64,000 nucleotides of DNA from Malassezia japonica (taxonomy: Eukaryota > Basidiomycota > Malasseziomycetes > Malasseziales > Malasseziaceae), in the NCBI RefSeq assembly GCF_029542785.1, contig NC_083370.1, positions 186,001-250,000 on the forward strand, written 5' to 3'. The position numbers and the translations under genes are program-made. Each line of letters opens with the position of its first letter. Position 1 is the first letter of the stretch. A model generated the notes under the pieces. That model saw only the letters and a list, made by a program, of their open reading frames with translations. It had not been told where the DNA came from and did not search any database. Shown here in pieces: positions 1 to 64,000 of the stretch.

Positions 1-95
1 TGCTGTAGGACAAGTGTGTGCGCCGGGCAACACCCAGCATTCTTGAGCCTTTGGTAGACAGCTTCCCTCGCGTCGGCACCGTGTCGTTCGGTGGC

Positions 96-3000
96 ATGGC
101 CTTGCCTCCCCTGGTTTCAGGCACACGACCGGTGCAAAAATGCGGATCGCCCGATACAACGCCGCAGCAGGCACAGTCGGGCCGGTCACAGGCTGCCAAG
201 GCCATGGTAGCACTCCATGACTTTGATCCGAGTGTTTCTCTCGGCTGCGTCCGCCTCGTGACCGGACAGATCGTTCAGCGATACCTGCACGACGCGTCGG
301 GATGGAGCGATGTCGCGGTCAACGACCAGCGCGGGTGGGTCCCGACTAGCTTTTTGATGGGCTTGGACGAGTGGAACGAACGGAACGCGGCATTTGGCCA
401 CCCGACTTCGCTCGCAACTGACAAGTACGTGCGCTTACAGGACGCGCCCGCACCACCCTCTGCCGAGGACGCGGCGCTGCCGCTGCACGGCCCGGTGGCC
501 CCCCTTTACATTCCCACGGCGTGCTCCGCGATGCTGGATTCGTGTGTGCACACTGCACAGGCGCTCTATCAGGCGCTCTGTGCACAACAGCCGACGCGGA
601 CAGCGGCCCAGGCCTTTGTCACATCGGTCCGCTCCCTTTTGTATGATCTCGAATACGTGCATCAGGCCATGTCACCCAGGAATATACGGGAACGCGACTC
701 GCTCTTGATGCGTACCGGTGCAGTGGCTGCTTTTGTCGACGTGACCGAGGCAACACCGCCTTGCGCCGGCCTCCTCGTGGCCGTGGACGAGCTGAACGGA
801 TTGCTGTGCTCGATTGCCAAGTTTGTGTGCGCCGTGAGCCGCGCCAACTCACACTGCGATTACGAGGCAGAAAGCAATGCGGTCGACTCGGGTGAAACAT
901 CGCGTGCGTCGTCACTGCTAGACGAGCTCTCGCTGAATGATACCAGCTCGAGTCTACGCAACTCGTCCGACTCGACCAAGGAACCTTCCTCCATCGAGAC
1001 CCCGCCCCCGATCGGTGCTGTGGCTGTGTCCGAGGCACGCGACACGCCGGAACGCGTGTCCGACGTACTCGTACTGAGTCCTGCCCAGGTCCTTGCCACG
1101 GCGCGCGCAGCATACGACCAGCTGGCGTCGGTCACCGCCGCGTTCCTCGGTCAAGTGCACATGTTTGAAGACTTTATGCTGCTCTCTGCTTTCCAGCGCC
1201 TGCTGGACATGGGTCTTGAGCTGCTGTTGAGTTCACGCAGCCTCATGGCCCTCGTCGAGTCGCTCGGCCCGCACCTCGACGAGGAGTGGGTGCCGGCGCG
1301 CGTCGCGCGGGAGTACATCGACTGCCTGTCGCAGCTCGCCGAGTCGGTCTCCAACTTTGCAAAGGCCAACAAGCTGAGCGCCGAGGGCCAGCATGCGGTA
1401 CTCAATGCGCGCGGAACGCAACTCAAGAAGCAGCTTATCCACGTTTCCAACATGCCCCTCTGCACCTCGACCAAGGTTATGCGCTCGATGTCTACTCTGC
1501 TGGAGCGTGCGCCGAGTTCGCTTGCATTGCGCGTGTATGGCCCGCCGCAATCGATACAGGCGCTGCAGAAGCTATGCAAAGAGCGTGCGACGCCGGTGCG
1601 CAACGCATCTGCTCCTGTTGCAGCCAAGCCTGCGCCGATCAACGTGCTGTGCGAGCCCAAACGCACCGCATCGCCCCAGGAGATGGAGGGCGTGTCGCCC
1701 AAGACGACTGGGGTTCTCGCGACGCACGGCGCGTTGACCGACTCGGTGGTCCCGATCCGGCGCCCCAGCTTTGATGCACCTCTCACCGAGTCGTTTTGCA
1801 GTGACGACAGTCCCTCTTTGCGCGTGGCGGCGTCTGAGGCGCAGTCGCCTGCGCCGTCGGACGATCTCTTGCGCAACGCCAAGAACGACGTGGTTGGCGG
1901 CACGCTCCCTGCGCTCGTGCGCTGGCTCTGTGAAGAGGACCGCAGCGCGCACAGCCTGCCGGTGCGCGCATTCTTTTTGAATTTCCGCTTCTTTACGTAC
2001 GCCGAGGCGCTTGTCGAGACGATTTTGAGCGTGTACCACGACCCGGTCGACTGGCACATGCAGCTGCATGCGGTGCATTTTGCCTTTGCCTGGCTCAAGC
2101 ACTACTGGCTGGCGCTCGACGACAGCTGTGCGCTGCGTGCGCTTTGCGACTTTGTGCAGCAAGAGCACGATGTGCGCGTGCAGCCATCGGTCGATGTGCT
2201 TTCGTCGCTGATCCGCTGGCGCCTGCGTCTTGGCCATGGCGTGCAGTTTGTCCAGCTGCAACTGGAACCCGGGCCCGAGGGCCCCGAGATCCAGAGCGTG
2301 CTGCTGATGCCGAGTGGCGAGCGCCTGCGTCTCGGCCTGGCCGGCAACGAAAACGTTGAAGACAAGGTCCCCCTGACGGACGGGAGTCCGATCTACGCAA
2401 GCACGGCCGGAAGCCGCTCGCGCAGCCGCACGCCCAACCTGTCTAAAACGCTACTTTCTGCGCTGGACTCGTCTGACATTTACCATGTGTCTGTGCTGGA
2501 TCTGGATCCGATGGACCTTGCCCAGCAGATTACGATTGTCGAGTCGCGTCTCTTTTCGTCGATCATGCCGAATGAGCTGCTGTTTAGGAACCAGTGCTAC
2601 ATGACGTCGCACACCACGACCTCCATGTCGTCTGCGATCCACAGCCGTGTGATGTCGACGCTCACCACCCAGATCACCAACTGGATCGGTGAATGTATTT
2701 TGCGCGAGACGGAGCTCAAGCGCCGCGTCTCGATCCTCAAGTACTTCGTGCGACTCGGCAGCGCGGCCCTCGAGCTGCAGAACTACAATCTGCTGATGGC
2801 CGTGCAAGGCGCGCTGAACTCGTCGACCATTCTCCGTCTGAAGCGGACGTGGGCGGGCCTCTCGTCCAAGGCCCTTGCCGCGTTTGAAGAGCAGCGTGTG
2901 GTGATGGAACACACACGCAACTTTGCTACGTATCGCGCGCGCCTCCGCACCGCCCAAGGCCCCGTCCTTCCCTTTTTGGGCCTTGTCTTGACCGACGTCA

Positions 3001-3422
3001 CGTTCTGCGTCGGCGGCAACCCCAAGACGCGCACGGGCTCTAATGGCACATCACTCATCAACTTTGCGCGCTGCACGAAGCTGGCCAGTATTCTTGGCGA
3101 AGTACAGCGTTTCCAGGCCCATCCTTTTGACCTCGTCGAGGTGCCCGAAATCCAATGCTTCCTCACGAAGCTACGCAACGTGTCGGCGCTGTCGGGCAGC
3201 TCGGAAAACTATGCCGCTGCCGCCGAGCAGCTATACCAGCGCAGCTTGCAGCTTGAGCCCCGCGAAAACGGCACGCCGATGACGCGGCAGCGCAGCAACT
3301 CGATTGTGCCACTCCCCTGGAACGGCGCGCGGCGCAACTCGAGTGAAGCCCTTTCCACGCACTCCTCCAAGAGCGCCGACTCGAAGCCGAGCCGGCTCGA
3401 GATGTTGATCAAGCGCTGGTAG
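96..3422 (+). CDS. CDC25: Ras guanine-nucleotide exchange factor with SH3 domain (Cdc25-like)
   Basis: Predicted 1108 aa. An SH3 domain lies near residues 35-90 (ALHDFDPS at its start, GWVPTSFL at its end). A RasGEF N-terminal module begins near residue 600 (LPALVRWLCEEDRS). The catalytic RasGEF domain runs about 800-1050 and starts LDLDPMDLAQQITIVESRLF. Proteins of this layout load Ras with GTP upstream of adenylate cyclase or MAPK modules. The central part is Ser/Thr-rich and poorly conserved. The first in-frame ATG is at 96; an in-frame TAG at 6-8 closes the frame upstream, so a longer N-terminus would need an unseen upstream exon. Only 11 bp separate its stop from the convergent carrier gene. 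The family call is firm; the exact orthologue is inferred from the SH3-RasGEF order. Confidence 0.88.
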   Translation: MALPPLVSGTRPVQKCGSPDTTPQQAQSGRSQAAKAMVALHDFDPSVSLGCVRLVTGQIVQRYLHDASGWSDVAVNDQRGWVPTSFLMGLDEWNERNAAFGHPTSLATDKYVRLQDAPAPPSAEDAALPLHGPVAPLYIPTACSAMLDSCVHTAQALYQALCAQQPTRTAAQAFVTSVRSLLYDLEYVHQAMSPRNIRERDSLLMRTGAVAAFVDVTEATPPCAGLLVAVDELNGLLCSIAKFVCAVSRANSHCDYEAESNAVDSGETSRASSLLDELSLNDTSSSLRNSSDSTKEPSSIETPPPIGAVAVSEARDTPERVSDVLVLSPAQVLATARAAYDQLASVTAAFLGQVHMFEDFMLLSAFQRLLDMGLELLLSSRSLMALVESLGPHLDEEWVPARVAREYIDCLSQLAESVSNFAKANKLSAEGQHAVLNARGTQLKKQLIHVSNMPLCTSTKVMRSMSTLLERAPSSLALRVYGPPQSIQALQKLCKERATPVRNASAPVAAKPAPINVLCEPKRTASPQEMEGVSPKTTGVLATHGALTDSVVPIRRPSFDAPLTESFCSDDSPSLRVAASEAQSPAPSDDLLRNAKNDVVGGTLPALVRWLCEEDRSAHSLPVRAFFLNFRFFTYAEALVETILSVYHDPVDWHMQLHAVHFAFAWLKHYWLALDDSCALRALCDFVQQEHDVRVQPSVDVLSSLIRWRLRLGHGVQFVQLQLEPGPEGPEIQSVLLMPSGERLRLGLAGNENVEDKVPLTDGSPIYASTAGSRSRSRTPNLSKTLLSALDSSDIYHVSVLDLDPMDLAQQITIVESRLFSSIMPNELLFRNQCYMTSHTTTSMSSAIHSRVMSTLTTQITNWIGECILRETELKRRVSILKYFVRLGSAALELQNYNLLMAVQGALNSSTILRLKRTWAGLSSKALAAFEEQRVVMEHTRNFATYRARLRTAQGPVLPFLGLVLTDVTFCVGGNPKTRTGSNGTSLINFARCTKLASILGEVQRFQAHPFDLVEVPEIQCFLTKLRNVSALSGSSENYAAAAEQLYQRSLQLEPRENGTPMTRQRSNSIVPLPWNGARRNSSEALSTHSSKSADSKPSRLEMLIKRW

Positions 3423-3433
3423 CATGTACATAA

Positions 3434-4420
3434 CTATGGATTGAAGTAACGACTTCCTAGCTCGAAAATCGACCATCCAATCATACCACTAGCTGCTTTG
3501 CGTGCACAGCGCAGGCCGAGCCCGTCGGCAAACGCACGGACGCCATCGGTGGCAAGCACATGTCGCGCGGTCGCCACCACGCCCGCCCCCTTTTCCGAGA
3601 CGCCCAGCATGGCGCTCGGCGTGGTCTGCATTCGTGTTTTCAGGATATCAAAAGGGTGCGTGAGGACGGTCGCGAGCGTACCAGCCACCAAGCCGCTCGC
3701 GCTCACCACCCACGCATTCCCAGAGCGGTCGCGCGTGGCGAGGCGGCCGAGCATCTGCTTTTGCTGCTCGTACAACGCGAGATAGAGGCCGGCGTACGGC
3801 GCGTCGCGCAGCGCCGTTGCGGAAAAGCCACGGAAGAAGCCGCGCATGCCACCGTCGCGGTAAATCGATCGCAGCGAGGAGAGGATCGTGGGGTATGACT
3901 CGCGCGAGTAATTCGACGACTCGAACCGTGCTTTGACGATCGTGATGGGGTTGAGCACAAAGCCAATCGCGACGCGCGCCACTGCGCCCGTCGCGAGGTT
4001 GCCGGTCGTCGAGAGGCGTGCGAGCGTCGAGCTGCCCTGGTTCTGCGCGGCGTGCGTCGCTCCGTGGACCGAGAGGCCGGGTACCTGCCATGCGGCGACG
4101 AGCCACCGCAGCTCGTGGATCGTGTAAAAGTACGCCGCAACGCCCGGGACATTGCGCACGACGGTCGGCACCGTTCCGCGCCATAGACCGCGCCATCCTT
4201 CCTCCCGGACGACCGTGCGGAAGCTGCGCACGAGGCGCTGCGTGCGACTTTCGTGCCAGCGCTGCACCCCTTTTTTATGCTCCTGCTGCATGCGCGTCTT
4301 GAGCAGGTCGAAGGGTTGTAGGAGGACGCATGACGTAAAGCCTGCAACACCTCCGACACCCAGCGTCTTGGCCGCAGACCGCGGCGCCGCGCGCGGCGCT
4401 TCGCTGCTCGCTGGCGGCAT
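3434..4420 (-). CDS. HEM25: Mitochondrial glycine transporter (SLC25A38/Hem25 family)
   Basis: A 328-aa mitochondrial carrier with the usual three repeats, signed by QPFDLLKTR, NPITIVKAR and HPFDILKTR. The blocks VPTVVRNVPGVAAYF and FRGFSATALRDAPYAGLYL are characteristic of the SLC25A38/Hem25 branch, which imports glycine into the matrix for 5-aminolevulinate and haem synthesis. The start is the first ATG that precedes the carrier fold (4420 to 4418). The open frame continues upstream to 5836, but that part is antisense to KGD2 and is rejected. It is divergent from KGD2 across 75 bp containing a GTCACGTGG box, so the two mitochondrial genes probably share one promoter region. Confidence 0.88.
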   Translation of the reverse strand: MPPASSEAPRAAPRSAAKTLGVGGVAGFTSCVLLQPFDLLKTRMQQEHKKGVQRWHESRTQRLVRSFRTVVREEGWRGLWRGTVPTVVRNVPGVAAYFYTIHELRWLVAAWQVPGLSVHGATHAAQNQGSSTLARLSTTGNLATGAVARVAIGFVLNPITIVKARFESSNYSRESYPTILSSLRSIYRDGGMRGFFRGFSATALRDAPYAGLYLALYEQQKQMLGRLATRDRSGNAWVVSASGLVAGTLATVLTHPFDILKTRMQTTPSAMLGVSEKGAGVVATARHVLATDGVRAFADGLGLRCARKAASGMIGWSIFELGSRYFNP

Positions 4421-4451
4421 CGTGGCAGGACGGCGCTGCACGGACTTACTC

Positions 4452-4460
4452 GTCACGTGG
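4452..4460. promoter_or_regulatory. CACGTG E-box in the HEM25/KGD2 divergent promoter
   Basis: The 9-mer GTCACGTGG sits in the 75-bp gap between two divergent start codons. Its reverse complement occurs in the gap at 7076-7118. CACGTG is the core bound by fungal bHLH factors such as Cbf1; binding here is inferred. Confidence 0.55.
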
Positions 4461-4495
4461 CCAGCGGCCCGGGCGCCACCCTTCACTTTGCCACG

Positions 4496-5809
4496 ATGCT
4501 CCCGCTGGCTTCTGCGCTGACTGCTCGTTTTGCTGCGCGTAGTGCGCCGACCTACTCGGCGGCACTGACCTTTGCGGCGCGCCGTAACTTCTCGGCCTCG
4601 CGCCGCAGCCTCGGTGTCGTCAAGGTGCCGCAGATGGCCGAGTCGCTGACCGAGGGTACGCTGCAGAAGTGGATCAAAAAGGTCGGCGACCACGTCAAGG
4701 CCGACGAGGAGATTGCCACGATCGAGACCGACAAGATCGACGTTGCCGTCAACTCTCCCGAGGAGGGTGTGATTGTCGAGGTGTACGCCGAGGAGGAGGA
4801 CACGGTCGAGGTCGGCAAGGACCTCTTGAAGATTGAGCCTGGCGAGGCCCCCAAGGACGACGGTAAGAAGGAGGAGAAGAAGGACGACAAGAAGGAAGAG
4901 AAGAAGGACGACAAGAAGGAAGAGAAGAAGGACGACAAGAAGGAGGAGAAGAAGGACGACAAGAAAGAGGAGAAGAAGGAGGAGCCCAAGGAGGAGAAGA
5001 AGGAGGAGAAGAAGCCCGAGCCCAAGAAGGAGACGAAGCCCGCTCCCAAAGAGGAGTCGAAGCCTTCGCAGTCGCAGTCTGCGCCCGCTCCCAAGGCTGG
5101 CGAGCGTGGCGAGCACCGCGTCAAGATGAACCGCATGCGCAAGCGCATTGCCGAGCGCCTGAAGGAGTCGCAGAACACTGCCGCGTCGCTGACGACCTTT
5201 AATGAAATCGACATGAGCTCGCTCATGCAGTTCCGCGCGCGCAACAAGGACCGCGTCCTGAAGGAGACTGGCGTCAAGCTCGGTTTCATGGGCGCCTTTG
5301 CCAAGGCCAGCGCCCTCGCACTCAAGGAGATCCCTGCGGCGAACGCCAGCATCGAGGGCGAGGGTCTCGGCGACACGATCGTGTACCGCGACTATGTCGA
5401 CCTGAGCGTTGCCGTGTCGACCGACAAGGGTCTTGTCACCCCGGTCGTGCGCAACACGAACGACTTGAGCATCCTCGAGATCGAGCAGGAGATCCACAAC
5501 CTTGGCCTCAAGGCGCGTGACAACAAGCTCTCGCTCGAGGACATGACCGGCGGCACCTTCACCATCTCGAACGGTGGTGTGTTTGGCTCGCTCTTTGGTA
5601 CTCCGATCCTGAACCTGCCCGGCTCGGCCATCCTCGGCATGCACGCCATCAAGGAGAAGCCCTGGGTGGTGAATGGCAAGGTCGAGGTGCGCCCGATCAT
5701 GGTCGTGGCGCTGACCTACGACCACCGCCTGCTGGACGGCCGCGAGGCCGTGACCTTCCTTGTGAAGCTCAAGCAGTACCTCGAGGACCTCCCTACGATG
5801 CTCTTGTAG
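4496..5809 (+). CDS. KGD2: Dihydrolipoamide succinyltransferase, E2 of 2-oxoglutarate dehydrogenase
   Basis: Predicted 437 aa. The N-terminus is an Arg/Ala/Ser-rich mitochondrial presequence (about 1-39). A lipoyl domain follows (about 40-112) with lipoyl lysine K80 in ETDKIDVA. Then comes a very charged Lys/Glu/Asp linker, and a catalytic domain ending with TYDHRLLDG, where H410 and D414 are the expected active-site pair. No E3-binding domain is visible between lipoyl and catalytic parts, as expected for E2o rather than pyruvate dehydrogenase E2. It transfers the succinyl group to CoA in the TCA cycle. The ATG at 4496 is the first in frame. It ends 11 bp before the stop of the convergent Sos7-like gene. 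Confidence 0.95.
   Translation: MLPLASALTARFAARSAPTYSAALTFAARRNFSASRRSLGVVKVPQMAESLTEGTLQKWIKKVGDHVKADEEIATIETDKIDVAVNSPEEGVIVEVYAEEEDTVEVGKDLLKIEPGEAPKDDGKKEEKKDDKKEEKKDDKKEEKKDDKKEEKKDDKKEEKKEEPKEEKKEEKKPEPKKETKPAPKEESKPSQSQSAPAPKAGERGEHRVKMNRMRKRIAERLKESQNTAASLTTFNEIDMSSLMQFRARNKDRVLKETGVKLGFMGAFAKASALALKEIPAANASIEGEGLGDTIVYRDYVDLSVAVSTDKGLVTPVVRNTNDLSILEIEQEIHNLGLKARDNKLSLEDMTGGTFTISNGGVFGSLFGTPILNLPGSAILGMHAIKEKPWVVNGKVEVRPIMVVALTYDHRLLDGREAVTFLVKLKQYLEDLPTMLL
4861..4981 (+). repeat. 24-bp coding tandem repeat (KKEEKKDD units)
   Basis: About four to five copies of a 24-bp unit encode KKEEKKDD in the linker of KGD2. The coding strand is almost pure purine here, and the purine-rich tract continues with less regular units to about 5045. 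Such tracts can change copy number between strains. Confidence 0.85.
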
Positions 5810-5820
5810 GATCCTAATCA

Positions 5821-7075
5821 TTACATTTCCTGCCATACGCGCTGCACGAGCGCCGCGGGCTGGTTACTTTCCAGCGCCGCGTCTACGTAGAGCGACGCCT
5901 CGTGCGAGAGCGCGAGCGGGGCGCCGTGCGCATCCTCCAGCTCGTAGCCGAGGAGCTGGCCGCCGGGCACGTCCCAGGTGAGGCGCAGCGTGCCGGGCGA
6001 CGCGCCGTCGACAGCTGTCGGCGCAAACACCACCTCGAGCGTCTCGGGGGTGGGCGCATGCAGCGCGTGCAGCGCGAGCGACTCGTGCAGCTGGTGCAGC
6101 ATAGTCGTGTGCCGCGCACAGACGCGCTCCAGCTCCCAGTCGCGGCCGCGGTCGCGGCCCGCGCCCAGCTGCGCCTCGTTCGCGAGCTTCTCGGCGGCAG
6201 AGCGCTCGGCCTTGAGGCGCTCCAGCGCACGGCTGCTCTGCTTGAGCTCCATCTTGGTTTTTTCGAGTGCATGCGTCACCTCTGACGTCTCGGTCTCGAT
6301 GCGCTGCATCTCTTCGACCTGCTCCTCGCTCTTGGCCACCGCCTCGGCCGCGGTCATGGTGCCGTGCATGCCCTCCGCGGCGCGGATCCGCGCCAGCTCG
6401 AGCTCCATGTCGGAGATGCCGGCCATGAGGTCGAGGGCCTCGGCCTCGCCATCCTCCAAGTCACCCCACGGCTCCTTCATGGAATCGGCCAGCTCATCAA
6501 TATCGGCACGCAGCTCGCGCACGCGCGTCTTGGCCTCGACCAACTGCATCTTGACCTTGCGACTGTCGCTTTCTGTGTGAGTGGGACAACGTACCGCGTG
6601 ACGCCACATCCTCGACCGTGAGGATCTGGGGCTCCTGGCCCGTCTCGGGATCGTCCTGGAGATCGGCAAGGAAGCGCAGCTTGGTCTCTTGCTCCAGGTA
6701 AATAAACTTGAGCTTGCGGTAGTAGGCCTTCAGCTCCTCCTCCTCCGCCTCGAGCGCGCCGGGCTCGTCGCGGTAGAGGTCCCAGTCCAGCGCAAGGCCA
6801 GGGTCCGTCGCAAGGGGGTCTTCCTCCAGCGTACGGTACTGCCCGAGCGTGTCTTTGAGCGCATGCAGGCTCAGGTATGCTTTCGTCGCGTCCTCGGGCG
6901 CGTGGAGCGTCGAGAGCAGGCTCTGTGTCGCGCGGATCGTATCTCTTGCGCTCGCATCGCCATTCCTATCTTGCAGGGGCTTGCGCGGCGACGCTTGCAC
7001 CATGCTCTTGCTTCCTGGCGACATACTCGCGCGCATCGACCGCGCGCTGAGCGGCGCGCTCTGCCGCCCTTGCAT
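5821..7075 (-). CDS. Coiled-coil kinetochore protein, Sos7/Kre28-like
   Basis: Two exons, complement(5821..6572, 6595..7075), 410 aa. The 22-nt intron 6573-6594 has a GTACGT donor, CTCAC branch and ACAG acceptor; splicing restores one frame through VEDVASR|ESDSRKVK. The segment YRKLKFIYLEQETKLRFL resembles the conserved motif of fungal Sos7-type kinetochore proteins, which bridge to the KMN network. A long coiled coil follows, and a compact C-terminal domain with LRLTWDVPGG. The start is the ATG at 7075, before PLSARSMRA. It is divergent from the zinc-finger gene at 7119 across a 43-bp gap with a CACGTG box. The assignment rests on motif memory; another coiled-coil family is possible. Confidence 0.62.
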
Positions 7076-7098
7076 GATGGTGGAGGCGTGTTGTTTTG

Positions 7099-7107
7099 CC
7101 ACGTGAC
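7099..7107. promoter_or_regulatory. CACGTG E-box in a 43-bp divergent promoter
   Basis: CCACGTGAC, the reverse complement of the 9-mer at 4452-4460, lies between start codons at 7075 and 7119. There is room for little else, so the site probably serves both genes. Confidence 0.55.
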
Positions 7108-7118
7108 GACGCGTCGCG

Positions 7119-7949
7119 ATGGTGGGGGGGGACGAGGCGGCGGCGTTTCGCACGCACCTCGCTGCATTTGCGTTTGAAGAGCTGAAAGAGGGAGGAGGAG
7201 AAGCAAAAGAGACGAATATCAGTACCGTGCAAGTTATCTCCAAAAAAAGAGCAAGAAAAAGTGGCGCACGCACGCCGCTCACCGAGAAGCAGCCGCAGCA
7301 TACGGCGCTCGACGACGTGCACCGCGACGGAATACGGCTCCTGCCGCGGTGCTCAATATGTGACTCGCACTTTCCTATGTCCCACACTGCGCCGAAGCGG
7401 CGCGCACACCTCGCGGCATGCGCAGAAAAAAAAAAGGTGCCGGGGGACCGCCTCAAGGAGCTGGTCGATGCGCATATCGCGCAGGAGCTGCACGCGGAGC
7501 GCACGCAGTGGCTCGCCGCACAAGGCCGGCGCACGCTCATGGAGCGCATGCAGCCGAGTGCACAGCCAGCGCCCCGCTGGAATAGACTCGCGAACGCGCT
7601 GCCACCCGGCGCGTGGCCGGTCCCACTCCGCACGGCAGCTGCCGGGCACGAAGCGGCGCGCGCCGCAAGCGACGTGCTGCTCCCCCGCCTGCAGACGCCG
7701 AGCCGTGCGCCTCGAGTTGCGCGACGCATGCGACACGCACCGATGTACGATGCCGCGTACTTGTCGCACACCCGCGTGCTCCGTACGCTGCTTGCCACGC
7801 TCGATGCGCCGCCGCCCCGGCGGCGCAGTGCCGTGGTGCCTGCTGTCCCGGATGCGTACGTTGCGACGAGTGACGACGAAGAGGATGCGTACGTCGCGAC
7901 GAGCGATGCCGACGAAGGCGGCGAGGTGCGCCTGCCGCGGCGCGCGTAA
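7119..7949 (+). CDS. Small zinc-finger protein, function unknown
   Basis: A 276-aa basic protein. It has one putative C2HC zinc knuckle near residues 79-102: CSIC, then a His and a Cys in RRAHLAACAE. The N-terminus is KR-rich and could be a nuclear signal (SKKRARKSGAR). The C-terminus has a near-duplicate DAYVATSDDEE / DAYVATSDADE. A finger of this form followed by a short helix resembles those in Slx4-type nuclease scaffolds, but that is only a hint. Codon use matches the neighbours, and it starts 43 bp from a divergent gene, so I regard it as real. Confidence 0.6.
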   Translation: MVGGDEAAAFRTHLAAFAFEELKEGGGEAKETNISTVQVISKKRARKSGARTPLTEKQPQHTALDDVHRDGIRLLPRCSICDSHFPMSHTAPKRRAHLAACAEKKKVPGDRLKELVDAHIAQELHAERTQWLAAQGRRTLMERMQPSAQPAPRWNRLANALPPGAWPVPLRTAAAGHEAARAASDVLLPRLQTPSRAPRVARRMRHAPMYDAAYLSHTRVLRTLLATLDAPPPRRRSAVVPAVPDAYVATSDDEEDAYVATSDADEGGEVRLPRRA

Positions 7950-8006
7950 GCCTCGCCGGCCTCTCGTGTGTATACCCAATAAGTATATGTATATTCACTG
8001 CTACGA

Positions 8007-8024
8007 CCGAGTCTGCTGACTCGG
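8007..8024. other. Perfect 7-bp hairpin in a convergent intergenic gap
   Basis: CCGAGTC, loop TGCT, GACTCGG. It lies between the stop at 7949 and the stop of RCO1 at 8117. Confidence 0.6.
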
Positions 8025-8066
8025 CGGCCTGCGACTGGCCCTTTTGGCTGTCGTATTCTCGTCATG

Positions 8067-8094
8067 CGCGATGCACTCTACATAGTGCATCGCG
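8067..8094. other. Perfect 11-bp hairpin between convergent genes
   Basis: CGCGATGCACT, a 6-nt loop CTACAT, then AGTGCATCGCG. It is 22 bp before the RCO1 stop codon on the opposite strand and could form in the 3' end of either transcript. A shorter TCGTA-G-TACGA palindrome follows at 8105-8115. Confidence 0.7.
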
Positions 8095-8116
8095 GTAGGA
8101 TGCGTCGTAGTACGAT

Positions 8117-10092
8117 CTAGGGCTGCTGCAAAAAGTCGCGCAGGCGATCGGCGCCCTTTGCTTTCATGAGCCGCTTCACCGCGCGAAGCTCGGCGAGCTC
8201 GGTGGGGTAGATGTACGTGAGCGACGGTGCCGCCGGCTGCTGCGGCACGTCGTCTGGCCGCGCCGACGGCACAAGCGGCACCTCCTCGGACGCCTTGTAT
8301 GTCGAGCGCTCTGCGCCGTCGAACGGTGTCGCGTTCGGCGCGAGCGATGTGCGTGCCGCTGCCGCGTGCTGCGCCACATTCTCCGGCGTGCGGGCCTCGG
8401 TCCCACTGGTGCTGGGCCGCGTCTCGCTGAGGGCGACAGCCAGAAGCTGCTCCCACGCTGACGCCGGTATCGGGCCCGTGTCTTCCAGGGGCCTATGCGT
8501 TGCGATGGGCGCGGGTGCGTGCCTCGGCCTGGGCGTTTTCCGCTCCAACGCCGCACGGCTCCAAAACTCGAGGCGGATCGTCTTTTCCGGGATGCGATAG
8601 CGCACGCGGGCGCCGTTCGCGTTGCTTACGGTCACGTCCTCGTACGGCGGTGCGGCGCTGTGTCCCGAGCCGCTCTCGCCCACAAACGTCTTGTCGTCGG
8701 CGTCCAGGAGCACGTCGACCTCGCCATACTCGCGCCGCCGCCCTCCGACGGGCGCCTCGGTCGCCCGCGGCACGTCCACCGTCTTGACCTGGTTGGCTGC
8801 GCGGGGAATGCGCACGCGCGGCTCTGCGTGCGAGCTGTGTGCCGGGCACTTCCAGCGGCGTGTGGGTGGCGGCATGCCAGACATGGGCAGCTTGGCACAG
8901 TCGAGGTGCCAGTGCAGGTTGCAAAAGTCGCAGCTGATCATCCTGCGACCGTGCTGCGGCGCACGCGGCGGGCGGTGCTCGGCGAGCGCCGCGTCAGCGA
9001 GCGTGTCGAGCGCCTTGCGCTCCTCTGCGAGCGTCGCCTTGCGGTTTGCGTCCGGGAGAATCTCGTTCGGCGGCAGGGCCGAGCCGCCGCACTGGTAGCA
9101 CAGCACCGCCTCGCCGTGCTTGTCGCGGAGCAGGTAGGGATCGCGCTCCTCGACGAACCCGTGGCGCGAGAGCTTGAGCGGCCGCAGCGAGGTCGAGTCG
9201 ACGTACGAGCCGTCGGCAGACGTCGACACGCCTTTGTAGTAATTGCGCAGCTCGACCGGGAGCGAAAAAATACTCGGATTCTCCCGCTCGAGCTGCTGCA
9301 AGAGGGGGTTGAACGGCCCATAGCCCCGCACGGCCTTGGGCGGGACGCGCTCCGCAAAGCATACGCGGCAGAACCAGCTGTCGTCAGCGTCGAGCCGCGC
9401 GGCACGCGGGTCGCTCGACTTGGTGTCGGCCTTCTTTTTCGGGAGGAGCGTGCCGTTGGGAAAGGGCATCTCGTCCACGTCCAGCGGGGGGTTCACGCAC
9501 GCAAAGTGAAAGGAGCGGGGACACCCGTCGCAGCACAGGAAGCGCCCATGACCACGACACGTCTCGCAGTAGTCGTTGTTGAGCTGCGTCAGAAAAAGGT
9601 ACGTACCGACTCCCAGTCCATCTCGTCGGTCGCCGGCGCGACGCCAATCATGGGCAGGTCCTGCTCCGCCGCAGGATTCGCACGCTCGCCTTCTGCCGCC
9701 GCACGCAGCGGCGACGGGCCGACGGCGAGCATCGGGCCAGAAGGGCGCGCGGCACGCACGCGCTGCGTCCGCGTCGCACCGGCCGTAGGGCGCCCGCGCC
9801 GCTTGGGGGGCCGCGCCTCGGACGGCGGCACACTTGCCGCCGGCGGGTGCTGCGCGCCGGCGACCGCCACGCCGGGATACGGCGGCAGGGATGCGGGGTC
9901 GGGCAAAATCTCGGTCGCGATCGCCGACGTCGGCACGGCGGCCGGCGGCGCGGCGCGCGGCTCGTCGTCATCGATCAGCATATCCGGCGTATGCGCCTTG
10001 TCGCCCACAGTTCCTATGTCGTCCATATCCTTGGAGGGGGCAGGGGAAGACGTCAGAGGCGTGCGCGCCTCGTCCGTCGTCCCTTGGCTCAT
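8117..10092 (-). CDS. RCO1: Rpd3S histone deacetylase subunit, Rco1-like PHD-finger protein
   Basis: Two exons, complement(8117..9583, 9607..10092), 650 aa. The 23-nt intron (9584-9606) lies immediately before the first PHD finger; splicing gives ...EMDWES|LNNDYCETC. PHD1 (about 166-230) includes CETCRGHGRFLCCDGCPRSF. The block FNPLLQQLERENPSIFSLP is typical of Rco1/PHF12 proteins. A second PHD (about 320-410) is interrupted by an insertion and ends RWKCPAH. Rco1 with Eaf3 targets Rpd3/Sin3 to H3K36-methylated gene bodies and represses cryptic transcription. The N-terminal 160 residues are Pro/Ala-rich with a PPKRRGRP AT-hook-like motif. It starts 27 bp after the COG1 stop on the same strand. 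Confidence 0.82.
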
Positions 10093-10119
10093 GGAAAAAG
10101 ACTCGGCCGTGGAGGTATA

Positions 10120-12078
10120 CTACAAAGAGACAAACCGCGGCGCGACGCGGGCGAGTCGCAGGCCGTGCGTGCGGGGCGCGGTCGAGGAGGAGCGTGCGTT
10201 CAGCGTCCAGGGCGCCAGCACCAGGCGCAGGCGCGCGGCCGCGGCCGCAATCTCGGGCGGGGCGGACGCGCCGCCGAGATGGTCGAGAAACGGAGCGTCG
10301 GCGGGATGCTTTGCGCGCCACGCCTCGTCGAGGCGCGGCAGGGTATCCCGGGGAGCGTCCGTGCCGAGGCGTAGATGGGCGTGGCCGAGCGTACGCAGCG
10401 CGGTGACGAGCGCATGCGACGGCACCGCATCGTCGCGCGGCGCCGCGTCGCCGGCGGCTACGGCGCGGGCGACGTGCACAGCGGTCCAGCGCTGCGCGAG
10501 CGTGGCGCGCACCTCGGCGAGGCGCGCAAGGAGCGGCGCGACCTCGTCCAGGCCGTCGACACGCTGCTGGAGATGCGTACATAGACGTAGAAGCCAGCCG
10601 AGCGCCGCGGCATCGTCCGTCTCTTTTGCGAGGTGGCTCGCGACTTGGTCGCATGTGCGCGACAGTGGCTCGATCGCCGCACGGCCGTACGTGCGCGTGT
10701 GCCGCGCGGCCGTAGTGAGCTGCGTCGCTAGAGGGCCGACGACCGCGTCGAGCGCGTCGCTCTTGCGCGGCGGAAAGAGCGGCTCGTCGCCTTGCGCGGC
10801 GAGCGCGGCATCGGCCGCCGAGGCAAACGCTTTTGTAGCCGCAGCAAGCGTCTGCTGCACGAGCTCCACGGCACGCTGGTCGAGGAGGGCGGCGAAGCGC
10901 GTGTGCAGCGCGTCGAGCGCACGCAGCGAATGGCGCTCGCGGTGCGTCTGCATCGTCGTGTGCAGCGCCGCGCGGCACTCTGCTACGGCGTCCAGGTCGT
11001 CGACCGGCGCAAGGAGTGCGGCGAGCGCATCGACCTTGGCGCACACGCGGTCGGCCCACGCCGTACTGGCTTCGTCCACGTCCGCCGCCGGCACGGGCGT
11101 CGGGGGCGGCAGGGTATACGCGGTGATCTCGAGCGGCAGGTGCCCATAGAGGACCGCGGACGCGCGCGGGCCTGCGTGAAGGAGCGGCGCGCCGAGCGCA
11201 AAGAAGCGCGACGGCGTCCCTGGCTCGGCCGCATTGCGCAGCGTCTCGAGCAGCGACGTCGGACCGGTGTGCGAGCGGAACACGGCATCGGTCTGGGCGA
11301 GCGTCGAGGTGTAGCACGCGGCGACAGCCTGCATGCCGTTGAGCGCGTCGCCCGACTCGGCCCGTAACACACCCCGGATCTGCGCGTAGCGCTGGGCGTG
11401 AAAGTAGGCGAGCGCCTCGCTCGGCGTCTGCTCGCCCAGCACAATGAGCGCCGCGAGCGCCTGACGCACGTCGTCTGTCGATGCCGCGCCGAGCGCCTGT
11501 GTCGCCCGCTCCACGAGGGCGGTGTGCGCGCGTAGGCGGCTGCGTTCCGCCGCGCTGCATTCGGAAAATACGGCGGCATCCGGGGCGTGTTTCTCGAGAT
11601 AGTCCATGGCGCCTCTGCCGATACACACGCACCATGCAGAGAGCAGCAGTGCGCCGCGGCGCATCGCACTCTCTGCGAGCGCCGGCGCATCGAGCACGAC
11701 GAGCACGCAGGCGCCGACGGCGAGCGACGGCGCGTCTGCGCCGCCTGCCGGCTTCTCCAGCGCATGCGCGCGGGTGCGAGCGCTCGCGCTGTACGCTCCT
11801 ACATTCCTCTGCAGTCCCTGGAGCGAGGTCTGGAGCGAAGCGAGCGAGCCTTGCATGTTGACGACCGTCTTGGCGACGCCCAGCAGCTCCTGGTACCGAT
11901 CGCCGACGAGTGCGCGGGCCGCGTGTTGCTTTTCGTGCGCGACGCGGCCAAGCTCTGCACTATACGCCTCCATCTGCTTCACCGAGTAGCGCGCGAAGAG
12001 CCCATCCGCGTCCTCGTGCAGCGCCGCGGCGACCGACGGCCCCGCGTCCGGCGCCTCGGTCATGGTGGAGGGGGACAT
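10120..12078 (-). CDS. COG1: Conserved oligomeric Golgi complex subunit 1
   Basis: A 652-aa protein, mostly helical. The N-terminus LFARYSVKQMEAYSAEL and the following QYxELLG-type helix (RYQELLGVAKTVVNMQGSL) fit the Cog1/Vps51 N-terminal signature. COG tethers vesicles recycling within the Golgi and binds SNAREs. The start is either 12078 or the second ATG at 12063. The stop codon of YKT6, on the same strand, lies only 14 bp upstream of the first ATG, so the promoter must overlap the SNARE gene or the two share a transcript. No intron is needed. Sequence outside the N-terminus is poorly conserved, as usual in this family. Confidence 0.8.
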   Translation of the reverse strand: MSPSTMTEAPDAGPSVAAALHEDADGLFARYSVKQMEAYSAELGRVAHEKQHAARALVGDRYQELLGVAKTVVNMQGSLASLQTSLQGLQRNVGAYSASARTRAHALEKPAGGADAPSLAVGACVLVVLDAPALAESAMRRGALLLSAWCVCIGRGAMDYLEKHAPDAAVFSECSAAERSRLRAHTALVERATQALGAASTDDVRQALAALIVLGEQTPSEALAYFHAQRYAQIRGVLRAESGDALNGMQAVAACYTSTLAQTDAVFRSHTGPTSLLETLRNAAEPGTPSRFFALGAPLLHAGPRASAVLYGHLPLEITAYTLPPPTPVPAADVDEASTAWADRVCAKVDALAALLAPVDDLDAVAECRAALHTTMQTHRERHSLRALDALHTRFAALLDQRAVELVQQTLAAATKAFASAADAALAAQGDEPLFPPRKSDALDAVVGPLATQLTTAARHTRTYGRAAIEPLSRTCDQVASHLAKETDDAAALGWLLRLCTHLQQRVDGLDEVAPLLARLAEVRATLAQRWTAVHVARAVAAGDAAPRDDAVPSHALVTALRTLGHAHLRLGTDAPRDTLPRLDEAWRAKHPADAPFLDHLGGASAPPEIAAAAARLRLVLAPWTLNARSSSTAPRTHGLRLARVAPRFVSL

Positions 12079-12092
12079 AATTCCGCTATGCA

Positions 12093-12857
12093 CTACATCA
12101 CGCCACAGCACGAGTCTGGGTGAGCGACTGGACCTACTTTGCTTGCGCGCGGACTTGTAGAACATCTTGCTCTGCTGCGAGAGCGAGCCGCTCTTTTCGA
12201 CGAGCTTGTCGAGGTCCTCGCCACGCTGGAGCACCGAGTCGATCGTGTTGTGCTGCGTCAGGGCGGAAACGTACCAGAACGATCTTGGTATCGTCGAGTT
12301 CCTGCTGCACACGCAAGATGGTATCCGCCTGGCGGGGGTCCTGGTAGCGCGACAGGTAGTCCTGGGCCTGGGGAAAGTCGCTGGAGCGCAGGAGGCCCTC
12401 GCCCTTCGCCGGCACGTTGCCGCTGAGCGCGATCGAGTTGGCCTGCGACTGCCACGTCGCCTTGGGCACCTTGATAATAAACTCCTCGAGGAGCTTGTTC
12501 AGGAGCGAGTACGCCACGCGCACGGGGTACTCGCTGTCCGAGACCAACACACCGCTGATGCCGTCGACCGCAGGGCGCGCGTGCACATGCGCGGTAAAGT
12601 TGTTCTCCTGGATCGACTGGCGCTGCGTCGGCGAGGTGCGCTCGACGACCGTCTGCGTGAGCGGAGCGACCTACCTTGGCCATGAACGCCATCATGTCCT
12701 GCACCGTACCGCGCTGGATCCACGAGAAGGAGTTCAGGTCCCAGGCACTCAGCAACGGCACGGCCGGCTGGCCCGCCTGCGTCGCAAAGATGAGCACGGC
12801 GTCTGCGTTAGACTCGCGACATACACAGCTTCCTGGGTCAGCGCGCCTCACGTACAT
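12093..12857 (-). CDS. YKT6: v-SNARE Ykt6, six exons with a split start codon
   Basis: Exons are complement(12093..12115, 12138..12252, 12275..12652, 12675..12802, 12825..12832, 12856..12857), giving 217 aa. All five introns are 22-23 nt. The start codon is split: AT ends exon 1, and an 8-nt exon supplies G plus AAG CTG T. Together they read MKLYAVLIFA, the expected Ykt6 longin start. The longin domain contains WDLNSFSWIQRGTVQDMM. The SNARE helix reads ELDDTKIVL|HNTIDSVLQ across an exon junction. The last exon gives KQNSCCGVM, a double-cysteine palmitoylation/prenylation tail. Every junction is supported by the family sequence. Ykt6 acts in Golgi, endosomal and vacuolar fusion. It is divergent from the gene at 12914 across 56 bp. 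Confidence 0.93.
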
Positions 12858-12913
12858 GTTGTGGGTCGTCAACCCGTATCCCGATGTGATCGATCGGGCT
12901 TCTCCACACCACC

Positions 12914-14510
12914 ATGCCCGTCCCGACCGTCTCCACGGCCGGCGCACGGATCGCTCAGTTCTTGCTTGTCGCATTTTTGGTAGGAGTTTGTGCTAACCCA
13001 GTCTATCTTTGCGCTCAAGTTGTTTGAAGCGCGCGATGTATTTTATATGCTGCACAACTCGGTGCGCGCCGATTTGCCCGCGTTTTGGGTGCGGCCCCAG
13101 CCGAGCGGCATGGGCACCCCGCAGTGCCGCAACCTGTACGGGGTGCCTGTGCCAGACGAACGTGCGTACCTCAAGGAGGAATCTACGGGAGTACGTGTGC
13201 AGTTGACCGAGGCGTGCGAAGACGTGCACCTCTCGGAAGAGCTCGGCATCGCCATCTTTACCTGCGACCCGGGCCGCCCCGCATGGAACGCCGTGCTGGG
13301 GCCCGCGCGCGAGCCGCACTGGCGCGGCGGACTCTGGATCCTAGACTACAAAACGGCACCGTTTGAACAGGAGCCGACGTTGCTCAACGTGGAAGATCTC
13401 CCGGACCACCACGACTTTCATCCGCTCGGCATCACGATTTATGAGGTCTCGCCGAAGCTCGCACGTCTCTTTGTCGTGAACCACCGCGGGATTGCGAATG
13501 TCCTCGAGGTGATCGACCTGCAAAAGGATGCGGGGGTCTGGCGCGCACGCTACGTGCGCACCATCGCCCATCCGCTCGGCACGCACGCATCGAACAGCGT
13601 CGAGGCGCTGGACCGCAACGAGGTGGTGGTGACCAACATGCACACCGGCATGGAGCGTCAAGTGGCACAGCCGTATCTCGAACGCACGCTCCAGGGGCTG
13701 TACGGCGTATGGTCCAAGCGCCTCGCCCCGTACTTTTACGGCAAAAAGTTCAAGAACCAGGTCCAGTTCGTCGAGGACCTCTTTGGCGGCGGATGGATCG
13801 CACACATCAAGTTTGAGGACCGCGTGCCGATGCCGCACGACGAAGACTTGGATGCATGGGAGAAGGGCGTCGAGGCGCACGTCATCGCACGGGGTATTCC
13901 ATTTGCCAACGGCCTCAGCCTCACGCCGGGCCACCGGCACCTGGTCGCCGCGTCCACGACGGTTACCGGCGTGGTGATCTTCCCGATAGAGCGCTGGACG
14001 GACGACGGCACGCCGGACTGGGCAGATCCCAAGGTGCTCGGCCGCCGTACAGTCGTCCCGACGCCCTTCTTTGCGGATAATGTCGAGGTGATTGCGCCCA
14101 AGCCGGGCAGCCGCGTGCGTGCAGACGACCCGCTGCAGGGCGCCAAGATTCTCGTCGCAGGCCACCCGTCCCTGCCGGACCTCCACGATATGCTCGCGCA
14201 CCTCGGCGAGGGCGCACCAAACGAGCACCGCGCCCCGAGCTGGGCGGTGGAAATTTCGTACACGGGCACGCAACAAGAGGACCAAGCGCCTCTGCCCGCC
14301 CACGAACGCATCACGGGCGTGCCGCACGGATGGACCGTGCGCACGCTCTTCCAGACCGACGGAAAACGCAACCTAATTGACGGCAAGACCATGGAGCTGC
14401 CTACGAGCTGCGGCGTGGCATGGGATAGCTCGGGCGAAGGCCACGGCACGCTCATCGTCACAGGCCTGTACTCGGCTGCGCCGATGCTGTGCCGCGGCGT
14501 GTATGTATAG
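12914..14510 (+). CDS. Paraoxonase/arylesterase-like membrane-anchored beta-propeller
   Basis: Exons 12914..12979 and 13002..14510, 524 aa. The 22-nt intron has donor GTAGGA and ends CTAACCCAG; splicing joins QFLLVAFL|SIFALKLFEA, completing one N-terminal membrane segment (about 14-32). The rest fits a six-bladed propeller of the PON/SMP-30 type, with SNSVEALDRNEVVVTN and PFANGLSLTPGHRHLVAAS. The N, E and D residues expected to ligate calcium are in such blocks. Family members hydrolyse lactones, aryl esters or organophosphates; the substrate here is unknown. A single uncleaved signal anchor would put the propeller in the ER lumen or outside. Confidence 0.75.
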
Positions 14511-14547
14511 TCGTAGCGTGCAAATGAGTGTCTCCTCCTATCCTACA

Positions 14548-17500
14548 CTAGGCGGTCGAGTATGGTGAATCGGGCTCGAGCATCGCCTTGATCTCCTCCT
14601 CCTCTTTGCGGTACTGCTTGTCGGCAATCAGCGCCTCGTAGCCGGGGTGGCTGTGGTCGGGGTGGCCCGGCACCAGCTGGCCGCTCGCGTCGGAGTCGTG
14701 CTCCAGGTCAAGCTCCGGCACAGGGTCGCGCTGTTGGCGCAGCTCGCGGCTGGCTTCTTGCTGCGCGCGCGCATAGTGCTTCTGGTCGAAGCGCTCGGTG
14801 CGCAACGCAGCGCTCGGTGGCCGGATCGGCATAGGCTCTTCTTCTTCGTGCTCCTCAGCGACCTCTTCCGCAGCCTCGGGCGCGCCGGGCTCGGCGCCAT
14901 CGAGCTCGCCTTCGGCGTTCAGCTCATCGACCAGCTCGCGGATCCACGCGTGGCCACGCAGCTCGATGGCCGTCGGGCGCTCGAACGGGTCGATAATCAG
15001 GCACTGCCGGATAAAGTCGATGCCGAGCGCAGAGAGTTGCGTCTCATCCGGCAACGGGGGGTGCTGCTGCGCCATGCCGATGTGGAACATGATCGCCCAC
15101 TCGTTGTCAAGGTGCGACCAGGGCCGCGAGCCAGTGGCACACTCGAGGATGACACACCCCAAACTCCAGACGTCCATCGCGCCTTGGCGCCCGTTTTGCT
15201 CGCCTTTGATGACCTCGGGCGACATGTACATCGGCGTGCCTTGGAGACTCTGCCCGGCCGCGTCCATCCCGCCGCCGACCGGCAGGACACCGGCCTTGCG
15301 CGAGCGCTGCACGGTGCGCGAGCTGCTTGAGAGCACCTTGGCGGCACCAAAGTCGACAAACTTGATAACGCCCATGTGGTCAAGCAGAATATTCTCGGGC
15401 TTGATGTCGCGGTGCACGACGCCTTTCGAGTGCAAGTACATCAAGCCGTCGAGCATCTGCAGCGAATAGACCTGGAGCACGATCTCGTCCTCGATGCGGC
15501 CATGCTCGAGGAGCTGCGCCATGCTGCCGCCTTGACAGTACTCTTCAAAGATGTAAACCTTGTCGCGGTGCACCTCGATGCCGTAGTACTCGACAATGTT
15601 GGGGTGCCGCAGCATCTCCATGACATTCATCTCGTCGTGGATCTGCTTGTAGAGCGACGGGGTAGATGACAGCTCCTGGAAACGGATCTCTTTGACGGCC
15701 ATCAGCCCACCCGTGTCGAGGTTCACCGCAAGGTACACGGTGCCAAATGTGCCGCCGCCGATAAAGCGGCCTTGCTGCCAGCGCATCTGCACGCCCTTCG
15801 AGGCAAGCAGCTGCAGGCCGCGGTCCTCGAGCAGCGTATCGTCGAGCACGCGGCCGACGGCGCGCCGCTCGTTCAGGTTGTTTTGCCGCTCCTCGTCGTG
15901 CATCGCACAGCTCGCAAGACGGCGTGCCGCCACCTTGTCTTCGAGCGTCGCAGGCTCATTGACGATCTGCAACTCGCACTCGCGCGCGCGCGCGAGTTTC
16001 TTGCGCTCGAACCGTTTCTGCTCTTCCTCGGCCTGCGCCGCAGTCGACCTTGCACCGAGAATGTCAAAGTGCGAGATGAGCAAAGCAATGCAGCTCGATA
16101 CCTTGCCCTTGAGCAGGTTGTACTCGTTCTCGTTCAGCAAAAAGATCTTTTCGCCACGCGTCATCTGCATCGCATTTTCCAACGCAGCGACGGCCCACTT
16201 GAACGTCTTGCGCTCCGTCAACACGCAGTCGTCGCAGATGAACGAGATCCACTCGATCGCGAGCTGCGCGAGCGCCGCGGAAATCTGCGAACGCAGACGC
16301 GTCGACTCCATGTACACGAGCGCACGCGCACCTTGGTCGACGGCGATGCCGAAGCACGTCTGCACCAACTCGTCGCAACTCGCACGGTCCACGGGACTCG
16401 CCTCGATCGGCGACATGGGCGCGGGCGAGCGCAGACGCACCATCTGCCGGCGGATGGCCGGCACGGCGTGCAGCACCGTATCGGTGAGCACATACCCGCC
16501 CTTGTTCATCAGTTTGAGCTCGTGCTGGATCATGCTCAAGTGCGCCATCTGTTCGTACACCGTCGTGAGCGGAAAGACGCCAGAGGGAGGCGGACTGCTG
16601 TAGTCCTGGACGCTGCGCGTGCTCGCCGAAGCAAACTGCCACTGGAAGTGGTTCTTGCACATGTGCAGGCGGTCGTGTGTGCCGTCGGCGACAAGACGCA
16701 GCCGCTGCTCTTTGAGATCGACATTAATCCAGGGGAGGGGGAGCGTCATCACGCGCCCCGTCCACAGGAACGGCTCGCGAGGGCTCAACAACAAAAGGTA
16801 GCTCGGCGGAGGACGCGTCCGGTGGCGCAGGCGCGTCGGCGTATCGGGATGCAGCCCGTCGTCGCGCCGCCGCGATACACGCCGCGTCTGCCGGATACAT
16901 GTAAACATCAGCTCCTGGATACTATCCGGCTGGTCGTGCAGACTCGGGTCGGCGAGCACGTAAATACCGCGCTCCTCAAACGTAGACGTGTACACGAGGA
17001 AGTAGTCGGCGTGTAGCAGCGTCTGCAGGAATCGGTGCAGATCGTACTGCGTCGACGGCGTGCTGTCGCTTCCTGCGTCCGAGCGCACTTTGAGCGAGCG
17101 CAGGTCGTACTCGGCAGCGTTCTCGAGGCGCGAGCGCACCTTGCGTGCAAAACCGATCAGCTTGCGCGAGCGCACACGCTCCGTGTTGAACACGGTGTGG
17201 ATCCAACGCGTCATTTCCTGGAGGCTCATCGCGACGCGTCCCTCGGTGAGGCGCCCGCCGGTGCTCGGCCCTTGCTGCGCGGAGCGCGTGGCGGCCTTGG
17301 GCGAGAGGACGTGCCCCGCGCTCGGCGCCTGCAGCTCGCGCTGGAAGTAGGTGATGATGCGCACAAAGAGCCGGTTGACCATGTACGCTGTCTTGTGGGC
17401 GACGATCGCGTCGCCGCCCGGAATCACCTTTACAGCCGAGCACAAAAAGTCCCATTCCGGCTCGAGCAGGTCGACCTCTTTAAAGTAGATTGCACTCTTG

Positions 17501-18855
17501 AGACGAAAGTGCAGCAGGCGGAAGAAGAACACGAGCGCCGAGCACACGGTCGAGTCGAACGCGTCGTCGGCTTGGATCGGCAAGTCCCATCCGTGCTCCG
17601 GATCCGAGACGGTGGTTTCGGTGTACTGCAGCTTGATACGGCACGCCAGCGCGATGGCCGTGCGCAGGTCCTCGGAAAGTGACTCGACGAGCACGACGCT
17701 CGGCTCCTTGAGCTTATCTGCGTACTCGAGACGCTGGCGCAGCGCGCCTTCGGCGAGCCACATGGGAAAGTGCACGAGCGGCAGCACGTCCGGCTCAAAC
17801 GACGGCAGGCGCATCTTGCGGAAGGCCGCGTGGTGCTCGGCCATGGCATCCTTGGCTTTGAACACGAGCTGATTCAGTGCACGGAGCGTGCGGCGCTCAA
17901 AGGTCTGCTGCAGATTGCTCTCGCGAAAGATGCCCTCGACAAGGACTTGGTCGCTGCGCTCCCCGTCGCGGTCGTCGCGCCGCTCACCAAGCGAGCCAGT
18001 GGACGGCACACGCACCACGCCGCCGGGATCGGTCAGCGAGCCGGTCCATTTGGGCAAGAGCTTGACTTGCGCCTGGAGGGAGCGCGTCACGTTGTACCAC
18101 GAGTAGAGCGCTGCAAGCTTCTTTTGCACCTTTGGACTGCCCCACGCGGGGTACTCGGCGACCATTTGGCGCTGCGAAGGAAAGAGCGACTCGGCCACGT
18201 CGACGCGCGACAGGAGCGCCTCGACCTCGGCCATCACTGCGGCGCGTTCGATCGCCGTCGCCTGTACCGTCACCTCGCTCTCGGCGCGGCTCGATACAGG
18301 CGACGTCGGCGCGGTGCGCGTCACGGTCGGCGTCGAGGACGCCGAGCTCGACGTGGGCGTCGCGGGCTCCGAGTCGTCTGGGGCCCCAAATTCGCGGGCC
18401 GCGAGGATATCGTCAATGAGGGTGGGAATGACCTGGCGCTGGATCTCTTTGAGCACCTGCCGCTCCATATCCGCGTCCAGCTTGCCTTCGATATTGCCAT
18501 AGTGCACCGCGCGTAGCTTGAGCCAAATGCGGTACATGAACTCGCCGGGCGACGGCACGTTCTCGTCCGCTGACGCAATGCGCTTCGTCTCACTGCTCAG
18601 CACCTCGCTCTCGAGGACAGATCGCAGCATCGTCTGCCACTCCATGCGCTTGTTCGGATCGTCATCGAACATAAAGTTCTCAAACACGCCTTGTTCCGCT
18701 TGGGGCGTGCTCATCTGCGCGGGCGTCTCTACAGGCCGCGCGCGGGTGGCGCGCATCCGCGTAAAGTAACCTGTCCGCTCAGCAGCCGAAACCGCTTCGC
18801 TTCTGGACGCAGGCGCCGCATGGTCGGCCGCCGCGGGCCGACGCTCTGGCTCCAT
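14548..18855 (-). CDS. SSK2: MAP kinase kinase kinase of the HOG pathway (Ssk2/Wis4-like)
   Basis: About 1435 aa from the ATG at 18855 (A at -3), or 1450 aa from the ATG at 18900, which would leave only 18 bp to the divergent gene. The kinase domain lies near residues 1023-1303: glycine loop GGGTFGTVY, lysine in MAVKEIRFQ, HRDIKPEN, and VDFGAAKV as the DFG region, all typical of Ssk2/Wis4. The N-terminal regulatory part contains the blocks NKRMEWQTMLRSVLESEVL and PSPGEFMYRIWLKLRAVHYG, seen in this family. Activated by the response regulator Ssk1, it phosphorylates Pbs2 under osmotic stress. The C-terminal tail after the kinase is acidic and Gln-rich. No intron is needed. Confidence 0.9.
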   Translation of the reverse strand: MEPERRPAAADHAAPASRSEAVSAAERTGYFTRMRATRARPVETPAQMSTPQAEQGVFENFMFDDDPNKRMEWQTMLRSVLESEVLSSETKRIASADENVPSPGEFMYRIWLKLRAVHYGNIEGKLDADMERQVLKEIQRQVIPTLIDDILAAREFGAPDDSEPATPTSSSASSTPTVTRTAPTSPVSSRAESEVTVQATAIERAAVMAEVEALLSRVDVAESLFPSQRQMVAEYPAWGSPKVQKKLAALYSWYNVTRSLQAQVKLLPKWTGSLTDPGGVVRVPSTGSLGERRDDRDGERSDQVLVEGIFRESNLQQTFERRTLRALNQLVFKAKDAMAEHHAAFRKMRLPSFEPDVLPLVHFPMWLAEGALRQRLEYADKLKEPSVVLVESLSEDLRTAIALACRIKLQYTETTVSDPEHGWDLPIQADDAFDSTVCSALVFFFRLLHFRLKSAIYFKEVDLLEPEWDFLCSAVKVIPGGDAIVAHKTAYMVNRLFVRIITYFQRELQAPSAGHVLSPKAATRSAQQGPSTGGRLTEGRVAMSLQEMTRWIHTVFNTERVRSRKLIGFARKVRSRLENAAEYDLRSLKVRSDAGSDSTPSTQYDLHRFLQTLLHADYFLVYTSTFEERGIYVLADPSLHDQPDSIQELMFTCIRQTRRVSRRRDDGLHPDTPTRLRHRTRPPPSYLLLLSPREPFLWTGRVMTLPLPWINVDLKEQRLRLVADGTHDRLHMCKNHFQWQFASASTRSVQDYSSPPPSGVFPLTTVYEQMAHLSMIQHELKLMNKGGYVLTDTVLHAVPAIRRQMVRLRSPAPMSPIEASPVDRASCDELVQTCFGIAVDQGARALVYMESTRLRSQISAALAQLAIEWISFICDDCVLTERKTFKWAVAALENAMQMTRGEKIFLLNENEYNLLKGKVSSCIALLISHFDILGARSTAAQAEEEQKRFERKKLARARECELQIVNEPATLEDKVAARRLASCAMHDEERQNNLNERRAVGRVLDDTLLEDRGLQLLASKGVQMRWQQGRFIGGGTFGTVYLAVNLDTGGLMAVKEIRFQELSSTPSLYKQIHDEMNVMEMLRHPNIVEYYGIEVHRDKVYIFEEYCQGGSMAQLLEHGRIEDEIVLQVYSLQMLDGLMYLHSKGVVHRDIKPENILLDHMGVIKFVDFGAAKVLSSSSRTVQRSRKAGVLPVGGGMDAAGQSLQGTPMYMSPEVIKGEQNGRQGAMDVWSLGCVILECATGSRPWSHLDNEWAIMFHIGMAQQHPPLPDETQLSALGIDFIRQCLIIDPFERPTAIELRGHAWIRELVDELNAEGELDGAEPGAPEAAEEVAEEHEEEEPMPIRPPSAALRTERFDQKHYARAQQEASRELRQQRDPVPELDLEHDSDASGQLVPGHPDHSHPGYEALIADKQYRKEEEEIKAMLEPDSPYSTA

Positions 18856-18918
18856 GCTGGTCGCTCGGCAGCCCGTGATCGGGATCGGGTGATCGTCCAT
18901 CGGGATCGGGACGCAACC

Positions 18919-21900
18919 ATGTACTGGCCGTATGCGAACGCGCACCGGCTCAGCGCTGCGCCGGGGGGGGCGGAGCGCGGCGCGCTGCAGCTCGCGCCGT
19001 CGAGAGAGGGTGTGCTGTGGCTTGCATTGACACGCACATCGCTTCAGGTGTGGAGTACACGCCCGTGCGAATTCCTCGCGGCCGTCGAGCGCACCGAGCA
19101 CAGCCTGGGCGAGTACGGCGAGAATGTCTGGGCCGAGTGGCGGCACGACACGGGGGCAATTGCGGTGCGCACCGCACGCAATATGCTTCTTTTTTATGAT
19201 CTCGTGGGCGAGGGGGGGTACGCGTACGGCGCCGAGCAGGGCACCGTGCCGTCGCCCGCCGCCTTCCACGCGACCTTTCGCGCGATGACCGGCGAGCACT
19301 TTCGACCACCGCACAATGTCGCAGTCGGGGCTGGCGTGCGTATACGGCTCGTGTTCCGTCACGCGCTCACAGTCGAACCGGGAATCGCGTCGGTCACGGC
19401 GTACGAAGCCTACCTCTTGCTGGCGACCAAATCCCCAGCTGCGGTCCAGCTCGTGGCATGGCCGGGCATCGAGGCGGCGTCGTACCCCACGCTCGTGCTT
19501 AGCGAGATGGACTGGATCGAGTCGGATGCACCGCTCACACACGCCGTCTATTCGCGGGCGATGGCGATGTTTGTATGGATCGCCGGCGACTATGCGTACG
19601 TCGCCGGGAGCGACGGCGAGGGGTGGATCGGCTCTGCGTTTTGGAGCCCCGAAAAAGGGCGCGCCATGCCAGTAACTGCGGCGGTCAATGCGCGCTTCAG
19701 TCTCGTGGCGCTCGGCGATGTCGACGGGCACGTTACCCTGTTTGAGTTCCAGACGCCAGACGAGCGCCCGACCGAGGTGCTTACGCTCGACGTGCCCACT
19801 GCACTGCACGCGACCGATGCCTACCTCGCGACCGGACCCGTGGCATCGCTCGCGTGGACGTCCGACGGCCATGCACTGCTTGCCAGCTATGAAAAGGGCT
19901 GGGCGCTTTGGAGCACCTTTGGCACGCTCCTCTTTCACAGTTTCCGCGACGACTGGGACTCGTCGACGCGTGCCTTTCGCGACTCGTTCATGTTTGGCAT
20001 CCGCAGCGCATTCTTTGGGCCCGGAAATACCGAGGCCTTTGTCGCGGCGCACGACGAGGAAGGCGAGGCGCTTGCGTATGCCATCCCGTTTGTCAAGTCT
20101 TCCAGCACGGCGCAAATGATGCCAGAAGAAGCGGCGCATGCACTCCTGCAGAGCGACGACAGCGTATTCGTCTACCGTGGCCACGAGCTCCAGGACGACA
20201 GCGTGCTCGCGCCGGAGAACGACGCGTGGCGCCACGTCAGCCTCCCGCCCGCGTACCTCGCGGCGCACTGGCCGATCCGGTACGCGACGCTGTCAAGCGA
20301 CGCGCGGTTCGTCGCCGTGGCCGGTCGCCGTGGCCTTGCGCACTTCAGCTGCCAGTCCGGGCGCTGGAAGACGTTTGTGAACCCCGCGCAAGAACTGTCG
20401 TTTTCCGTGCGTGGCGGCCTCGTCTGGTTCCAGCATGTGCTGATTGCCGCATGCGACTACGACGGCGAAATCCAGCTGCGCCTGTATTCGCGCGATGCGG
20501 ACCTCGCAAATGCCAACCTGCTGGATCTGATCAAGCTCCCGTCACCGGTGGTGCTCATGTCCCTCTTTGATACCAGTCTGCTAGTGTACACGGCAGACAA
20601 CACCCTGTACCACTATCTGATCACGCCGACCGCCGAGCACATCCGCCTGCGCCTGTGCGGCAGCATTTCGTTCGAAGGCATTGTCGGCGAGCCCGCGCGT
20701 GTACGTGCCATGTCATGGATCCTCCCGCCGAGTCAGCAGGCGATGGGCGATCCTGCACAGGACTTGACGTACGCGAGTCTCCTCTTCTTGATCGACGCAA
20801 AGCTCGTGCTGCTGCGCCCGAGCCGCGGTGAAGACGGCGACGTGAATCTCGCGTACGACCTGCAGATCCTCCACGAGCAAACCGAGGCGTACTGGACGAA
20901 TCTGCAGAGCCGCGGGCCACTGCACAACTCGCTCTGGAGCTACGACGGAGGGAGCATGAGCGTGTGGCCCGATGTGCTTGCGCTTGCGCTCGGCGAGACA
21001 CTCGCGCCGAGCGCTGTGCTTCCCCTCGATACCTACCCCATCTGCATTCTCCTTGCGCGTGGCGTCGTGTTTGGCGCCGAAGGCACAGCGACCATCCGCA
21101 AGACGCTCGACACGGCCTCCTTCCGCCAGCGGTCCAAGACGACACCGTTCCTGCACGCGCTCCTGCGCGTCTATCTCATGAAGCAGCAGCTCGACGAGGC
21201 GCTCGATATTGCCGCGCCGTACCGCGCGCTGACCTACTTTGGCCACTCGCTCGAGCTGCTTGTGCACGATCTGCTGGAGGAGGAGGCCGACGCACGGCCG
21301 CCCCTTGCGCCGAGTGCACGCCGCCTTCCGCTCATCCTGCAATTCCTCGACTACTTTGAAAATGCGCTGCGCGTCGTGGTGAACGTCGCACGCAAGACCG
21401 AGGCCACGCGCTGGCCCACGCTCTTTGACGCGGCCGGGCGGCCGCAGACGCTCCTGCGCCACTGCCTCGACGAGGGCGACTGCGACACAGCACGGCTCTA
21501 CCTGCTGATTGTACACGAACTCGAAGACAGCGAGACAAGCATCGCACTCACCGCCGCGGTCCTCGACGCACTCGAGCGGCAACAAAAGTGGGACGCCTTG
21601 CGGGAGCTGCTCAGCTTCCTGCGGTCCCTGGATGAGGACGGCGCGATGCTACACGCATCGCTCCGTGCCGCACATACACACCTCGCACCTGACTCGGTCC
21701 TCGTGACCGAAACACGCGACGCGCCGCCCCCACCGCCGAAGCGCGCGTTGGTCGCCGCGCCCCGCCGGCCGACGTCGCGCCCGGAACGCGTCGAGGCGCA
21801 CGAATCGAGCGCCGTGAATCCTGCCGTACATACCCTCCACGAGGCGGCACGACACGCATCACTCACCCTGTCCCCCGTCGCGCTGCCGGTGCGGCATGCG

Positions 21901-21945
21901 AATGGGCGCATTGTGATGGCGCCGGGCGCTTCGCCACGCCCTTGA
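18919..21945 (+). CDS. RIC1: Ric1, subunit of the Ric1-Rgp1 GEF for Ypt6/Rab6
   Basis: A 1008-aa protein. The N-terminal half is a WD40-like propeller (MYWPYANAHRL at the start, SLAWTSDGHALLASYEKGW in a blade). The C-terminal RIC1 domain carries QLDEALDIAAPYRALTYF and LQFLDYFENALRVVVNVARK, both diagnostic. The complex recruits and activates Ypt6 for endosome-to-Golgi transport. The ATG at 18919 starts the conserved MYWP block, so the start is well fixed. The promoter is very short, since the divergent MAPKKK begins within 18-63 bp. The last 60 residues are Ala/Arg-rich. Confidence 0.9.
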   Translation: MYWPYANAHRLSAAPGGAERGALQLAPSREGVLWLALTRTSLQVWSTRPCEFLAAVERTEHSLGEYGENVWAEWRHDTGAIAVRTARNMLLFYDLVGEGGYAYGAEQGTVPSPAAFHATFRAMTGEHFRPPHNVAVGAGVRIRLVFRHALTVEPGIASVTAYEAYLLLATKSPAAVQLVAWPGIEAASYPTLVLSEMDWIESDAPLTHAVYSRAMAMFVWIAGDYAYVAGSDGEGWIGSAFWSPEKGRAMPVTAAVNARFSLVALGDVDGHVTLFEFQTPDERPTEVLTLDVPTALHATDAYLATGPVASLAWTSDGHALLASYEKGWALWSTFGTLLFHSFRDDWDSSTRAFRDSFMFGIRSAFFGPGNTEAFVAAHDEEGEALAYAIPFVKSSSTAQMMPEEAAHALLQSDDSVFVYRGHELQDDSVLAPENDAWRHVSLPPAYLAAHWPIRYATLSSDARFVAVAGRRGLAHFSCQSGRWKTFVNPAQELSFSVRGGLVWFQHVLIAACDYDGEIQLRLYSRDADLANANLLDLIKLPSPVVLMSLFDTSLLVYTADNTLYHYLITPTAEHIRLRLCGSISFEGIVGEPARVRAMSWILPPSQQAMGDPAQDLTYASLLFLIDAKLVLLRPSRGEDGDVNLAYDLQILHEQTEAYWTNLQSRGPLHNSLWSYDGGSMSVWPDVLALALGETLAPSAVLPLDTYPICILLARGVVFGAEGTATIRKTLDTASFRQRSKTTPFLHALLRVYLMKQQLDEALDIAAPYRALTYFGHSLELLVHDLLEEEADARPPLAPSARRLPLILQFLDYFENALRVVVNVARKTEATRWPTLFDAAGRPQTLLRHCLDEGDCDTARLYLLIVHELEDSETSIALTAAVLDALERQQKWDALRELLSFLRSLDEDGAMLHASLRAAHTHLAPDSVLVTETRDAPPPPPKRALVAAPRRPTSRPERVEAHESSAVNPAVHTLHEAARHASLTLSPVALPVRHANGRIVMAPGASPRP

Positions 21946-22038
21946 GCGGACGCGTTCATTTACATGCCTCCACATTTCAAATGGCGCCATTGCGTGCATG
22001 ATAAGCTTGGAATGCAACGCCGTTGTGTTGACTGGCGT

Positions 22039-22063
22039 GGGGATGTAGCGGCCCGCTACCCCC
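22039..22063. promoter_or_regulatory. Palindrome just upstream of the protease start codon
   Basis: GTAGCGG-C-CCGCTAC at 22045-22059 is flanked by GGGG and CCCC, making an 11-bp stem with a 2-nt bulge. It ends four bases before the ATG at 22067. It could be a 5'UTR hairpin or a paired CGG/CCG Zn-cluster site. Confidence 0.5.
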
Positions 22064-22066
22064 ACC

Positions 22067-23896
22067 ATGCTCTTTTCCCGTAGCTGTGCGACTCTACTTG
22101 TAGCTGTGCTAGCCGCGATGTCGGTGTTTGCCGGCCCCGCCCACATGGTTCTCAAAGAACGCGTCGCTGTTCCCCGCGGCTGGCACCGCGTTGGAGCGGC
22201 GGCGGGCCACGACGTGATTACGCTTTCGCTTTCGCTGAAGCAGGCGCAGCGCGGCAGTATCGAAGACAAGTTGGACCTGACCAGCGATCCCGACAGCTCC
22301 GAGTACCTGCAGCACCTTTCGCGCAAGCAAGTCCTTGCGCTTCTCAAGCCGTCCGCCGCATCGTCCCAGGCCGTGGACGAGTGGCTCGGCCATCACAATC
22401 TTTCCTCGCATACGCGGCGCAGCATGGCTGGCGGCTACATCTCGATGCACGTCCCCGTCTCCAAGGCGCGCGAGCTGCTTGGCAATGCGCACTTTGCCGT
22501 GTACGAGCACAAAAAGAGCGCAGAGCGTGTCATCCGCACGACCGAGTACCACCTCCCCTTGACTGTGAGCAACCACATTGATTTTGTCGGTGGCACGACC
22601 TACTTTTCCACGCCACGCTCGCTCGGCGCGAACGGCCTCATTTTCGAGGAGAAACTCGACAAGGCGCCGTTTGTCGATGAGGGCCATGTCGGTGTCGTAC
22701 AAGACAATGGCGTGCCTGCGTCGTGCAACTCGTCGGCCGTCACATCGGTGTGCCTCCGTGAACTGTACGGTACGCACGGGTACAAGCCCCAGGCGCCGGA
22801 CCGCTCGCACATTGGCATCGCCGGATTCCTCGGCGAGCACGCAAACTACGAGGACCTGGCTAACTTTTTGAAGCACCAGCGTCCGGACGCGTACCGTGGC
22901 AAGGCGGCGTTCGACTACATCTCGCTGAACGGTGAGCACAACAACCAGAGCTTGCAGGCGTCGACCGGCGAGGCCGCACTCGACATCCAGACGGTCGAGG
23001 GCGTGGCGTGGCCGATCCGCACCTCGTTCTACTCGGTCGGCGGCTCGCCGCCGTTCAAGAAGGACAAGAATACGCCGACGAACACGAACGAGCCCTACGC
23101 CGAGCTGCTCGAGTACCTCTTGCAGCTGCCTGACCACAAACTACCGGATGTCCTTACGATTTCGTACGGTGACGATGAGCAATCGGTGCCGGTGCCGTAC
23201 GCCAAGCGTGTCTGCACGCTCTTTGCCGCGCTCGGTCTCCGTGGCGTGAGTGTCTTTGAGTCGTCCGGCGACCAAGGCGTCGGCAGCACCGAAGCCGACG
23301 ACTGCGTCACGAACGACAAGCGCAAGAAAAAGACGTTCCTTCCTTCCTTCCCTACGACCTGCCCCTACATTACCACGGTCGGCGCGACAAAGGACTTTGG
23401 ACCGGAAAAAGCCGCGACGCTCAAGTTTTCGTTCATCATCTCGGGCGGAGGCTTCTCCAACCTGTTTCCGCGCCCTTGGTACCAAGCCAAGGCCGTTCCC
23501 CGCTACCTCAAGAACATCGGCACGACACACCAAGGCCTGTTTAACCCCCTGGGCCGCGCCTATCCCGACGTCTCGGCCCAAGGCTCGCGCTTTGTCATTT
23601 CTGTGGCCAAGCAGTTTGAACTAATCTCGGGTACGAGCGCCTCGACGCCTCTCTTTGCCTCTGTGATTTCACTCCTGAACGACGCACGCATTGCCAAGCA
23701 CAAGGCGACGCTCGGTTTCTTAAACCCCCTCATTTACAAGCGCCTCGGCGGCACGGACGCCTTTAACGATGTGACAATCGGCAACTCCAAGGGCTGCGGA
23801 ACCAACGGCTTCGATGCGCAGCACGGATGGGACCCCGTCACTGGCTTTGGCACCCCCAACTTTAAGTCACTCCTTCACCGTGTCCTCGCTCTCTAG
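22067..23896 (+). CDS. Secreted sedolisin (S53) serine-carboxyl protease, TPP1-like
   Basis: A 609-aa preproprotein. A signal peptide covers about residues 1-24 (hydrophobic core LLVAVLAAMSVF). A pro-kumamolisin activation domain runs to about 190 (SSEYLQHLSRKQVLALLKP). The peptidase domain has the sedolisin triad: E302 and D306 in GEAALD, and S524 in SGTSAS. The C-terminal calcium site fits NDVTIGNSKGCG and WDPVTGFGTPNF. Such enzymes act at acidic pH and release tripeptides or cleave internally. Secreted acid proteases suit a skin-surface lifestyle, but that is inference. No intron is needed. A palindrome lies immediately before the ATG. Confidence 0.92.
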   Translation: MLFSRSCATLLVAVLAAMSVFAGPAHMVLKERVAVPRGWHRVGAAAGHDVITLSLSLKQAQRGSIEDKLDLTSDPDSSEYLQHLSRKQVLALLKPSAASSQAVDEWLGHHNLSSHTRRSMAGGYISMHVPVSKARELLGNAHFAVYEHKKSAERVIRTTEYHLPLTVSNHIDFVGGTTYFSTPRSLGANGLIFEEKLDKAPFVDEGHVGVVQDNGVPASCNSSAVTSVCLRELYGTHGYKPQAPDRSHIGIAGFLGEHANYEDLANFLKHQRPDAYRGKAAFDYISLNGEHNNQSLQASTGEAALDIQTVEGVAWPIRTSFYSVGGSPPFKKDKNTPTNTNEPYAELLEYLLQLPDHKLPDVLTISYGDDEQSVPVPYAKRVCTLFAALGLRGVSVFESSGDQGVGSTEADDCVTNDKRKKKTFLPSFPTTCPYITTVGATKDFGPEKAATLKFSFIISGGGFSNLFPRPWYQAKAVPRYLKNIGTTHQGLFNPLGRAYPDVSAQGSRFVISVAKQFELISGTSASTPLFASVISLLNDARIAKHKATLGFLNPLIYKRLGGTDAFNDVTIGNSKGCGTNGFDAQHGWDPVTGFGTPNFKSLLHRVLAL

Positions 23897-23963
23897 TTTC
23901 GTAGTTCGCTGGTTGGGTTGGAACGTACCTCCACTTGTATCGGGCCATCGGGCTTTTTCCACC

Positions 23964-24467
23964 ATGGTACGTATGTCGCCACGCTGACGCAGGCCCGGCA
24001 TAGCGCGGCGAAGCGCGAGAAAAAGACACGCTCGTCACTCACCCAAGTCGCCGGCGAGAAAGGCGAACGTCGTAAGCTCGGTATTGCGACTACCAAGCCG
24101 CAGCTCTCAAAGTCGGCGCTGCGCCGCCAAAAGCACAAGCAGCGAGACCAGCTGGCAGGCAACAAAGAAGGCCTGCAGGACCTGGAGCGTGCCGTGACGT
24201 CCCTCGAGGAGGATATCCCTGACCACGAAGAGCCCGAGGCACCCGCATCCGCCCCCACCACGATCTCGGCCAAGGCCAAGAAGCGCATGCTGTACGTCTT
24301 CCTCCTAACGCAGTGCGCGCGAGCGCGAGCGCCAGCCCTATATTCTTGCTGATCTGCAGCAGAGCCAGAACCCCTTTGCGGCGCTGCGTACACACGCACG
24401 CAACACGCTCGACCTGCGCGGCGCCGCGGCGCCGACCACGACCGAGATCGACGAGGATATGTCGTAG
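23964..24467 (+). CDS. SLX9: Ribosome biogenesis protein Slx9
   Basis: Exons 23964..23966, 23993..24291 and 24314..24467, 151 aa. Exon 1 is only the ATG; a 26-nt intron follows. The second intron (24292-24313, 22 nt) joins KKRML|ARERERQ. The protein is Lys/Arg-rich, with KSALRRQKHKQRDQLAGNK in the middle and NPFAALRTHARNTL near the end, the hallmark of Slx9. It acts in nucleolar processing and export of pre-40S particles. Without splicing the ATG reads only a few codons to a TGA. It follows the protease gene by 67 bp and ends 19 bp before the convergent carrier. Confidence 0.87.
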
Positions 24468-24486
24468 AATGGTCCGCTATGTTTGA

Positions 24487-25466
24487 TTAATCTTTGCGTA
24501 TGTAATCGATCAAGGCACGCAGTTCCTCGAGCACTGTGAGCAGGATGACGGTTTGTGGCGCGAGGCGCATCCACGACGGCACCCAGCCGCGGAAGAGGAA
24601 CATGGGTCCCTCGTTTTTGAGTGCCTTGGCGAGCTGCGGCAGCCCGCTTTCGTTCCCCTTTGTGTTCATCATGCGTGCGCGAATCACATCTGCCGGAGAG
24701 CAGATGGTCGTTGCTACTGTTCCTGCCAGGAGCGAGGAGCACAGGTAGTGGGGCAGCGAGGCCGGCGAAAAGAGGCCGGTCGACCGGAGCAGGTCCTTGA
24801 AAAAGTCATAACTGGGTGAGAAAAGGCACGTACGAAGCAAGCTGCGACGAGTTCATGAGCGTCGCGCGCACCATATTGGGTGCGATACCGCGGAAGAGGC
24901 ACGAAATGCCCTCTTCGCGCGTGATGCGAAGCAGTCCGTCTGCTGCGCCCTTGTAGTTGAAGCGCTGGTCGGCCGGGCGATAGAGGTCGCCGGTCATGCG
25001 AACGAGGATCACGTCGGCCGGGTTGCCCGCAAAGCCGCCCGCAGCACCGGCGAGGCCAGCCGCGCTAATTGTCGTCCATACCGAAACCTTGGCGTTCTGC
25101 CCTGAGAGCATGTACTCCTTGATTTTTTCGTACGCCGCAAATCTGGGTCAGTCGAGCGACGTACCGTGTAAGCGAATATGTCATTTGGCGCAGCACGCTC
25201 GCGGATAGGCCAATGTACAGGCCCCGCACGCCCTCTGTTTTGAGCGTGTCGCGGAGCAGGCCCAACGTGGTCGTCTTGCCGGGCGAGTTTTGCATGCGCA
25301 GCTTGGTCAGGTCCAGAGGGTGCGTAAAGCACACGGCAATCGACGCCGCGACACCACCAAGCCAGAATGGGTAGTGTTTTGGCGTCGGCGGCCGCACTTC
25401 CGGCCGCTTCTCGACCACGCCCGCAGCGCTCATCTTTGTGGTTAGGTCCAAGCGCGGTTTTCGCAT
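24487..25466 (-). CDS. DIC1: Mitochondrial dicarboxylate carrier (Dic1-like)
   Basis: Exons complement(24487..24811, 24834..25142, 25165..25466), 311 aa; a start at the ATG 25433 would give 300 aa. Both introns are 22 nt and restore YSLTR|FAAYEKIK and QLAS|YDFFKDL. Carrier signatures are HPLDLTKLRMQ, NPADVILVRMTGD and SPADVIRARM. The NPADV-RMTGDLYRP segment is typical of the Dic branch, which exchanges malate or succinate for phosphate. Its start is 37 bp from the first coding base of the divergent SPF1. The final residues are DYIRKD. Confidence 0.87.
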
Positions 25467-25503
25467 CGCTGACTAAACCGTTCGTCCGTGACGTGGTGCA
25501 ACG

Positions 25504-28500
25504 ATGTAGGTCGCTTGGCTGACTCCAGGAAAGTCGCGGTGCAGTCCGATGAGATTGCGAGCGTGACGCTTCACAAGCAGCGTCCGCTGCTGCTCCATTT
25601 GTACGTATTTCCGTTCCTCTTCCTGTACCCGCTGCTTGCGTATGCCTACTATGGCGACTACGATCGGTACATCAAGTCGGAGGAGTGGACGTTTGTCTTT
25701 ATCGTCTCGCTCGTGTCCGCACACGCGCTGAGCTTTTTGGTGACGCGCTGGGATGTGCGTGCTCGTGCCATGATTACCAGCACCTCGGTACGTTGCCCGT
25801 CTAACCCAGACCTCGTCCCTGGAAAAGGCGGACCGCGTGCGGATTCTGCCGCATGCGCACAAGGGTGAGGGCGGCATGGTGTCGCTTCAGCGCATCCAGC
25901 GTGCGGGTGAGCGCGATGAGTACTCTTTCGTGTACCAGGCGGACAAGTACGTGCTCGCTCAGCCCGACGCCCAGGCCCCGGTCACGTCGATCACTGCTTC
26001 GCCGGACATCCGCGAGCCGACCTTCCGCCGCCTGCTGTACCCTGCCGACGTGCATCCGAAGCTCTCGCACTTTATTTCGAACAACGGTCTGGATGCGGAC
26101 GGCGTCAAGGAGGCGCGCAAGATGTACGGTGACAACGTGCTCGAGATTCCCGTCCCCAAGTTTTTGGACCTGTTCTTTGAGCATGCGGTCGCGCCTTTCT
26201 TTGTCTTCCAGATCTTCTGTGTGGGTCTGTGGATGCTCGATGAGTACTGGTACTCGTCGCTCTTCTCCCTCTTTGCTTTGGTCGCATTCGAATGCACGGT
26301 CGTCTTCCAGCGCCAGCGTACCCTGAACGAGTTCCGCACAATGTCGATCCAGCCGTTTACTGTGAATGTGTTCCGCAACAAGAAGTGGGTCGAGACTTCG
26401 ACGTCGGACTTGCTCCCTGGCGACGTGGTGAGCGTCGTGCGCACCAAGCCCGACTCGGCGGTCCCGTGCGACGTGCTGCTCCTCTCGGGCTCCTCGATCG
26501 TGAACGAGGCGATGCTCTCGGGTGAGAGCACGCCGCTTTTGAAGGAAAGCATCGCGCAGCGCAACACAACCGATACGCTCGACGACCAGGACACGGACCG
26601 CCTGCACTGCCTCTTTGGCGGTACCAAGGCGCTCCAGGTCTCGCCGGGCCATGGCGTCAAGGGCGTCGCGCCCCCGCCCGATGGCGGCGCGATCGGTGTC
26701 GTGCTGCGCACCGGTTTCGGCACGACGCAGGGCCGTCTCGTGCGTCTGATGGTCTTTACCAACGAGAACCAGGTCACGGCCAACAACTGGGAAAGCTTTG
26801 TGTTTATCGCCTTTTTGCTCGTCTTTGCCGTCGCCGCCAGCTCGTACGTGTGGGTGAATGGCCTAAAGATGGAGCGCCCCAAGGGCAAGCTCTTGCTGCA
26901 CTGTGTCTTGATTATCACGTCGGTCGTTCCCGCGGAGCTGCCGATGGAGCTGTCGATGGCCGTCAACGCGTCGCTCGTGGCCCTCGGCAAGTACGCCATC
27001 TTTTGCACGGAGCCTTTCCGCATTCCGTATGCGGGCCGCGTCGATGTGTGCTGCTTCGACAAGACGGGCACGATCACCGGCGAGGACCTCGAGGTGCAGG
27101 GTGTCGTTGGCTCGGTCGCTGCCAGTACCAAGGAGGTTCCCGACACCCTCGAGCCGGTCACGCACGCGACGCCCGAGACGACGCTCGTGCTTGCTGCGGC
27201 ACACGCTCTGGTGATTGTCGACGATGAAGTCGTCGGTGACCCCATGGAGCGCCGCACCGTCGAGGCGATCGGCTGGGACGTCAAGAAGGGCGACAATATC
27301 GTGCCTACGCCCGACTCGCCCGCGCCGGCGCACCACAACGTGCACATCCGCCTCCGCTTCCACTTCTCTTCTGCACTGAAGCGTATGTCGACCGTGGCCC
27401 AGATCTCGCTGGGCGGCGGTAAGAAGACGATGCTTGCGAGCGTCAAGGGCGCGCCCGAGACGCTTAAGCCGATGTACAAGTCGCTCCCGTCGAACTACGA
27501 CGCGCTCTACCGCCACTACACCCGCCGCGGCTCGCGTGTGATCGCCCTGGGCTACAAGCACGTGGACCACCTCGATGCCAACAGCCTGCGCACGCTGAAG
27601 CGCGAGGACGTCGAGAGCGATCTGCAGTTTGCCGGTTTCCTCGTGCTGCACTGCCCCCTGAAGCCCGATGCGGTCGACTCGCTGCGCCAACTGAATGACT
27701 CGGCGCACCGCTGCGTGATGATCACCGGCGACAATGCGCTCACCGCCGTGCACATTGCCGAGGAGGTCGAGATTGTGTCGCGCGATGCCATTGTGCTCGA
27801 CCGCCGCGAGGGTGGCGAGGAACACGACCTGGTCTGGCGCCTGACCACCGACGAGATCGCGCGCGAGCAGGACGTCAACGCGCCCCTGCACCGCCACCTC
27901 TTTGACGAGTACGACGTCGTGGTGACTGGTGCGGCGCTGCGTATGTACGAGGACAAGCCCGAGGCGCTCAAGGAGCTCGTGGAGAACACGAGTGTCTATG
28001 CGCGTGTCTCGCCGAGCCAGAAGGAGCTTGTGCTGAGCGTGCTCAAGTCGCTGAACTACATCACGCTCATGGCCGGCGACGGTACGAACGATGTCGGTGC
28101 GCTGAAGATGGCCAACATTGGTGTCGCGCTCCTCGACGGCTCGCCGGAGGACCTCAAGAAGATTGCGCAGCACCAGATGCTCGAGCGCCAGAAGAAGGTG
28201 TACGAGTCGCAGCTCGCGCTGACCGCGCGCTGGGGCCAGCTCCCGCCGCCGGTTCCTGCTGCGCTGAAGGAGGCCTATCCCCACCTCGAAGCCGCACGCG
28301 AGAAGGCCGCGCGACAGCTTACTGTGCAGCGCGCGTCGAACCCCGTGGCGAAGTTTGACCTGTCGGCGATCACCTCGACCATGAACCAGCTCGAGGACGA
28401 GGAGGACGGTCCGCCCCAGATCCGTCTGGGCGACGCGAGTGTCGCTGCGCCCTTCACGAGCAAGCTCTCGAACGTTGCGGCAATCTGCTCCATCATCCGC

Positions 28501-29268
28501 CAGGGCCGCTGCACGCTTGTCGCCACGATCCAGATGTACAAGATCCTTGCGCTGAACTGTCTGATCCAGGCGTACGCGCTGAGTGTGCAGCACCTCGACG
28601 GTATCCGCTCTGGCGACTACCAGCTGACGGTGAGCAGCCTGCTGGCCTCGGTGTGCTTCTACTGCATTAGCCGCGGTAAGCCGATCGACCACCTTGCGCC
28701 GGAGCGCCCGGTGAGCAACATCATCAACGTCTATGTCTTTGGCTCGATCCTTACGCAGACCCTGATCCACGTGCTGTCGATGCTGTACATCCAGCGCATC
28801 ACGCTCGGCTTCGAGGTGCCGGTGCAGCCGGAGGAGTTTGACATCACCTCGACGACCAGCAAGTTTACGCCGACGCTGCTCAACACGGGTGTCTTTTTGC
28901 TCGGCCTGTCGCAGACCATGTCGACGTTTGCCGTAAACTACATTGGCCGCCCGTGGCGCGAGTCGATCCAGGAGAACAAGGTGCTCTACTGGGGCCTGCT
29001 CGGCACCACCGGCGTCGCGTACCTCGGTGCGATCGAGGCGATCCCCGAGCTGAACGAGTGGCTGCAGCTCACCAAGATGGAGCCCGCGTACATGCGCCAG
29101 CTCCTCGGCGCCATGTTTGGCGACCTGGCTGGCTGCTACGTCGCGGAGCTCTTCTGGAAGCTCTTTGCCGACGTTCAGCCGAAGAAGATGATCGTCCAGG
29201 GTCAGCAGAACCGCGCCGCGCGCCGCGCGCTCAAGGGCGGCGAGTCGTCCGACAAGAAGCTTGACTAA
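25504..29268 (+). CDS. SPF1: P5A-type ATPase Spf1, ER transmembrane-helix dislocase
   Basis: Exons 25504..25505, 25529..25787 and 25810..29268, 1239 aa. The start codon is split AT|G by a 23-nt intron; spliced it reads MKVAVQSDEIASVTLHKQRP. Before splicing the same ATG is followed directly by TAG. A second, 22-nt intron joins ITSTS|TSSLEKADR. The P-type core shows the phosphorylated D504 in CFDKTGTITGEDL, the actuator loop LSGEST, the PAELPMELSMAVN membrane segment of the P5A group, and GDGTNDVGALKMAN. Spf1 removes mis-inserted tail-anchored and signal helices from the ER membrane. No other in-frame ATG lies before the conserved N-terminus, which supports the split start. Confidence 0.93.
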
Positions 29269-29281
29269 ATAGATTTCGTCG

Positions 29282-32011
29282 CTACAAACCCTCGGCGGGC
29301 GTGTCGGGGGTGAGTTGCGTGATAAATACATGCTCCAGTAATTGTTCCGCACTGGGCCGGTCGTCTTCCTGCACGGCAAAGGTCGCCTTTAGGAAGTCGG
29401 TCGCCGGCGCGCTAATGTCGTCTGGGAGCGCAGGGTGCTTGCTCATGCCGATCTGGAAGAGTGCCTGCATCTGGTCGAGCTTGGGCCAGGGGTGCAACGC
29501 GGTGAGCATCTCGACGACGAGGCAGCCGACGCTCCACACATCCGCCTTGGGCGTGTAGGAGGTCTGCTTCACCACCTCGGGCGCCATCCAGTACACCGAG
29601 CCTTGCAGCATGCCCCGCTGGCCCCGGGCCTGGACGAGCAGCCCGCTCTCGCCCTTTTTGCTGATGCCAAAGTCGCTGATCTTGACACCACCCTTGTTGT
29701 CCACAAGGATGTTGGCGCCTTTGATGTCGCGGTGCACGATTGCCTGCGCGTGCAGAAAGCGAAGACCCTGGAGGATCTGGCGCACAAAGTTCTGCACGAG
29801 CTGCTCCTCAAATGCGCCGTAGTTGCGCAAGAGCGCCACCACCGAGCCGCCCGGGACGTACTCGAGGAAAATATTAAGAAACTCGCCGTCGGCGTACGAG
29901 TCGAGGTAGTGCACGATGTTCGGGTGCTGGATCGTTTTGAGCAGAGCAATTTCCGACTCGAGCGACTCGACCATGTACTGCCGCCGCTGCGTATTCGCCT
30001 CGTCGGTTGTCGGCAGCTCGACTTGCTTCACGGCCATCAGCAGACCCGTCTTGGCATTCATTCCGAGGAAGACCTTGCCAAAGGAGCCGGCGCCGATCAG
30101 TGCACCCTTGTGCCAGCGGATGCGCGGCTTGACCGCCTCGGTCTCTGCGCCCTCGCTGCGCGTCGCCGCCGGAGTCGTGGGGGGCCGCGGCGCGGTCTCG
30201 ACGTACGCGAGCGACTGCTCGCTCGGCTCGCGCGCACGGGGGCTGTGCACCGGGATCGGGACGCCGTCCTGGTCGACAATGACGGAGCTCTGGCCAGCAG
30301 GCTCCATGTCGATCGCATTGCGCTCTTCGAGATCCTGCGTGATCTCGTCCATAGTGACCAGACTCGACGTCTCGTCGTCGACCGTCTCGGTGGGCGGCGG
30401 CGGCGGCGCCGGACGCTGCGCCTCCTCGGCGGCCTCGGGGGCAAAGCGCCGCATCGGCGGGAGGCCACGGCCGTCGGCCCACGACGGGCTCAACGGCGAC
30501 CGCGGCGAGAGCGGCTGCGCCGAGTGCGGCACGCTCGGCGTTTGGGACTCCTTGGGCGAGGCGCTCGCCGCACTCGACAGCTGCAGCATCGAAATATCCC
30601 CAAGCGACGCGCGCGAATGGCGCTGCAGCTCGCGGCTGTCTGTCTCGGGAAAGTACTCGGCAAGGTGCGAGCTAATGAGCTCCGACGGCGGCCGCTGTCC
30701 AAAGAAGTTGCGCACGCGCCGCCGGACACGCGTGCCCGCCTTGAGGGGATCGGCGGCGGCGGCGGCCATCGCGACGGCCGGGCGTGCGGCGCGCCGCGCG
30801 AACGACGCGGTGTTTGTCGGGAGCGGCGAGCGCTCCGGCGGTAAGTTCTCGACGCCGAGGCCGGACAGAATACTAAAGGTGGATGCGCGGCGCATCGTCA
30901 TGTCCCCCTCGGCGATGCCGGGAAGTGGGAGTGTTGTGTCGATCAAAAGGAGGCCATTGTGCCACACCGGCGTGAATGCATGCGGCGTGCTGCACACGGT
31001 CATCAGTTCGCTCTCAGAGAGGACTTTGGGCTTGCCGTCGCTGCCGGCCATGGCCATCGCGTAAGGGTTCATGTAGGTCACCGACTCGAGTTCCGCGCCG
31101 ACCTGGGGAAGACCGAACTTGCGTAGGACGCGCACGAGCACCTCGTGTGCGTCGTGGCACTCGCTCACGTCGACAACACGCGAGGTGCCGTCCTCGGCAA
31201 AGAACTTGATAAGCGCTTTGCGCACGCCCTTGAATTGCGGCACGCCCGGCGAGACGGCGTCCGCGTCGCGCGCGCTGTCCGAGTCCGACTCCGAGTCTCC
31301 CCGCCGCAGGTTGTACGGTGCGCTGATTTGTGCGACGCGCTGCTTGGCGGCGGCGCTCGCGGAAAACGCGCCGCGCCCAACGGCATAGCCGACGTTCTGC
31401 GGCGAGGTCGACGAGGAGGTCGCCGGGCGCCGTGGGCGCGCAGTCTGCTGTGCGCTTGGACTCGCAGTGCTTGCCATGCTCGTCGGCGTGCTCGCCATGG
31501 GCCACGGCCCCGACGAGATGCCGGTCGCGGTATTCGGCCTACGCACGCTTGGCGGGACGGCCGACGCGTGGCGTGCGAGCGGTGTCTGCGTGCGTGCCGA
31601 GAGCGGGGATCCGATATCCGACTCGTGCCGCGCCATCGTGTGACTCGAGTAGCTCGGCCCCGGCGATGGATGCCGATGGGCCTCGGGCTCGGGCGGCGCG
31701 ACGAGCCACTCGCCGCTGGGCTTGGCGCGCGCATTATGCCCTGCGATACCGAACTGCGCATCGGTCCAGGTCGGCTGCTGCCGGTGTGCATTCGCCTCGA
31801 CCAAGCGCTTGTGCAGCGCACGTACCGCCGCGACGATGCGCAGGCGCTCGCCCATGCTCGGAATGCCCATCTCCTTCAGCTTGGACTGGTCGAGCTGCAG
31901 CAGGGCGGACCCGTTTATATCATTATCTGTGAACAGCGCTGCATGCTGCCCTAAATTACTCTCGTGCAGCCATGCCACGACGTCGCCCACATTCCACTGT
32001 CGGAGCGGCAT
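29282..32011 (-). CDS. STE11: MAP kinase kinase kinase with SAM and RA domains (Ste11/Ubc4-like)
   Basis: A 909-aa protein. It has a SAM domain at 1-65 (MPLRQWNVGDVVAWL), a Ras-association-like domain at about 255-345 (RKALIKFFAEDGTSRVVDVSE), and a long Ser/Pro-rich linker. The kinase domain (about 630-897) has GAGSFGKVFLG, MAVKQVELP, HRDIKGANIL and ISDFGISKK. Ste11 orthologues act in pheromone, filamentation and osmotic signalling; SAM pairs with Ste50-like adaptors. The start is the first ATG of the frame at 32011. It is convergent with SPF1 (13 bp) and divergent from the gene at 32130. It is the second MAPKKK in this window. Confidence 0.92.
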   Translation of the reverse strand: MPLRQWNVGDVVAWLHESNLGQHAALFTDNDINGSALLQLDQSKLKEMGIPSMGERLRIVAAVRALHKRLVEANAHRQQPTWTDAQFGIAGHNARAKPSGEWLVAPPEPEAHRHPSPGPSYSSHTMARHESDIGSPLSARTQTPLARHASAVPPSVRRPNTATGISSGPWPMASTPTSMASTASPSAQQTARPRRPATSSSTSPQNVGYAVGRGAFSASAAAKQRVAQISAPYNLRRGDSESDSDSARDADAVSPGVPQFKGVRKALIKFFAEDGTSRVVDVSECHDAHEVLVRVLRKFGLPQVGAELESVTYMNPYAMAMAGSDGKPKVLSESELMTVCSTPHAFTPVWHNGLLLIDTTLPLPGIAEGDMTMRRASTFSILSGLGVENLPPERSPLPTNTASFARRAARPAVAMAAAAADPLKAGTRVRRRVRNFFGQRPPSELISSHLAEYFPETDSRELQRHSRASLGDISMLQLSSAASASPKESQTPSVPHSAQPLSPRSPLSPSWADGRGLPPMRRFAPEAAEEAQRPAPPPPPTETVDDETSSLVTMDEITQDLEERNAIDMEPAGQSSVIVDQDGVPIPVHSPRAREPSEQSLAYVETAPRPPTTPAATRSEGAETEAVKPRIRWHKGALIGAGSFGKVFLGMNAKTGLLMAVKQVELPTTDEANTQRRQYMVESLESEIALLKTIQHPNIVHYLDSYADGEFLNIFLEYVPGGSVVALLRNYGAFEEQLVQNFVRQILQGLRFLHAQAIVHRDIKGANILVDNKGGVKISDFGISKKGESGLLVQARGQRGMLQGSVYWMAPEVVKQTSYTPKADVWSVGCLVVEMLTALHPWPKLDQMQALFQIGMSKHPALPDDISAPATDFLKATFAVQEDDRPSAEQLLEHVFITQLTPDTPAEGL

Positions 32012-32074
32012 CGGCGTCGCGCAGGCAATCTCGCCGCAACACCGCGCCGCCAGCACCCGATCGGAGTGGGGCGC

Positions 32075-32080
32075 CACGTG
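32075..32080. promoter_or_regulatory. CACGTG E-box in the STE11/HyuB divergent promoter
   Basis: CACGTG lies in the 118-bp gap between two start codons (32011 and 32130). It is one of six copies found in intergenic gaps of this window. Confidence 0.45.
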
Positions 32081-32129
32081 CTTCTCCACATATGCGCGCG
32101 GGTCGTATTAACCCCAGCTTGTAATAACC

Positions 32130-33890
32130 ATGAGTGCTGTGGACCCAATCCTGCTGTCGCTGTTTGCAAACCGATTTATGGCTGTGGCCGAGTCTATGGG
32201 CCGTTCGTTGCAACAGACATCCATTTCGACCAACATCAAGGAGCGTCTGGACTTCTCGTGCGCGATTTTTGCCCCCGATGGCTCGCTGATTGCCAACGCG
32301 CCCCACCTTCCCGTGCATCTGGGGTCGATGAGCTTTGCAGTGCAGTACCAGGTCGAGCACATGCACGAGCTGGGTCAAGGCAAGTTTTCTCGGGGTGACG
32401 TGGTGCTCGCGAACCACCCGGTGGCCGGCGGCAGCCACCTGCCCGACATCACTTGCATCACCCCAGTCTTTGCCCCCAACAAGGACGAGATCATCTTTTT
32501 TACTGCGAGCCGCGGTCACCACGCGGACATTGGCGGTATCCTCCCGGGATCGATGCCCCCGACCTCCAAGACGCTCTTTGAAGAGGGAGCGCAGATCCGC
32601 TCGTTCAAGATCGTGTCCAACGGCGTGTACAACCGCGACGAGCTCGTCCGCTTGCTGGTCGATGAGCCGGCAAAGTACCCGGGCTGCTCGGGCACGCGCT
32701 GCTTCCGCGACGTCGAGTCGGACCTGCAGGCGCAGATCGCGGCGAACCACAAGGGCATCCTCCTGATCCAGGACCTGGTCGAGGAGTGGGGCCTCAAGAC
32801 GGTGCAGGACTACATGATCCACATTCGCAACAATGCCGAGCTGTCCGTGCGTAACCTGCTGCGCCGTGTCGCCGAGCAGCAAAAGTCCAACGAGCTGCAC
32901 GCCATCGACTTTATGGACGACGGCACGCCGATCGAGCTCCGTGTGACAATCGATCCCAAGGAGGGCTCGGCCATCTTTGACTTTGAGGGCACCGGTCCGG
33001 AGGTGAACGCCAACTTCAACTGCCCGCGCTCGGTCGCGTTCAGTGCGATCATTTACTCGCTGCGCTGCATGGTCTCGGACGACATTCCGCTGAACCAGGG
33101 CTGCCTCGCGCCGATCGACGTGCGCATTCCCAAGGGCTCGCTCCTCTCGCCTTCGGAGACCGCGGCGGTGGTCGGCGGCAACGTCATGACCAGCCAGCGC
33201 ATCACCGACGTCGTCTTCCGTGCGTTCAAAGCGGTGGCCGCATCCCAGGGCGACACCAACAACCTCACGTTTGGCACGGGTGGCCAGGACGCCGAGGGCA
33301 ACCACGTCGAGGGCTTTGGCTACTACGAGACCATTGCCGGCGGCTCGGGCGCAGGTCCGACGTGGCACGGCACCAGCGGTGTGCATACCCACATGACCAA
33401 CACCCGCATCACCGATCCTGAAATCTTTGAGCGCCGCTACCCGGTGTACCTGCGCCAGTTTGGCCTGCGCGAGGGCTCGGGCGGCGACGGCAAGTACAAG
33501 GGCGGCGATGGCGTGATTCGCGACATTGAGTTCCTCGAGCCGGGTATCCAGGTCAGCATCCTCTCGGAGCGCCGCGTCTTTCAGCCATACGGCCTCGAGG
33601 GGGGCAGCGATGCCAAGAGCGGGCTCAACCTCTGGGTCAAGCAGCGCCGCGAGGCCGACGGCGACCTCGTGCCGGCCAACGACGAGGGCGTCGTCCCGCC
33701 GCGCATCATCAACCTCGGCGGCAAAAACACGACCAAGTTCGGTGCAGGCGACCGCATCATTATCCACACGCCGGGCGGCGGTGGATACGGCACGCCGACC
33801 GACAAGCCGCAAGAAAAGGCGGCGCACCGCGCCCGCCCTGCGACGCGCGGCAGTCTCGCCGACTGGCAAGCGCTGCAGCTCGGCGCGTAA
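32130..33890 (+). CDS. Standalone hydantoinase-B domain protein (5-oxoprolinase C-terminal half)
   Basis: A 586-aa protein made of one complete HyuB domain, from DPILLSLFANRFMAVAESMG and STNIKERLDFSCAIF through GPTWHGTSGVHTHMTNTRI to IIHTPGGGGYGTP. In yeast Oxp1 and animal OPLAH this unit is the C-terminal half of a protein of about 1290 aa; the ATP-using HyuA half is absent here. The region upstream codes for STE11 on the other strand. It may act with a HyuA protein encoded elsewhere to open 5-oxoproline in glutathione turnover, or be a remnant with a new role. The reading frame is intact and its codon use is ordinary. Only one base separates its stop from that of the convergent gene. Confidence 0.85.
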   Translation: MSAVDPILLSLFANRFMAVAESMGRSLQQTSISTNIKERLDFSCAIFAPDGSLIANAPHLPVHLGSMSFAVQYQVEHMHELGQGKFSRGDVVLANHPVAGGSHLPDITCITPVFAPNKDEIIFFTASRGHHADIGGILPGSMPPTSKTLFEEGAQIRSFKIVSNGVYNRDELVRLLVDEPAKYPGCSGTRCFRDVESDLQAQIAANHKGILLIQDLVEEWGLKTVQDYMIHIRNNAELSVRNLLRRVAEQQKSNELHAIDFMDDGTPIELRVTIDPKEGSAIFDFEGTGPEVNANFNCPRSVAFSAIIYSLRCMVSDDIPLNQGCLAPIDVRIPKGSLLSPSETAAVVGGNVMTSQRITDVVFRAFKAVAASQGDTNNLTFGTGGQDAEGNHVEGFGYYETIAGGSGAGPTWHGTSGVHTHMTNTRITDPEIFERRYPVYLRQFGLREGSGGDGKYKGGDGVIRDIEFLEPGIQVSILSERRVFQPYGLEGGSDAKSGLNLWVKQRREADGDLVPANDEGVVPPRIINLGGKNTTKFGAGDRIIIHTPGGGGYGTPTDKPQEKAAHRARPATRGSLADWQALQLGA

Positions 33891-33891
33891 A

Positions 33892-34367
33892 TTACTTAGG
33901 ACGCCGTAGTTTCTCCTGTAGCGCGCGGATCTCGTCCGCAACTGGGTCCAAAGGTTCTTTGGGGGGTGGAGAAGCGCGCTCGTCGCTGGGCGGTGACTCG
34001 GGCGCACGAGAGGCGGTGGCGTTCGTAGACCGCGCCTTTTTTAGGTCGGCATCCTGGCCGCTGTACTTGCCCGACAAAGGAAAGGGCGACGGCTCGTCAT
34101 GTGGCTCGCCGTGGTCTGTGTCAGAGCCAATACCTACCTTCTTGTGTCACTGTCTCGTACTCGTCAAAGGTGCGTGGTGTATAAGGCACCGGCTTGCCTT
34201 GCATCCGCTGGGGGAGCGTATCCCACTCGTGCAAAATTCGGTCCGTCGCGCGAAGCACGGCGGGAGAGCGGCTCAGCTACATTAGCACAGAGACGTACGC
34301 GCTGCGCAATCGCGCCCGTCAGGTACGCGGTCAGGATCTGCTCAACAGCCCGCGGAAGCCGCGCCAT
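33892..34367 (-). CDS. Small protein of unknown function, three exons
   Basis: Exons complement(33892..34115, 34138..34276, 34299..34367), 143 aa, found by joining frames across two 22-nt introns (34116-34137 and 34277-34298). The N-terminal 60 residues look folded: MARLPRAVEQILTAYL is amphipathic and could be a mitochondrial targeting helix, and QGKPVPYTPRTFDEYE is the most motif-like stretch. The C-terminal half is acidic then Pro/Ser/Lys-rich and probably disordered, ending LQEKLRRPK. I do not recognise the family. Three frames joined by class-standard introns make a real gene likely. It follows the DPBB gene by 58 bp on the same strand. Confidence 0.72.
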
Positions 34368-34425
34368 GATGACCTCCACAAGGAAATTCGGATGACAAAA
34401 AGACCTACGAACTAAGATACAGGGA

Positions 34426-35588
34426 TTAGTTTTGGGCGGCTGCATGGACCAGCATGGACATGCCGTTCAACACCTTGACAAAGTTTTGCAAGTTCCCGGC
34501 CTGCGGGTCATCGCTGCTCGAGCCGCCAGTGCCGAGACCAGGGGCCGTGGAGCCGGCATTACCAGTGCTCGAGGCGGTGTCACTCGACGAGGAGCTCGTC
34601 GAGGACGAGCTAGAGCTGGACGAGGAGCTCGTCGAGCTCGACGTCGAGCTGCTTGCGCTCGACTTGGACGCCGACGCACTCGAGGCACTCGCGGCCGACG
34701 CACGCGATGCCGAGTGGCGCGACGCGGCCGCAGAGGCAGCCGACACAGCCGACGCCGACGAGGACGACGCGGCCGATGCTTTGGACGCCTTGGATGCGGA
34801 CGCCTGTGCATCCAGCGAGGAAGCATGCGAGGCAGAGGCCGACGACTTGGACGCGGACGACTTCGAGGCAGACGACCTGGACGCGGTCGACTTGGCACCG
34901 TTACTGCCGTTATTGTTGCCGTTGTTGCCGTTGTTGTTGTTGCTGCTGCTGCTGCTGCTGCCATTGTCGTCACCATCGTTACCGCCATTGTTACCGCCAT
35001 TGTTGCCTCCATTGTTGCCTCCATTGTTGCCGCCATTGTTGCTGCCGCCGCCGCTGCTGCTGCCGCCGCCGCTGCCGCCACTATCACCGCCGTCGCCGTC
35101 AATCACCCACCACGTAATGGGAAAGACGCCGAGCTTCAAATCGTGAAAGACTTGGAAGAGCGACATACTCATATCGAGCGAACCGTGGTGGCACTGCTGC
35201 GTCTCGGGGCACGCATCCATAATCTTGGCACGCGCAGTCTTGAGACCGTTGGCAATCATGATCTCCTTGCCGCACCAGCTCGAGCGCGAGTCCAGGTCGC
35301 CGTACATGGGCTCGTTGAGCGCTACAATGTGCATATCGTTATCAATGTCCTGACCACATGCACTAGGTTAGATTGACGCACGTACCCAGCCTCCCAAGTC
35401 TCCACGTCGTACCACGTCGCGGTTCCCGAGAAACCGCTGTGCTTGCCCATTTGCTTCGTTCCACGGCGCTCCAGCGTCGTGTTCGGTGTGCTAGCCATAA
35501 TCAGGTCAGCAGAGTCTGTCGCCATCACGCCAATTCCCGCCATAGCGGACGCAATCGCCCAGACGCTCAAGGGCGACACTAGCTTCAT
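34426..35588 (-). CDS. Secreted double-psi beta-barrel (RlpA/EG45-like) protein with low-complexity tail
   Basis: Exons complement(34426..35362, 35386..35588), 379 aa, with a 23-nt intron. A signal peptide covers about 1-24 (LVSPLSVWAIASAMAGIGVM). The double-psi barrel begins FSGTATWYD and, after splicing, reads WEAGACGQDIDNDMHIVALN, then SSWCGKEI; the GACG and WCGK cysteines are family marks. After the barrel come a Gly/Asn-rich spacer and a long Ser/Ala/Lys-rich tail of about 140 residues. The end is weakly hydrophobic (LNGMSMLVHAAAQN), so a GPI anchor is possible but not clear. Fungal relatives are secreted wall-associated or inhibitor-like proteins. The start at 35588 is the first ATG and gives a good signal peptide. 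Confidence 0.82.
34977..35046. repeat. 12-bp minisatellite encoding GGNN repeats
   Basis: Five to six copies of a 12-bp unit close to ATTGTTGCCNCC (plus strand) encode the Gly-Gly-Asn-Asn spacer of the barrel protein. Interrupted TTG and CTG triplet runs occupy 34915-34970 beside it. Length polymorphism is likely. Confidence 0.8.
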
Positions 35589-36508
35589 TGCGGATGACAC
35601 GCAAAAGGCAGCGATTCCAAAGGGCTGGGGGATATGCACATGCCGCAATTAAGGACTTTTCTATGTCATGATGACTAATCATGGCGTCTGTGCAGGCCGT
35701 GATAGCGCGCGGCGCAGCGTGTAGCGCAGTCCGTGGTGGGCACACGGCAAAAGCAAATCCATGCGAACGTCCCTACCAGTCTATACAGTGGGCACGGAAC
35801 TTGTAATGGGAGAATTGGTACAAGGCATCTGACATGTTTACAAAGTAGCATAAATTCCCCACAATCTGCAAGACCAAAGAGGCGGCGCAAGATCTTCAGC
35901 TGCGGAAATTAGACGCCGCCGCCCCATCCACCTCGTGTTAACCAACGGAACGGAATAGCGTCCGAAAATACATCTGCATGCGACGAGCGCCAAGCCACGG
36001 CGTTGGGGCGCCGTCCCAAACAATAGGCATCGGGTGCAATAAAACTAGCTTTGGATCATCTTTACTAAATTTACGGGCGCGAGAGAATTTTAGCCTCCGC
36101 CGATTGCTGCGGCAAGTCTACTATGACGTCAACCTGTGATCATATATCCTATTCATCGCTCTTCTTACGCCGGGAACCGAGTGGAGGCTGCGGCAGCCAA
36201 GATGACTTGCAGGACTCTCAAAAAAAAATCAAAAAACATAATCGGAAATCCCGGTTTTTCGGGACCGGCGTTTGCGGAGACAACTTTTGCCGTCCAATCA
36301 AATGAGTGGTTCGTGTCTTGGCCCTGCTTCTGCCAGAGCGCTGGCAGTTTCACGCGATTTAGGCCCTCGAACGTTGGGACGCTAGGCATGCATGATTGCC
36401 GCAGCACATCGCTGTTGTTTTGCATGAACATCCGCCCTCCGCATGCACCACCCAGTTGGCCCAATCCAGGGAGGAGAGGAGAGAAAAGAATGAAAATGCC
36501 CCATACAG
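35589..36508. other. Gene-free intergenic segment
   Basis: About 0.9 kb with no convincing gene on either strand; open frames here are short and unlike known proteins. Base composition is lower in GC than the flanking coding DNA. It contains an A-run near 36220 and a short TCCCG-GTTTTT-CGGGA hairpin near 36253. It probably holds the upstream regions of the barrel protein and the transporter. Confidence 0.6.
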
Positions 36509-36516
36509 TATATAAG
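36509..36516 (+). promoter_or_regulatory. TATA box of the sugar transporter gene
   Basis: TATATAAG lies 111 bp upstream of the ATG at 36627. It is one of few clear TATA elements in the window and suits a strongly expressed or inducible gene. A GTAAACA forkhead-like site is at 36607-36613. Confidence 0.5.
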
Positions 36517-36626
36517 TACAACACATCCGCATTACATCTTCTCCCGTTGCACCCGACTTGGTAGAATTGCTCTACAAGTTGAGGCTATCTTGAGTTGTTG
36601 CTTGGTGTAAACACATTTCCGCGACC

Positions 36627-38375
36627 ATGTTTCAGCTCCCGCAATTCCCGGGTGCTGAGTATATCCGCGGCACCTCGCTGACGGTGCTCATTGCCTTTGT
36701 CTGTGGCTGTGGTTTCCTTCTCTTCGGTTATGACCAAGGTGTCATGTCGGCCCTCATTGAGGAGCCCATGATGGCTGGTACTATGCCTCAAATCGCCAAG
36801 TACGAACAGGTCGATCAAAAACAGTGGTACGCCGACGGTAGGATCTACCTGGACAGTGATCAGTTCGACTCCAACGTCCAGGGTGCCATTGTCAGCTGCT
36901 ACGAGCTTGGTGCCCTGATCGGTTCGATTATTGTGCTCTGGAAGGGTGATCAGCTTGGTCGCCGCAGCTCGGTTGCCATTGGTTCGACGATTATGATCAT
37001 TGGTACCATTATCATGGTTGCCCACGACCGTCTCCCTGCTTTCACTGTTGGCCGTGTTATTGCCGGTATTGGCAACGGTCTCGACACTGCTACGATTCCC
37101 ATGCTTCAGTCTGAGCTTTCCAAGGCCAAGAACCGTGGTTTCCTCGTGTTTATTGAGGGTGCTCTGCTCGCTGGTGGTGTTATGATTTCGTACTGGATCG
37201 ACTTCGGTTTCTACTTCTTCCGCTGGAACAGTGTGCAGTGGCGTTTCCCGATCGCGTTCCAAGCTGCTTTCGCCCTGGTTCTGCTTCTCGGTATCTTCTT
37301 CATTCCCGAGTCGCCCCGTTGGCTCGTCAAAAAGGGTATGGTCGACGAAGCCCGCCACGTTATTTCGCGCGTGCGTGACCGCCCTGAGGATGACTACGAG
37401 GTCAACGCCGAGCTCCAGCAGCTTGTGGATGCGATTCACAAGCAGGAGACTGCGATGGGTGCTTTCAAGATCAGCGAGATCTTCACGATGGGCCCTGAGC
37501 AGAACCTGTACCGTGTGCTGATTGGATGCACTGCCCAGATGTTCCAGCAGCTTACTGGTATTAACAACTTGACCTACTACGCCAACACGGTGTTCCAGAT
37601 GGTTAACTCGGACGATATTCCAACCCGTCTGCTTGTCTGCGGTAGCGGTGTCATTTACTTCGTTGCCGCTGCTGTTGCCGTCTTTGTTATTGATGTTGCT
37701 GGTCGTCGTCCTCTGATGATCTGGTGTGCCTTTGCCATGGCGGTCTGCTTTGCTATTATGTCGGGTATGATTTACAAGGTCATGCAGGGCAATGACATGA
37801 AGTTGCCCAAGGAGCAATTCATCACCTACGGTAAGGTCGCCGAGGCGTTCATCTACTTGTACTTCATCCCTTGGTCGTTCGGCTGGCTCGGTATGACTTG
37901 GCTGTACCCGCCGGAGGTTACTCCTATCCGTATTCGTGCTCCGGCCGTTGCCCTGTCAACTTGCACGAACTGGATCTGGAACTTTACTGTCGTCATGATT
38001 TCGCCCCCTGCTTTCAAGAACCTCCGCAACCACACCTTCACCATGTTCGGTGCCTTCAACATGATGTTCATTCCGTTCGTGTACGCCTTCTTCCCCGAGA
38101 CGAAGCAGCGTGGTCTGGAGGAGATGGACTTGTTCTTTGCCGACGCCCACCGTGATGGCTTCTGGAAGGCCTCGCGCTTCATGACCACCGCGACCTACCT
38201 GTCGCTCACCACGCCTCACCTCAGCGCTGAGGAGCTCGATGAGATCATCAACGAGCGTGATGACATCAATGGCGACGGTGGTGCCGCCAAGGAGGCTGGC
38301 GAGGGCGAAAACGGTGAGACCGGAGAGAACGGTGCTTCGCCGCCCTCGTACGACGCTCCCGCTGCGAAGGCCTAA
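36627..38375 (+). CDS. MFS sugar transporter (hexose porter family)
   Basis: A 582-aa twelve-helix permease. Sugar-porter signatures are all present: FGYDQGVMSAL in helix 1, GRRSSV-type loop (LGRRSSVAIG), GRVIAGIGNG, PESPRWLVKKG, QQLTGINNLTYYAN, and PETKQRGLEEMD after helix 12. It imports hexoses or related sugars at the plasma membrane; the substrate cannot be read from sequence. The C-terminal tail is Gly/Glu/Asn-rich. Codons are unusually T-ending (GGT, GCT, GTT) compared with GC-ending neighbours, which suggests high expression or different ancestry. It has a TATA box and a long upstream region. Confidence 0.93.
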   Translation: MFQLPQFPGAEYIRGTSLTVLIAFVCGCGFLLFGYDQGVMSALIEEPMMAGTMPQIAKYEQVDQKQWYADGRIYLDSDQFDSNVQGAIVSCYELGALIGSIIVLWKGDQLGRRSSVAIGSTIMIIGTIIMVAHDRLPAFTVGRVIAGIGNGLDTATIPMLQSELSKAKNRGFLVFIEGALLAGGVMISYWIDFGFYFFRWNSVQWRFPIAFQAAFALVLLLGIFFIPESPRWLVKKGMVDEARHVISRVRDRPEDDYEVNAELQQLVDAIHKQETAMGAFKISEIFTMGPEQNLYRVLIGCTAQMFQQLTGINNLTYYANTVFQMVNSDDIPTRLLVCGSGVIYFVAAAVAVFVIDVAGRRPLMIWCAFAMAVCFAIMSGMIYKVMQGNDMKLPKEQFITYGKVAEAFIYLYFIPWSFGWLGMTWLYPPEVTPIRIRAPAVALSTCTNWIWNFTVVMISPPAFKNLRNHTFTMFGAFNMMFIPFVYAFFPETKQRGLEEMDLFFADAHRDGFWKASRFMTTATYLSLTTPHLSAEELDEIINERDDINGDGGAAKEAGEGENGETGENGASPPSYDAPAAKA

Positions 38376-38675
38376 TCGGCTGCACTGATTCATATGCCCT
38401 GTCCGGTCCTAATGCCTTAACCTGGCGCTGCCGGTACAGTGGTCTGAATGCCCACGATGATTAGATCCAGCATTCTATGTACTACTATGTGATGGGGCAA
38501 CATTTAGTGTTGCTCGCGTAACATTTAGCAAACTTGTTTTCTCTTAGCTTGTGTTTGGTAGCGTTGGTGAACCGTTATGGACTTTAGTAAGCGTGATTGG
38601 GATCGATGACGCGGCTGCTCCACTTGGATCTTCCCCCGCGACGCGTCAGTGTTTCCTCAGTTGACGTGTCGCACG
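38376..38675. other. Intergenic region after the transporter
   Basis: About 300 bp without a gene. It contains a hairpin GCAACA-TTTAG-TGTTGC at 38497-38513 and the repeated 9-mer AACATTTAG, which may mark the transporter's 3' end. The last 50 bp serve as the BLM10 upstream region. Confidence 0.5.
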
Positions 38676-41600
38676 ATGGATGAGCTAGACTTTGTTGACC
38701 TCGAGGCCGTGGATGAGCTCGATGCCGAAGAGGAAGAGAATGGCGTCGTGCTCGAGTCCGGCGAGTCGACGCCCCATGGCAAGGACGTTGCGCACACCTA
38801 TCCCAACAGTCTTCCCTATGCATGCGAGACGCAAGAAGAGTTTGACCGGCGTCTTGCAGCGACCATCGGAAAACTGCTCGACTGCATTGAACTGCACGAC
38901 TTTGACGTGGGCCTTGTTCGCTGGAACCAGTACCTCCAATGCCTCTTGTCCCTGAAATACCCCGTAAAACGCGAATGGCGCGCCAAGCTCGCGCGCATGT
39001 ACTACGAGCTGACCGTCATGTCGTCGCTTGATCCTCGTGTGACAGAGGTGGCGGGTAGCATGGCGATACGTCTCTTGCGGTACGTTGCTCTGCTCACACA
39101 GCCCCAAACGCGAGATTGATATTGCCGACCTCGAGCTGCCGTGGCGGCCATTGTACGACGCACTCGCCGGCCAAATCTTTCACAAGGGTCGTAAAGTGAC
39201 CAACACCGGCGTGAGCAATGTACTGCTAGACCTGGCCGAGTATGCCCAGCGCTTTTTCCCTGCGCGTGAAGCGCATGCGATGCTCCAAACGGTCCTCCCC
39301 CAGATGGACGGCGGCGACCTGAACTCGGTGATTGCGACGCAGGCACTCCTTGTGCACTTTTTGCCTCTTGCTGAGCCACAGAGCTGGCTGCCGGCCATGT
39401 TTCGCCTGTGGGAGACATTCAAGTCGTCGCTCTTTGACGACCAAATGCTGGATCACCTCGCCCGCCTTGCCGAGCACCACTTGACCGAGCCTGGTGAGCT
39501 TGCGCCCGGAGACAAGCCGCGGCTCTGGCAAGAGACGGGTATCTTTACCGATGCGCAGTTTGCACTGATCATGTCGAAGTGCCTGCGATCCGCCGGCCTG
39601 CCGGTCGGTGCGAACAAGGCTGCTAATGCGACGCTCATGGCACAGTCGTCCACCGTCCGTACCGGTGCTGACGCACTCGCAACGAGCCAGACGCTGCGCA
39701 TGAAAAAGCCGAGCGACCGTCTGCACTCGTTTGCCGTCCTGCTGGTCTACAGTATGGCGCCCGATGCGCCTGCACTTGGGCAAGCCGATGCCCCGCATTC
39801 AAGTGCCACGGCGCCGCTGCAAGTCGCGCCGCAGCAGACCTACCTCGCCGGATGCAAGGCGCTCGACCAACTCGCCAAGTTTGTGCAGGCGACCGAGAGT
39901 TACTTCCACCCCTCCAACTGGGGCGTATGGCAGGTGCAGCTGTCCAACTTCGTGCAGCATCTGACTTGGGAATTCGCACAGCGCTGCAAGGAAGAAGAGC
40001 GGAGTGACTGCAAGACCCCCCCCGCCTTCCGCCTCACGCCCGAGATCAAGCGCGAGTTTGTGCGCACGCTACGGACCGTGTGCTTGCTGAGCATGTTTTC
40101 CAAGGACCCGCTGACAATCCTGGCTGCGCAGACGAGCCTTAAGCGCATGTCGTACCTGCAGCCCGAGCTGATCATTCCCGCCGTGCTTCAGCGATCGTTC
40201 AACTCGCTCGAGGCGCTTGAGACGACGCACCGCACTGCATCGGTCATCTCGGCGCTAGCTGCGCTTTCTCAGCCGATGGTCTCGCGCCAGATCTACCCTG
40301 CTGGGGCCAAGAACCTTGCGCCGCTCTTGCATCTGTGCTTGCCTGGCATTGACATGAACGATCCCATGAAGACGATCAGCACATGCATGTTTGTCCTCTC
40401 GGCGACGCTGACCATCCGAGTCGACGACCTGAGTGGCGAAATGGGCGACGAGGCCATCGATGCGAATGAGCCGTGCGCCGTGGACGACGAGACCACTACG
40501 ACACGGGGCGAAGAAGACTATGCCCTGCGCCTCGCCACGGCCGAACTCGATGGCTGGTGCACTGCGTTTATCCGCCGCGTGCTGCACCTCGTCGACAACC
40601 TGCCGGACGAGGGCAAGAGCGGACGTATTGGTGAAAAGAACGAGGAAATGGTTTTGAACACGATGATTGCGACGTGCGATGTATTCTGCAGCTCGCTGAG
40701 TCCTAGCCTCTTTGCACGTACTCTCGAAATTGTGCTGGAATACTGCCAGACGACCATCTCCGCGAGCGGCGTCAAGGTTGTCGGATCGTTGATCGGCTGC
40801 TTTGCGCGTGCAGACAGCGCGGCGGTCCTCAAGCGGGTCGTACCGATGTGTTGCGAACGCATTGCTCTTGAGCTCGCGCACGGCGCCTCGTCGACACGCA
40901 CGACGTCTACGAGCCTGCCACTCGCGCAGGATACGGCGCTTCACTGGCACATTTCGATGCTGAATGGCGCGCTTATGTTTGCGGGTGAGAATTTGCTTGC
41001 GCACCGGGACGCGCTTCTCGAGACGTGTGCGCTCTTGTCGCGCTCATGCTTTGCCGAGCGTGGCTATATGCTCAGCGCCAAACTCATTCAGCGCCTCATC
41101 TTTTCGCTGGTTAGCATCTATCCGAAGGAGCAGCGGTTCGTCAACCCCGACGAGTGGAACTCGCCCGAGTTCCAGCGCAACTCGCATCGCGCATGGGGCA
41201 AGCTGTATACCTTCTCGCAGGTACACATTGACTGGCACACGCCGAGCGATGCAGAGATCGCGATGGCACTTGATGTATTGCGCACAGTCGTCCGCCCAGC
41301 ACTTTCTGCACTCGAAAAGCTTCAAAGTGAAAGCGTGCGCGACAAGGCGTGGTACAATGACTTTTGCCGGCACCTCCTCCTGGTGCGCTTCTCGTACGCG
41401 GCATTTGCGGCGCTCGCGGAACCTGAAGCAGGTACGCCGACGGATCTGCAGCCGTTCCCGTCGGACCTTGGCGATGCGGCTGCGTCGTTCCTGCCGACAC
41501 CGATTCCGTTGGCTTCGGGGTACCCTCTGGACCGTACCGACGCGCGCCACACCGATGTCGCCTCTTTCCAGGCAGCATTTGGCGACGTTTTGCTGCACGC

Positions 41601-44473
41601 GGCGCAGGACATGCACACGACTGGTGCAGAGGACCAAATCGATGCCGCCAAGCTTCTGGTGCGTTCGCTGCGCACGTTCCTCGTGCAGTCGGGCTACAAC
41701 CCCGACGAGCTGCGCGGCCTCGCCAAGTCTGTCACGTTTTTCCGTACAATTGGACGGACATGGCCGAAGCAGCAGGCGTATCCCCGCACCCTCTGGCTAC
41801 GCCGTGCATCGCTGTACCACCTGTCGCGCCTGCGCATTCGGAATGCATTTGCTTTGCGTACTCCTCGCACCGATGCCTTGACCAAGCAGCTGCTCGGTTT
41901 GTGCCTCTCAAACTATGTCGCGATCCGCAAGATGGCGCAGTCAACCTTTGCCAGCGTTTGCATCGCCTACGACGGCTCGCGTGCGCTGTGTTTGCCCAAG
42001 GTCCTCGAGACACTCCGGCCCGGCGTCGCTGATGACCAGGTGAAGGGTGCACTTTATGTGCTTGCGAACAAAGGCTATGCACGCACTGTCGTGCGCAATG
42101 CACGCTTCACGCGCTCGGTGCTCATGGCGCTCTTGCACATTGATCATGCGAAGCCGAGCATCCAAAAGCTCGTGCGTGGCGTGCTCAACGACGAGGTCGG
42201 CCGTCTAAACGAGCCGGCACTGCGTACAGCCCAATTCCCTACGCCGCCTCTTGCCGAGGCGGCTGCGGCTGTGGCGCCGTTTGCGACGGACCGCACCCCT
42301 TCTGCCGTCCTCGAAGCGGCACGGAACGCGCGTGCCGAGCGCGTGGCCCATACGGAGAAGGAGCACACGGCGTTTGTCGACGACGTACTGCAGTTTGCTC
42401 AAGCACCAACAACGCATTGGGCCTTTGCCATCTTTGCGTTGCGTGCGCTACGCCAGCTCCTACGCCACGATGTGTCGCTGCGTGCGGACCTCGCAGCATA
42501 CTTTGCCACTGAGAGCGTGTCGGCGAACCCCATCATGCGCAAGCACGCACAGCAAGCGCTTGCGCGGCTTTTGTACCTCGTCAAGCTGCGCTCGCTTGCG
42601 GATGGTGAACACCTCTTTACTGAGCAGACGCAGCACCCTCTCAAGCAGCGCGAGCCTCTGAACACCGCGCCCGAGGCGGTACAAGCGCGGCTCGCTGCGT
42701 TTGCCGAGCCGCTTACACCATCCTCGCAGCTGCGCGACAAGGCCTTCCAAGGGTGGCTCGCGCGCGGTACGGAGGACGAGTACTACCTTGCGCCACCAGA
42801 AGACCGCGCGCCGGTCGCCTGGGAGGAAGGCTCGGTAGCGGCGCTGGCTGCAGTCCAGTCGTCGCTCACGCAAGCGTGGTGGGATACGTTTGTCGGGCAC
42901 CTTGCGCAGGAGATGGACCGCGACTATCTTTCGGCAGAGACGACGACGTTTATCAAATCGCTCTTCCAGATGCTGGGCGTGTCGCTCCTCGATCCTGTAC
43001 GGCCTGCCGTCGCCGGGCTGGTTGCCGAGCGCGACCGCCACAAGCACCGTGCAGCGGCTGAGCTGGTGAGCAGTGCGTTCCGTGGCGCCAAGCACTGGCC
43101 GCTGCGTGACCAGGACCGTCTGCGTACGTGGTGCGACGAGTGGATGCCTCGTGTCCTCGTCGAGTGCACGCCGGACAGCCAGCCGTCGTGGCAGATGTGT
43201 GTCGAGTATATTTTCAAGAATCGCGACCCGCGCCGTGCACGGAGTTTACTGCAGTTTATCACGCAGCATGCCGAGTCGAGTCTCGCGAGCGAGTCGCGCA
43301 GCCCACTTGAGCAGGCGCATGCACAGCAGCTGCTCGCGAGTGCGCTGCGCTCGTTGCAGCACAAGTTTACGGCATGGGGCGCTGCCGATGTGCGTGCGCG
43401 CTTCTTTGCGCAGTTCGGACACGATTACCAAGAAGTACGCAAGGCGATTGGCGAGGGCCTCGTCGAGCTCGAGTATGCACAGGCCCAGCCCTCGTTTGCG
43501 AGCGTCGATGCGTTCCTCGAGGCGAGCGCGAGCGAGTACGGCTCACTCCTCAGCCATCTGGACGGCCTCGGGGCGCGGTGTGAGCAGCTCTCGCAGAACC
43601 TGCAAGCGTGGCGCACAGAGCGTGTTCCCAGTGCTCAAGGCACTTCGCTGTACGACCGTGCGGCCATGACGGGTGCGTTTTGGATCTCGATGAGTCTGGA
43701 CGATCACCGCCTCGGACCGATGGCCAGCGAGGTGATCCCATTGCTCCCCGACCTCTTTGCCATGTACCAGCTGCGCGATAATCCCGAACTGTCGGCGATT
43801 GCCAAGGCGGTGCTGATCAAGGTCGTCTCGCATCCTTTTTCCGCGGCACAGGCGCGCCCGCTCGTGCTGCAGCTCCTGTCGATCGTCGAGAATGCGACCG
43901 ATTCGTGGCACGCGCGTCTCGACGCCCTGCCGCTCTTGCAAATTGTCTATTTCCAAAAGTACGTCGCGCTTCTAACTCAGCCTCTTTTATCTCGAAAACG
44001 ACACGGTGGAAAAAGTGATCCAGCTCCTGCTTGACCTGCTTGCCGACAAGCACCTCGAAGTGCGCGAGATGGCGGCTACGACGCTGTCCGGCATTGTACG
44101 GTGCTCGCAGCGCTCGCTCGTGCATACGCTCCGTGTGCGTTTCGAAGGCGTGGTGCAGGCGACGCCGGTGCCAAAGCGCGGTACGCCGTCGTTCGAGACA
44201 CACCTAGTCACGCTGCATGCGGCGCTTCTTGGCGCCACTGCCCTGGTCGCCGCGTTCCCGTACGACGTGCCGGACTGGATGCCGGAGCTGATTCTCGAGA
44301 CGATTGCGCCGCATACCGACGACCCCGTGCCGATCTCGACGACGGTGCGCCACTGCGCCGCCGATTTCCGGCGCACGCATCAGGATACCTGGGCGGAAGA
44401 CCAGTTCAAGTTTGGAGACCGCATCCAAGAAGTCAACGACTTTACGCTGGGCCGTAGTGACTATTTCGTGTAG
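38676..44473 (+). CDS. BLM10: Proteasome activator Blm10/PA200
   Basis: Exons 38676..39079, 39102..43958 and 43981..44473, 1917 aa. Both introns are 22 nt and join AIRLLR|PKREIDIADLELPW and QIVYFQ|NLFYLEND. The protein is a long HEAT-like solenoid; the N-terminal PYACETQEEFDRRL and LELPWRPLYDAL blocks are typical of PA200/Blm10. It caps the 20S core, opens its gate and aids assembly and histone degradation. The C-terminus ends SDYFV, where the family usually ends in an HbYX tail such as YYA, so the penultimate Tyr is replaced by Phe. Its stop is 4 bp from that of the convergent SELO gene. Confidence 0.93.
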
Positions 44474-44477
44474 AGCA

Positions 44478-46781
44478 CTATGACGAGCATGATGGCAGAT
44501 TGCCAGTGAGCACCGTGCCGACCGTGCACAGTCGCGCCTCCTCGGCCGCCTGCGCCTTGTCGACGCCGTCGCGCTCCGTCCCGTACGCCTCGAAGGGATG
44601 TAAGCACATGCGGCGCACGCGCTCAACAAACTGCGTGTCGTGCGCATCCTCGAGACGCTCTGCCGCCTCGTCTGTGACCCAGTTGCGCAAGACAAATGCG
44701 GGGTTCTTGGCCTTCATGGCAGCCACCAAAGCTTCGCCAGATTGGCCGGTAGCCTTGAGCCATTCGCCGTAGGTCGCGAGCCACTGGCGCGCAGCCGATA
44801 CGTGTGCGTCGTCCACAGCACCCGGCGCGGCATGCGCGAGCCATGCGGCGGCAAACGCGTCCAGATCCTGCGCCACAGGGAAGTCGCACAGGAAGCGCAA
44901 CGCACGCGTCATGTCGAGGCCGGCGAGTACCTCGAGCAGCGGGTCAATGAGCTGCGCCTTGTCGGCCTCGGCGCCCTTTGAAGCAACGCCCAGGCGCTCG
45001 AGCCACGCCGCGGACCACTCGGACAAGAGCGTCTGCTTGAGCTCGGCGCGGATGGGGTCCGCACACACCTCCATACCATGGTCCGCCCAGATTTGGATCT
45101 GCTTCTCGTCCGCATCCATCAGCTCACATGGGCGCGGCGCACGGTCCATCGACCGCTCAAAGCCGAGCACCGGCGCAAGCGCCTCGAGTAGCTTCTCCAC
45201 CGCATACAGAATCATTGTCGGCTGCAGGCGGTACGAATACCGGCCGCTGTAGTCCGAGTGGTTGCAGATCTGCGCGTCGTCAAAGATGTCCATGAACCCG
45301 TACGGGCCGTAGTCGATCGTGTCGCCAAGCAGGGCGATGTTGTCGGTGTTTAGCACGCCGTGCATGAATCCATAGGCTTGCCACAGCGCACAGGTGCGCG
45401 CGTTACGAAGCGCCACCTCGCGCACCACACGCTCCGCCCACGGCGGGGCGTGGGTCGCAGGCGACATGTCCTCGACGCCACTCTTCACCACGTCGTCCAT
45501 TCCAAGGAGTTCTTTCGCGACGTACTCGCCGAGGAGACGCACGCTTTCCCACTCGCCTTTCGAGCTGTGGATCTGAAAGTTGCCGATACGCAGCCACGAC
45601 GGTGCGAGGCGCATTGCAATTGCGGCACTCGTCATCGTCTCGCGCGCCACAGGCAGATCCGGCAGGCTGGTCACCGCAAGCGAGCGGCTGGTCGGAATGC
45701 CGAGCGCGGCCATGTACTCGGACGCGAGGAACTCACGCAGCGAGCTCTTGAGCGTCGCGAGACCGTCGCCGAAGCGCGAGTAGGGCGTGCGGCCGGCGCC
45801 TTTCAGCTGGACCTCCCAGCGGCCGCCGTCGGGGTGCTGTGACTCGATGAGCGTCATGGCGCGGCCGTCGCCCAGCTGACCGGCCCACTCGCCGAACTGG
45901 TAGCCACCGTACCGCAGCGACCACGGTCCATACGGCCGGTCGGCTAGCGCCTGGCGCTGGTGCACCTCGGTCGAGATCCGGCGGCGGTGCTGCTGCTTGT
46001 CTTGAGGGTGCGACGCGTCTTTGCCGTCACGTTCGGCAAAGAAGCGGACACCTGCGCCGCCGTCTGCCTCGATCTGGTCGTGTGTAATGTGCAGCGGCAC
46101 GGCGCGGCCGGCCGCCCAGTCAGAAAAGGCACGGCGCGCATCGGCGTCGTTGCCCGCCTCGCCGTACTGCGACGGGCGCCCACCGGCCGCATCGGCCATC
46201 GGCCCCGAGCTGTACGACGACGGCCCTGCGCGTCCCGACGTCGCAAGGAGCCATGTGTGCGCGTCACCGACCGCAAGGTGTGGCAAGCAGTGCTGGTGGC
46301 ACTCCGGCGAGAAAGCGACGAGGCGCGCCGACGGATACGACGAGGCGCGTCTCTGCGGAGGCACAGGATCTGGGCTAGACTCGCCCGCTTTCGGCACCTG
46401 TACCTCGTACGTGCGCAGGGTGTCTTCGATCTGGTCCATGCGCCGTGTTGCATTCGCCTGTTCGCTCGCTGCACGCGACGCCTCGTCGAGCTCGGCCTCG
46501 GCGGCCTCTTCCGCCTCGATCTCGCGCTTCTGGTGCTCTCCGAGCGTCGCATCCTTGTCCTCCGGTGCCGGGAACTCGTATGGGAACGCCATCGGAAGTG
46601 GCGAGACGTAGGAAAAGTGGGCGCCTCCCTGCACGAACCGTGCGCGGCGCAGCAGGGAGGGATAGCCCTCGGGTGTTGCAGTCAGTGCGGTTGCACTCGG
46701 CGTCACCGGGTCCGCGAGCAGGTTGGCCGTGAGCTGCTGCGCGACCGGCACGCGCGGCAGCGACAACGGGCGGCACTTCAT
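44478..46781 (-). CDS. FMP40: SelO/Fmp40 protein AMPylase (pseudokinase fold)
   Basis: A 767-aa protein. The SelO core includes RYGGYQFGEWAGQLGDGRA, ELQLKGAG-type (VQLKGAGRTPYSRFGDG), SSLREFLASEYMAALGIPT, GFMHGVLNTDN and DYGPYGFMD; the last carries metal-binding Asn/Asp residues. SelO transfers AMP to Ser/Thr/Tyr of mitochondrial redox proteins. An insertion of roughly 150 residues, acidic and partly coiled coil, separates the N-terminus from the core. The protein ends PSCSS: a Cys sits where human SELENOO has selenocysteine in its CUSS tail. The start is the first ATG before RPLSLPRVPVA. It is divergent from GPI14 across 72 bp. Confidence 0.9.
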   Translation of the reverse strand: MKCRPLSLPRVPVAQQLTANLLADPVTPSATALTATPEGYPSLLRRARFVQGGAHFSYVSPLPMAFPYEFPAPEDKDATLGEHQKREIEAEEAAEAELDEASRAASEQANATRRMDQIEDTLRTYEVQVPKAGESSPDPVPPQRRASSYPSARLVAFSPECHQHCLPHLAVGDAHTWLLATSGRAGPSSYSSGPMADAAGGRPSQYGEAGNDADARRAFSDWAAGRAVPLHITHDQIEADGGAGVRFFAERDGKDASHPQDKQQHRRRISTEVHQRQALADRPYGPWSLRYGGYQFGEWAGQLGDGRAMTLIESQHPDGGRWEVQLKGAGRTPYSRFGDGLATLKSSLREFLASEYMAALGIPTSRSLAVTSLPDLPVARETMTSAAIAMRLAPSWLRIGNFQIHSSKGEWESVRLLGEYVAKELLGMDDVVKSGVEDMSPATHAPPWAERVVREVALRNARTCALWQAYGFMHGVLNTDNIALLGDTIDYGPYGFMDIFDDAQICNHSDYSGRYSYRLQPTMILYAVEKLLEALAPVLGFERSMDRAPRPCELMDADEKQIQIWADHGMEVCADPIRAELKQTLLSEWSAAWLERLGVASKGAEADKAQLIDPLLEVLAGLDMTRALRFLCDFPVAQDLDAFAAAWLAHAAPGAVDDAHVSAARQWLATYGEWLKATGQSGEALVAAMKAKNPAFVLRNWVTDEAAERLEDAHDTQFVERVRRMCLHPFEAYGTERDGVDKAQAAEEARLCTVGTVLTGNLPSCSS

Positions 46782-46853
46782 CGTCGGAGGTTGCCTGTGC
46801 GCATTCTGAATTTTGTGCGTCAATCCCAGGCGAGCTGCCCCAGCATTCTGACA

Positions 46854-48515
46854 ATGAACGTGCGGGGCTGGCGATGGACGTACGTCGCCCTTGGCGTCCT
46901 GCTGCGGGTCGTCCTGCTTCTCTGGGGCACCTGGCAAGACAAGCATGCGGTTCTGCCTTATACCGACGTAGACTATGCGGTGTACAATGACGGCGCGCAC
47001 GCGATGTGGGCTGAATGCGCGCTCGAGCAGACGGTCGAATCGCCGCTCTTTGAGGCCGAGTCGGATCTCTTTGACGAGCCATCGCTTGCGGCGCATGTGC
47101 GCTGTGCGCGCGGATACATCCCCGCCGTGTCTCGTTTTGTGCTGCAAAACGATCCGCTCCAGAGCAAGGAAAGCAGCTCGTTCCCGGAAAGCTCGCTGTT
47201 CTTGCGCGCATCGCGCGCCTCGTTCTGGATCTCGCGGCCGCTCTTTAAGGCGATCGCATCGCTCGGCGATCCATACTCGCGCGCTACGTATCGCTACACG
47301 CCCCTCCTTGCACTCATCCTTTCGCCGGCGCATGCGGTGGAATGGGCGCCGCCGATCTGGGGCAAGCTTCTCTTTGCACTCGGAGACATTGCCTGTGCGC
47401 TGCTCATGTGGGCGATCCTCGATACACGCGCGAGCCACCATGCGGCGCGCTCGCTGTCGCAGCCGTGGGCGACGCACCTGCCGGGTCTCTTGTGGCTTCT
47501 GAACCCGTTCCCGGCGCAGATTGCGACACGCGGCAGCGCCGACAGTCTCGTGCTCGTGCTTGTACTAGGCTTTATTGCGCTGCTGCTACGTGCGACGCCG
47601 GAGATGGAACTTGTGGGGTCGCATGCGATCCCGGGCGACGCCCCCGAGAAGCCGAGCGAGCGGACGCAGCACGACCCAGCCGACCTCCGTGTCGCAGACG
47701 AGGTCGCATGGTACGGCGCCGCGGCGCTCCTTGCGCTCGCCGTACACTTTAAGCTGTACCCCGTGATCTACGGCTCGAGCGTCCTGGCGCATCTCGCGAC
47801 CTACCGGCGCCACGCTATCCGCATTCTCTGTGGCATCAAGAACCCCAGCGCATTTGACGTGAACATTCTCGGCATTGAGTTTGCTGCCATCGCCGGCATG
47901 ATGTACGCGGTGCTCAACCTGGGCGTGTGGCTCTTTTGGGGCCAGCCATTTGTGCGCCACGCACTGCTTTACCACGTTACGCGTCAGGACCCGAAGCACA
48001 ACTTTAGCGTGTACTTCCTGTCGACCTACCTGGCCGGGAGCTTTGATGCAAGCAGCGCGCCGCCTATCGTCCAGACGCTGTACTCGCTCGCGGCCTCGCC
48101 GTTGGCGAGCTTTGTGCCGCAGCTGTTGGCCTGTGCATACGTCGGCTTTACGCTCGGCGGCAAGGACCTTGTGCTGAGCTGCGCGGTGCAAACAGTGGTC
48201 TTTGTCGCATGGAATAAGGTGTACACCAGCCAGTACTTCCTTTGGTACCTCGTCTTTGTGCCGATCGTGGGCGTGACGCTGCACTTTGACAGCTACCTCA
48301 AGCCCGTCTTTCTCGCTGGCCTCTGGGCAGCAGCCCAAGGGATCTGGCTCTACTGGGCCTACCGCCTGGAGTTTATGGCGCAGGACACGTTTGTGCCGTT
48401 GTGGCTCAGCAGCATGCTGCTTCTCGCAACGCAAGTCTACCTCGTCCAGTCGTGCCTCACCGCATGGGAGTCTTGGCGTCAGCGGCAAGTCATGGCGCAT
48501 GCGAAGTCACAGTAA
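46854..48515 (+). CDS. GPI14: GPI mannosyltransferase I (PIG-M/Gpi14)
   Basis: A 553-aa ER membrane protein, longer than typical PIG-M (about 420). The N-terminal helix RWTYVALGVLLRVVLLLWG is followed by the lumenal catalytic motif YTDVDYAVYNDGA, with the conserved Asp pair. YRYTPLLALIL and LLNPFPAQIATRGSADS are further PIG-M signatures, and HFKLYPVIYGSS is conserved. It adds the first alpha-1,4 mannose to GlcN-PI. The extra length comes mainly from an acidic lumenal insertion after the catalytic motif and one in the middle loop (about 255-285). The start is the first ATG. It ends 12 bp before the convergent transporter's stop. Confidence 0.92.
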   Translation: MNVRGWRWTYVALGVLLRVVLLLWGTWQDKHAVLPYTDVDYAVYNDGAHAMWAECALEQTVESPLFEAESDLFDEPSLAAHVRCARGYIPAVSRFVLQNDPLQSKESSSFPESSLFLRASRASFWISRPLFKAIASLGDPYSRATYRYTPLLALILSPAHAVEWAPPIWGKLLFALGDIACALLMWAILDTRASHHAARSLSQPWATHLPGLLWLLNPFPAQIATRGSADSLVLVLVLGFIALLLRATPEMELVGSHAIPGDAPEKPSERTQHDPADLRVADEVAWYGAAALLALAVHFKLYPVIYGSSVLAHLATYRRHAIRILCGIKNPSAFDVNILGIEFAAIAGMMYAVLNLGVWLFWGQPFVRHALLYHVTRQDPKHNFSVYFLSTYLAGSFDASSAPPIVQTLYSLAASPLASFVPQLLACAYVGFTLGGKDLVLSCAVQTVVFVAWNKVYTSQYFLWYLVFVPIVGVTLHFDSYLKPVFLAGLWAAAQGIWLYWAYRLEFMAQDTFVPLWLSSMLLLATQVYLVQSCLTAWESWRQRQVMAHAKSQ

Positions 48516-48527
48516 GATTGAGTCTAT

Positions 48528-50945
48528 TTAGCGGCGCTCCAAGTAGCGCACTGTAGTAATGTATCCCGAAACCGCGATCACTACCATGACCGCGCAAATA
48601 CCACCGAACCATCGGAGGTTGTCTTGGCCTGGAAGATCATTCTGGCCGGGGACTTGAACGTTCATACCCCAGAGACCCGTGATGACGTTCATCGGGACAA
48701 TGACTGTACCGAGCGCCGTCAGCTTGCTCAGCACGTCGTTGATCTGGTTGTTCGCATCAGTCATCTCGATACTGATCTGCGCGAGGTAGTTGCTGTGCGA
48801 ACGCGACAGAATCATTTCGTAGTGGTTCAAGTTCTGGGTCATGGTGATCAAGTGGTCTTGGATATCGGACAGGTACAAGCCAATGTCCGACTTGGGCGCC
48901 ACCGCCCAGTACTCGTTGCAGCGCTTCGCAAGACCCTTGACGACGTCCGCCTTGTTGCCCATAAGACGCAGCAGGCCCATGACCTTCTTACGGCAGGTAC
49001 CGATACGCCGGAGCATATCGCTCTGCTCAGCCTCCTTCAGAATTAGCACAAGCTCATCGATGGAGTCGACCTCGAACTCGATGCCTTGGATCAGCGGGCC
49101 GAATGCATCGGTAATATCGTCGATCAGCGCGTACGAAATCCAGTCGGATGTCACATTAATGTAGTCCTTCAGCTGCTTGATACGCCGGCGCACATTCTGG
49201 GGGTGTGGCGTCTGGCGGAAGTGGAACGACAGCGTGCCTTCGCGGAAAACAATAATGTACATGTTCAACGGTTCCAGGTAGGTGGGGCTGTAAGGGTCCT
49301 GGTCGAACGACCGGAAACACACGAGGTAGTAGTTGCGGAAAAGTTCAATCTTCTCGCGCGTCTCTTCCATTAGGATATCCTCTGTCGTGAGAGGGTGAAT
49401 GCCAAAGGTCCGGCTGATGACTTTCATTTCTTGGTCCGTGGGACAGAGAACATCCAGCCACCACGTCGTGGGGTCCGACTCCATCATGCGCGCCGGATCC
49501 GTAGGCACGCCTGGGGGAAGTGGGCCAGGCGGAGGAGGCACCTTGGGCGTCGTCGTGCCACCTTGACCACCTTGAGGCTTGTCCTCGTCGGGTACAATGC
49601 CTTGGAAGAGCTCTTCAAAGGACTGGTGCTTCGCGGGAAGCTCCGACAGGTAGCGCGCATGAATCGTTGTAGGGAGCGCATTCGAGTAAAAGGTATAGCG
49701 GTAAGGCTTGTCCGCCATAGCATGCGGCAGAGGCGTAGGGCGGCCGACATCCGGTTGCGAGTGAGCACGCGAGCGGTGGCGCGTCTCACCAGCCAGCTCC
49801 TTGTCGTTGTTCGTCATGCCGTGGTAGGTCTGCTGCGACGTACCCTTCAGCAGGGGGCGTGTCGGTTCATCAGTCGCATCGGCCATCTGCGAGAAACGCG
49901 ACGAGGGCTCCATCGACGAGCCAAACGATTGGCCGCCCTCAAAGAGAGCGAGCTTGCGCTGGAATTTGTTACCGCTTTCGCTAGCACCATTCGTCGGACG
50001 ACGCGGGCGACGGCTGTACAGGGTCGAGTCGCCATTGTCGACCGAAGCGGGCATTGCACTGCCACGGTAAGTCCCATGGTGACGTTTCGGCGCACTGCCG
50101 ACATTAGGCGCCTCGGGCCACGATTGGACACCGCCCAGACTGTGGCGCTCTTCGTCGGCAAACGCTTCAAGCACCTCGAAATCGAATGTGTATGGATAAC
50201 CAGGGCGCTGCCTCTCGGGCGTCACTTGCACGGGCTCTTCGGGGCCAGGGGCAATATCATCGACCTGGCTCGGAACAGGGAAGCAGACATCGTCTTCCAG
50301 GTTCGTCGCGCGGCTCGTGTCCGTGTGCGTGGACTGTCCCAGATCCGGCGAACTCTGCGCATCATCGTGGATCGGCGCCTGAGCATCCGACGGCGATCCG
50401 AGCGATGCAAGGTTGATCGGCGGAGCCGCCATATGCGCGCTCTGGTCTCCATGGGGGCGCGCACGCGGCGAGAGAGAAGATGGATCGCGCATCGAAGAGG
50501 CGCCTTGGCTTGCACGAAGCGCCAGCGGCGAATTGGGGTTCATCGACATGGAATGCGACTGGTTGCGGTGGTCGATAAAATGGCTCTGGCTGTCAACGCT
50601 TGCCGTCGATCCGTGATTGTTCTGCTGGTAGAACTGTTTCATGGCCGAGGCCACCGCGCCCGAGCGGATGGGAATTGACGACATGCCACCGTGCGACGGC
50701 GACGAAGGCTTCTGTTCATCGTCCTCCATCCAGCGCTGGGGGCTACCAACGTTGTGGCCACTACCGTGCGAGCCTCGTGCACGGCTTAGCTGACGCGCGG
50801 CATCCAGGTCTTGCTCACGCTGGTGCTCCTCTTCAAGGTGTGCACTTTGCCACTCATCCTGCGACGCGCCAATGGAAATCGCAGAGGTTTTGCGTGCAAC
50901 TCCACTTGGCGTGCCGCGGAAGTTGTCTTGGGGCGACGACGACAT
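48528..50945 (-). CDS. CorA-family Mg2+ transporter (Alr/Mnr2 type)
   Basis: An 805-aa protein. The first 450 residues are Ser/Pro/His-rich and probably cytosolic and disordered. The CorA domain starts near FGIHPLTTEDILMEETREKIE and continues through a long helix to two C-terminal membrane segments; the pore motif is WGMNVQVPGQ (GMN), and the second helix ends ITTVRYLERR. Alr proteins take up Mg2+ at the plasma membrane, while Mnr2 exports it from the vacuole; I cannot separate them by sequence alone. The start is the ATG at 50945. Upstream lie two CACGTG boxes shared with the SUR7-like gene. Confidence 0.9.
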   Translation of the reverse strand: MSSSPQDNFRGTPSGVARKTSAISIGASQDEWQSAHLEEEHQREQDLDAARQLSRARGSHGSGHNVGSPQRWMEDDEQKPSSPSHGGMSSIPIRSGAVASAMKQFYQQNNHGSTASVDSQSHFIDHRNQSHSMSMNPNSPLALRASQGASSMRDPSSLSPRARPHGDQSAHMAAPPINLASLGSPSDAQAPIHDDAQSSPDLGQSTHTDTSRATNLEDDVCFPVPSQVDDIAPGPEEPVQVTPERQRPGYPYTFDFEVLEAFADEERHSLGGVQSWPEAPNVGSAPKRHHGTYRGSAMPASVDNGDSTLYSRRPRRPTNGASESGNKFQRKLALFEGGQSFGSSMEPSSRFSQMADATDEPTRPLLKGTSQQTYHGMTNNDKELAGETRHRSRAHSQPDVGRPTPLPHAMADKPYRYTFYSNALPTTIHARYLSELPAKHQSFEELFQGIVPDEDKPQGGQGGTTTPKVPPPPGPLPPGVPTDPARMMESDPTTWWLDVLCPTDQEMKVISRTFGIHPLTTEDILMEETREKIELFRNYYLVCFRSFDQDPYSPTYLEPLNMYIIVFREGTLSFHFRQTPHPQNVRRRIKQLKDYINVTSDWISYALIDDITDAFGPLIQGIEFEVDSIDELVLILKEAEQSDMLRRIGTCRKKVMGLLRLMGNKADVVKGLAKRCNEYWAVAPKSDIGLYLSDIQDHLITMTQNLNHYEMILSRSHSNYLAQISIEMTDANNQINDVLSKLTALGTVIVPMNVITGLWGMNVQVPGQNDLPGQDNLRWFGGICAVMVVIAVSGYITTVRYLERR

Positions 50946-51078
50946 CGATGCGGACAGAACGAGTCCCAGGACACAATACCGTCAGGAAGGGTGTCGGTCG
51001 CTGTCGATGCAAAAAAGCCGCGCGCAATCCCTGCGTGGAGCGCGCTTAATTCCCGCCAGGGTACCTGTACCCTATCAT

Positions 51079-51098
51079 CACGTGAAGTACGTCACGTG
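51079..51098. promoter_or_regulatory. Paired CACGTG boxes
   Basis: CACGTG at 51079-51084 and again at 51093-51098, 14 bp apart centre to centre, in the 345-bp divergent gap between the CorA gene and SUR7-like copy A. Paired sites suggest a stronger bHLH-controlled promoter. Confidence 0.55.
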
Positions 51099-51290
51099 TG
51101 TATAATCCGTGCCAAGACGACGGAAAATTACTGTTCGACTCAGCCTATTGGGCAGTATCGGTAGGCGACCGTCGCACGTCATAGGCTGTACCTGGGGGGT
51201 GCACTGGAATTATTCAGTGTTGCAAACGCAGCCACAACACACGCGCGCGTACGCGATCCCCTTCTGCCTTCCACTGTTTCTTGCACGAAA

Positions 51291-52147
51291 ATGCTGCGCT
51301 TCTTCACGATTGGGTTCTGTATGTTTTACAATGACGCGCGAGCAGTGTGCTAACATGTGCAGCCCAATTCCTGCTTTTCTGTGGCATGGTGTTGATGATT
51401 CTCGTGAACATTGGCCAGCTGACGGACAACATTGTTTCTAAGAGCATTTACATTAGCAAGGTGTCACCCGTGATGAGCTCTATTTTCTCGAACGGCGACA
51501 ATACGCCCTCGGTTCGTGGTCAGAACTCCCCCCTTCTTGTACGTATCAGACTATGTGGAGCTTGGACTAACACTTGCAGATCAAATGGGGTCTTTACAGT
51601 ATGTTATAAACGTGGAAAAGCACTTACCAATAGGCCACTGCGCTACTTGGAGCGGAACTAAACCATACTGCACTGAACGTGGCTTTGGCCAGTCTTATGA
51701 CCCTGTCCAGGCGGTGTACGTATATCCTACGCGCTAATTATCAGCACTGGTGAGGTGGGTGTCAAGTACAACTCTGCTCTCGACCCTATCCAAAACGACC
51801 TGTCGAGTATCCACACCAAGTCGGTTGCAGGAATGTACCTGCTCTTTGTTGGTACGATCCTTATTGGTGTCGCTTTCCTGATTACCTGCTTGGTCCACTT
51901 CTCTGCCCTTGTGATTGCCGCCTTCTTTGCTTTCCTGGCATTTGCTCTTCTTGCCTCGGGCGCGTCGCTTTGGACTTACGTGATCTACCACGTTCGCGAC
52001 ATTGTGGGCAATACGATCGACTATCAGTATGGTAACGCTCTGTGGATGTCATGGGCCGCTGTGGGATGCGCGCTTCTCTCCCTGCCGGCTCTTGGTGGTG
52101 GTACCGCAGCTAGCCGCAAGCGTTACTACGAGGAGCCCTACTACTAA
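51291..52147 (+). CDS. SUR7/PalI-family tetraspan membrane protein, copy A
   Basis: Exons 51291..51318, 51363..51538, 51580..51598, 51634..51715 and 51745..52147, 235 aa. Introns are 44, 41, 35 and 29 nt, longer than in the rest of the window. The protein begins MLRFFTIGFSQFLLF, with a first helix GMVLMILVNIGQL, an extracellular loop with paired Cys (HCATW and YCTERG), then three helices and a tail ending ALGGGTAASRKRYYEEPYY. Family members mark eisosome-type plasma membrane domains or sense pH (PalI). The 28-nt first exon, 19-nt third exon and 403-nt last exon have exactly the same lengths in copy C, so the copies arose by tandem duplication. Confidence 0.85.
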
Positions 52148-52586
52148 TTGTTCGGGATGGATAGCCATTGCGTATGGCCACAGGACAACCAATGTGTCTC
52201 TAATTATCCAAGTGTTCATTGATTTACTGATGGGTCTTTCAAAAGGGCGCCGCACAGCTATCGACATCATTCATCTCCACGTTGTGAGGCAAGAAGTAGC
52301 GTAATTTACAACCTAATTCAATCCATTGTATACCATATTCGATGTTCCGTTTCACGGGGGGGACCTACTCTTCGCAAACGCGTATAGTTGGTGCTACATG
52401 CCACGTAAAGCGAGCTTTTCGCTGCGTCGGAAAGCCGAAACCAGTTTGGCTAGTTTATTTGTATCTGCACGAACCAAAGCCAGGGTAGAATGCTTAATAA
52501 GACAAACGAAACTAGTTCGAATGGCATGAGCGTCATGAAGTACGAAATATGAATCGCGTTCCTACTACTCTTATTCTATCGTGAAA
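52148..52586. other. Intergenic spacer between SUR7-like copies A and B
   Basis: About 440 bp, clearly lower in GC than the first 50 kb. No gene or RNA is recognisable. It presumably holds the copy A 3' end and the copy B promoter. Confidence 0.5.
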
Positions 52587-53498
52587 ATGCTTCGGTTCTT
52601 CTCTATTGGGTTTTGTAAGTACATGTCCAGTATCCGCCATGAGGGTCTAATGCATCAAAGCTCCATTTCTTTTATTCACCGCGATGGTGCTGATGATTTT
52701 GGTCAACATTGGCATGGTCACGCGTAATATCGTCTCACGTAACATTTACATTGGCCAAGCATACGCAGCAGAGGGCTTGGCGGTGACCGGACTAGCAGCG
52801 ACGGCAGTACCTGACGTTCGGGGCCTAGTGGTACGTGCTTTAGCCACGTGGAGCACCAACTGACACTGTAAATCAGACGAAATGAGGCCTCTACCGTATG
52901 TTGCCATCATGCAAACATACTAACCCACAGATCGATGCACTTTTGCTGATGGATTAGAACTTACCTGCGATGCAAATGGGTTTGGTCAAGAAATTGAGCC
53001 GATAGCTGGCGTGTACGTAAACTCAGGCGCCCTCTTACCATCAGCCCGTACTCCCTATTCCAAAGCAACCCAGAACCTTTCTACCCTCTAATTAACAAGT
53101 CATTTCGAGTATACCGAAAAACGGCCGATGCTCAATATTTGCTATTCGTTGGAACAATCCTGGTTTGCATCGCGTTCCTGATTACCTGCTTGGTTCGATC
53201 CTCTGCATTGATTTGCTCGGCTTGCTTTGCATTCGTGGCATTTGCATTGCTCGTTTCTGGCGCTTCTATTTACACATATGCCTTGTACCAGTACCGTGCC
53301 TGGGCTGCAGGTGTGTATGTATTCATCTATGAAAACGCGCTCTGGATGACATGGGCCGCAGTGGGGTGCACCTTGTTTTCCATCTCAGCTCTTGCAAGTG
53401 GGATCTCCGCAAGCCGCAAGCAACGTTACAGCGAGCCCCCATTAGCGAAATATTGCTCGAGTGCGTCTAGCATTAGCCGCTCCTACGTCATTATCTAA
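52587..53498 (+). pseudogene. SUR7/PalI-family copy B with one in-frame TGA
   Basis: Homologous five-exon structure: 52587..52614, 52661..52830, 52877..52895, 52931..53012, 53045..53498 (753 nt, 251 codons, divisible by three). Exons 1, 3 and 4 have the same lengths as copy A (28, 19, 82). Every donor and acceptor is intact. The only lesion is in the 19-nt exon 3, where the TGG of the conserved K-W-G-L-Y is TGA (52883-52885). The last exon still encodes the three C-terminal membrane helices and is 51 nt longer than in A and C. It may be a very recent pseudogene, a strain polymorphism or a base-calling error. The protein has also lost some loop residues, so relaxed selection is plausible. Confidence 0.75.
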
Positions 53499-53977
53499 TT
53501 TGCCAAATTTGCACATTTTCTACGTTTTGAATACGCAGCCTAATAGAAGTCGACATGACAAATGCAAAGTGGTTCTTGCTCAAGAGGTACGAGAAAGGCG
53601 GACCTGTCAAACCTCAATAATACTTATGAAACCCATTTGAAGCGGATTATTGCGGCCAACACACGACTGGGCATCCCTTGCAAAATAGCCGCAAAATGCA
53701 CGGTCCACCTGATCGACATGCATCGTACGCATTATCCTGTCGTAAAAGGGAGAACCCCGCTGCCCGCAAGAAGAAATTTCACCGATTGGTCATTGCTCGC
53801 TATTTTTTGGAATTTCATCCAATAATATTCCTTTGCCAGAGAAGTTGATGCAAGTTATGACCACCTAGGGTCAAGTTGGAATTATCTCCGGCAGTGTTGG
53901 TGTAACGCGCCAAGCGAAGGGACGGAGTTCCTAAGCCAGTAACCACTCTTCCTCCCGCCACTACCACATCCTCAAAG
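53499..53977. other. Intergenic spacer between SUR7-like copies B and C
   Basis: About 480 bp of moderate GC with only short, unconvincing open frames (for example 53562-53825). No RNA gene is seen. It probably contains the promoter of copy C. Confidence 0.5.
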
Positions 53978-54831
53978 ATGTTGCGTTTCTTCTCTATTGG
54001 GTTCTGTATGTTTTCCTGCGTACCCTCGTGAACTAATACCACAGCCCAGTTTCTGCTGTTCAGCGCCATGGTGTTGATGATCTTCGTCAACATCGGCCAG
54101 CTCACCGAGAACATGGTGTCGCGCAACATTTACCTTGCGCGTCTCAAGACGCCTAACCTGGCCAATCTTATTGGCTCGACCTCGGGTGTCCCTGCTATGG
54201 TACGTTTTCACTTTCTGTGGAGCAATGGCTAACACCAATACAGTCCAAGTGGGGCCTTTACAGTATGTCTTCTCTTATGTAACCTGACTAACCGCTAGAC
54301 TACTGCAACGAGTGGAACCCTCTCACCGGTGCGAACGTTAAGCGCCAATGCGCAGACCACCACTTCATCCAGGAGTTTGACCCAATCTCTGCTCTGTACG
54401 TTGTTTGACTATGACGTTCTAACACCAGTGGCGCCAACCTGCCCCAGGACAAGATCTCTGCGCTCGAGTCGCGCTCGACTACGATTGGCAACCTTCACGA
54501 GAAGAGCAAGGCCGCCAACTACCTGCTGTTTGTTGGTACGATCCTGGTCGGCGTTGCTTTCATCGTCACTTGCCTGATCCACATGTCCGCTCTGATCGTG
54601 GCCGCCTTTTTCGCATTCATTGGCTTCGCTCTTCTGCTCTGTGGTGCCGCTATCTGGACGTACATGATGCACCGTGTCAAGAACCTTGGCCTTCCTGGTC
54701 TGGACTTTGACTACGGTAACGCGCTGTGGCTGTCTTGGGCTTCGGTTGCTTGCTCCCTGTTTGCTATTCCGGCCCTGGGCGGCGGCAGTGCTGCGAGCCG
54801 TAAGCGCTACAGTAGCGGCGAGGTCTACTAA
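53978..54831 (+). CDS. SUR7/PalI-family tetraspan membrane protein, copy C
   Basis: Exons 53978..54005, 54045..54199, 54244..54262, 54299..54395 and 54429..54831, 233 aa; introns are 39, 44, 36 and 33 nt. It starts MLRFFSIGFSQFLLF, has a first helix AMVLMIFVNIGQL, the conserved KWGLYNYCNEWNP with a second Cys at KRQCADHHF, and three later helices (YLLFVGTILVGVAF onward). The tail ends GGGSAASRKRYSSGEVY. The G-x-LY-YC-W pattern is the SUR7/PalI hallmark. Likely a plasma membrane protein of eisosome or pH-sensing type. It is intact, like copy A; B sits between them. Confidence 0.86.
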
Positions 54832-54964
54832 ATGGAACCCAGGTATTGACCCGTCTCTGCATATGTCTGGAATCGCTTCCAATTCAAGGCAATCGTGCGC
54901 TGGCAAAGTTGTCTATAGTGTTGTTATAATATAAACAGAAGACGTTTCCTGCACTGGGTATTGG

Positions 54965-54990
54965 CCCCACCTTTGTGGTCATAGGTGGGG
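54965..54990. terminator. Hairpin downstream of SUR7-like copy C
   Basis: CCCCACCT, a 10-nt loop, then AGGTGGGG, a perfect 8-bp stem starting 134 bp after the copy C stop. A role in transcript 3'-end formation is a guess. Confidence 0.35.
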
Positions 54991-55120
54991 GTTGGGGCAC
55001 GGAGGGGTTTCGTCAGGTGAAAGACTTCAACACCGGTGCGCTAGCCTGGTCGCCCTGAGCAGTCTCGCCACCCCAGCGTGAAAAGCGACAAAAGGTGCCC
55101 ATTGCCACGAGCAGTACGTT

Positions 55121-55414
55121 TTACGAGTGACGAAACATAGTATCGCCAGTCCACCGTGCAATGACGATGTAGGTGGTAAATGGGATCAAGAGTGGAAGCA
55201 GGTATGCAAGGTTATTGGGAAAGTCGAGCCAAGTCGAACGGTGTATTTCCGGGGCGAAATTACGCACGGTTTCCCAGCCTCCTAGCAGACCAAAAATGCT
55301 AACAGCCACAGCCCCATAGCACGACCAAACCATATAGCGAGCAACACGAGCTATCCGCTTCCGTTGCTGGCACTGCCCGATCCGTTTCTCACTGCGGGGT
55401 GCCCCCTGTGTCAT
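55121..55414 (-). CDS. PIG-Y-like subunit of GPI-GlcNAc transferase
   Basis: A 97-aa protein with two membrane segments: YMVWSCYGAVAVSIFGLLGG and AYLLPLLIPFTTYIVIARW. The C-terminus, LLPLLIP...W-G-...MFRHS, matches the end of human PIGY (LLLP-IP...WMG-...LFRHN) in spacing and key residues. PIG-Y is a small regulatory subunit of the ER complex that makes GlcNAc-PI, the first step of GPI synthesis. The N-terminus is Arg/Lys-rich. The start is the ATG at 55414; the frame is open a little further upstream without an ATG. The small size makes chance a concern, but the C-terminal match is specific. Confidence 0.7.
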   Translation of the reverse strand: MTQGAPRSEKRIGQCQQRKRIARVARYMVWSCYGAVAVSIFGLLGGWETVRNFAPEIHRSTWLDFPNNLAYLLPLLIPFTTYIVIARWTGDTMFRHS

Positions 55415-55788
55415 GCGGAGCAGCAGTACGGAGTAATGGATTCTCACAGCCACAGAAGCGCCTTCTGCGCACGGCCGTTAGATCTATTGGTGAGCTTCGC
55501 CAAGCTTTATTTGCAGCACTTGTCTAGCTGCGCCTTGGCCAGGGCGCTGGTCACAGGTTACAGTCTAAGCCAACCGCGTCTTGAGTGGTGCGCATTCAGG
55601 GTAGAATTGGAATTTCTGCCCATTCACGCCCTTGCAGTTAGGCGAGATTCTACATTTGGCAAGCCCCGCATAAAATCGAGAAATTAACTGTGAAATCTAC
55701 TGTGGAACTCCGAGGCTGCGCCACAGTAGCAAGTACTTAAGAGAAGGGTCCTAACCTGAGACGAACAGTATCCAAACTTCATTTGAAA
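55415..55788. other. Intergenic region, divergent promoters
   Basis: About 370 bp between the PIG-Y-like gene and the secreted Kre9-like gene. Moderate to low GC, no TATA box obvious, no RNA gene seen. Confidence 0.5.
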
Positions 55789-56205
55789 ATGGTCCGCATC
55801 ACTTCTATCCTTGCTACTGCTGCCACGCTTGCTCTTGGTGCCACGAGCGCCCTGGCCGGCGCGGCGCAGAACGCTCCGCTGGAAGCCCGCACCGTCTACT
55901 CGCCCAAGATTACGTACCCCACGGCCAAGACGCAATGGGGTGCTGGTAAGAAGGTTCACGTTGCCTGGGACAGCTCCCACCTTCCGTCGGAGGCTAAAGG
56001 TCTTAAAGGCATGATTAAACTCGGCCACCTGGACGCCAACTCGGAGGGTGAGCACCTTGCCAACACGCTTGCTAAGGGCTTCAAGCTCGGCGAAGGTAAT
56101 GTCTCGTTCACTCTGCCCAAGCACTTGGATGCTCGTGACGACTATATTGTTGTGCTCTTTGGCGACTCGGGCAACGCCTCGCCCAAGTTTACTATTCACG
56201 AGTAA
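55789..56205 (+). CDS. Small secreted Kre9/Knh1-like domain protein
   Basis: A 138-aa protein. A signal peptide covers about 1-22 (ITSILATAATLALGATSALA). The remainder is one beta-sandwich of the Kre9/Knh1 N-terminal type: KITYPTAKTQWGAGKKVHVAWD at its start is characteristic, and DDYIVVLFGDSGNASPKF closes it. No Ser/Thr-rich tail or GPI signal follows, unlike many fungal relatives, so it should be freely secreted. Kre9-family proteins affect beta-1,6-glucan; short secreted versions are common in basidiomycetes, with unknown role. Codons favour C and T endings, suggesting strong expression. Confidence 0.82.
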   Translation: MVRITSILATAATLALGATSALAGAAQNAPLEARTVYSPKITYPTAKTQWGAGKKVHVAWDSSHLPSEAKGLKGMIKLGHLDANSEGEHLANTLAKGFKLGEGNVSFTLPKHLDARDDYIVVLFGDSGNASPKFTIHE

Positions 56206-56452
56206 CGATTAAACGCATCCTTGTGCGCGGGCGTGCGAGTTTGTTTTAGATTGTTATAGCTATCACGCATCCACTCTAGACGACTTTCAATGAGAAATTT
56301 TTATGTCACGTAGTAGCACAGCCTTGGCAGTCATGCCTTCTCGCACGGACGGCCAACCAGGAAGGGGATGCGGTGTGGAACGGGCCGGCTGGTCTCGGCC
56401 GAGGTTCTCCGAAGGACCCCGCGCGCTGTTGCGGGTGGCTGTTCTTTAAAAC

Positions 56453-57733
56453 ATGTCGTTCCTCAGCCAGCGCTCCGTGCCCCTTGCCTCGAAGGCTGCC
56501 AGTGTCCTGCGCACTGGTGCCACTCGCTCGGCTGCCCCCGCGACTGTGCGCCTCTTCTCGCAGTCGGCTCCGGCTCGCGACGTGAGCTTCGAGCTGAGTG
56601 ATGATCAGCGCTCTTACCAGGAGCTGGCTCGCAAGTTCACCAAGGACAACATCACCCCTGTCGCGCGCCACTACGATGAGACCATGGAGTACCCCTGGGA
56701 GGTGATCAAGAAGGCCCATGAGGTCGGTCTTCTGAACACCCACGTCCCCGAGGCTTTCGGCGGTATCGGTCTTGGCCTTCAAGAGTGCGCCCTCATCTCG
56801 GAGGAGCTTGCTTTCGGCTGCACTGGTATCCAGACTGCCATCGAGGCCAACGGTCTCGCCGAGGCCCCCGTCCTGGTTGCCGGTAACGACCAGCAGAAGG
56901 CCAAGTACCTCGGCCGTATGACCGAAGAGCCCCTTGTCGCGTCGTACGCTGTCACTGAGCCTGGTGCGGGTTCGGATGTCGCGAACATCTCGACCAAGGC
57001 TGTGAAGAAGGGTGACAAGTGGATCCTCAACGGTACCAAGATGTGGATCACCAACGGTGGTTACGCCAACTGGTACTTCGTCCTTGCCAAGACCAACCCT
57101 GACGAGCGCGCCCACAAGGCCCTCTCTGGTTTCATCGTCGACGGTGACGCCAAGGGTGTGATCCGCGGCAAGAAGGAGATCAACATGGGTCAGCGCTGCT
57201 CTGACACCCGTATGATCACCTTTGAGGACGTCGAGGTCCCCGAGGAGAACATGCTCGGTGCTCCCGGTGACGGTTTCAAGACTGCCATGGGTGCCTTTGA
57301 CATTACCCGTCCTCTGGTCGCTGCTGGCGCCGTTGGTCTCGCCCAGCGCGCCCTGTACGAGGCTACGATCTATGCCAAGGAGCGCAAGACCATGGGCAAG
57401 CCCATCATTGCCCACCAGGCCGTTGCTTTCATGCTCGCCGACATGCAGATGGCTGTCGAGTCGTCGCGTAACCTTGTCTGGAAGGCCGCTTGGGCCAAGG
57501 ACCAGGGTATGCGCAACAGCTTCTACGCCAGCATGGCCAAGTGCCTTGCTTCGCGCGCCGCTGTCTCGAACGCCGACCAGGCCGTCCAGATCTACGGTGG
57601 TCTTGGCTTCAACTCGGAGAGCGCTGTCGAGAAGCTCTACCGTGACGCCAAGATCTTTGAGCTGTACGAGGGTACTTCGCAGATCCAGCGTCTTGTTATC
57701 TCGCGTCACCTCGCCGACCTCTACGACGCTTAA
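56453..57733 (+). CDS. Mitochondrial medium-chain acyl-CoA dehydrogenase
   Basis: A 426-aa protein. Residues 1-40 form an Arg/Ser/Ala-rich mitochondrial presequence ([12 protein letters not shown] at its end). The ACAD fold follows: [17 protein letters not shown], the FAD/substrate block [31 protein letters not shown], and [11 protein letters not shown]. The catalytic Glu is in [12 protein letters not shown], the position used by MCAD. It oxidises medium-chain acyl-CoAs and passes electrons to ETF, so this fungus probably has mitochondrial beta-oxidation, apt for a lipid-feeding yeast. A long open frame on the opposite strand is a composition artefact. Confidence 0.93.
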
Positions 57734-58094
57734 TTATTCTAGCTCAATAGCCTGCAACAATACCTATTGGTATAATGAACACGGCGACATTCTATAGAGA
57801 TGTAATGCACGTCAAGGTTTTTGGCAGCTTTGAAAAGAAGATCTGCAGCGAGATAAGAAATAGGTTAAGGATGGATCATGCCTATGAGTGCTATTATTGT
57901 TGGTAAATGCAGAATCATATGGAAGAAAATATGTGCGGGCATTAACGAGCGGTGTCGTGGTATACTGGTAGCGCGCTGGAGAGTCACGCTATCTATAGTT
58001 TTCCTGTAGGTTTGAATTTTTTTGCGGTGGGTTCTCACCATGGGGTTGTGGGCGGTAGCCGTGCAGAAGGGACGCAAACGACGCAATTTCGCAC
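57734..58094. other. AT-richer intergenic segment
   Basis: About 360 bp, the least GC-rich stretch in the window by eye. No gene, tRNA or repeat array is recognisable. It lies between the acyl-CoA dehydrogenase and the 3' end of the orphan gene. Confidence 0.5.
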
Positions 58095-58898
58095 TTAGGG
58101 GCTCTTGTCCTTTTTCTTGGAACGAATCCGATGAATTATTTTGTCGTGAAGACGGGAGAGAACCTCTTTGTGCTGGTCGTGCTTGCGCTGGTCGTGCTCT
58201 GGTCGCTCGCTGGCTTGCGGCGCATTCAAGAATCCGGTGTGCCGAGGGAGGATGGGATTGTCCAAATCCGGGTAACCCACGGGGTATTCAATGGGCGAAG
58301 ACGTGCTTGACAAGGATCTAGGCGGCGTCGGTCGCATAGCCCTGGGTGCGCAACCAGGAGACAAGGGACGGGTGTACACCGGTGACGAGATCCCCTGGCC
58401 TTGGCTCGAGTCAGAAAGGGATGCGGAGCTGCAGCTCCGGCAGTGAGATCGCTCCGGAGGGCGTTGAAGCGAGCTTGAACTGCGCGCACGAGAATCAATT
58501 GGACCCCGAGCATAGCCCATTCGTCTTTCCACTCCGGGAGAGTAACGATCAAGGGTGCGAGGACTTGGATCTGGGTATCGAATAAACGGTGCTGGGTACG
58601 AGCTGTGCAAAGCGTAGCGTCGGTGTGCCGGATACACTGGATAGTGTTCGTGAAAGAAGGCCGGGTTAGGCGTCGTACACGGCAAGCCGACAACCGAGGT
58701 TGGGATCAATGGTTCGCAAGGGGGTGATTGGTAGCGGACATAGTCCGAGCGAGAAGCGGTATGATTCGACCCCTTGGCGTACGGGTGGGTGATTATGGGA
58801 GGAAGAGACTGTCGCCTCAAGGCTCGATCGTACGCCTCCCCTTCCACGAGATCCTGAACAGAATCCTTTCGAGGGTCAAAACGCCGCGGTGGAGGCAT
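58095..58898 (-). CDS. Orphan Ser/Pro/Arg-rich protein
   Basis: A 267-aa open frame starting MPPPRRFDPRKDS and ending HRIRSKKKDKSP. It is rich in Ser, Pro, Arg and Tyr, without membrane segments or a signal peptide. A His/Lys/Asp-rich helix occurs near the end (KHDQHKEVLSRLHDKIIHRI). I recognise no domain. Composition is less GC-rich than the core genes. It could be a fast-evolving lineage-specific gene, or a chance open frame in a gene-poor region; its length in moderate-GC DNA makes a real gene somewhat more likely. Confidence 0.45.
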   Translation of the reverse strand: MPPPRRFDPRKDSVQDLVEGEAYDRALRRQSLPPIITHPYAKGSNHTASRSDYVRYQSPPCEPLIPTSVVGLPCTTPNPAFFHEHYPVYPAHRRYALHSSYPAPFIRYPDPSPRTLDRYSPGVERRMGYARGPIDSRARSSSSLQRPPERSHCRSCSSASLSDSSQGQGISSPVYTRPLSPGCAPRAMRPTPPRSLSSTSSPIEYPVGYPDLDNPILPRHTGFLNAPQASERPEHDQRKHDQHKEVLSRLHDKIIHRIRSKKKDKSP

Positions 58899-59786
58899 AC
58901 ACCTGTCGAATTAGGTCCTCTTGTACGGCGGTGCAAAAGGATGAGACGAGCTTGACGTTTGGTCTATAAGGGCCCCAGCGCAATAATTAGGCAAAGGAGT
59001 ATTCACCCGGCACATCAGTGTACTCAGACAGGAACAGAGGATGAACCTGAGACCTACTGCACATCCACACGGAAAGTATGGAGGGCTAGGGGAGGGGAAG
59101 GGGGACGGCCCAGGGTCCAGGAAGCAGGAGTGTGCTACAATAAAAGAGCAGGACAAACTGCTATTTACAATACACTGTGTGTTGTGAAGAAGAGTACCCT
59201 GACACTAGCTTGCTGCAAGAGCAGAAAGCTTGGGGCAATTTAATAAGGACGGGTAATTGATTGGTAACGGAGCATGTGCGCTTGTTCAATTTCCTAAATT
59301 TGTAGGATCATCGTAGCATGCGTTAATCGTGCGTATCCCTATTCACCAGGAACTGATTCACTAGCCAATATCGGGCCTGCAAAACTTATTCCCCCGCGCG
59401 CTTTTCTACGCTGGCCCACGAGGCGCACGCGACCCAATCAGGGTACGCATACTTCCCATGCATACGCATGACAGATATGCGACAATTTCGAGCCTGCAGG
59501 TCCCAGGTGCCAGCCCAGCTCGAGGAACCTGGGTGTGGGCCAACCAAACACGCCAAGACCATTGGGGTTAGGCACCTCGAATCCGTGTGAATTTGGCAAT
59601 ATTCCTCCGCTGCATGGGGGAATTACATCGCGTCCGGTCATGCATAGCAGCGAACGCCAATGCCTACTTAGGAAAGGAGGCGGCGCCCATCCCACGCGCC
59701 GTGCGCAGGGTTGGAGGGGTGCGGAGAAATAGTGCTAGCTACAGGAGCGCTGGGAAAATAGGATACAATGACAAAGCACAAGCCAA
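58899..59786. other. Gene-free intergenic segment
   Basis: Nearly 0.9 kb without a convincing gene. Short open frames occur (for example 59438-59695, minus) but have no recognisable content. No tRNA, repeat array or transposon end is seen. GC is lower than in the flanking CBS-domain gene. Confidence 0.55.
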
Positions 59787-61851
59787 CTAACGTGCACTGA
59801 CCCTCGTCAGAGCAACTGCACCAAGCACAGCGACGCCCAGGAAGCCGATCGCAGCGGGCAGGGCAAGGTCCTTGGGCAGGAAGCCAAGGATCATGTCGTT
59901 GCCGCCGGCTGCGGCCGGCGCCTTGCGCTCGGCTTTTTCGTCGGCCTGCACGTTGCGCAGCTGCTCGTCTGCGGTCTCTTTCTGCTTCCGCCGGTTGGCC
60001 GAGGCGAGGGACGCGGCGCTGGTGTACTCGTTGTAGCCGCCGTCGCGTCCTGCCGCCTCGTCCCACGACTTGCCGCCCTGCAGCACAAGCAGCACGCGGT
60101 CGCGGCTCTGGTGCTTGGCAACGGCAACGGCATCCTGCACGTCGCTGTCGGTGGTGATAAGGACGAGGTCATCCTCATCGTCCTTGTACGCAAGGTTGTA
60201 ATCTTCGATATCCGGGGGATTCACACGGGGACCTGAAGGCATCGGCGGTGTAAATATCTGCATGGGCAACCGACCGTCCTCATCAAACGCGGAGCGCATA
60301 GGCTCCGCGCTCTCCTGAGACGCACCTGCTGAAGCATCCAAAAAGAACGGGTCTCCGGCGAGCTTGATCGAGACAATCTCGCGAATCGTATCGTAGTTGT
60401 CGTAGCGCGCCTGGAAGCGGTGCACACGGCCGCTGGGCGTCACAAACTTGAACAAGTAGGTGCCGTCATCCTGCAGCGCAGCGGCATCGACCGCCGATCC
60501 GCCGTCCTGCGTCGTGCCGCCCACAGCGCTCGCACTGTCGTTCGGGTGCACGTCCGAGGAGATATCCACGCCGAGCGCCTGCGGCGACATTTGCGACTCG
60601 GTGGGGCGCTGCGAGCCACTTACCGCACTTCCGTCCTCGGTGCCCTGGCCAAAGCTGTTCCAGAAACGCGACCACATGGGACCGCCCGCGCCGTCGCCGC
60701 CCTCGTCGCTCATGCTGTTGATCTGCTCGAGCGTAGCATAGGTCAGCTTCAAGACGTCGACCACACCCACAAGGCGCGTCTCGACGTCGACCACCGGCAG
60801 GTTGAGGTAGCGGCCGTCGTGCATCTTGCGCAGCGCCTCCTGGATGCTGAGCGTCGGTGCACCCGTGTCGGGATGCGGCGTCATCACACGGACCACGCTG
60901 CACGTCTTGGGGTCGAGACCGGCCGCAATCACACGCAGGACCACGTCCTTGCTGGTAAAGATACCCGCGATCTTGCCCGACACGATGCCCTGTCCGCTCG
61001 TCGCGTTGCCCATCGGGTTCGACGCGCTGTTCTCCATCACACAGACGGCCGTAGTGCGGTGCTCCTTCATGAGGCGCGCCGCATCACGGACGCTCGTGCG
61101 CACGCCGACCGTCACAGGGAGCGTGCGCGAGTCGAGGATCGTCGACAGGTCCGGCATGCTCATGCGCTGGCGCAGCGTCTCGACGTACTGCATCATCGCC
61201 TGCTGGGGCCCGACGGCACCGCCGCCCCACTCGCTCTGCACGCCCTCGAGCGCGTTGTAAAGCTTCTGCGAGGAGCCGTGCGCACGCTCGAGCTTCTCCA
61301 AAGCTTCGTAGAACACCTTGGCAATGTCCAGCAGACCGACCACGTCGCCGTCTTCGTTGCACACCGGCAAGTGGCGGAAGCCGCGCATAACCATCGTGTT
61401 GAGCGCCTCGGTGGCGTTGGTCGTGTCGCGCGTGACCATCGGCGAGGTGGTCATGATTGCACTGACCGGCGTCATGCGGGGGTCGAGCCCGTCGGCGACG
61501 ATGCGGTAGGCGAGGTCCTTGGCCGTAAAGATGCCTGCCAGGTGCTCTTCGTCGTCGACGACCAGCACACAGTCGGTGCGCTTCGCCGCACACAGCTGAC
61601 TCGCATCAGTAATGCTCATCGACTGCGGCACAGTGAGTGCAGGCAGCGGACGCAGCGCCGACACCGTGCCGGCGGTCGGCGGGCGGCGGCGCTGCTGCTG
61701 CGGGGTGGACGGCTTGCCGGTTTTGCGGCTGAGCTCGCCCTCGATACGCCTACGGATTGCCTGTGTCAGAAATTATGCATACCTCATCGCGCTTCGACTG
61801 GCGCTTCCGCGTGTCGCTGTGCGGCGAGCTACGGTACCCACTCGAGCTCAT
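59787..61851 (-). CDS. CBS and PB1 domain protein with C-terminal membrane anchor (Mug70-like)
   Basis: Exons complement(59787..61760, 61783..61851), 680 aa. The 22-nt intron joins SKRDE|AIRRRIEGELSRK; without it there is no ATG before the conserved part. Four CBS motifs follow in two pairs: GIFTAKDLAYRIVADG, FRHLPVCNEDGDVVGLLDI, GIFTSKDVVLRVIAAG and YLNLPVVDVETRLVGVVDV. A PB1 domain (YLFKFVTPSGRVHRF to VLLVLQGG) is next, and the end LPAAIGFLGVAVLGAVALT is a single tail anchor. CBS pairs bind adenine nucleotides. S. pombe Mug70 has the same CBS-PB1 order; its role is unclear. It is divergent from RBG1 across 83 bp with a CACGTG box. Confidence 0.87.
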
Positions 61852-61900
61852 CGCGGCGAACAAGCAGCGCAGTGTTGATTCCGCAACGTGGCGCGTCGGT

Positions 61901-61906
61901 CACGTG
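61901..61906. promoter_or_regulatory. CACGTG E-box in the CBS-PB1/RBG1 divergent promoter
   Basis: GTCACGTGC at 61899-61907, in the 83-bp gap between start codons at 61851 and 61935. Confidence 0.5.
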
Positions 61907-61934
61907 CCTCCACTCCCACCTCGACGTTGCCAAG

Positions 61935-63038
61935 ATGGGGGTCGTGGAAAAGATCAAGGAGATCGAAGATGAGATGACGCGTACGCAGAAGAACAAGGCC
62001 ACAGAGTACCACATTGGTCTTCTGCGTGCCAAGCTCGCCAAGTTGCGTATGCAACTCCTGGAACCGGAGAAGAAGAGCTCCAAGCCTGGCGAAGGCTTCG
62101 ATGTGATGAAGTCGGGGAATGCACGTGTCGTCCTGATCGGTTTCCCGTCGGTGGGCAAGTCGACGCTGCTCAATACCATTACCGACACGGAAAGCGCAAC
62201 GGCTGCTTATGAATATACGACGCTCACTGCGATTCCGGGCGTGCTCGAGTACGAGGGCGCGCGCATCCAGCTCCTCGATTTGCCGGGTATTATCGAAGGC
62301 GCTGCGCAGGGCCGCGGCCGTGGTCGCCAGGTCGTGAGTGTCGCCAAGACGGCGGACCTTGTGCTGATGATGCTCGACGCGACCAAGTCGGCGCAGCAGC
62401 GCCCGCTCCTCGAGAAGGAACTCGAGGACGTCGGCATCCGCCTCAACCAGAACAAGCCCGACGTGGTACTCAAAAAGAAGTCGGGCGGTGGCATTGTCGT
62501 GACCAAGGCCATGGGCCTCACGCTGACCAAGATTGACGAAAAGATGATCCGCTCGATCCTCCAGGGCTACAAGATTCATAACTGCGACGTGATGATCCGC
62601 GAGGACATCACCGTGGACCAGTTCATCGACGTGCTGCTCGGCAACCGCAAGTACGTGCCGTGCCTCTACGTGTACAACAAGATCGACCGCATTAGTATGG
62701 AAGAGATGGAGCGCCTTGCATTGCACTCGCGCAATGTCGTGATCAGCTGCGAGCTGAACCTCAATTTGGACTACCTCATCGACCGGATTTGGGAAGAGCT
62801 GAACCTGAACCGGATCTATACCAAGAAGCGCGGCCAGCACCCCGATCTCTCGGACCCGATTGTCGTGCGCCGCGGTGCGACGATTGAGCATGTGTGTCAC
62901 GGTGTACACCGTGCACTGGTCGATAAATTCGCCTATGCATCCGTGTACGGCAAGTCGAGCAAGTTTCCCCAGTCCCAAAAGGTGGGTCTTAACCACGTGG
63001 TCGCCAACGACGACGTCGTGACCATCTTTACTCGGTAA
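61935..63038 (+). CDS. RBG1: Developmentally regulated GTPase Rbg1/DRG1
   Basis: A 367-aa OBG/DRG-family GTPase of standard length. The N-terminal helix is KIKEIEDEMTRTQKNKATEY. G motifs: G1 GFPSVGKSTL, G2 Thr in YEYTTLTAIPG, G3 DLPGIIEGAAQGRGRGRQV, G4 NKID. A TGS domain closes the protein (DPIVVRRGATIEHVCHGVHR). DRG1 with a Dfrp1/Tma46 partner binds translating ribosomes and relieves stalls. The start is the ATG at 61935, matching the family N-terminus MGVVEKI. PDAT begins only 20 bp after its stop on the same strand. Confidence 0.95.
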   Translation: MGVVEKIKEIEDEMTRTQKNKATEYHIGLLRAKLAKLRMQLLEPEKKSSKPGEGFDVMKSGNARVVLIGFPSVGKSTLLNTITDTESATAAYEYTTLTAIPGVLEYEGARIQLLDLPGIIEGAAQGRGRGRQVVSVAKTADLVLMMLDATKSAQQRPLLEKELEDVGIRLNQNKPDVVLKKKSGGGIVVTKAMGLTLTKIDEKMIRSILQGYKIHNCDVMIREDITVDQFIDVLLGNRKYVPCLYVYNKIDRISMEEMERLALHSRNVVISCELNLNLDYLIDRIWEELNLNRIYTKKRGQHPDLSDPIVVRRGATIEHVCHGVHRALVDKFAYASVYGKSSKFPQSQKVGLNHVVANDDVVTIFTR

Positions 63039-63058
63039 CCTCCACATAGTTTTTTTGC

Positions 63059-64000
63059 ATGGCGGCTCAGCAAAAGGCAGACAAGCAAGGCGCGGCGCAG
63101 GTCGCGCCGAAGCGGGCCACGCCGTGGAAAACGATCGTCATTCTTTTGTCCATCTTTGTACCGGTCATTGCTTTTTTAATGTCGCGCAATGCGACGCTGT
63201 CCTGGCGCACGACGCGCCTGCTGCAGGCCTTTGACTATCAGCTCGCCGATTGGAACATTGACCAGCTGAAGTACGACTCGATCCTGCCGGCGGAGGTGTC
63301 GCAGCATCTCGACAACCTCATGGACAACTCGCGTCGTTGGTTCGAGACGCTCGACTTCCAGGTCGGCCGCACGCTCGCCAAGGACGGTGCCAAGCCGAAG
63401 CACCCGGTCGTGCTGATCCCAGGCATTATTTCGACCGGCCTCGAGTCGTGGACGACGTCGGAGGACGAATCGTCGTACTTCCGCAAGCGTCTTTGGGGAT
63501 CGAGCTCAATGATCCGCAATGTTCTGTTCGAGAAGGACAAGTGGGTCAAGCATCTCTCGCTCGATACCGTGACCGGTCTCGACCCCGAAGGCGTACGTGT
63601 GCGCGCCGCCAAGGGCCTCGATGCGGCGAACTACTTTGCGGCGGGCTACTGGATCTGGAGCAAGATCATCGAGAACTTGGCGGCCGTCGGCTACGATATC
63701 AACATGATCTACCTCGCTAGCTACGACTGGCGCATGAGCATGTCGAACCTGGAGGAGCGCGACTTTTTCTACTCCCAGGTCCAGTCGCACATTGAGCTGC
63801 AAAAGCGCGTGTATGGCGAAAAGTGCATGCTTGTGTCGCACAGTATGGGCTCGACCGTCGCGCTGTACTTCTTGAAGTGGATTGAGAACAAAGAAGGCAC
63901 GAAGTGGATCGAGGACCACATTGAGGGCTGGACCAATATTGCAGGCACCATGCTGGGCGTCCCCAAGGCCATGGGCGCGCTGCTTACAGGCGAGATGCGC
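63059..64000 (+). CDS. LRO1: Phospholipid:diacylglycerol acyltransferase (Lro1/PDAT), 3' truncated by window end
   Basis: The frame is open from the ATG at 63059 to the last base (314 codons), so the gene continues beyond the window. A Lys-rich cytosolic N-terminus precedes one membrane helix (IVILLSIFVPVIAFLM). The LCAT-like lumenal domain follows: HPVVLIPGIISTGLESW near residue 120, WIWSKIIENLAAVGYD, and the nucleophile motif VSHSMGSTVAL. PDAT moves a fatty acid from phospholipid to diacylglycerol, making storage triacylglycerol in the ER. The remaining catalytic Asp and His must lie to the right. The start is chosen because it gives the anchor and basic tail typical of Lro1. Confidence 0.92.
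   Translation, partial: MAAQQKADKQGAAQVAPKRATPWKTIVILLSIFVPVIAFLMSRNATLSWRTTRLLQAFDYQLADWNIDQLKYDSILPAEVSQHLDNLMDNSRRWFETLDFQVGRTLAKDGAKPKHPVVLIPGIISTGLESWTTSEDESSYFRKRLWGSSSMIRNVLFEKDKWVKHLSLDTVTGLDPEGVRVRAAKGLDAANYFAAGYWIWSKIIENLAAVGYDINMIYLASYDWRMSMSNLEERDFFYSQVQSHIELQKRVYGEKCMLVSHSMGSTVALYFLKWIENKEGTKWIEDHIEGWTNIAGTMLGVPKAMGALLTGEMR

Follow-up and report, generated by a model that had tools for sequence, protein, structure and literature searches.

A start codon interrupted by an intron has been described for ribosomal protein L19 in the genome paper of Nosema ceranae, in which six genes had predicted introns (PMC2685015). The YKT6 gene of Malassezia japonica appears to be similar, in that its start codon is broken by a short intron in the compact genome of a fungal lineage. 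In YKT6 an 8-nt exon would come next, whereas the accessible text on Nosema ceranae mentions no microexon following the L19 intron (PMC2685015). Unlike the six genes of Nosema ceranae, introns in M. japonica are estimated in thousands, and at least two of its genes (YKT6 and SLA2) look split in the start codon.

Microexons of 1-15 nt are known from plants, for example in APC11 and VPS55, and 1-nt exons have been reported (PMC8831610). As in plants, tiny exons in M. japonica appear to be overlooked in annotation, which leads to wrong N-termini. The plant class was established by RNA-seq and RT-PCR, whereas the M. japonica exons, mostly located between introns of 22-23 nt, are predicted from consensus and homology (PMC8831610). 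A functional fungal microexon is found in Xlr2 of Trichoderma virens, where it is a regulated switch (PMC11121469); the M. japonica microexons would instead be used constitutively.

Among very short introns, those of Stentor are 15-16 nt long and have no strong branch consensus (PMC9505925), those of Bigelowiella natans are 18 nt and those of Trichomonas 23 nt (PMC9505925, PMC12316389). A paper from 2025 called a single 23-nt Trichomonas intron one of the shortest known (PMC12316389). The M. japonica introns are likewise near the physical minimum length (PMC9505925, PMC12316389), but unlike those of Stentor they end in CTNACNCAG and a single length, 22 nt, dominates (PMC9505925). Within the genus, the introns of M. 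restricta are also very short, with an average of 37.2 nt and a median of 30 nt, whereas the M. japonica class, surveyed only up to 35 nt, is shorter and very uniform (PMC9241646). We found no literature on the YKT6 locus or on a 22-nt main intron class in M. japonica among the matches listed for titles and abstract openings of open-licence papers, which is not proof of absence.

The window, the whole stretch of 64,000 nucleotides analysed here, belongs to a genome assembly of 9 contigs and 8.43 Mb. The first-pass annotation named one of its minus strand genes YKT6, and this identity is borne out by the best PDB match of the spliced product, which is aligned from residue 1 (8.7e-53). The spliced product also matches the Pfam families Longin (PF13774, 1.2e-15) and Synaptobrevin (PF00957, 2.1e-13), both over the cut-off. 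The three PDB YKT6 chains listed, 3kyq, 6j74 and 6j7f, from rat and human, all have MKLY, and the restored N-terminus of the product is aligned with each of them from its first residue. The first two align end to end including NSCC..M, and 6j7f without the last residues. Given the spliced model, the protein thus has the YKT6 hallmark of MK-hydrophobic-aromatic at residue 1 and a C-terminal CC..M replacing the membrane anchor. The CC..M tail of YKT6 is lipidated. The features of the gene model are as follows, in positions of the window.

12856..12857, minus strand: exon 1, the AT of the split start codon, which restores the M of MKLY; the 5' UTR is further upstream.
12833..12855, minus strand: intron 1, 23 nt, GTACGT...CTGACCCAG, full letters GTACGTGAGGCGCGCTGACCCAG; it matches the consensus and falls in the genome-wide short-intron class.
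12825..12832, minus strand: exon 2, the 8-nt microexon GAAGCTGT, consisting of the G of ATG, AAG, CTG and the T of TAC.
12803..12824, minus strand: intron 2, 22 nt, GTATGT...CTAACGCAG, full letters GTATGTCGCGAGTCTAACGCAG.
12675..12802, minus strand: exon 3, from ACGCCGTG, opening AC GCC GTG CTC ATC TTT GCG.
12653..12674, minus strand: intron 3, 22 nt.
12275..12652, minus strand: exon 4, which carries most of the Pfam Longin match.
12253..12274, minus strand: intron 4, 22 nt.
12138..12252, minus strand: exon 5, part of the Synaptobrevin/SNARE motif.
12116..12137, minus strand: intron 5, 22 nt.
12093..12115, minus strand: exon 6, NSCCGVM and the stop codon, the CC..M tail of YKT6.

The letters and lengths first read at the start of YKT6 (AT, a 23-nt intron, an 8-nt exon and a 22-nt intron) are exact to the base. 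The interval given for them, 12825..12857, holds the AT, intron 1 and the 8-nt exon, and intron 2 lies just outside it. Read from the sequence, the start codon is split as AT|G and splicing of both introns restores MKLYAVLIF, as had been proposed. The MKLY start of YKT6 requires the 8-nt exon, which is internal, within the 30 nt used as upper limit for microexons and needed for the conserved protein; it contributes the last base of ATG, the K and L codons and the first base of the Y codon. Introns 1 and 2 each have complete signals, GTRNGT...CTNACNCAG, and from their GT..AG termini, their 5' consensus and a properly placed CTNAC branch site the YKT6 introns are predicted to be of the U2 type. 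Very probably, the YKT6 start codon is cut by a 23-nt intron and followed by an 8-nt exon.

The surroundings of the gene are compact. From the YKT6 stop codon to the ATG of the next gene on the same strand there are 14 nt (12078-12092). This gene encodes a Vps51/EXO84/COG1 N-terminal domain (PF08700), giving two membrane-traffic genes in tandem, and a shared transcript of the two is possible. At the other end, a divergent gene on the plus strand has its probable start at 12914 and a 22-nt intron at 12980-13001; its predicted product of 524 aa has no Pfam match. The start codons of YKT6 and the divergent gene are separated by 56 nt, which would serve both promoters and 5' UTRs.

The genome-wide survey of intron length covered one consensus class up to 35 nt. 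GTACGT...CTAACGCAG was counted 259 times with a length of exactly 22 nt and 42 times with one of 23-35 nt, with 0 in the backward control in both cases, so that 22 nt is the exact length of 259 of the 301 introns of this class in the range of 22-35 nt. At 16-21 nt, the looser end pattern CTNACNCAG was found 5 times vs 2 in the control. Strict-consensus introns of 22-23 nt number 335 vs 0 in the reversed sequence over 290,101 bases, made up of the window and loci L004-L114, the latter chosen around such introns. The unchosen 64-kb window alone gave 19 vs 2 in the control with a looser intron definition. By extrapolation from base frequencies, taken over 375 introns with a length of 22 nt in the window and in loci mostly picked around tandem or AT|G sites, we estimate that introns of 22 nt number roughly 3,500. 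The presumed branch A is base 17 of 22, at a distance of 16 nt to the first base of the intron and of 5 nt to its last base. In 74% of the 22-nt introns, position 4 is C (GTACGT). The U6 snRNA was found in locus L151 and keeps the ACAGAGA box although intron position 4 is mostly C. No Rfam match was found for U1 snRNA; a negative Rfam result does not show absence.

Exons as short as the second one of YKT6 were searched for with a half-strict tandem pattern, a 3' site followed by a complete intron within 30 nt. This gave 60+35+31+4=130 matches genome-wide vs 0+2+0+0 in the backward controls. An ACNCAG that precedes a real intron by chance escapes the backward control, and the surroundings of the matches were therefore examined: a complete upstream intron is also present in 58 of the 130, YKT6 among them, and the 72 without one were dropped. 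With a slightly wider rule for the 5' site and the length, 51 loci hold 61 tandem pairs, whose enclosed exons measure 3-29 nt. Of these exons, two are up to 6 nt long, ten are 7-10 nt, 26 are 11-20 nt and 23 are 21-30 nt; two exons of 3 nt and three of 7 nt are included. Under a flat distribution, exons up to 6 nt are depleted (2 of 61, probability 1.6e-4) and those of 7-10 nt are not (10 observed vs 8.1 expected). Random placing of the estimated introns would give about 30 such pairs, so there is no sign that exons longer than about 7 nt are avoided. The YKT6 exon of 8 nt is above this floor.

An open reading frame is nearly uninformative on these exons. Among the 61 tandem cases the frame is open in 55 with inclusion, 53 with skipping, and 48 and 52 when the exon is lengthened and shortened by one base, respectively. 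It is also open in 47 and 42 cases with one intron kept and in 30 with both kept. This test hardly separates inclusion of the microexon from the controls. There are 15 microexons of up to 12 nt, in 14 loci; 12 of the proteins were translated and ten scanned with Pfam, L022 and L104 being left out. In all ten, a Pfam match covers the position of the microexon, and nine pass the curated cut-off. As the alignment could bridge a short gap, this coverage backs frame and place more than the exact letters of the exon.

Three of the loci are described in brief. L064 (G000:C3:661870-663900, minus strand), coding for a JmjC-like protein below the Pfam cut-off, has two 22-nt introns that flank the 3-nt exon TTT. 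In L011 (G000:C1:402150-404220, minus strand), the CPWH of a Rieske domain spans a 3-nt and a 7-nt exon between three 22-nt introns, the letters TG|CCC|GTGGCAT|CAA giving C-P-W-H-Q. Six of the 13 relatives found were read, and four of these have an uninterrupted CPWH. In the other two, P0121 and P0122, the three introns are read through and CPWH is lost. The uninterrupted relatives suggest that the L011 introns were gained in the M. japonica lineage, unless the records were already spliced before translation. The third is uracil phosphoribosyltransferase, whose deposited M. japonica protein is annotated through microexons of 10 nt and 28 nt as modelled here (RIGKILIQRDEETAKPKLFY). The M. brasiliensis record has Y where M. 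japonica has IQR, which suggests that this record is wrong at conserved residues. The M. japonica genome appears to hold thousands of 22-nt introns and dozens of tiny exons.

For YKT6 itself, the four splicing choices at introns 1 and 2 were translated with the three downstream introns always removed. Removal of both gives a YKT6 protein of 217 aa ending NSCCGVM. Removal of intron 1 alone gives MKLCMSRV and then a stop, and removal of intron 2 alone gives a frameshift and a stop. With neither removed, the product is an in-frame protein of 232 aa starting MYVRRADPGSC: the frame stays open because the introns sum to 45 nt (23+22), and the ATG survives because intron 1 begins with G. Since the frame can be read through without splicing, splicing is not compelled by the sequence alone. 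The Pfam Longin score does not discriminate either, as it is nearly equal for the spliced and unspliced forms (57.6 vs 57.5 bits). Among the four choices, MKLY is obtained only with the split ATG and both introns removed; upstream ATGs are also present.

The unspliced form is the one in the protein database. The deposited M. japonica protein P0001, named 'palmitoyltransferase', matched with 100% identity over 98% of the query; it begins MYVRRADPGSCVC and keeps both introns (45 nt) in frame. If this record were right, neither intron would be spliced and translation from the same ATG would give 232 aa with a 19-residue N-terminus, MYVRRADPGSCVCRESNAD, replacing MKLY. The open frame agrees with this, but we consider it very improbable. 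The model loses MKLY, and neither the PDB alignments nor the 26 YKT6 proteins that were read showed a counterpart of the 19 residues. Moreover, each retained stretch fits the whole intron consensus, and the reversed or backward controls contained 0 introns of this class at 22-23 nt.

Homologues point the same way. Among the best 120 of 647 homologues, all YKT6 proteins, 65 start with M[KRQ][LIVM][YF]. In Tilletiaria and two Pseudozyma records the N-termini are MKLYGLLIF, MQLYGLLIF and MQIYGLLIL. All five named Malassezia YKT6 records among the same best 120 (japonica, furfur, obtusa, vespertilionis and brasiliensis) have an aberrant or missing N-terminus. We back-translated the Malassezia read-through proteins and searched for CTNAC, a gap of 0-9 bases and CAG, a pattern with a background of 26 in 1498 positions; P0022 was too short and was left out. 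Four groups, P0002/P0029, P0003/P0004, P0006 and P0023, allow CTNAC...CAG ending at the exact phase of intron 2. These proteins are compatible with an intron-2 boundary of the same phase, as a trace in protein rather than in DNA. Scans of the viral_contigs and genome_contigs collections, neither of them devoted to fungal genomes, with the M. furfur protein found no relative. The N-termini of P0018, P0019, P0020 and P0030, from Tilletia species and a similar record, are partial or extended too, hinting at old introns near the YKT6 start codon in other Ustilaginomycotina. The deposited M. japonica YKT6 is probably wrong at its N-terminus, and the gene model with both introns spliced is very probably right.

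The two forms could also both be made, the retained in-frame form from the same AUG being a second isoform under a regulated switch. A total intron length that is a multiple of three and an ATG kept in either form would fit such a switch, but we give it only a very slight chance. An open stretch of 45 nt is unremarkable in GC-rich DNA, as the 30 tandem cases open with both introns kept illustrate, and keeping a single intron truncates the protein. The residues retained in M. japonica were also not seen in the other Malassezia read-through N-termini.

Two further readings have a negligible probability in our view. Twin introns are known in fungi, according to the accessible literature, and the GT at 12855 and the CAG at 12805-12803 could in principle be joined, so that a stwintron or a single 53-nt intron would connect AT directly to ACGCC; this would delete G AAG CTG T and leave no start codon and no MKLY, and the inner AG and the inner GT are both set in complete consensus signals. 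The locus differs from a stwintron in having two complete separate sets of signals with coding sequence between them. A true start further upstream, in another 5' exon, could use same-strand ATGs 58, 117 and 254 nt before the split ATG, but those at 58 and 254 nt are out of frame with the spliced start, the one at 117 nt, in frame in unspliced upstream sequence, is beyond the predicted start of the divergent gene and inside its first exon, the 300 nt upstream of the split ATG contain no strict intron and no CTNACNCAG, and the extra residues would have no counterpart in the homologues read.

Other split start codons were searched for in the whole genome. The AT|G pattern with a consensus intron has 43 sites vs 0 in the control. 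All 43 were read, and only two, YKT6 and SLA2, have homology support as a start; the rest look internal or undecided. Locus L117 (G000:C1:688493-688817, minus strand) encodes the N-terminus of SLA2, matched by PDB SLA2 chains from residue 15 on (2.2e-07). The 50 codons upstream of its split ATG contain no in-frame ATG, and no stop either, so the start may lie further up. The SLA2 start codon also appears to be split AT|G by a 22-nt intron, although this assignment is not final. With this second case, the split start of YKT6 is probably not unique. The A|TG pattern has 32 sites, as pattern matches alone.

We suggest that YKT6 is spliced constitutively by intron definition, its five ultrashort introns being removed one at a time and the joined AUG giving MKLY, and we hold this with high confidence. 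In brief, each intron would be recognised as a whole unit, through the 5' site GTRNGT at positions 1-6 and the fused branch/3' site CTNACNCAG. The first two introns would be removed successively, whichever comes first, since two spliceosomes are unlikely to fit on an 8-nt exon at the same time. Translation would then begin at the joined AUG and continue as MKLY, with which the longin domain opens. With both introns kept, the same A-T-G would be read with an aberrant in-frame N-terminus, and if one alone were removed the product would be truncated. The functional cost of retention, like the efficiency of the splicing, is inferred.

The first-pass annotation saw exon definition at the limit of known splicing. 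We find no support for this: the 5' and branch/3' signals of the two introns are complete and their length is usual in this genome, which makes intron definition sufficient, and the same genome has exons of 3 nt and 7 nt. Since the complete signals fit within 22 nt and the size is near-uniform, intron definition is the natural reading and the 8-nt exon need not be defined as a unit.

More broadly, and with about even odds, we speculate that the M. japonica spliceosome has a hard floor of 22 nt at which most short introns are piled, with exon size nearly unconstrained to a limit of about 7 nt and exons of 3 nt still tolerated. Introns would have been gained or kept even within start codons and a four-residue iron-sulphur ligand motif, and YKT6 would be one case of a genome-wide minimal-splicing system. 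Split starts and microexons were known before; a 22-nt floor together with 3-nt exons in a fungus would be new. These data also suggest that deposited Malassezia YKT6 proteins, and those of some other genes with microexons, are wrong at conserved residues. The wider pattern of the genome is more interesting than the YKT6 case itself. If it is true, a culturable fungus with minimal introns and exons would allow a direct test of the lower limits of spliceosome assembly, namely the distance from 5' site to branch, the distance from branch to AG and the size of an exon between two introns.
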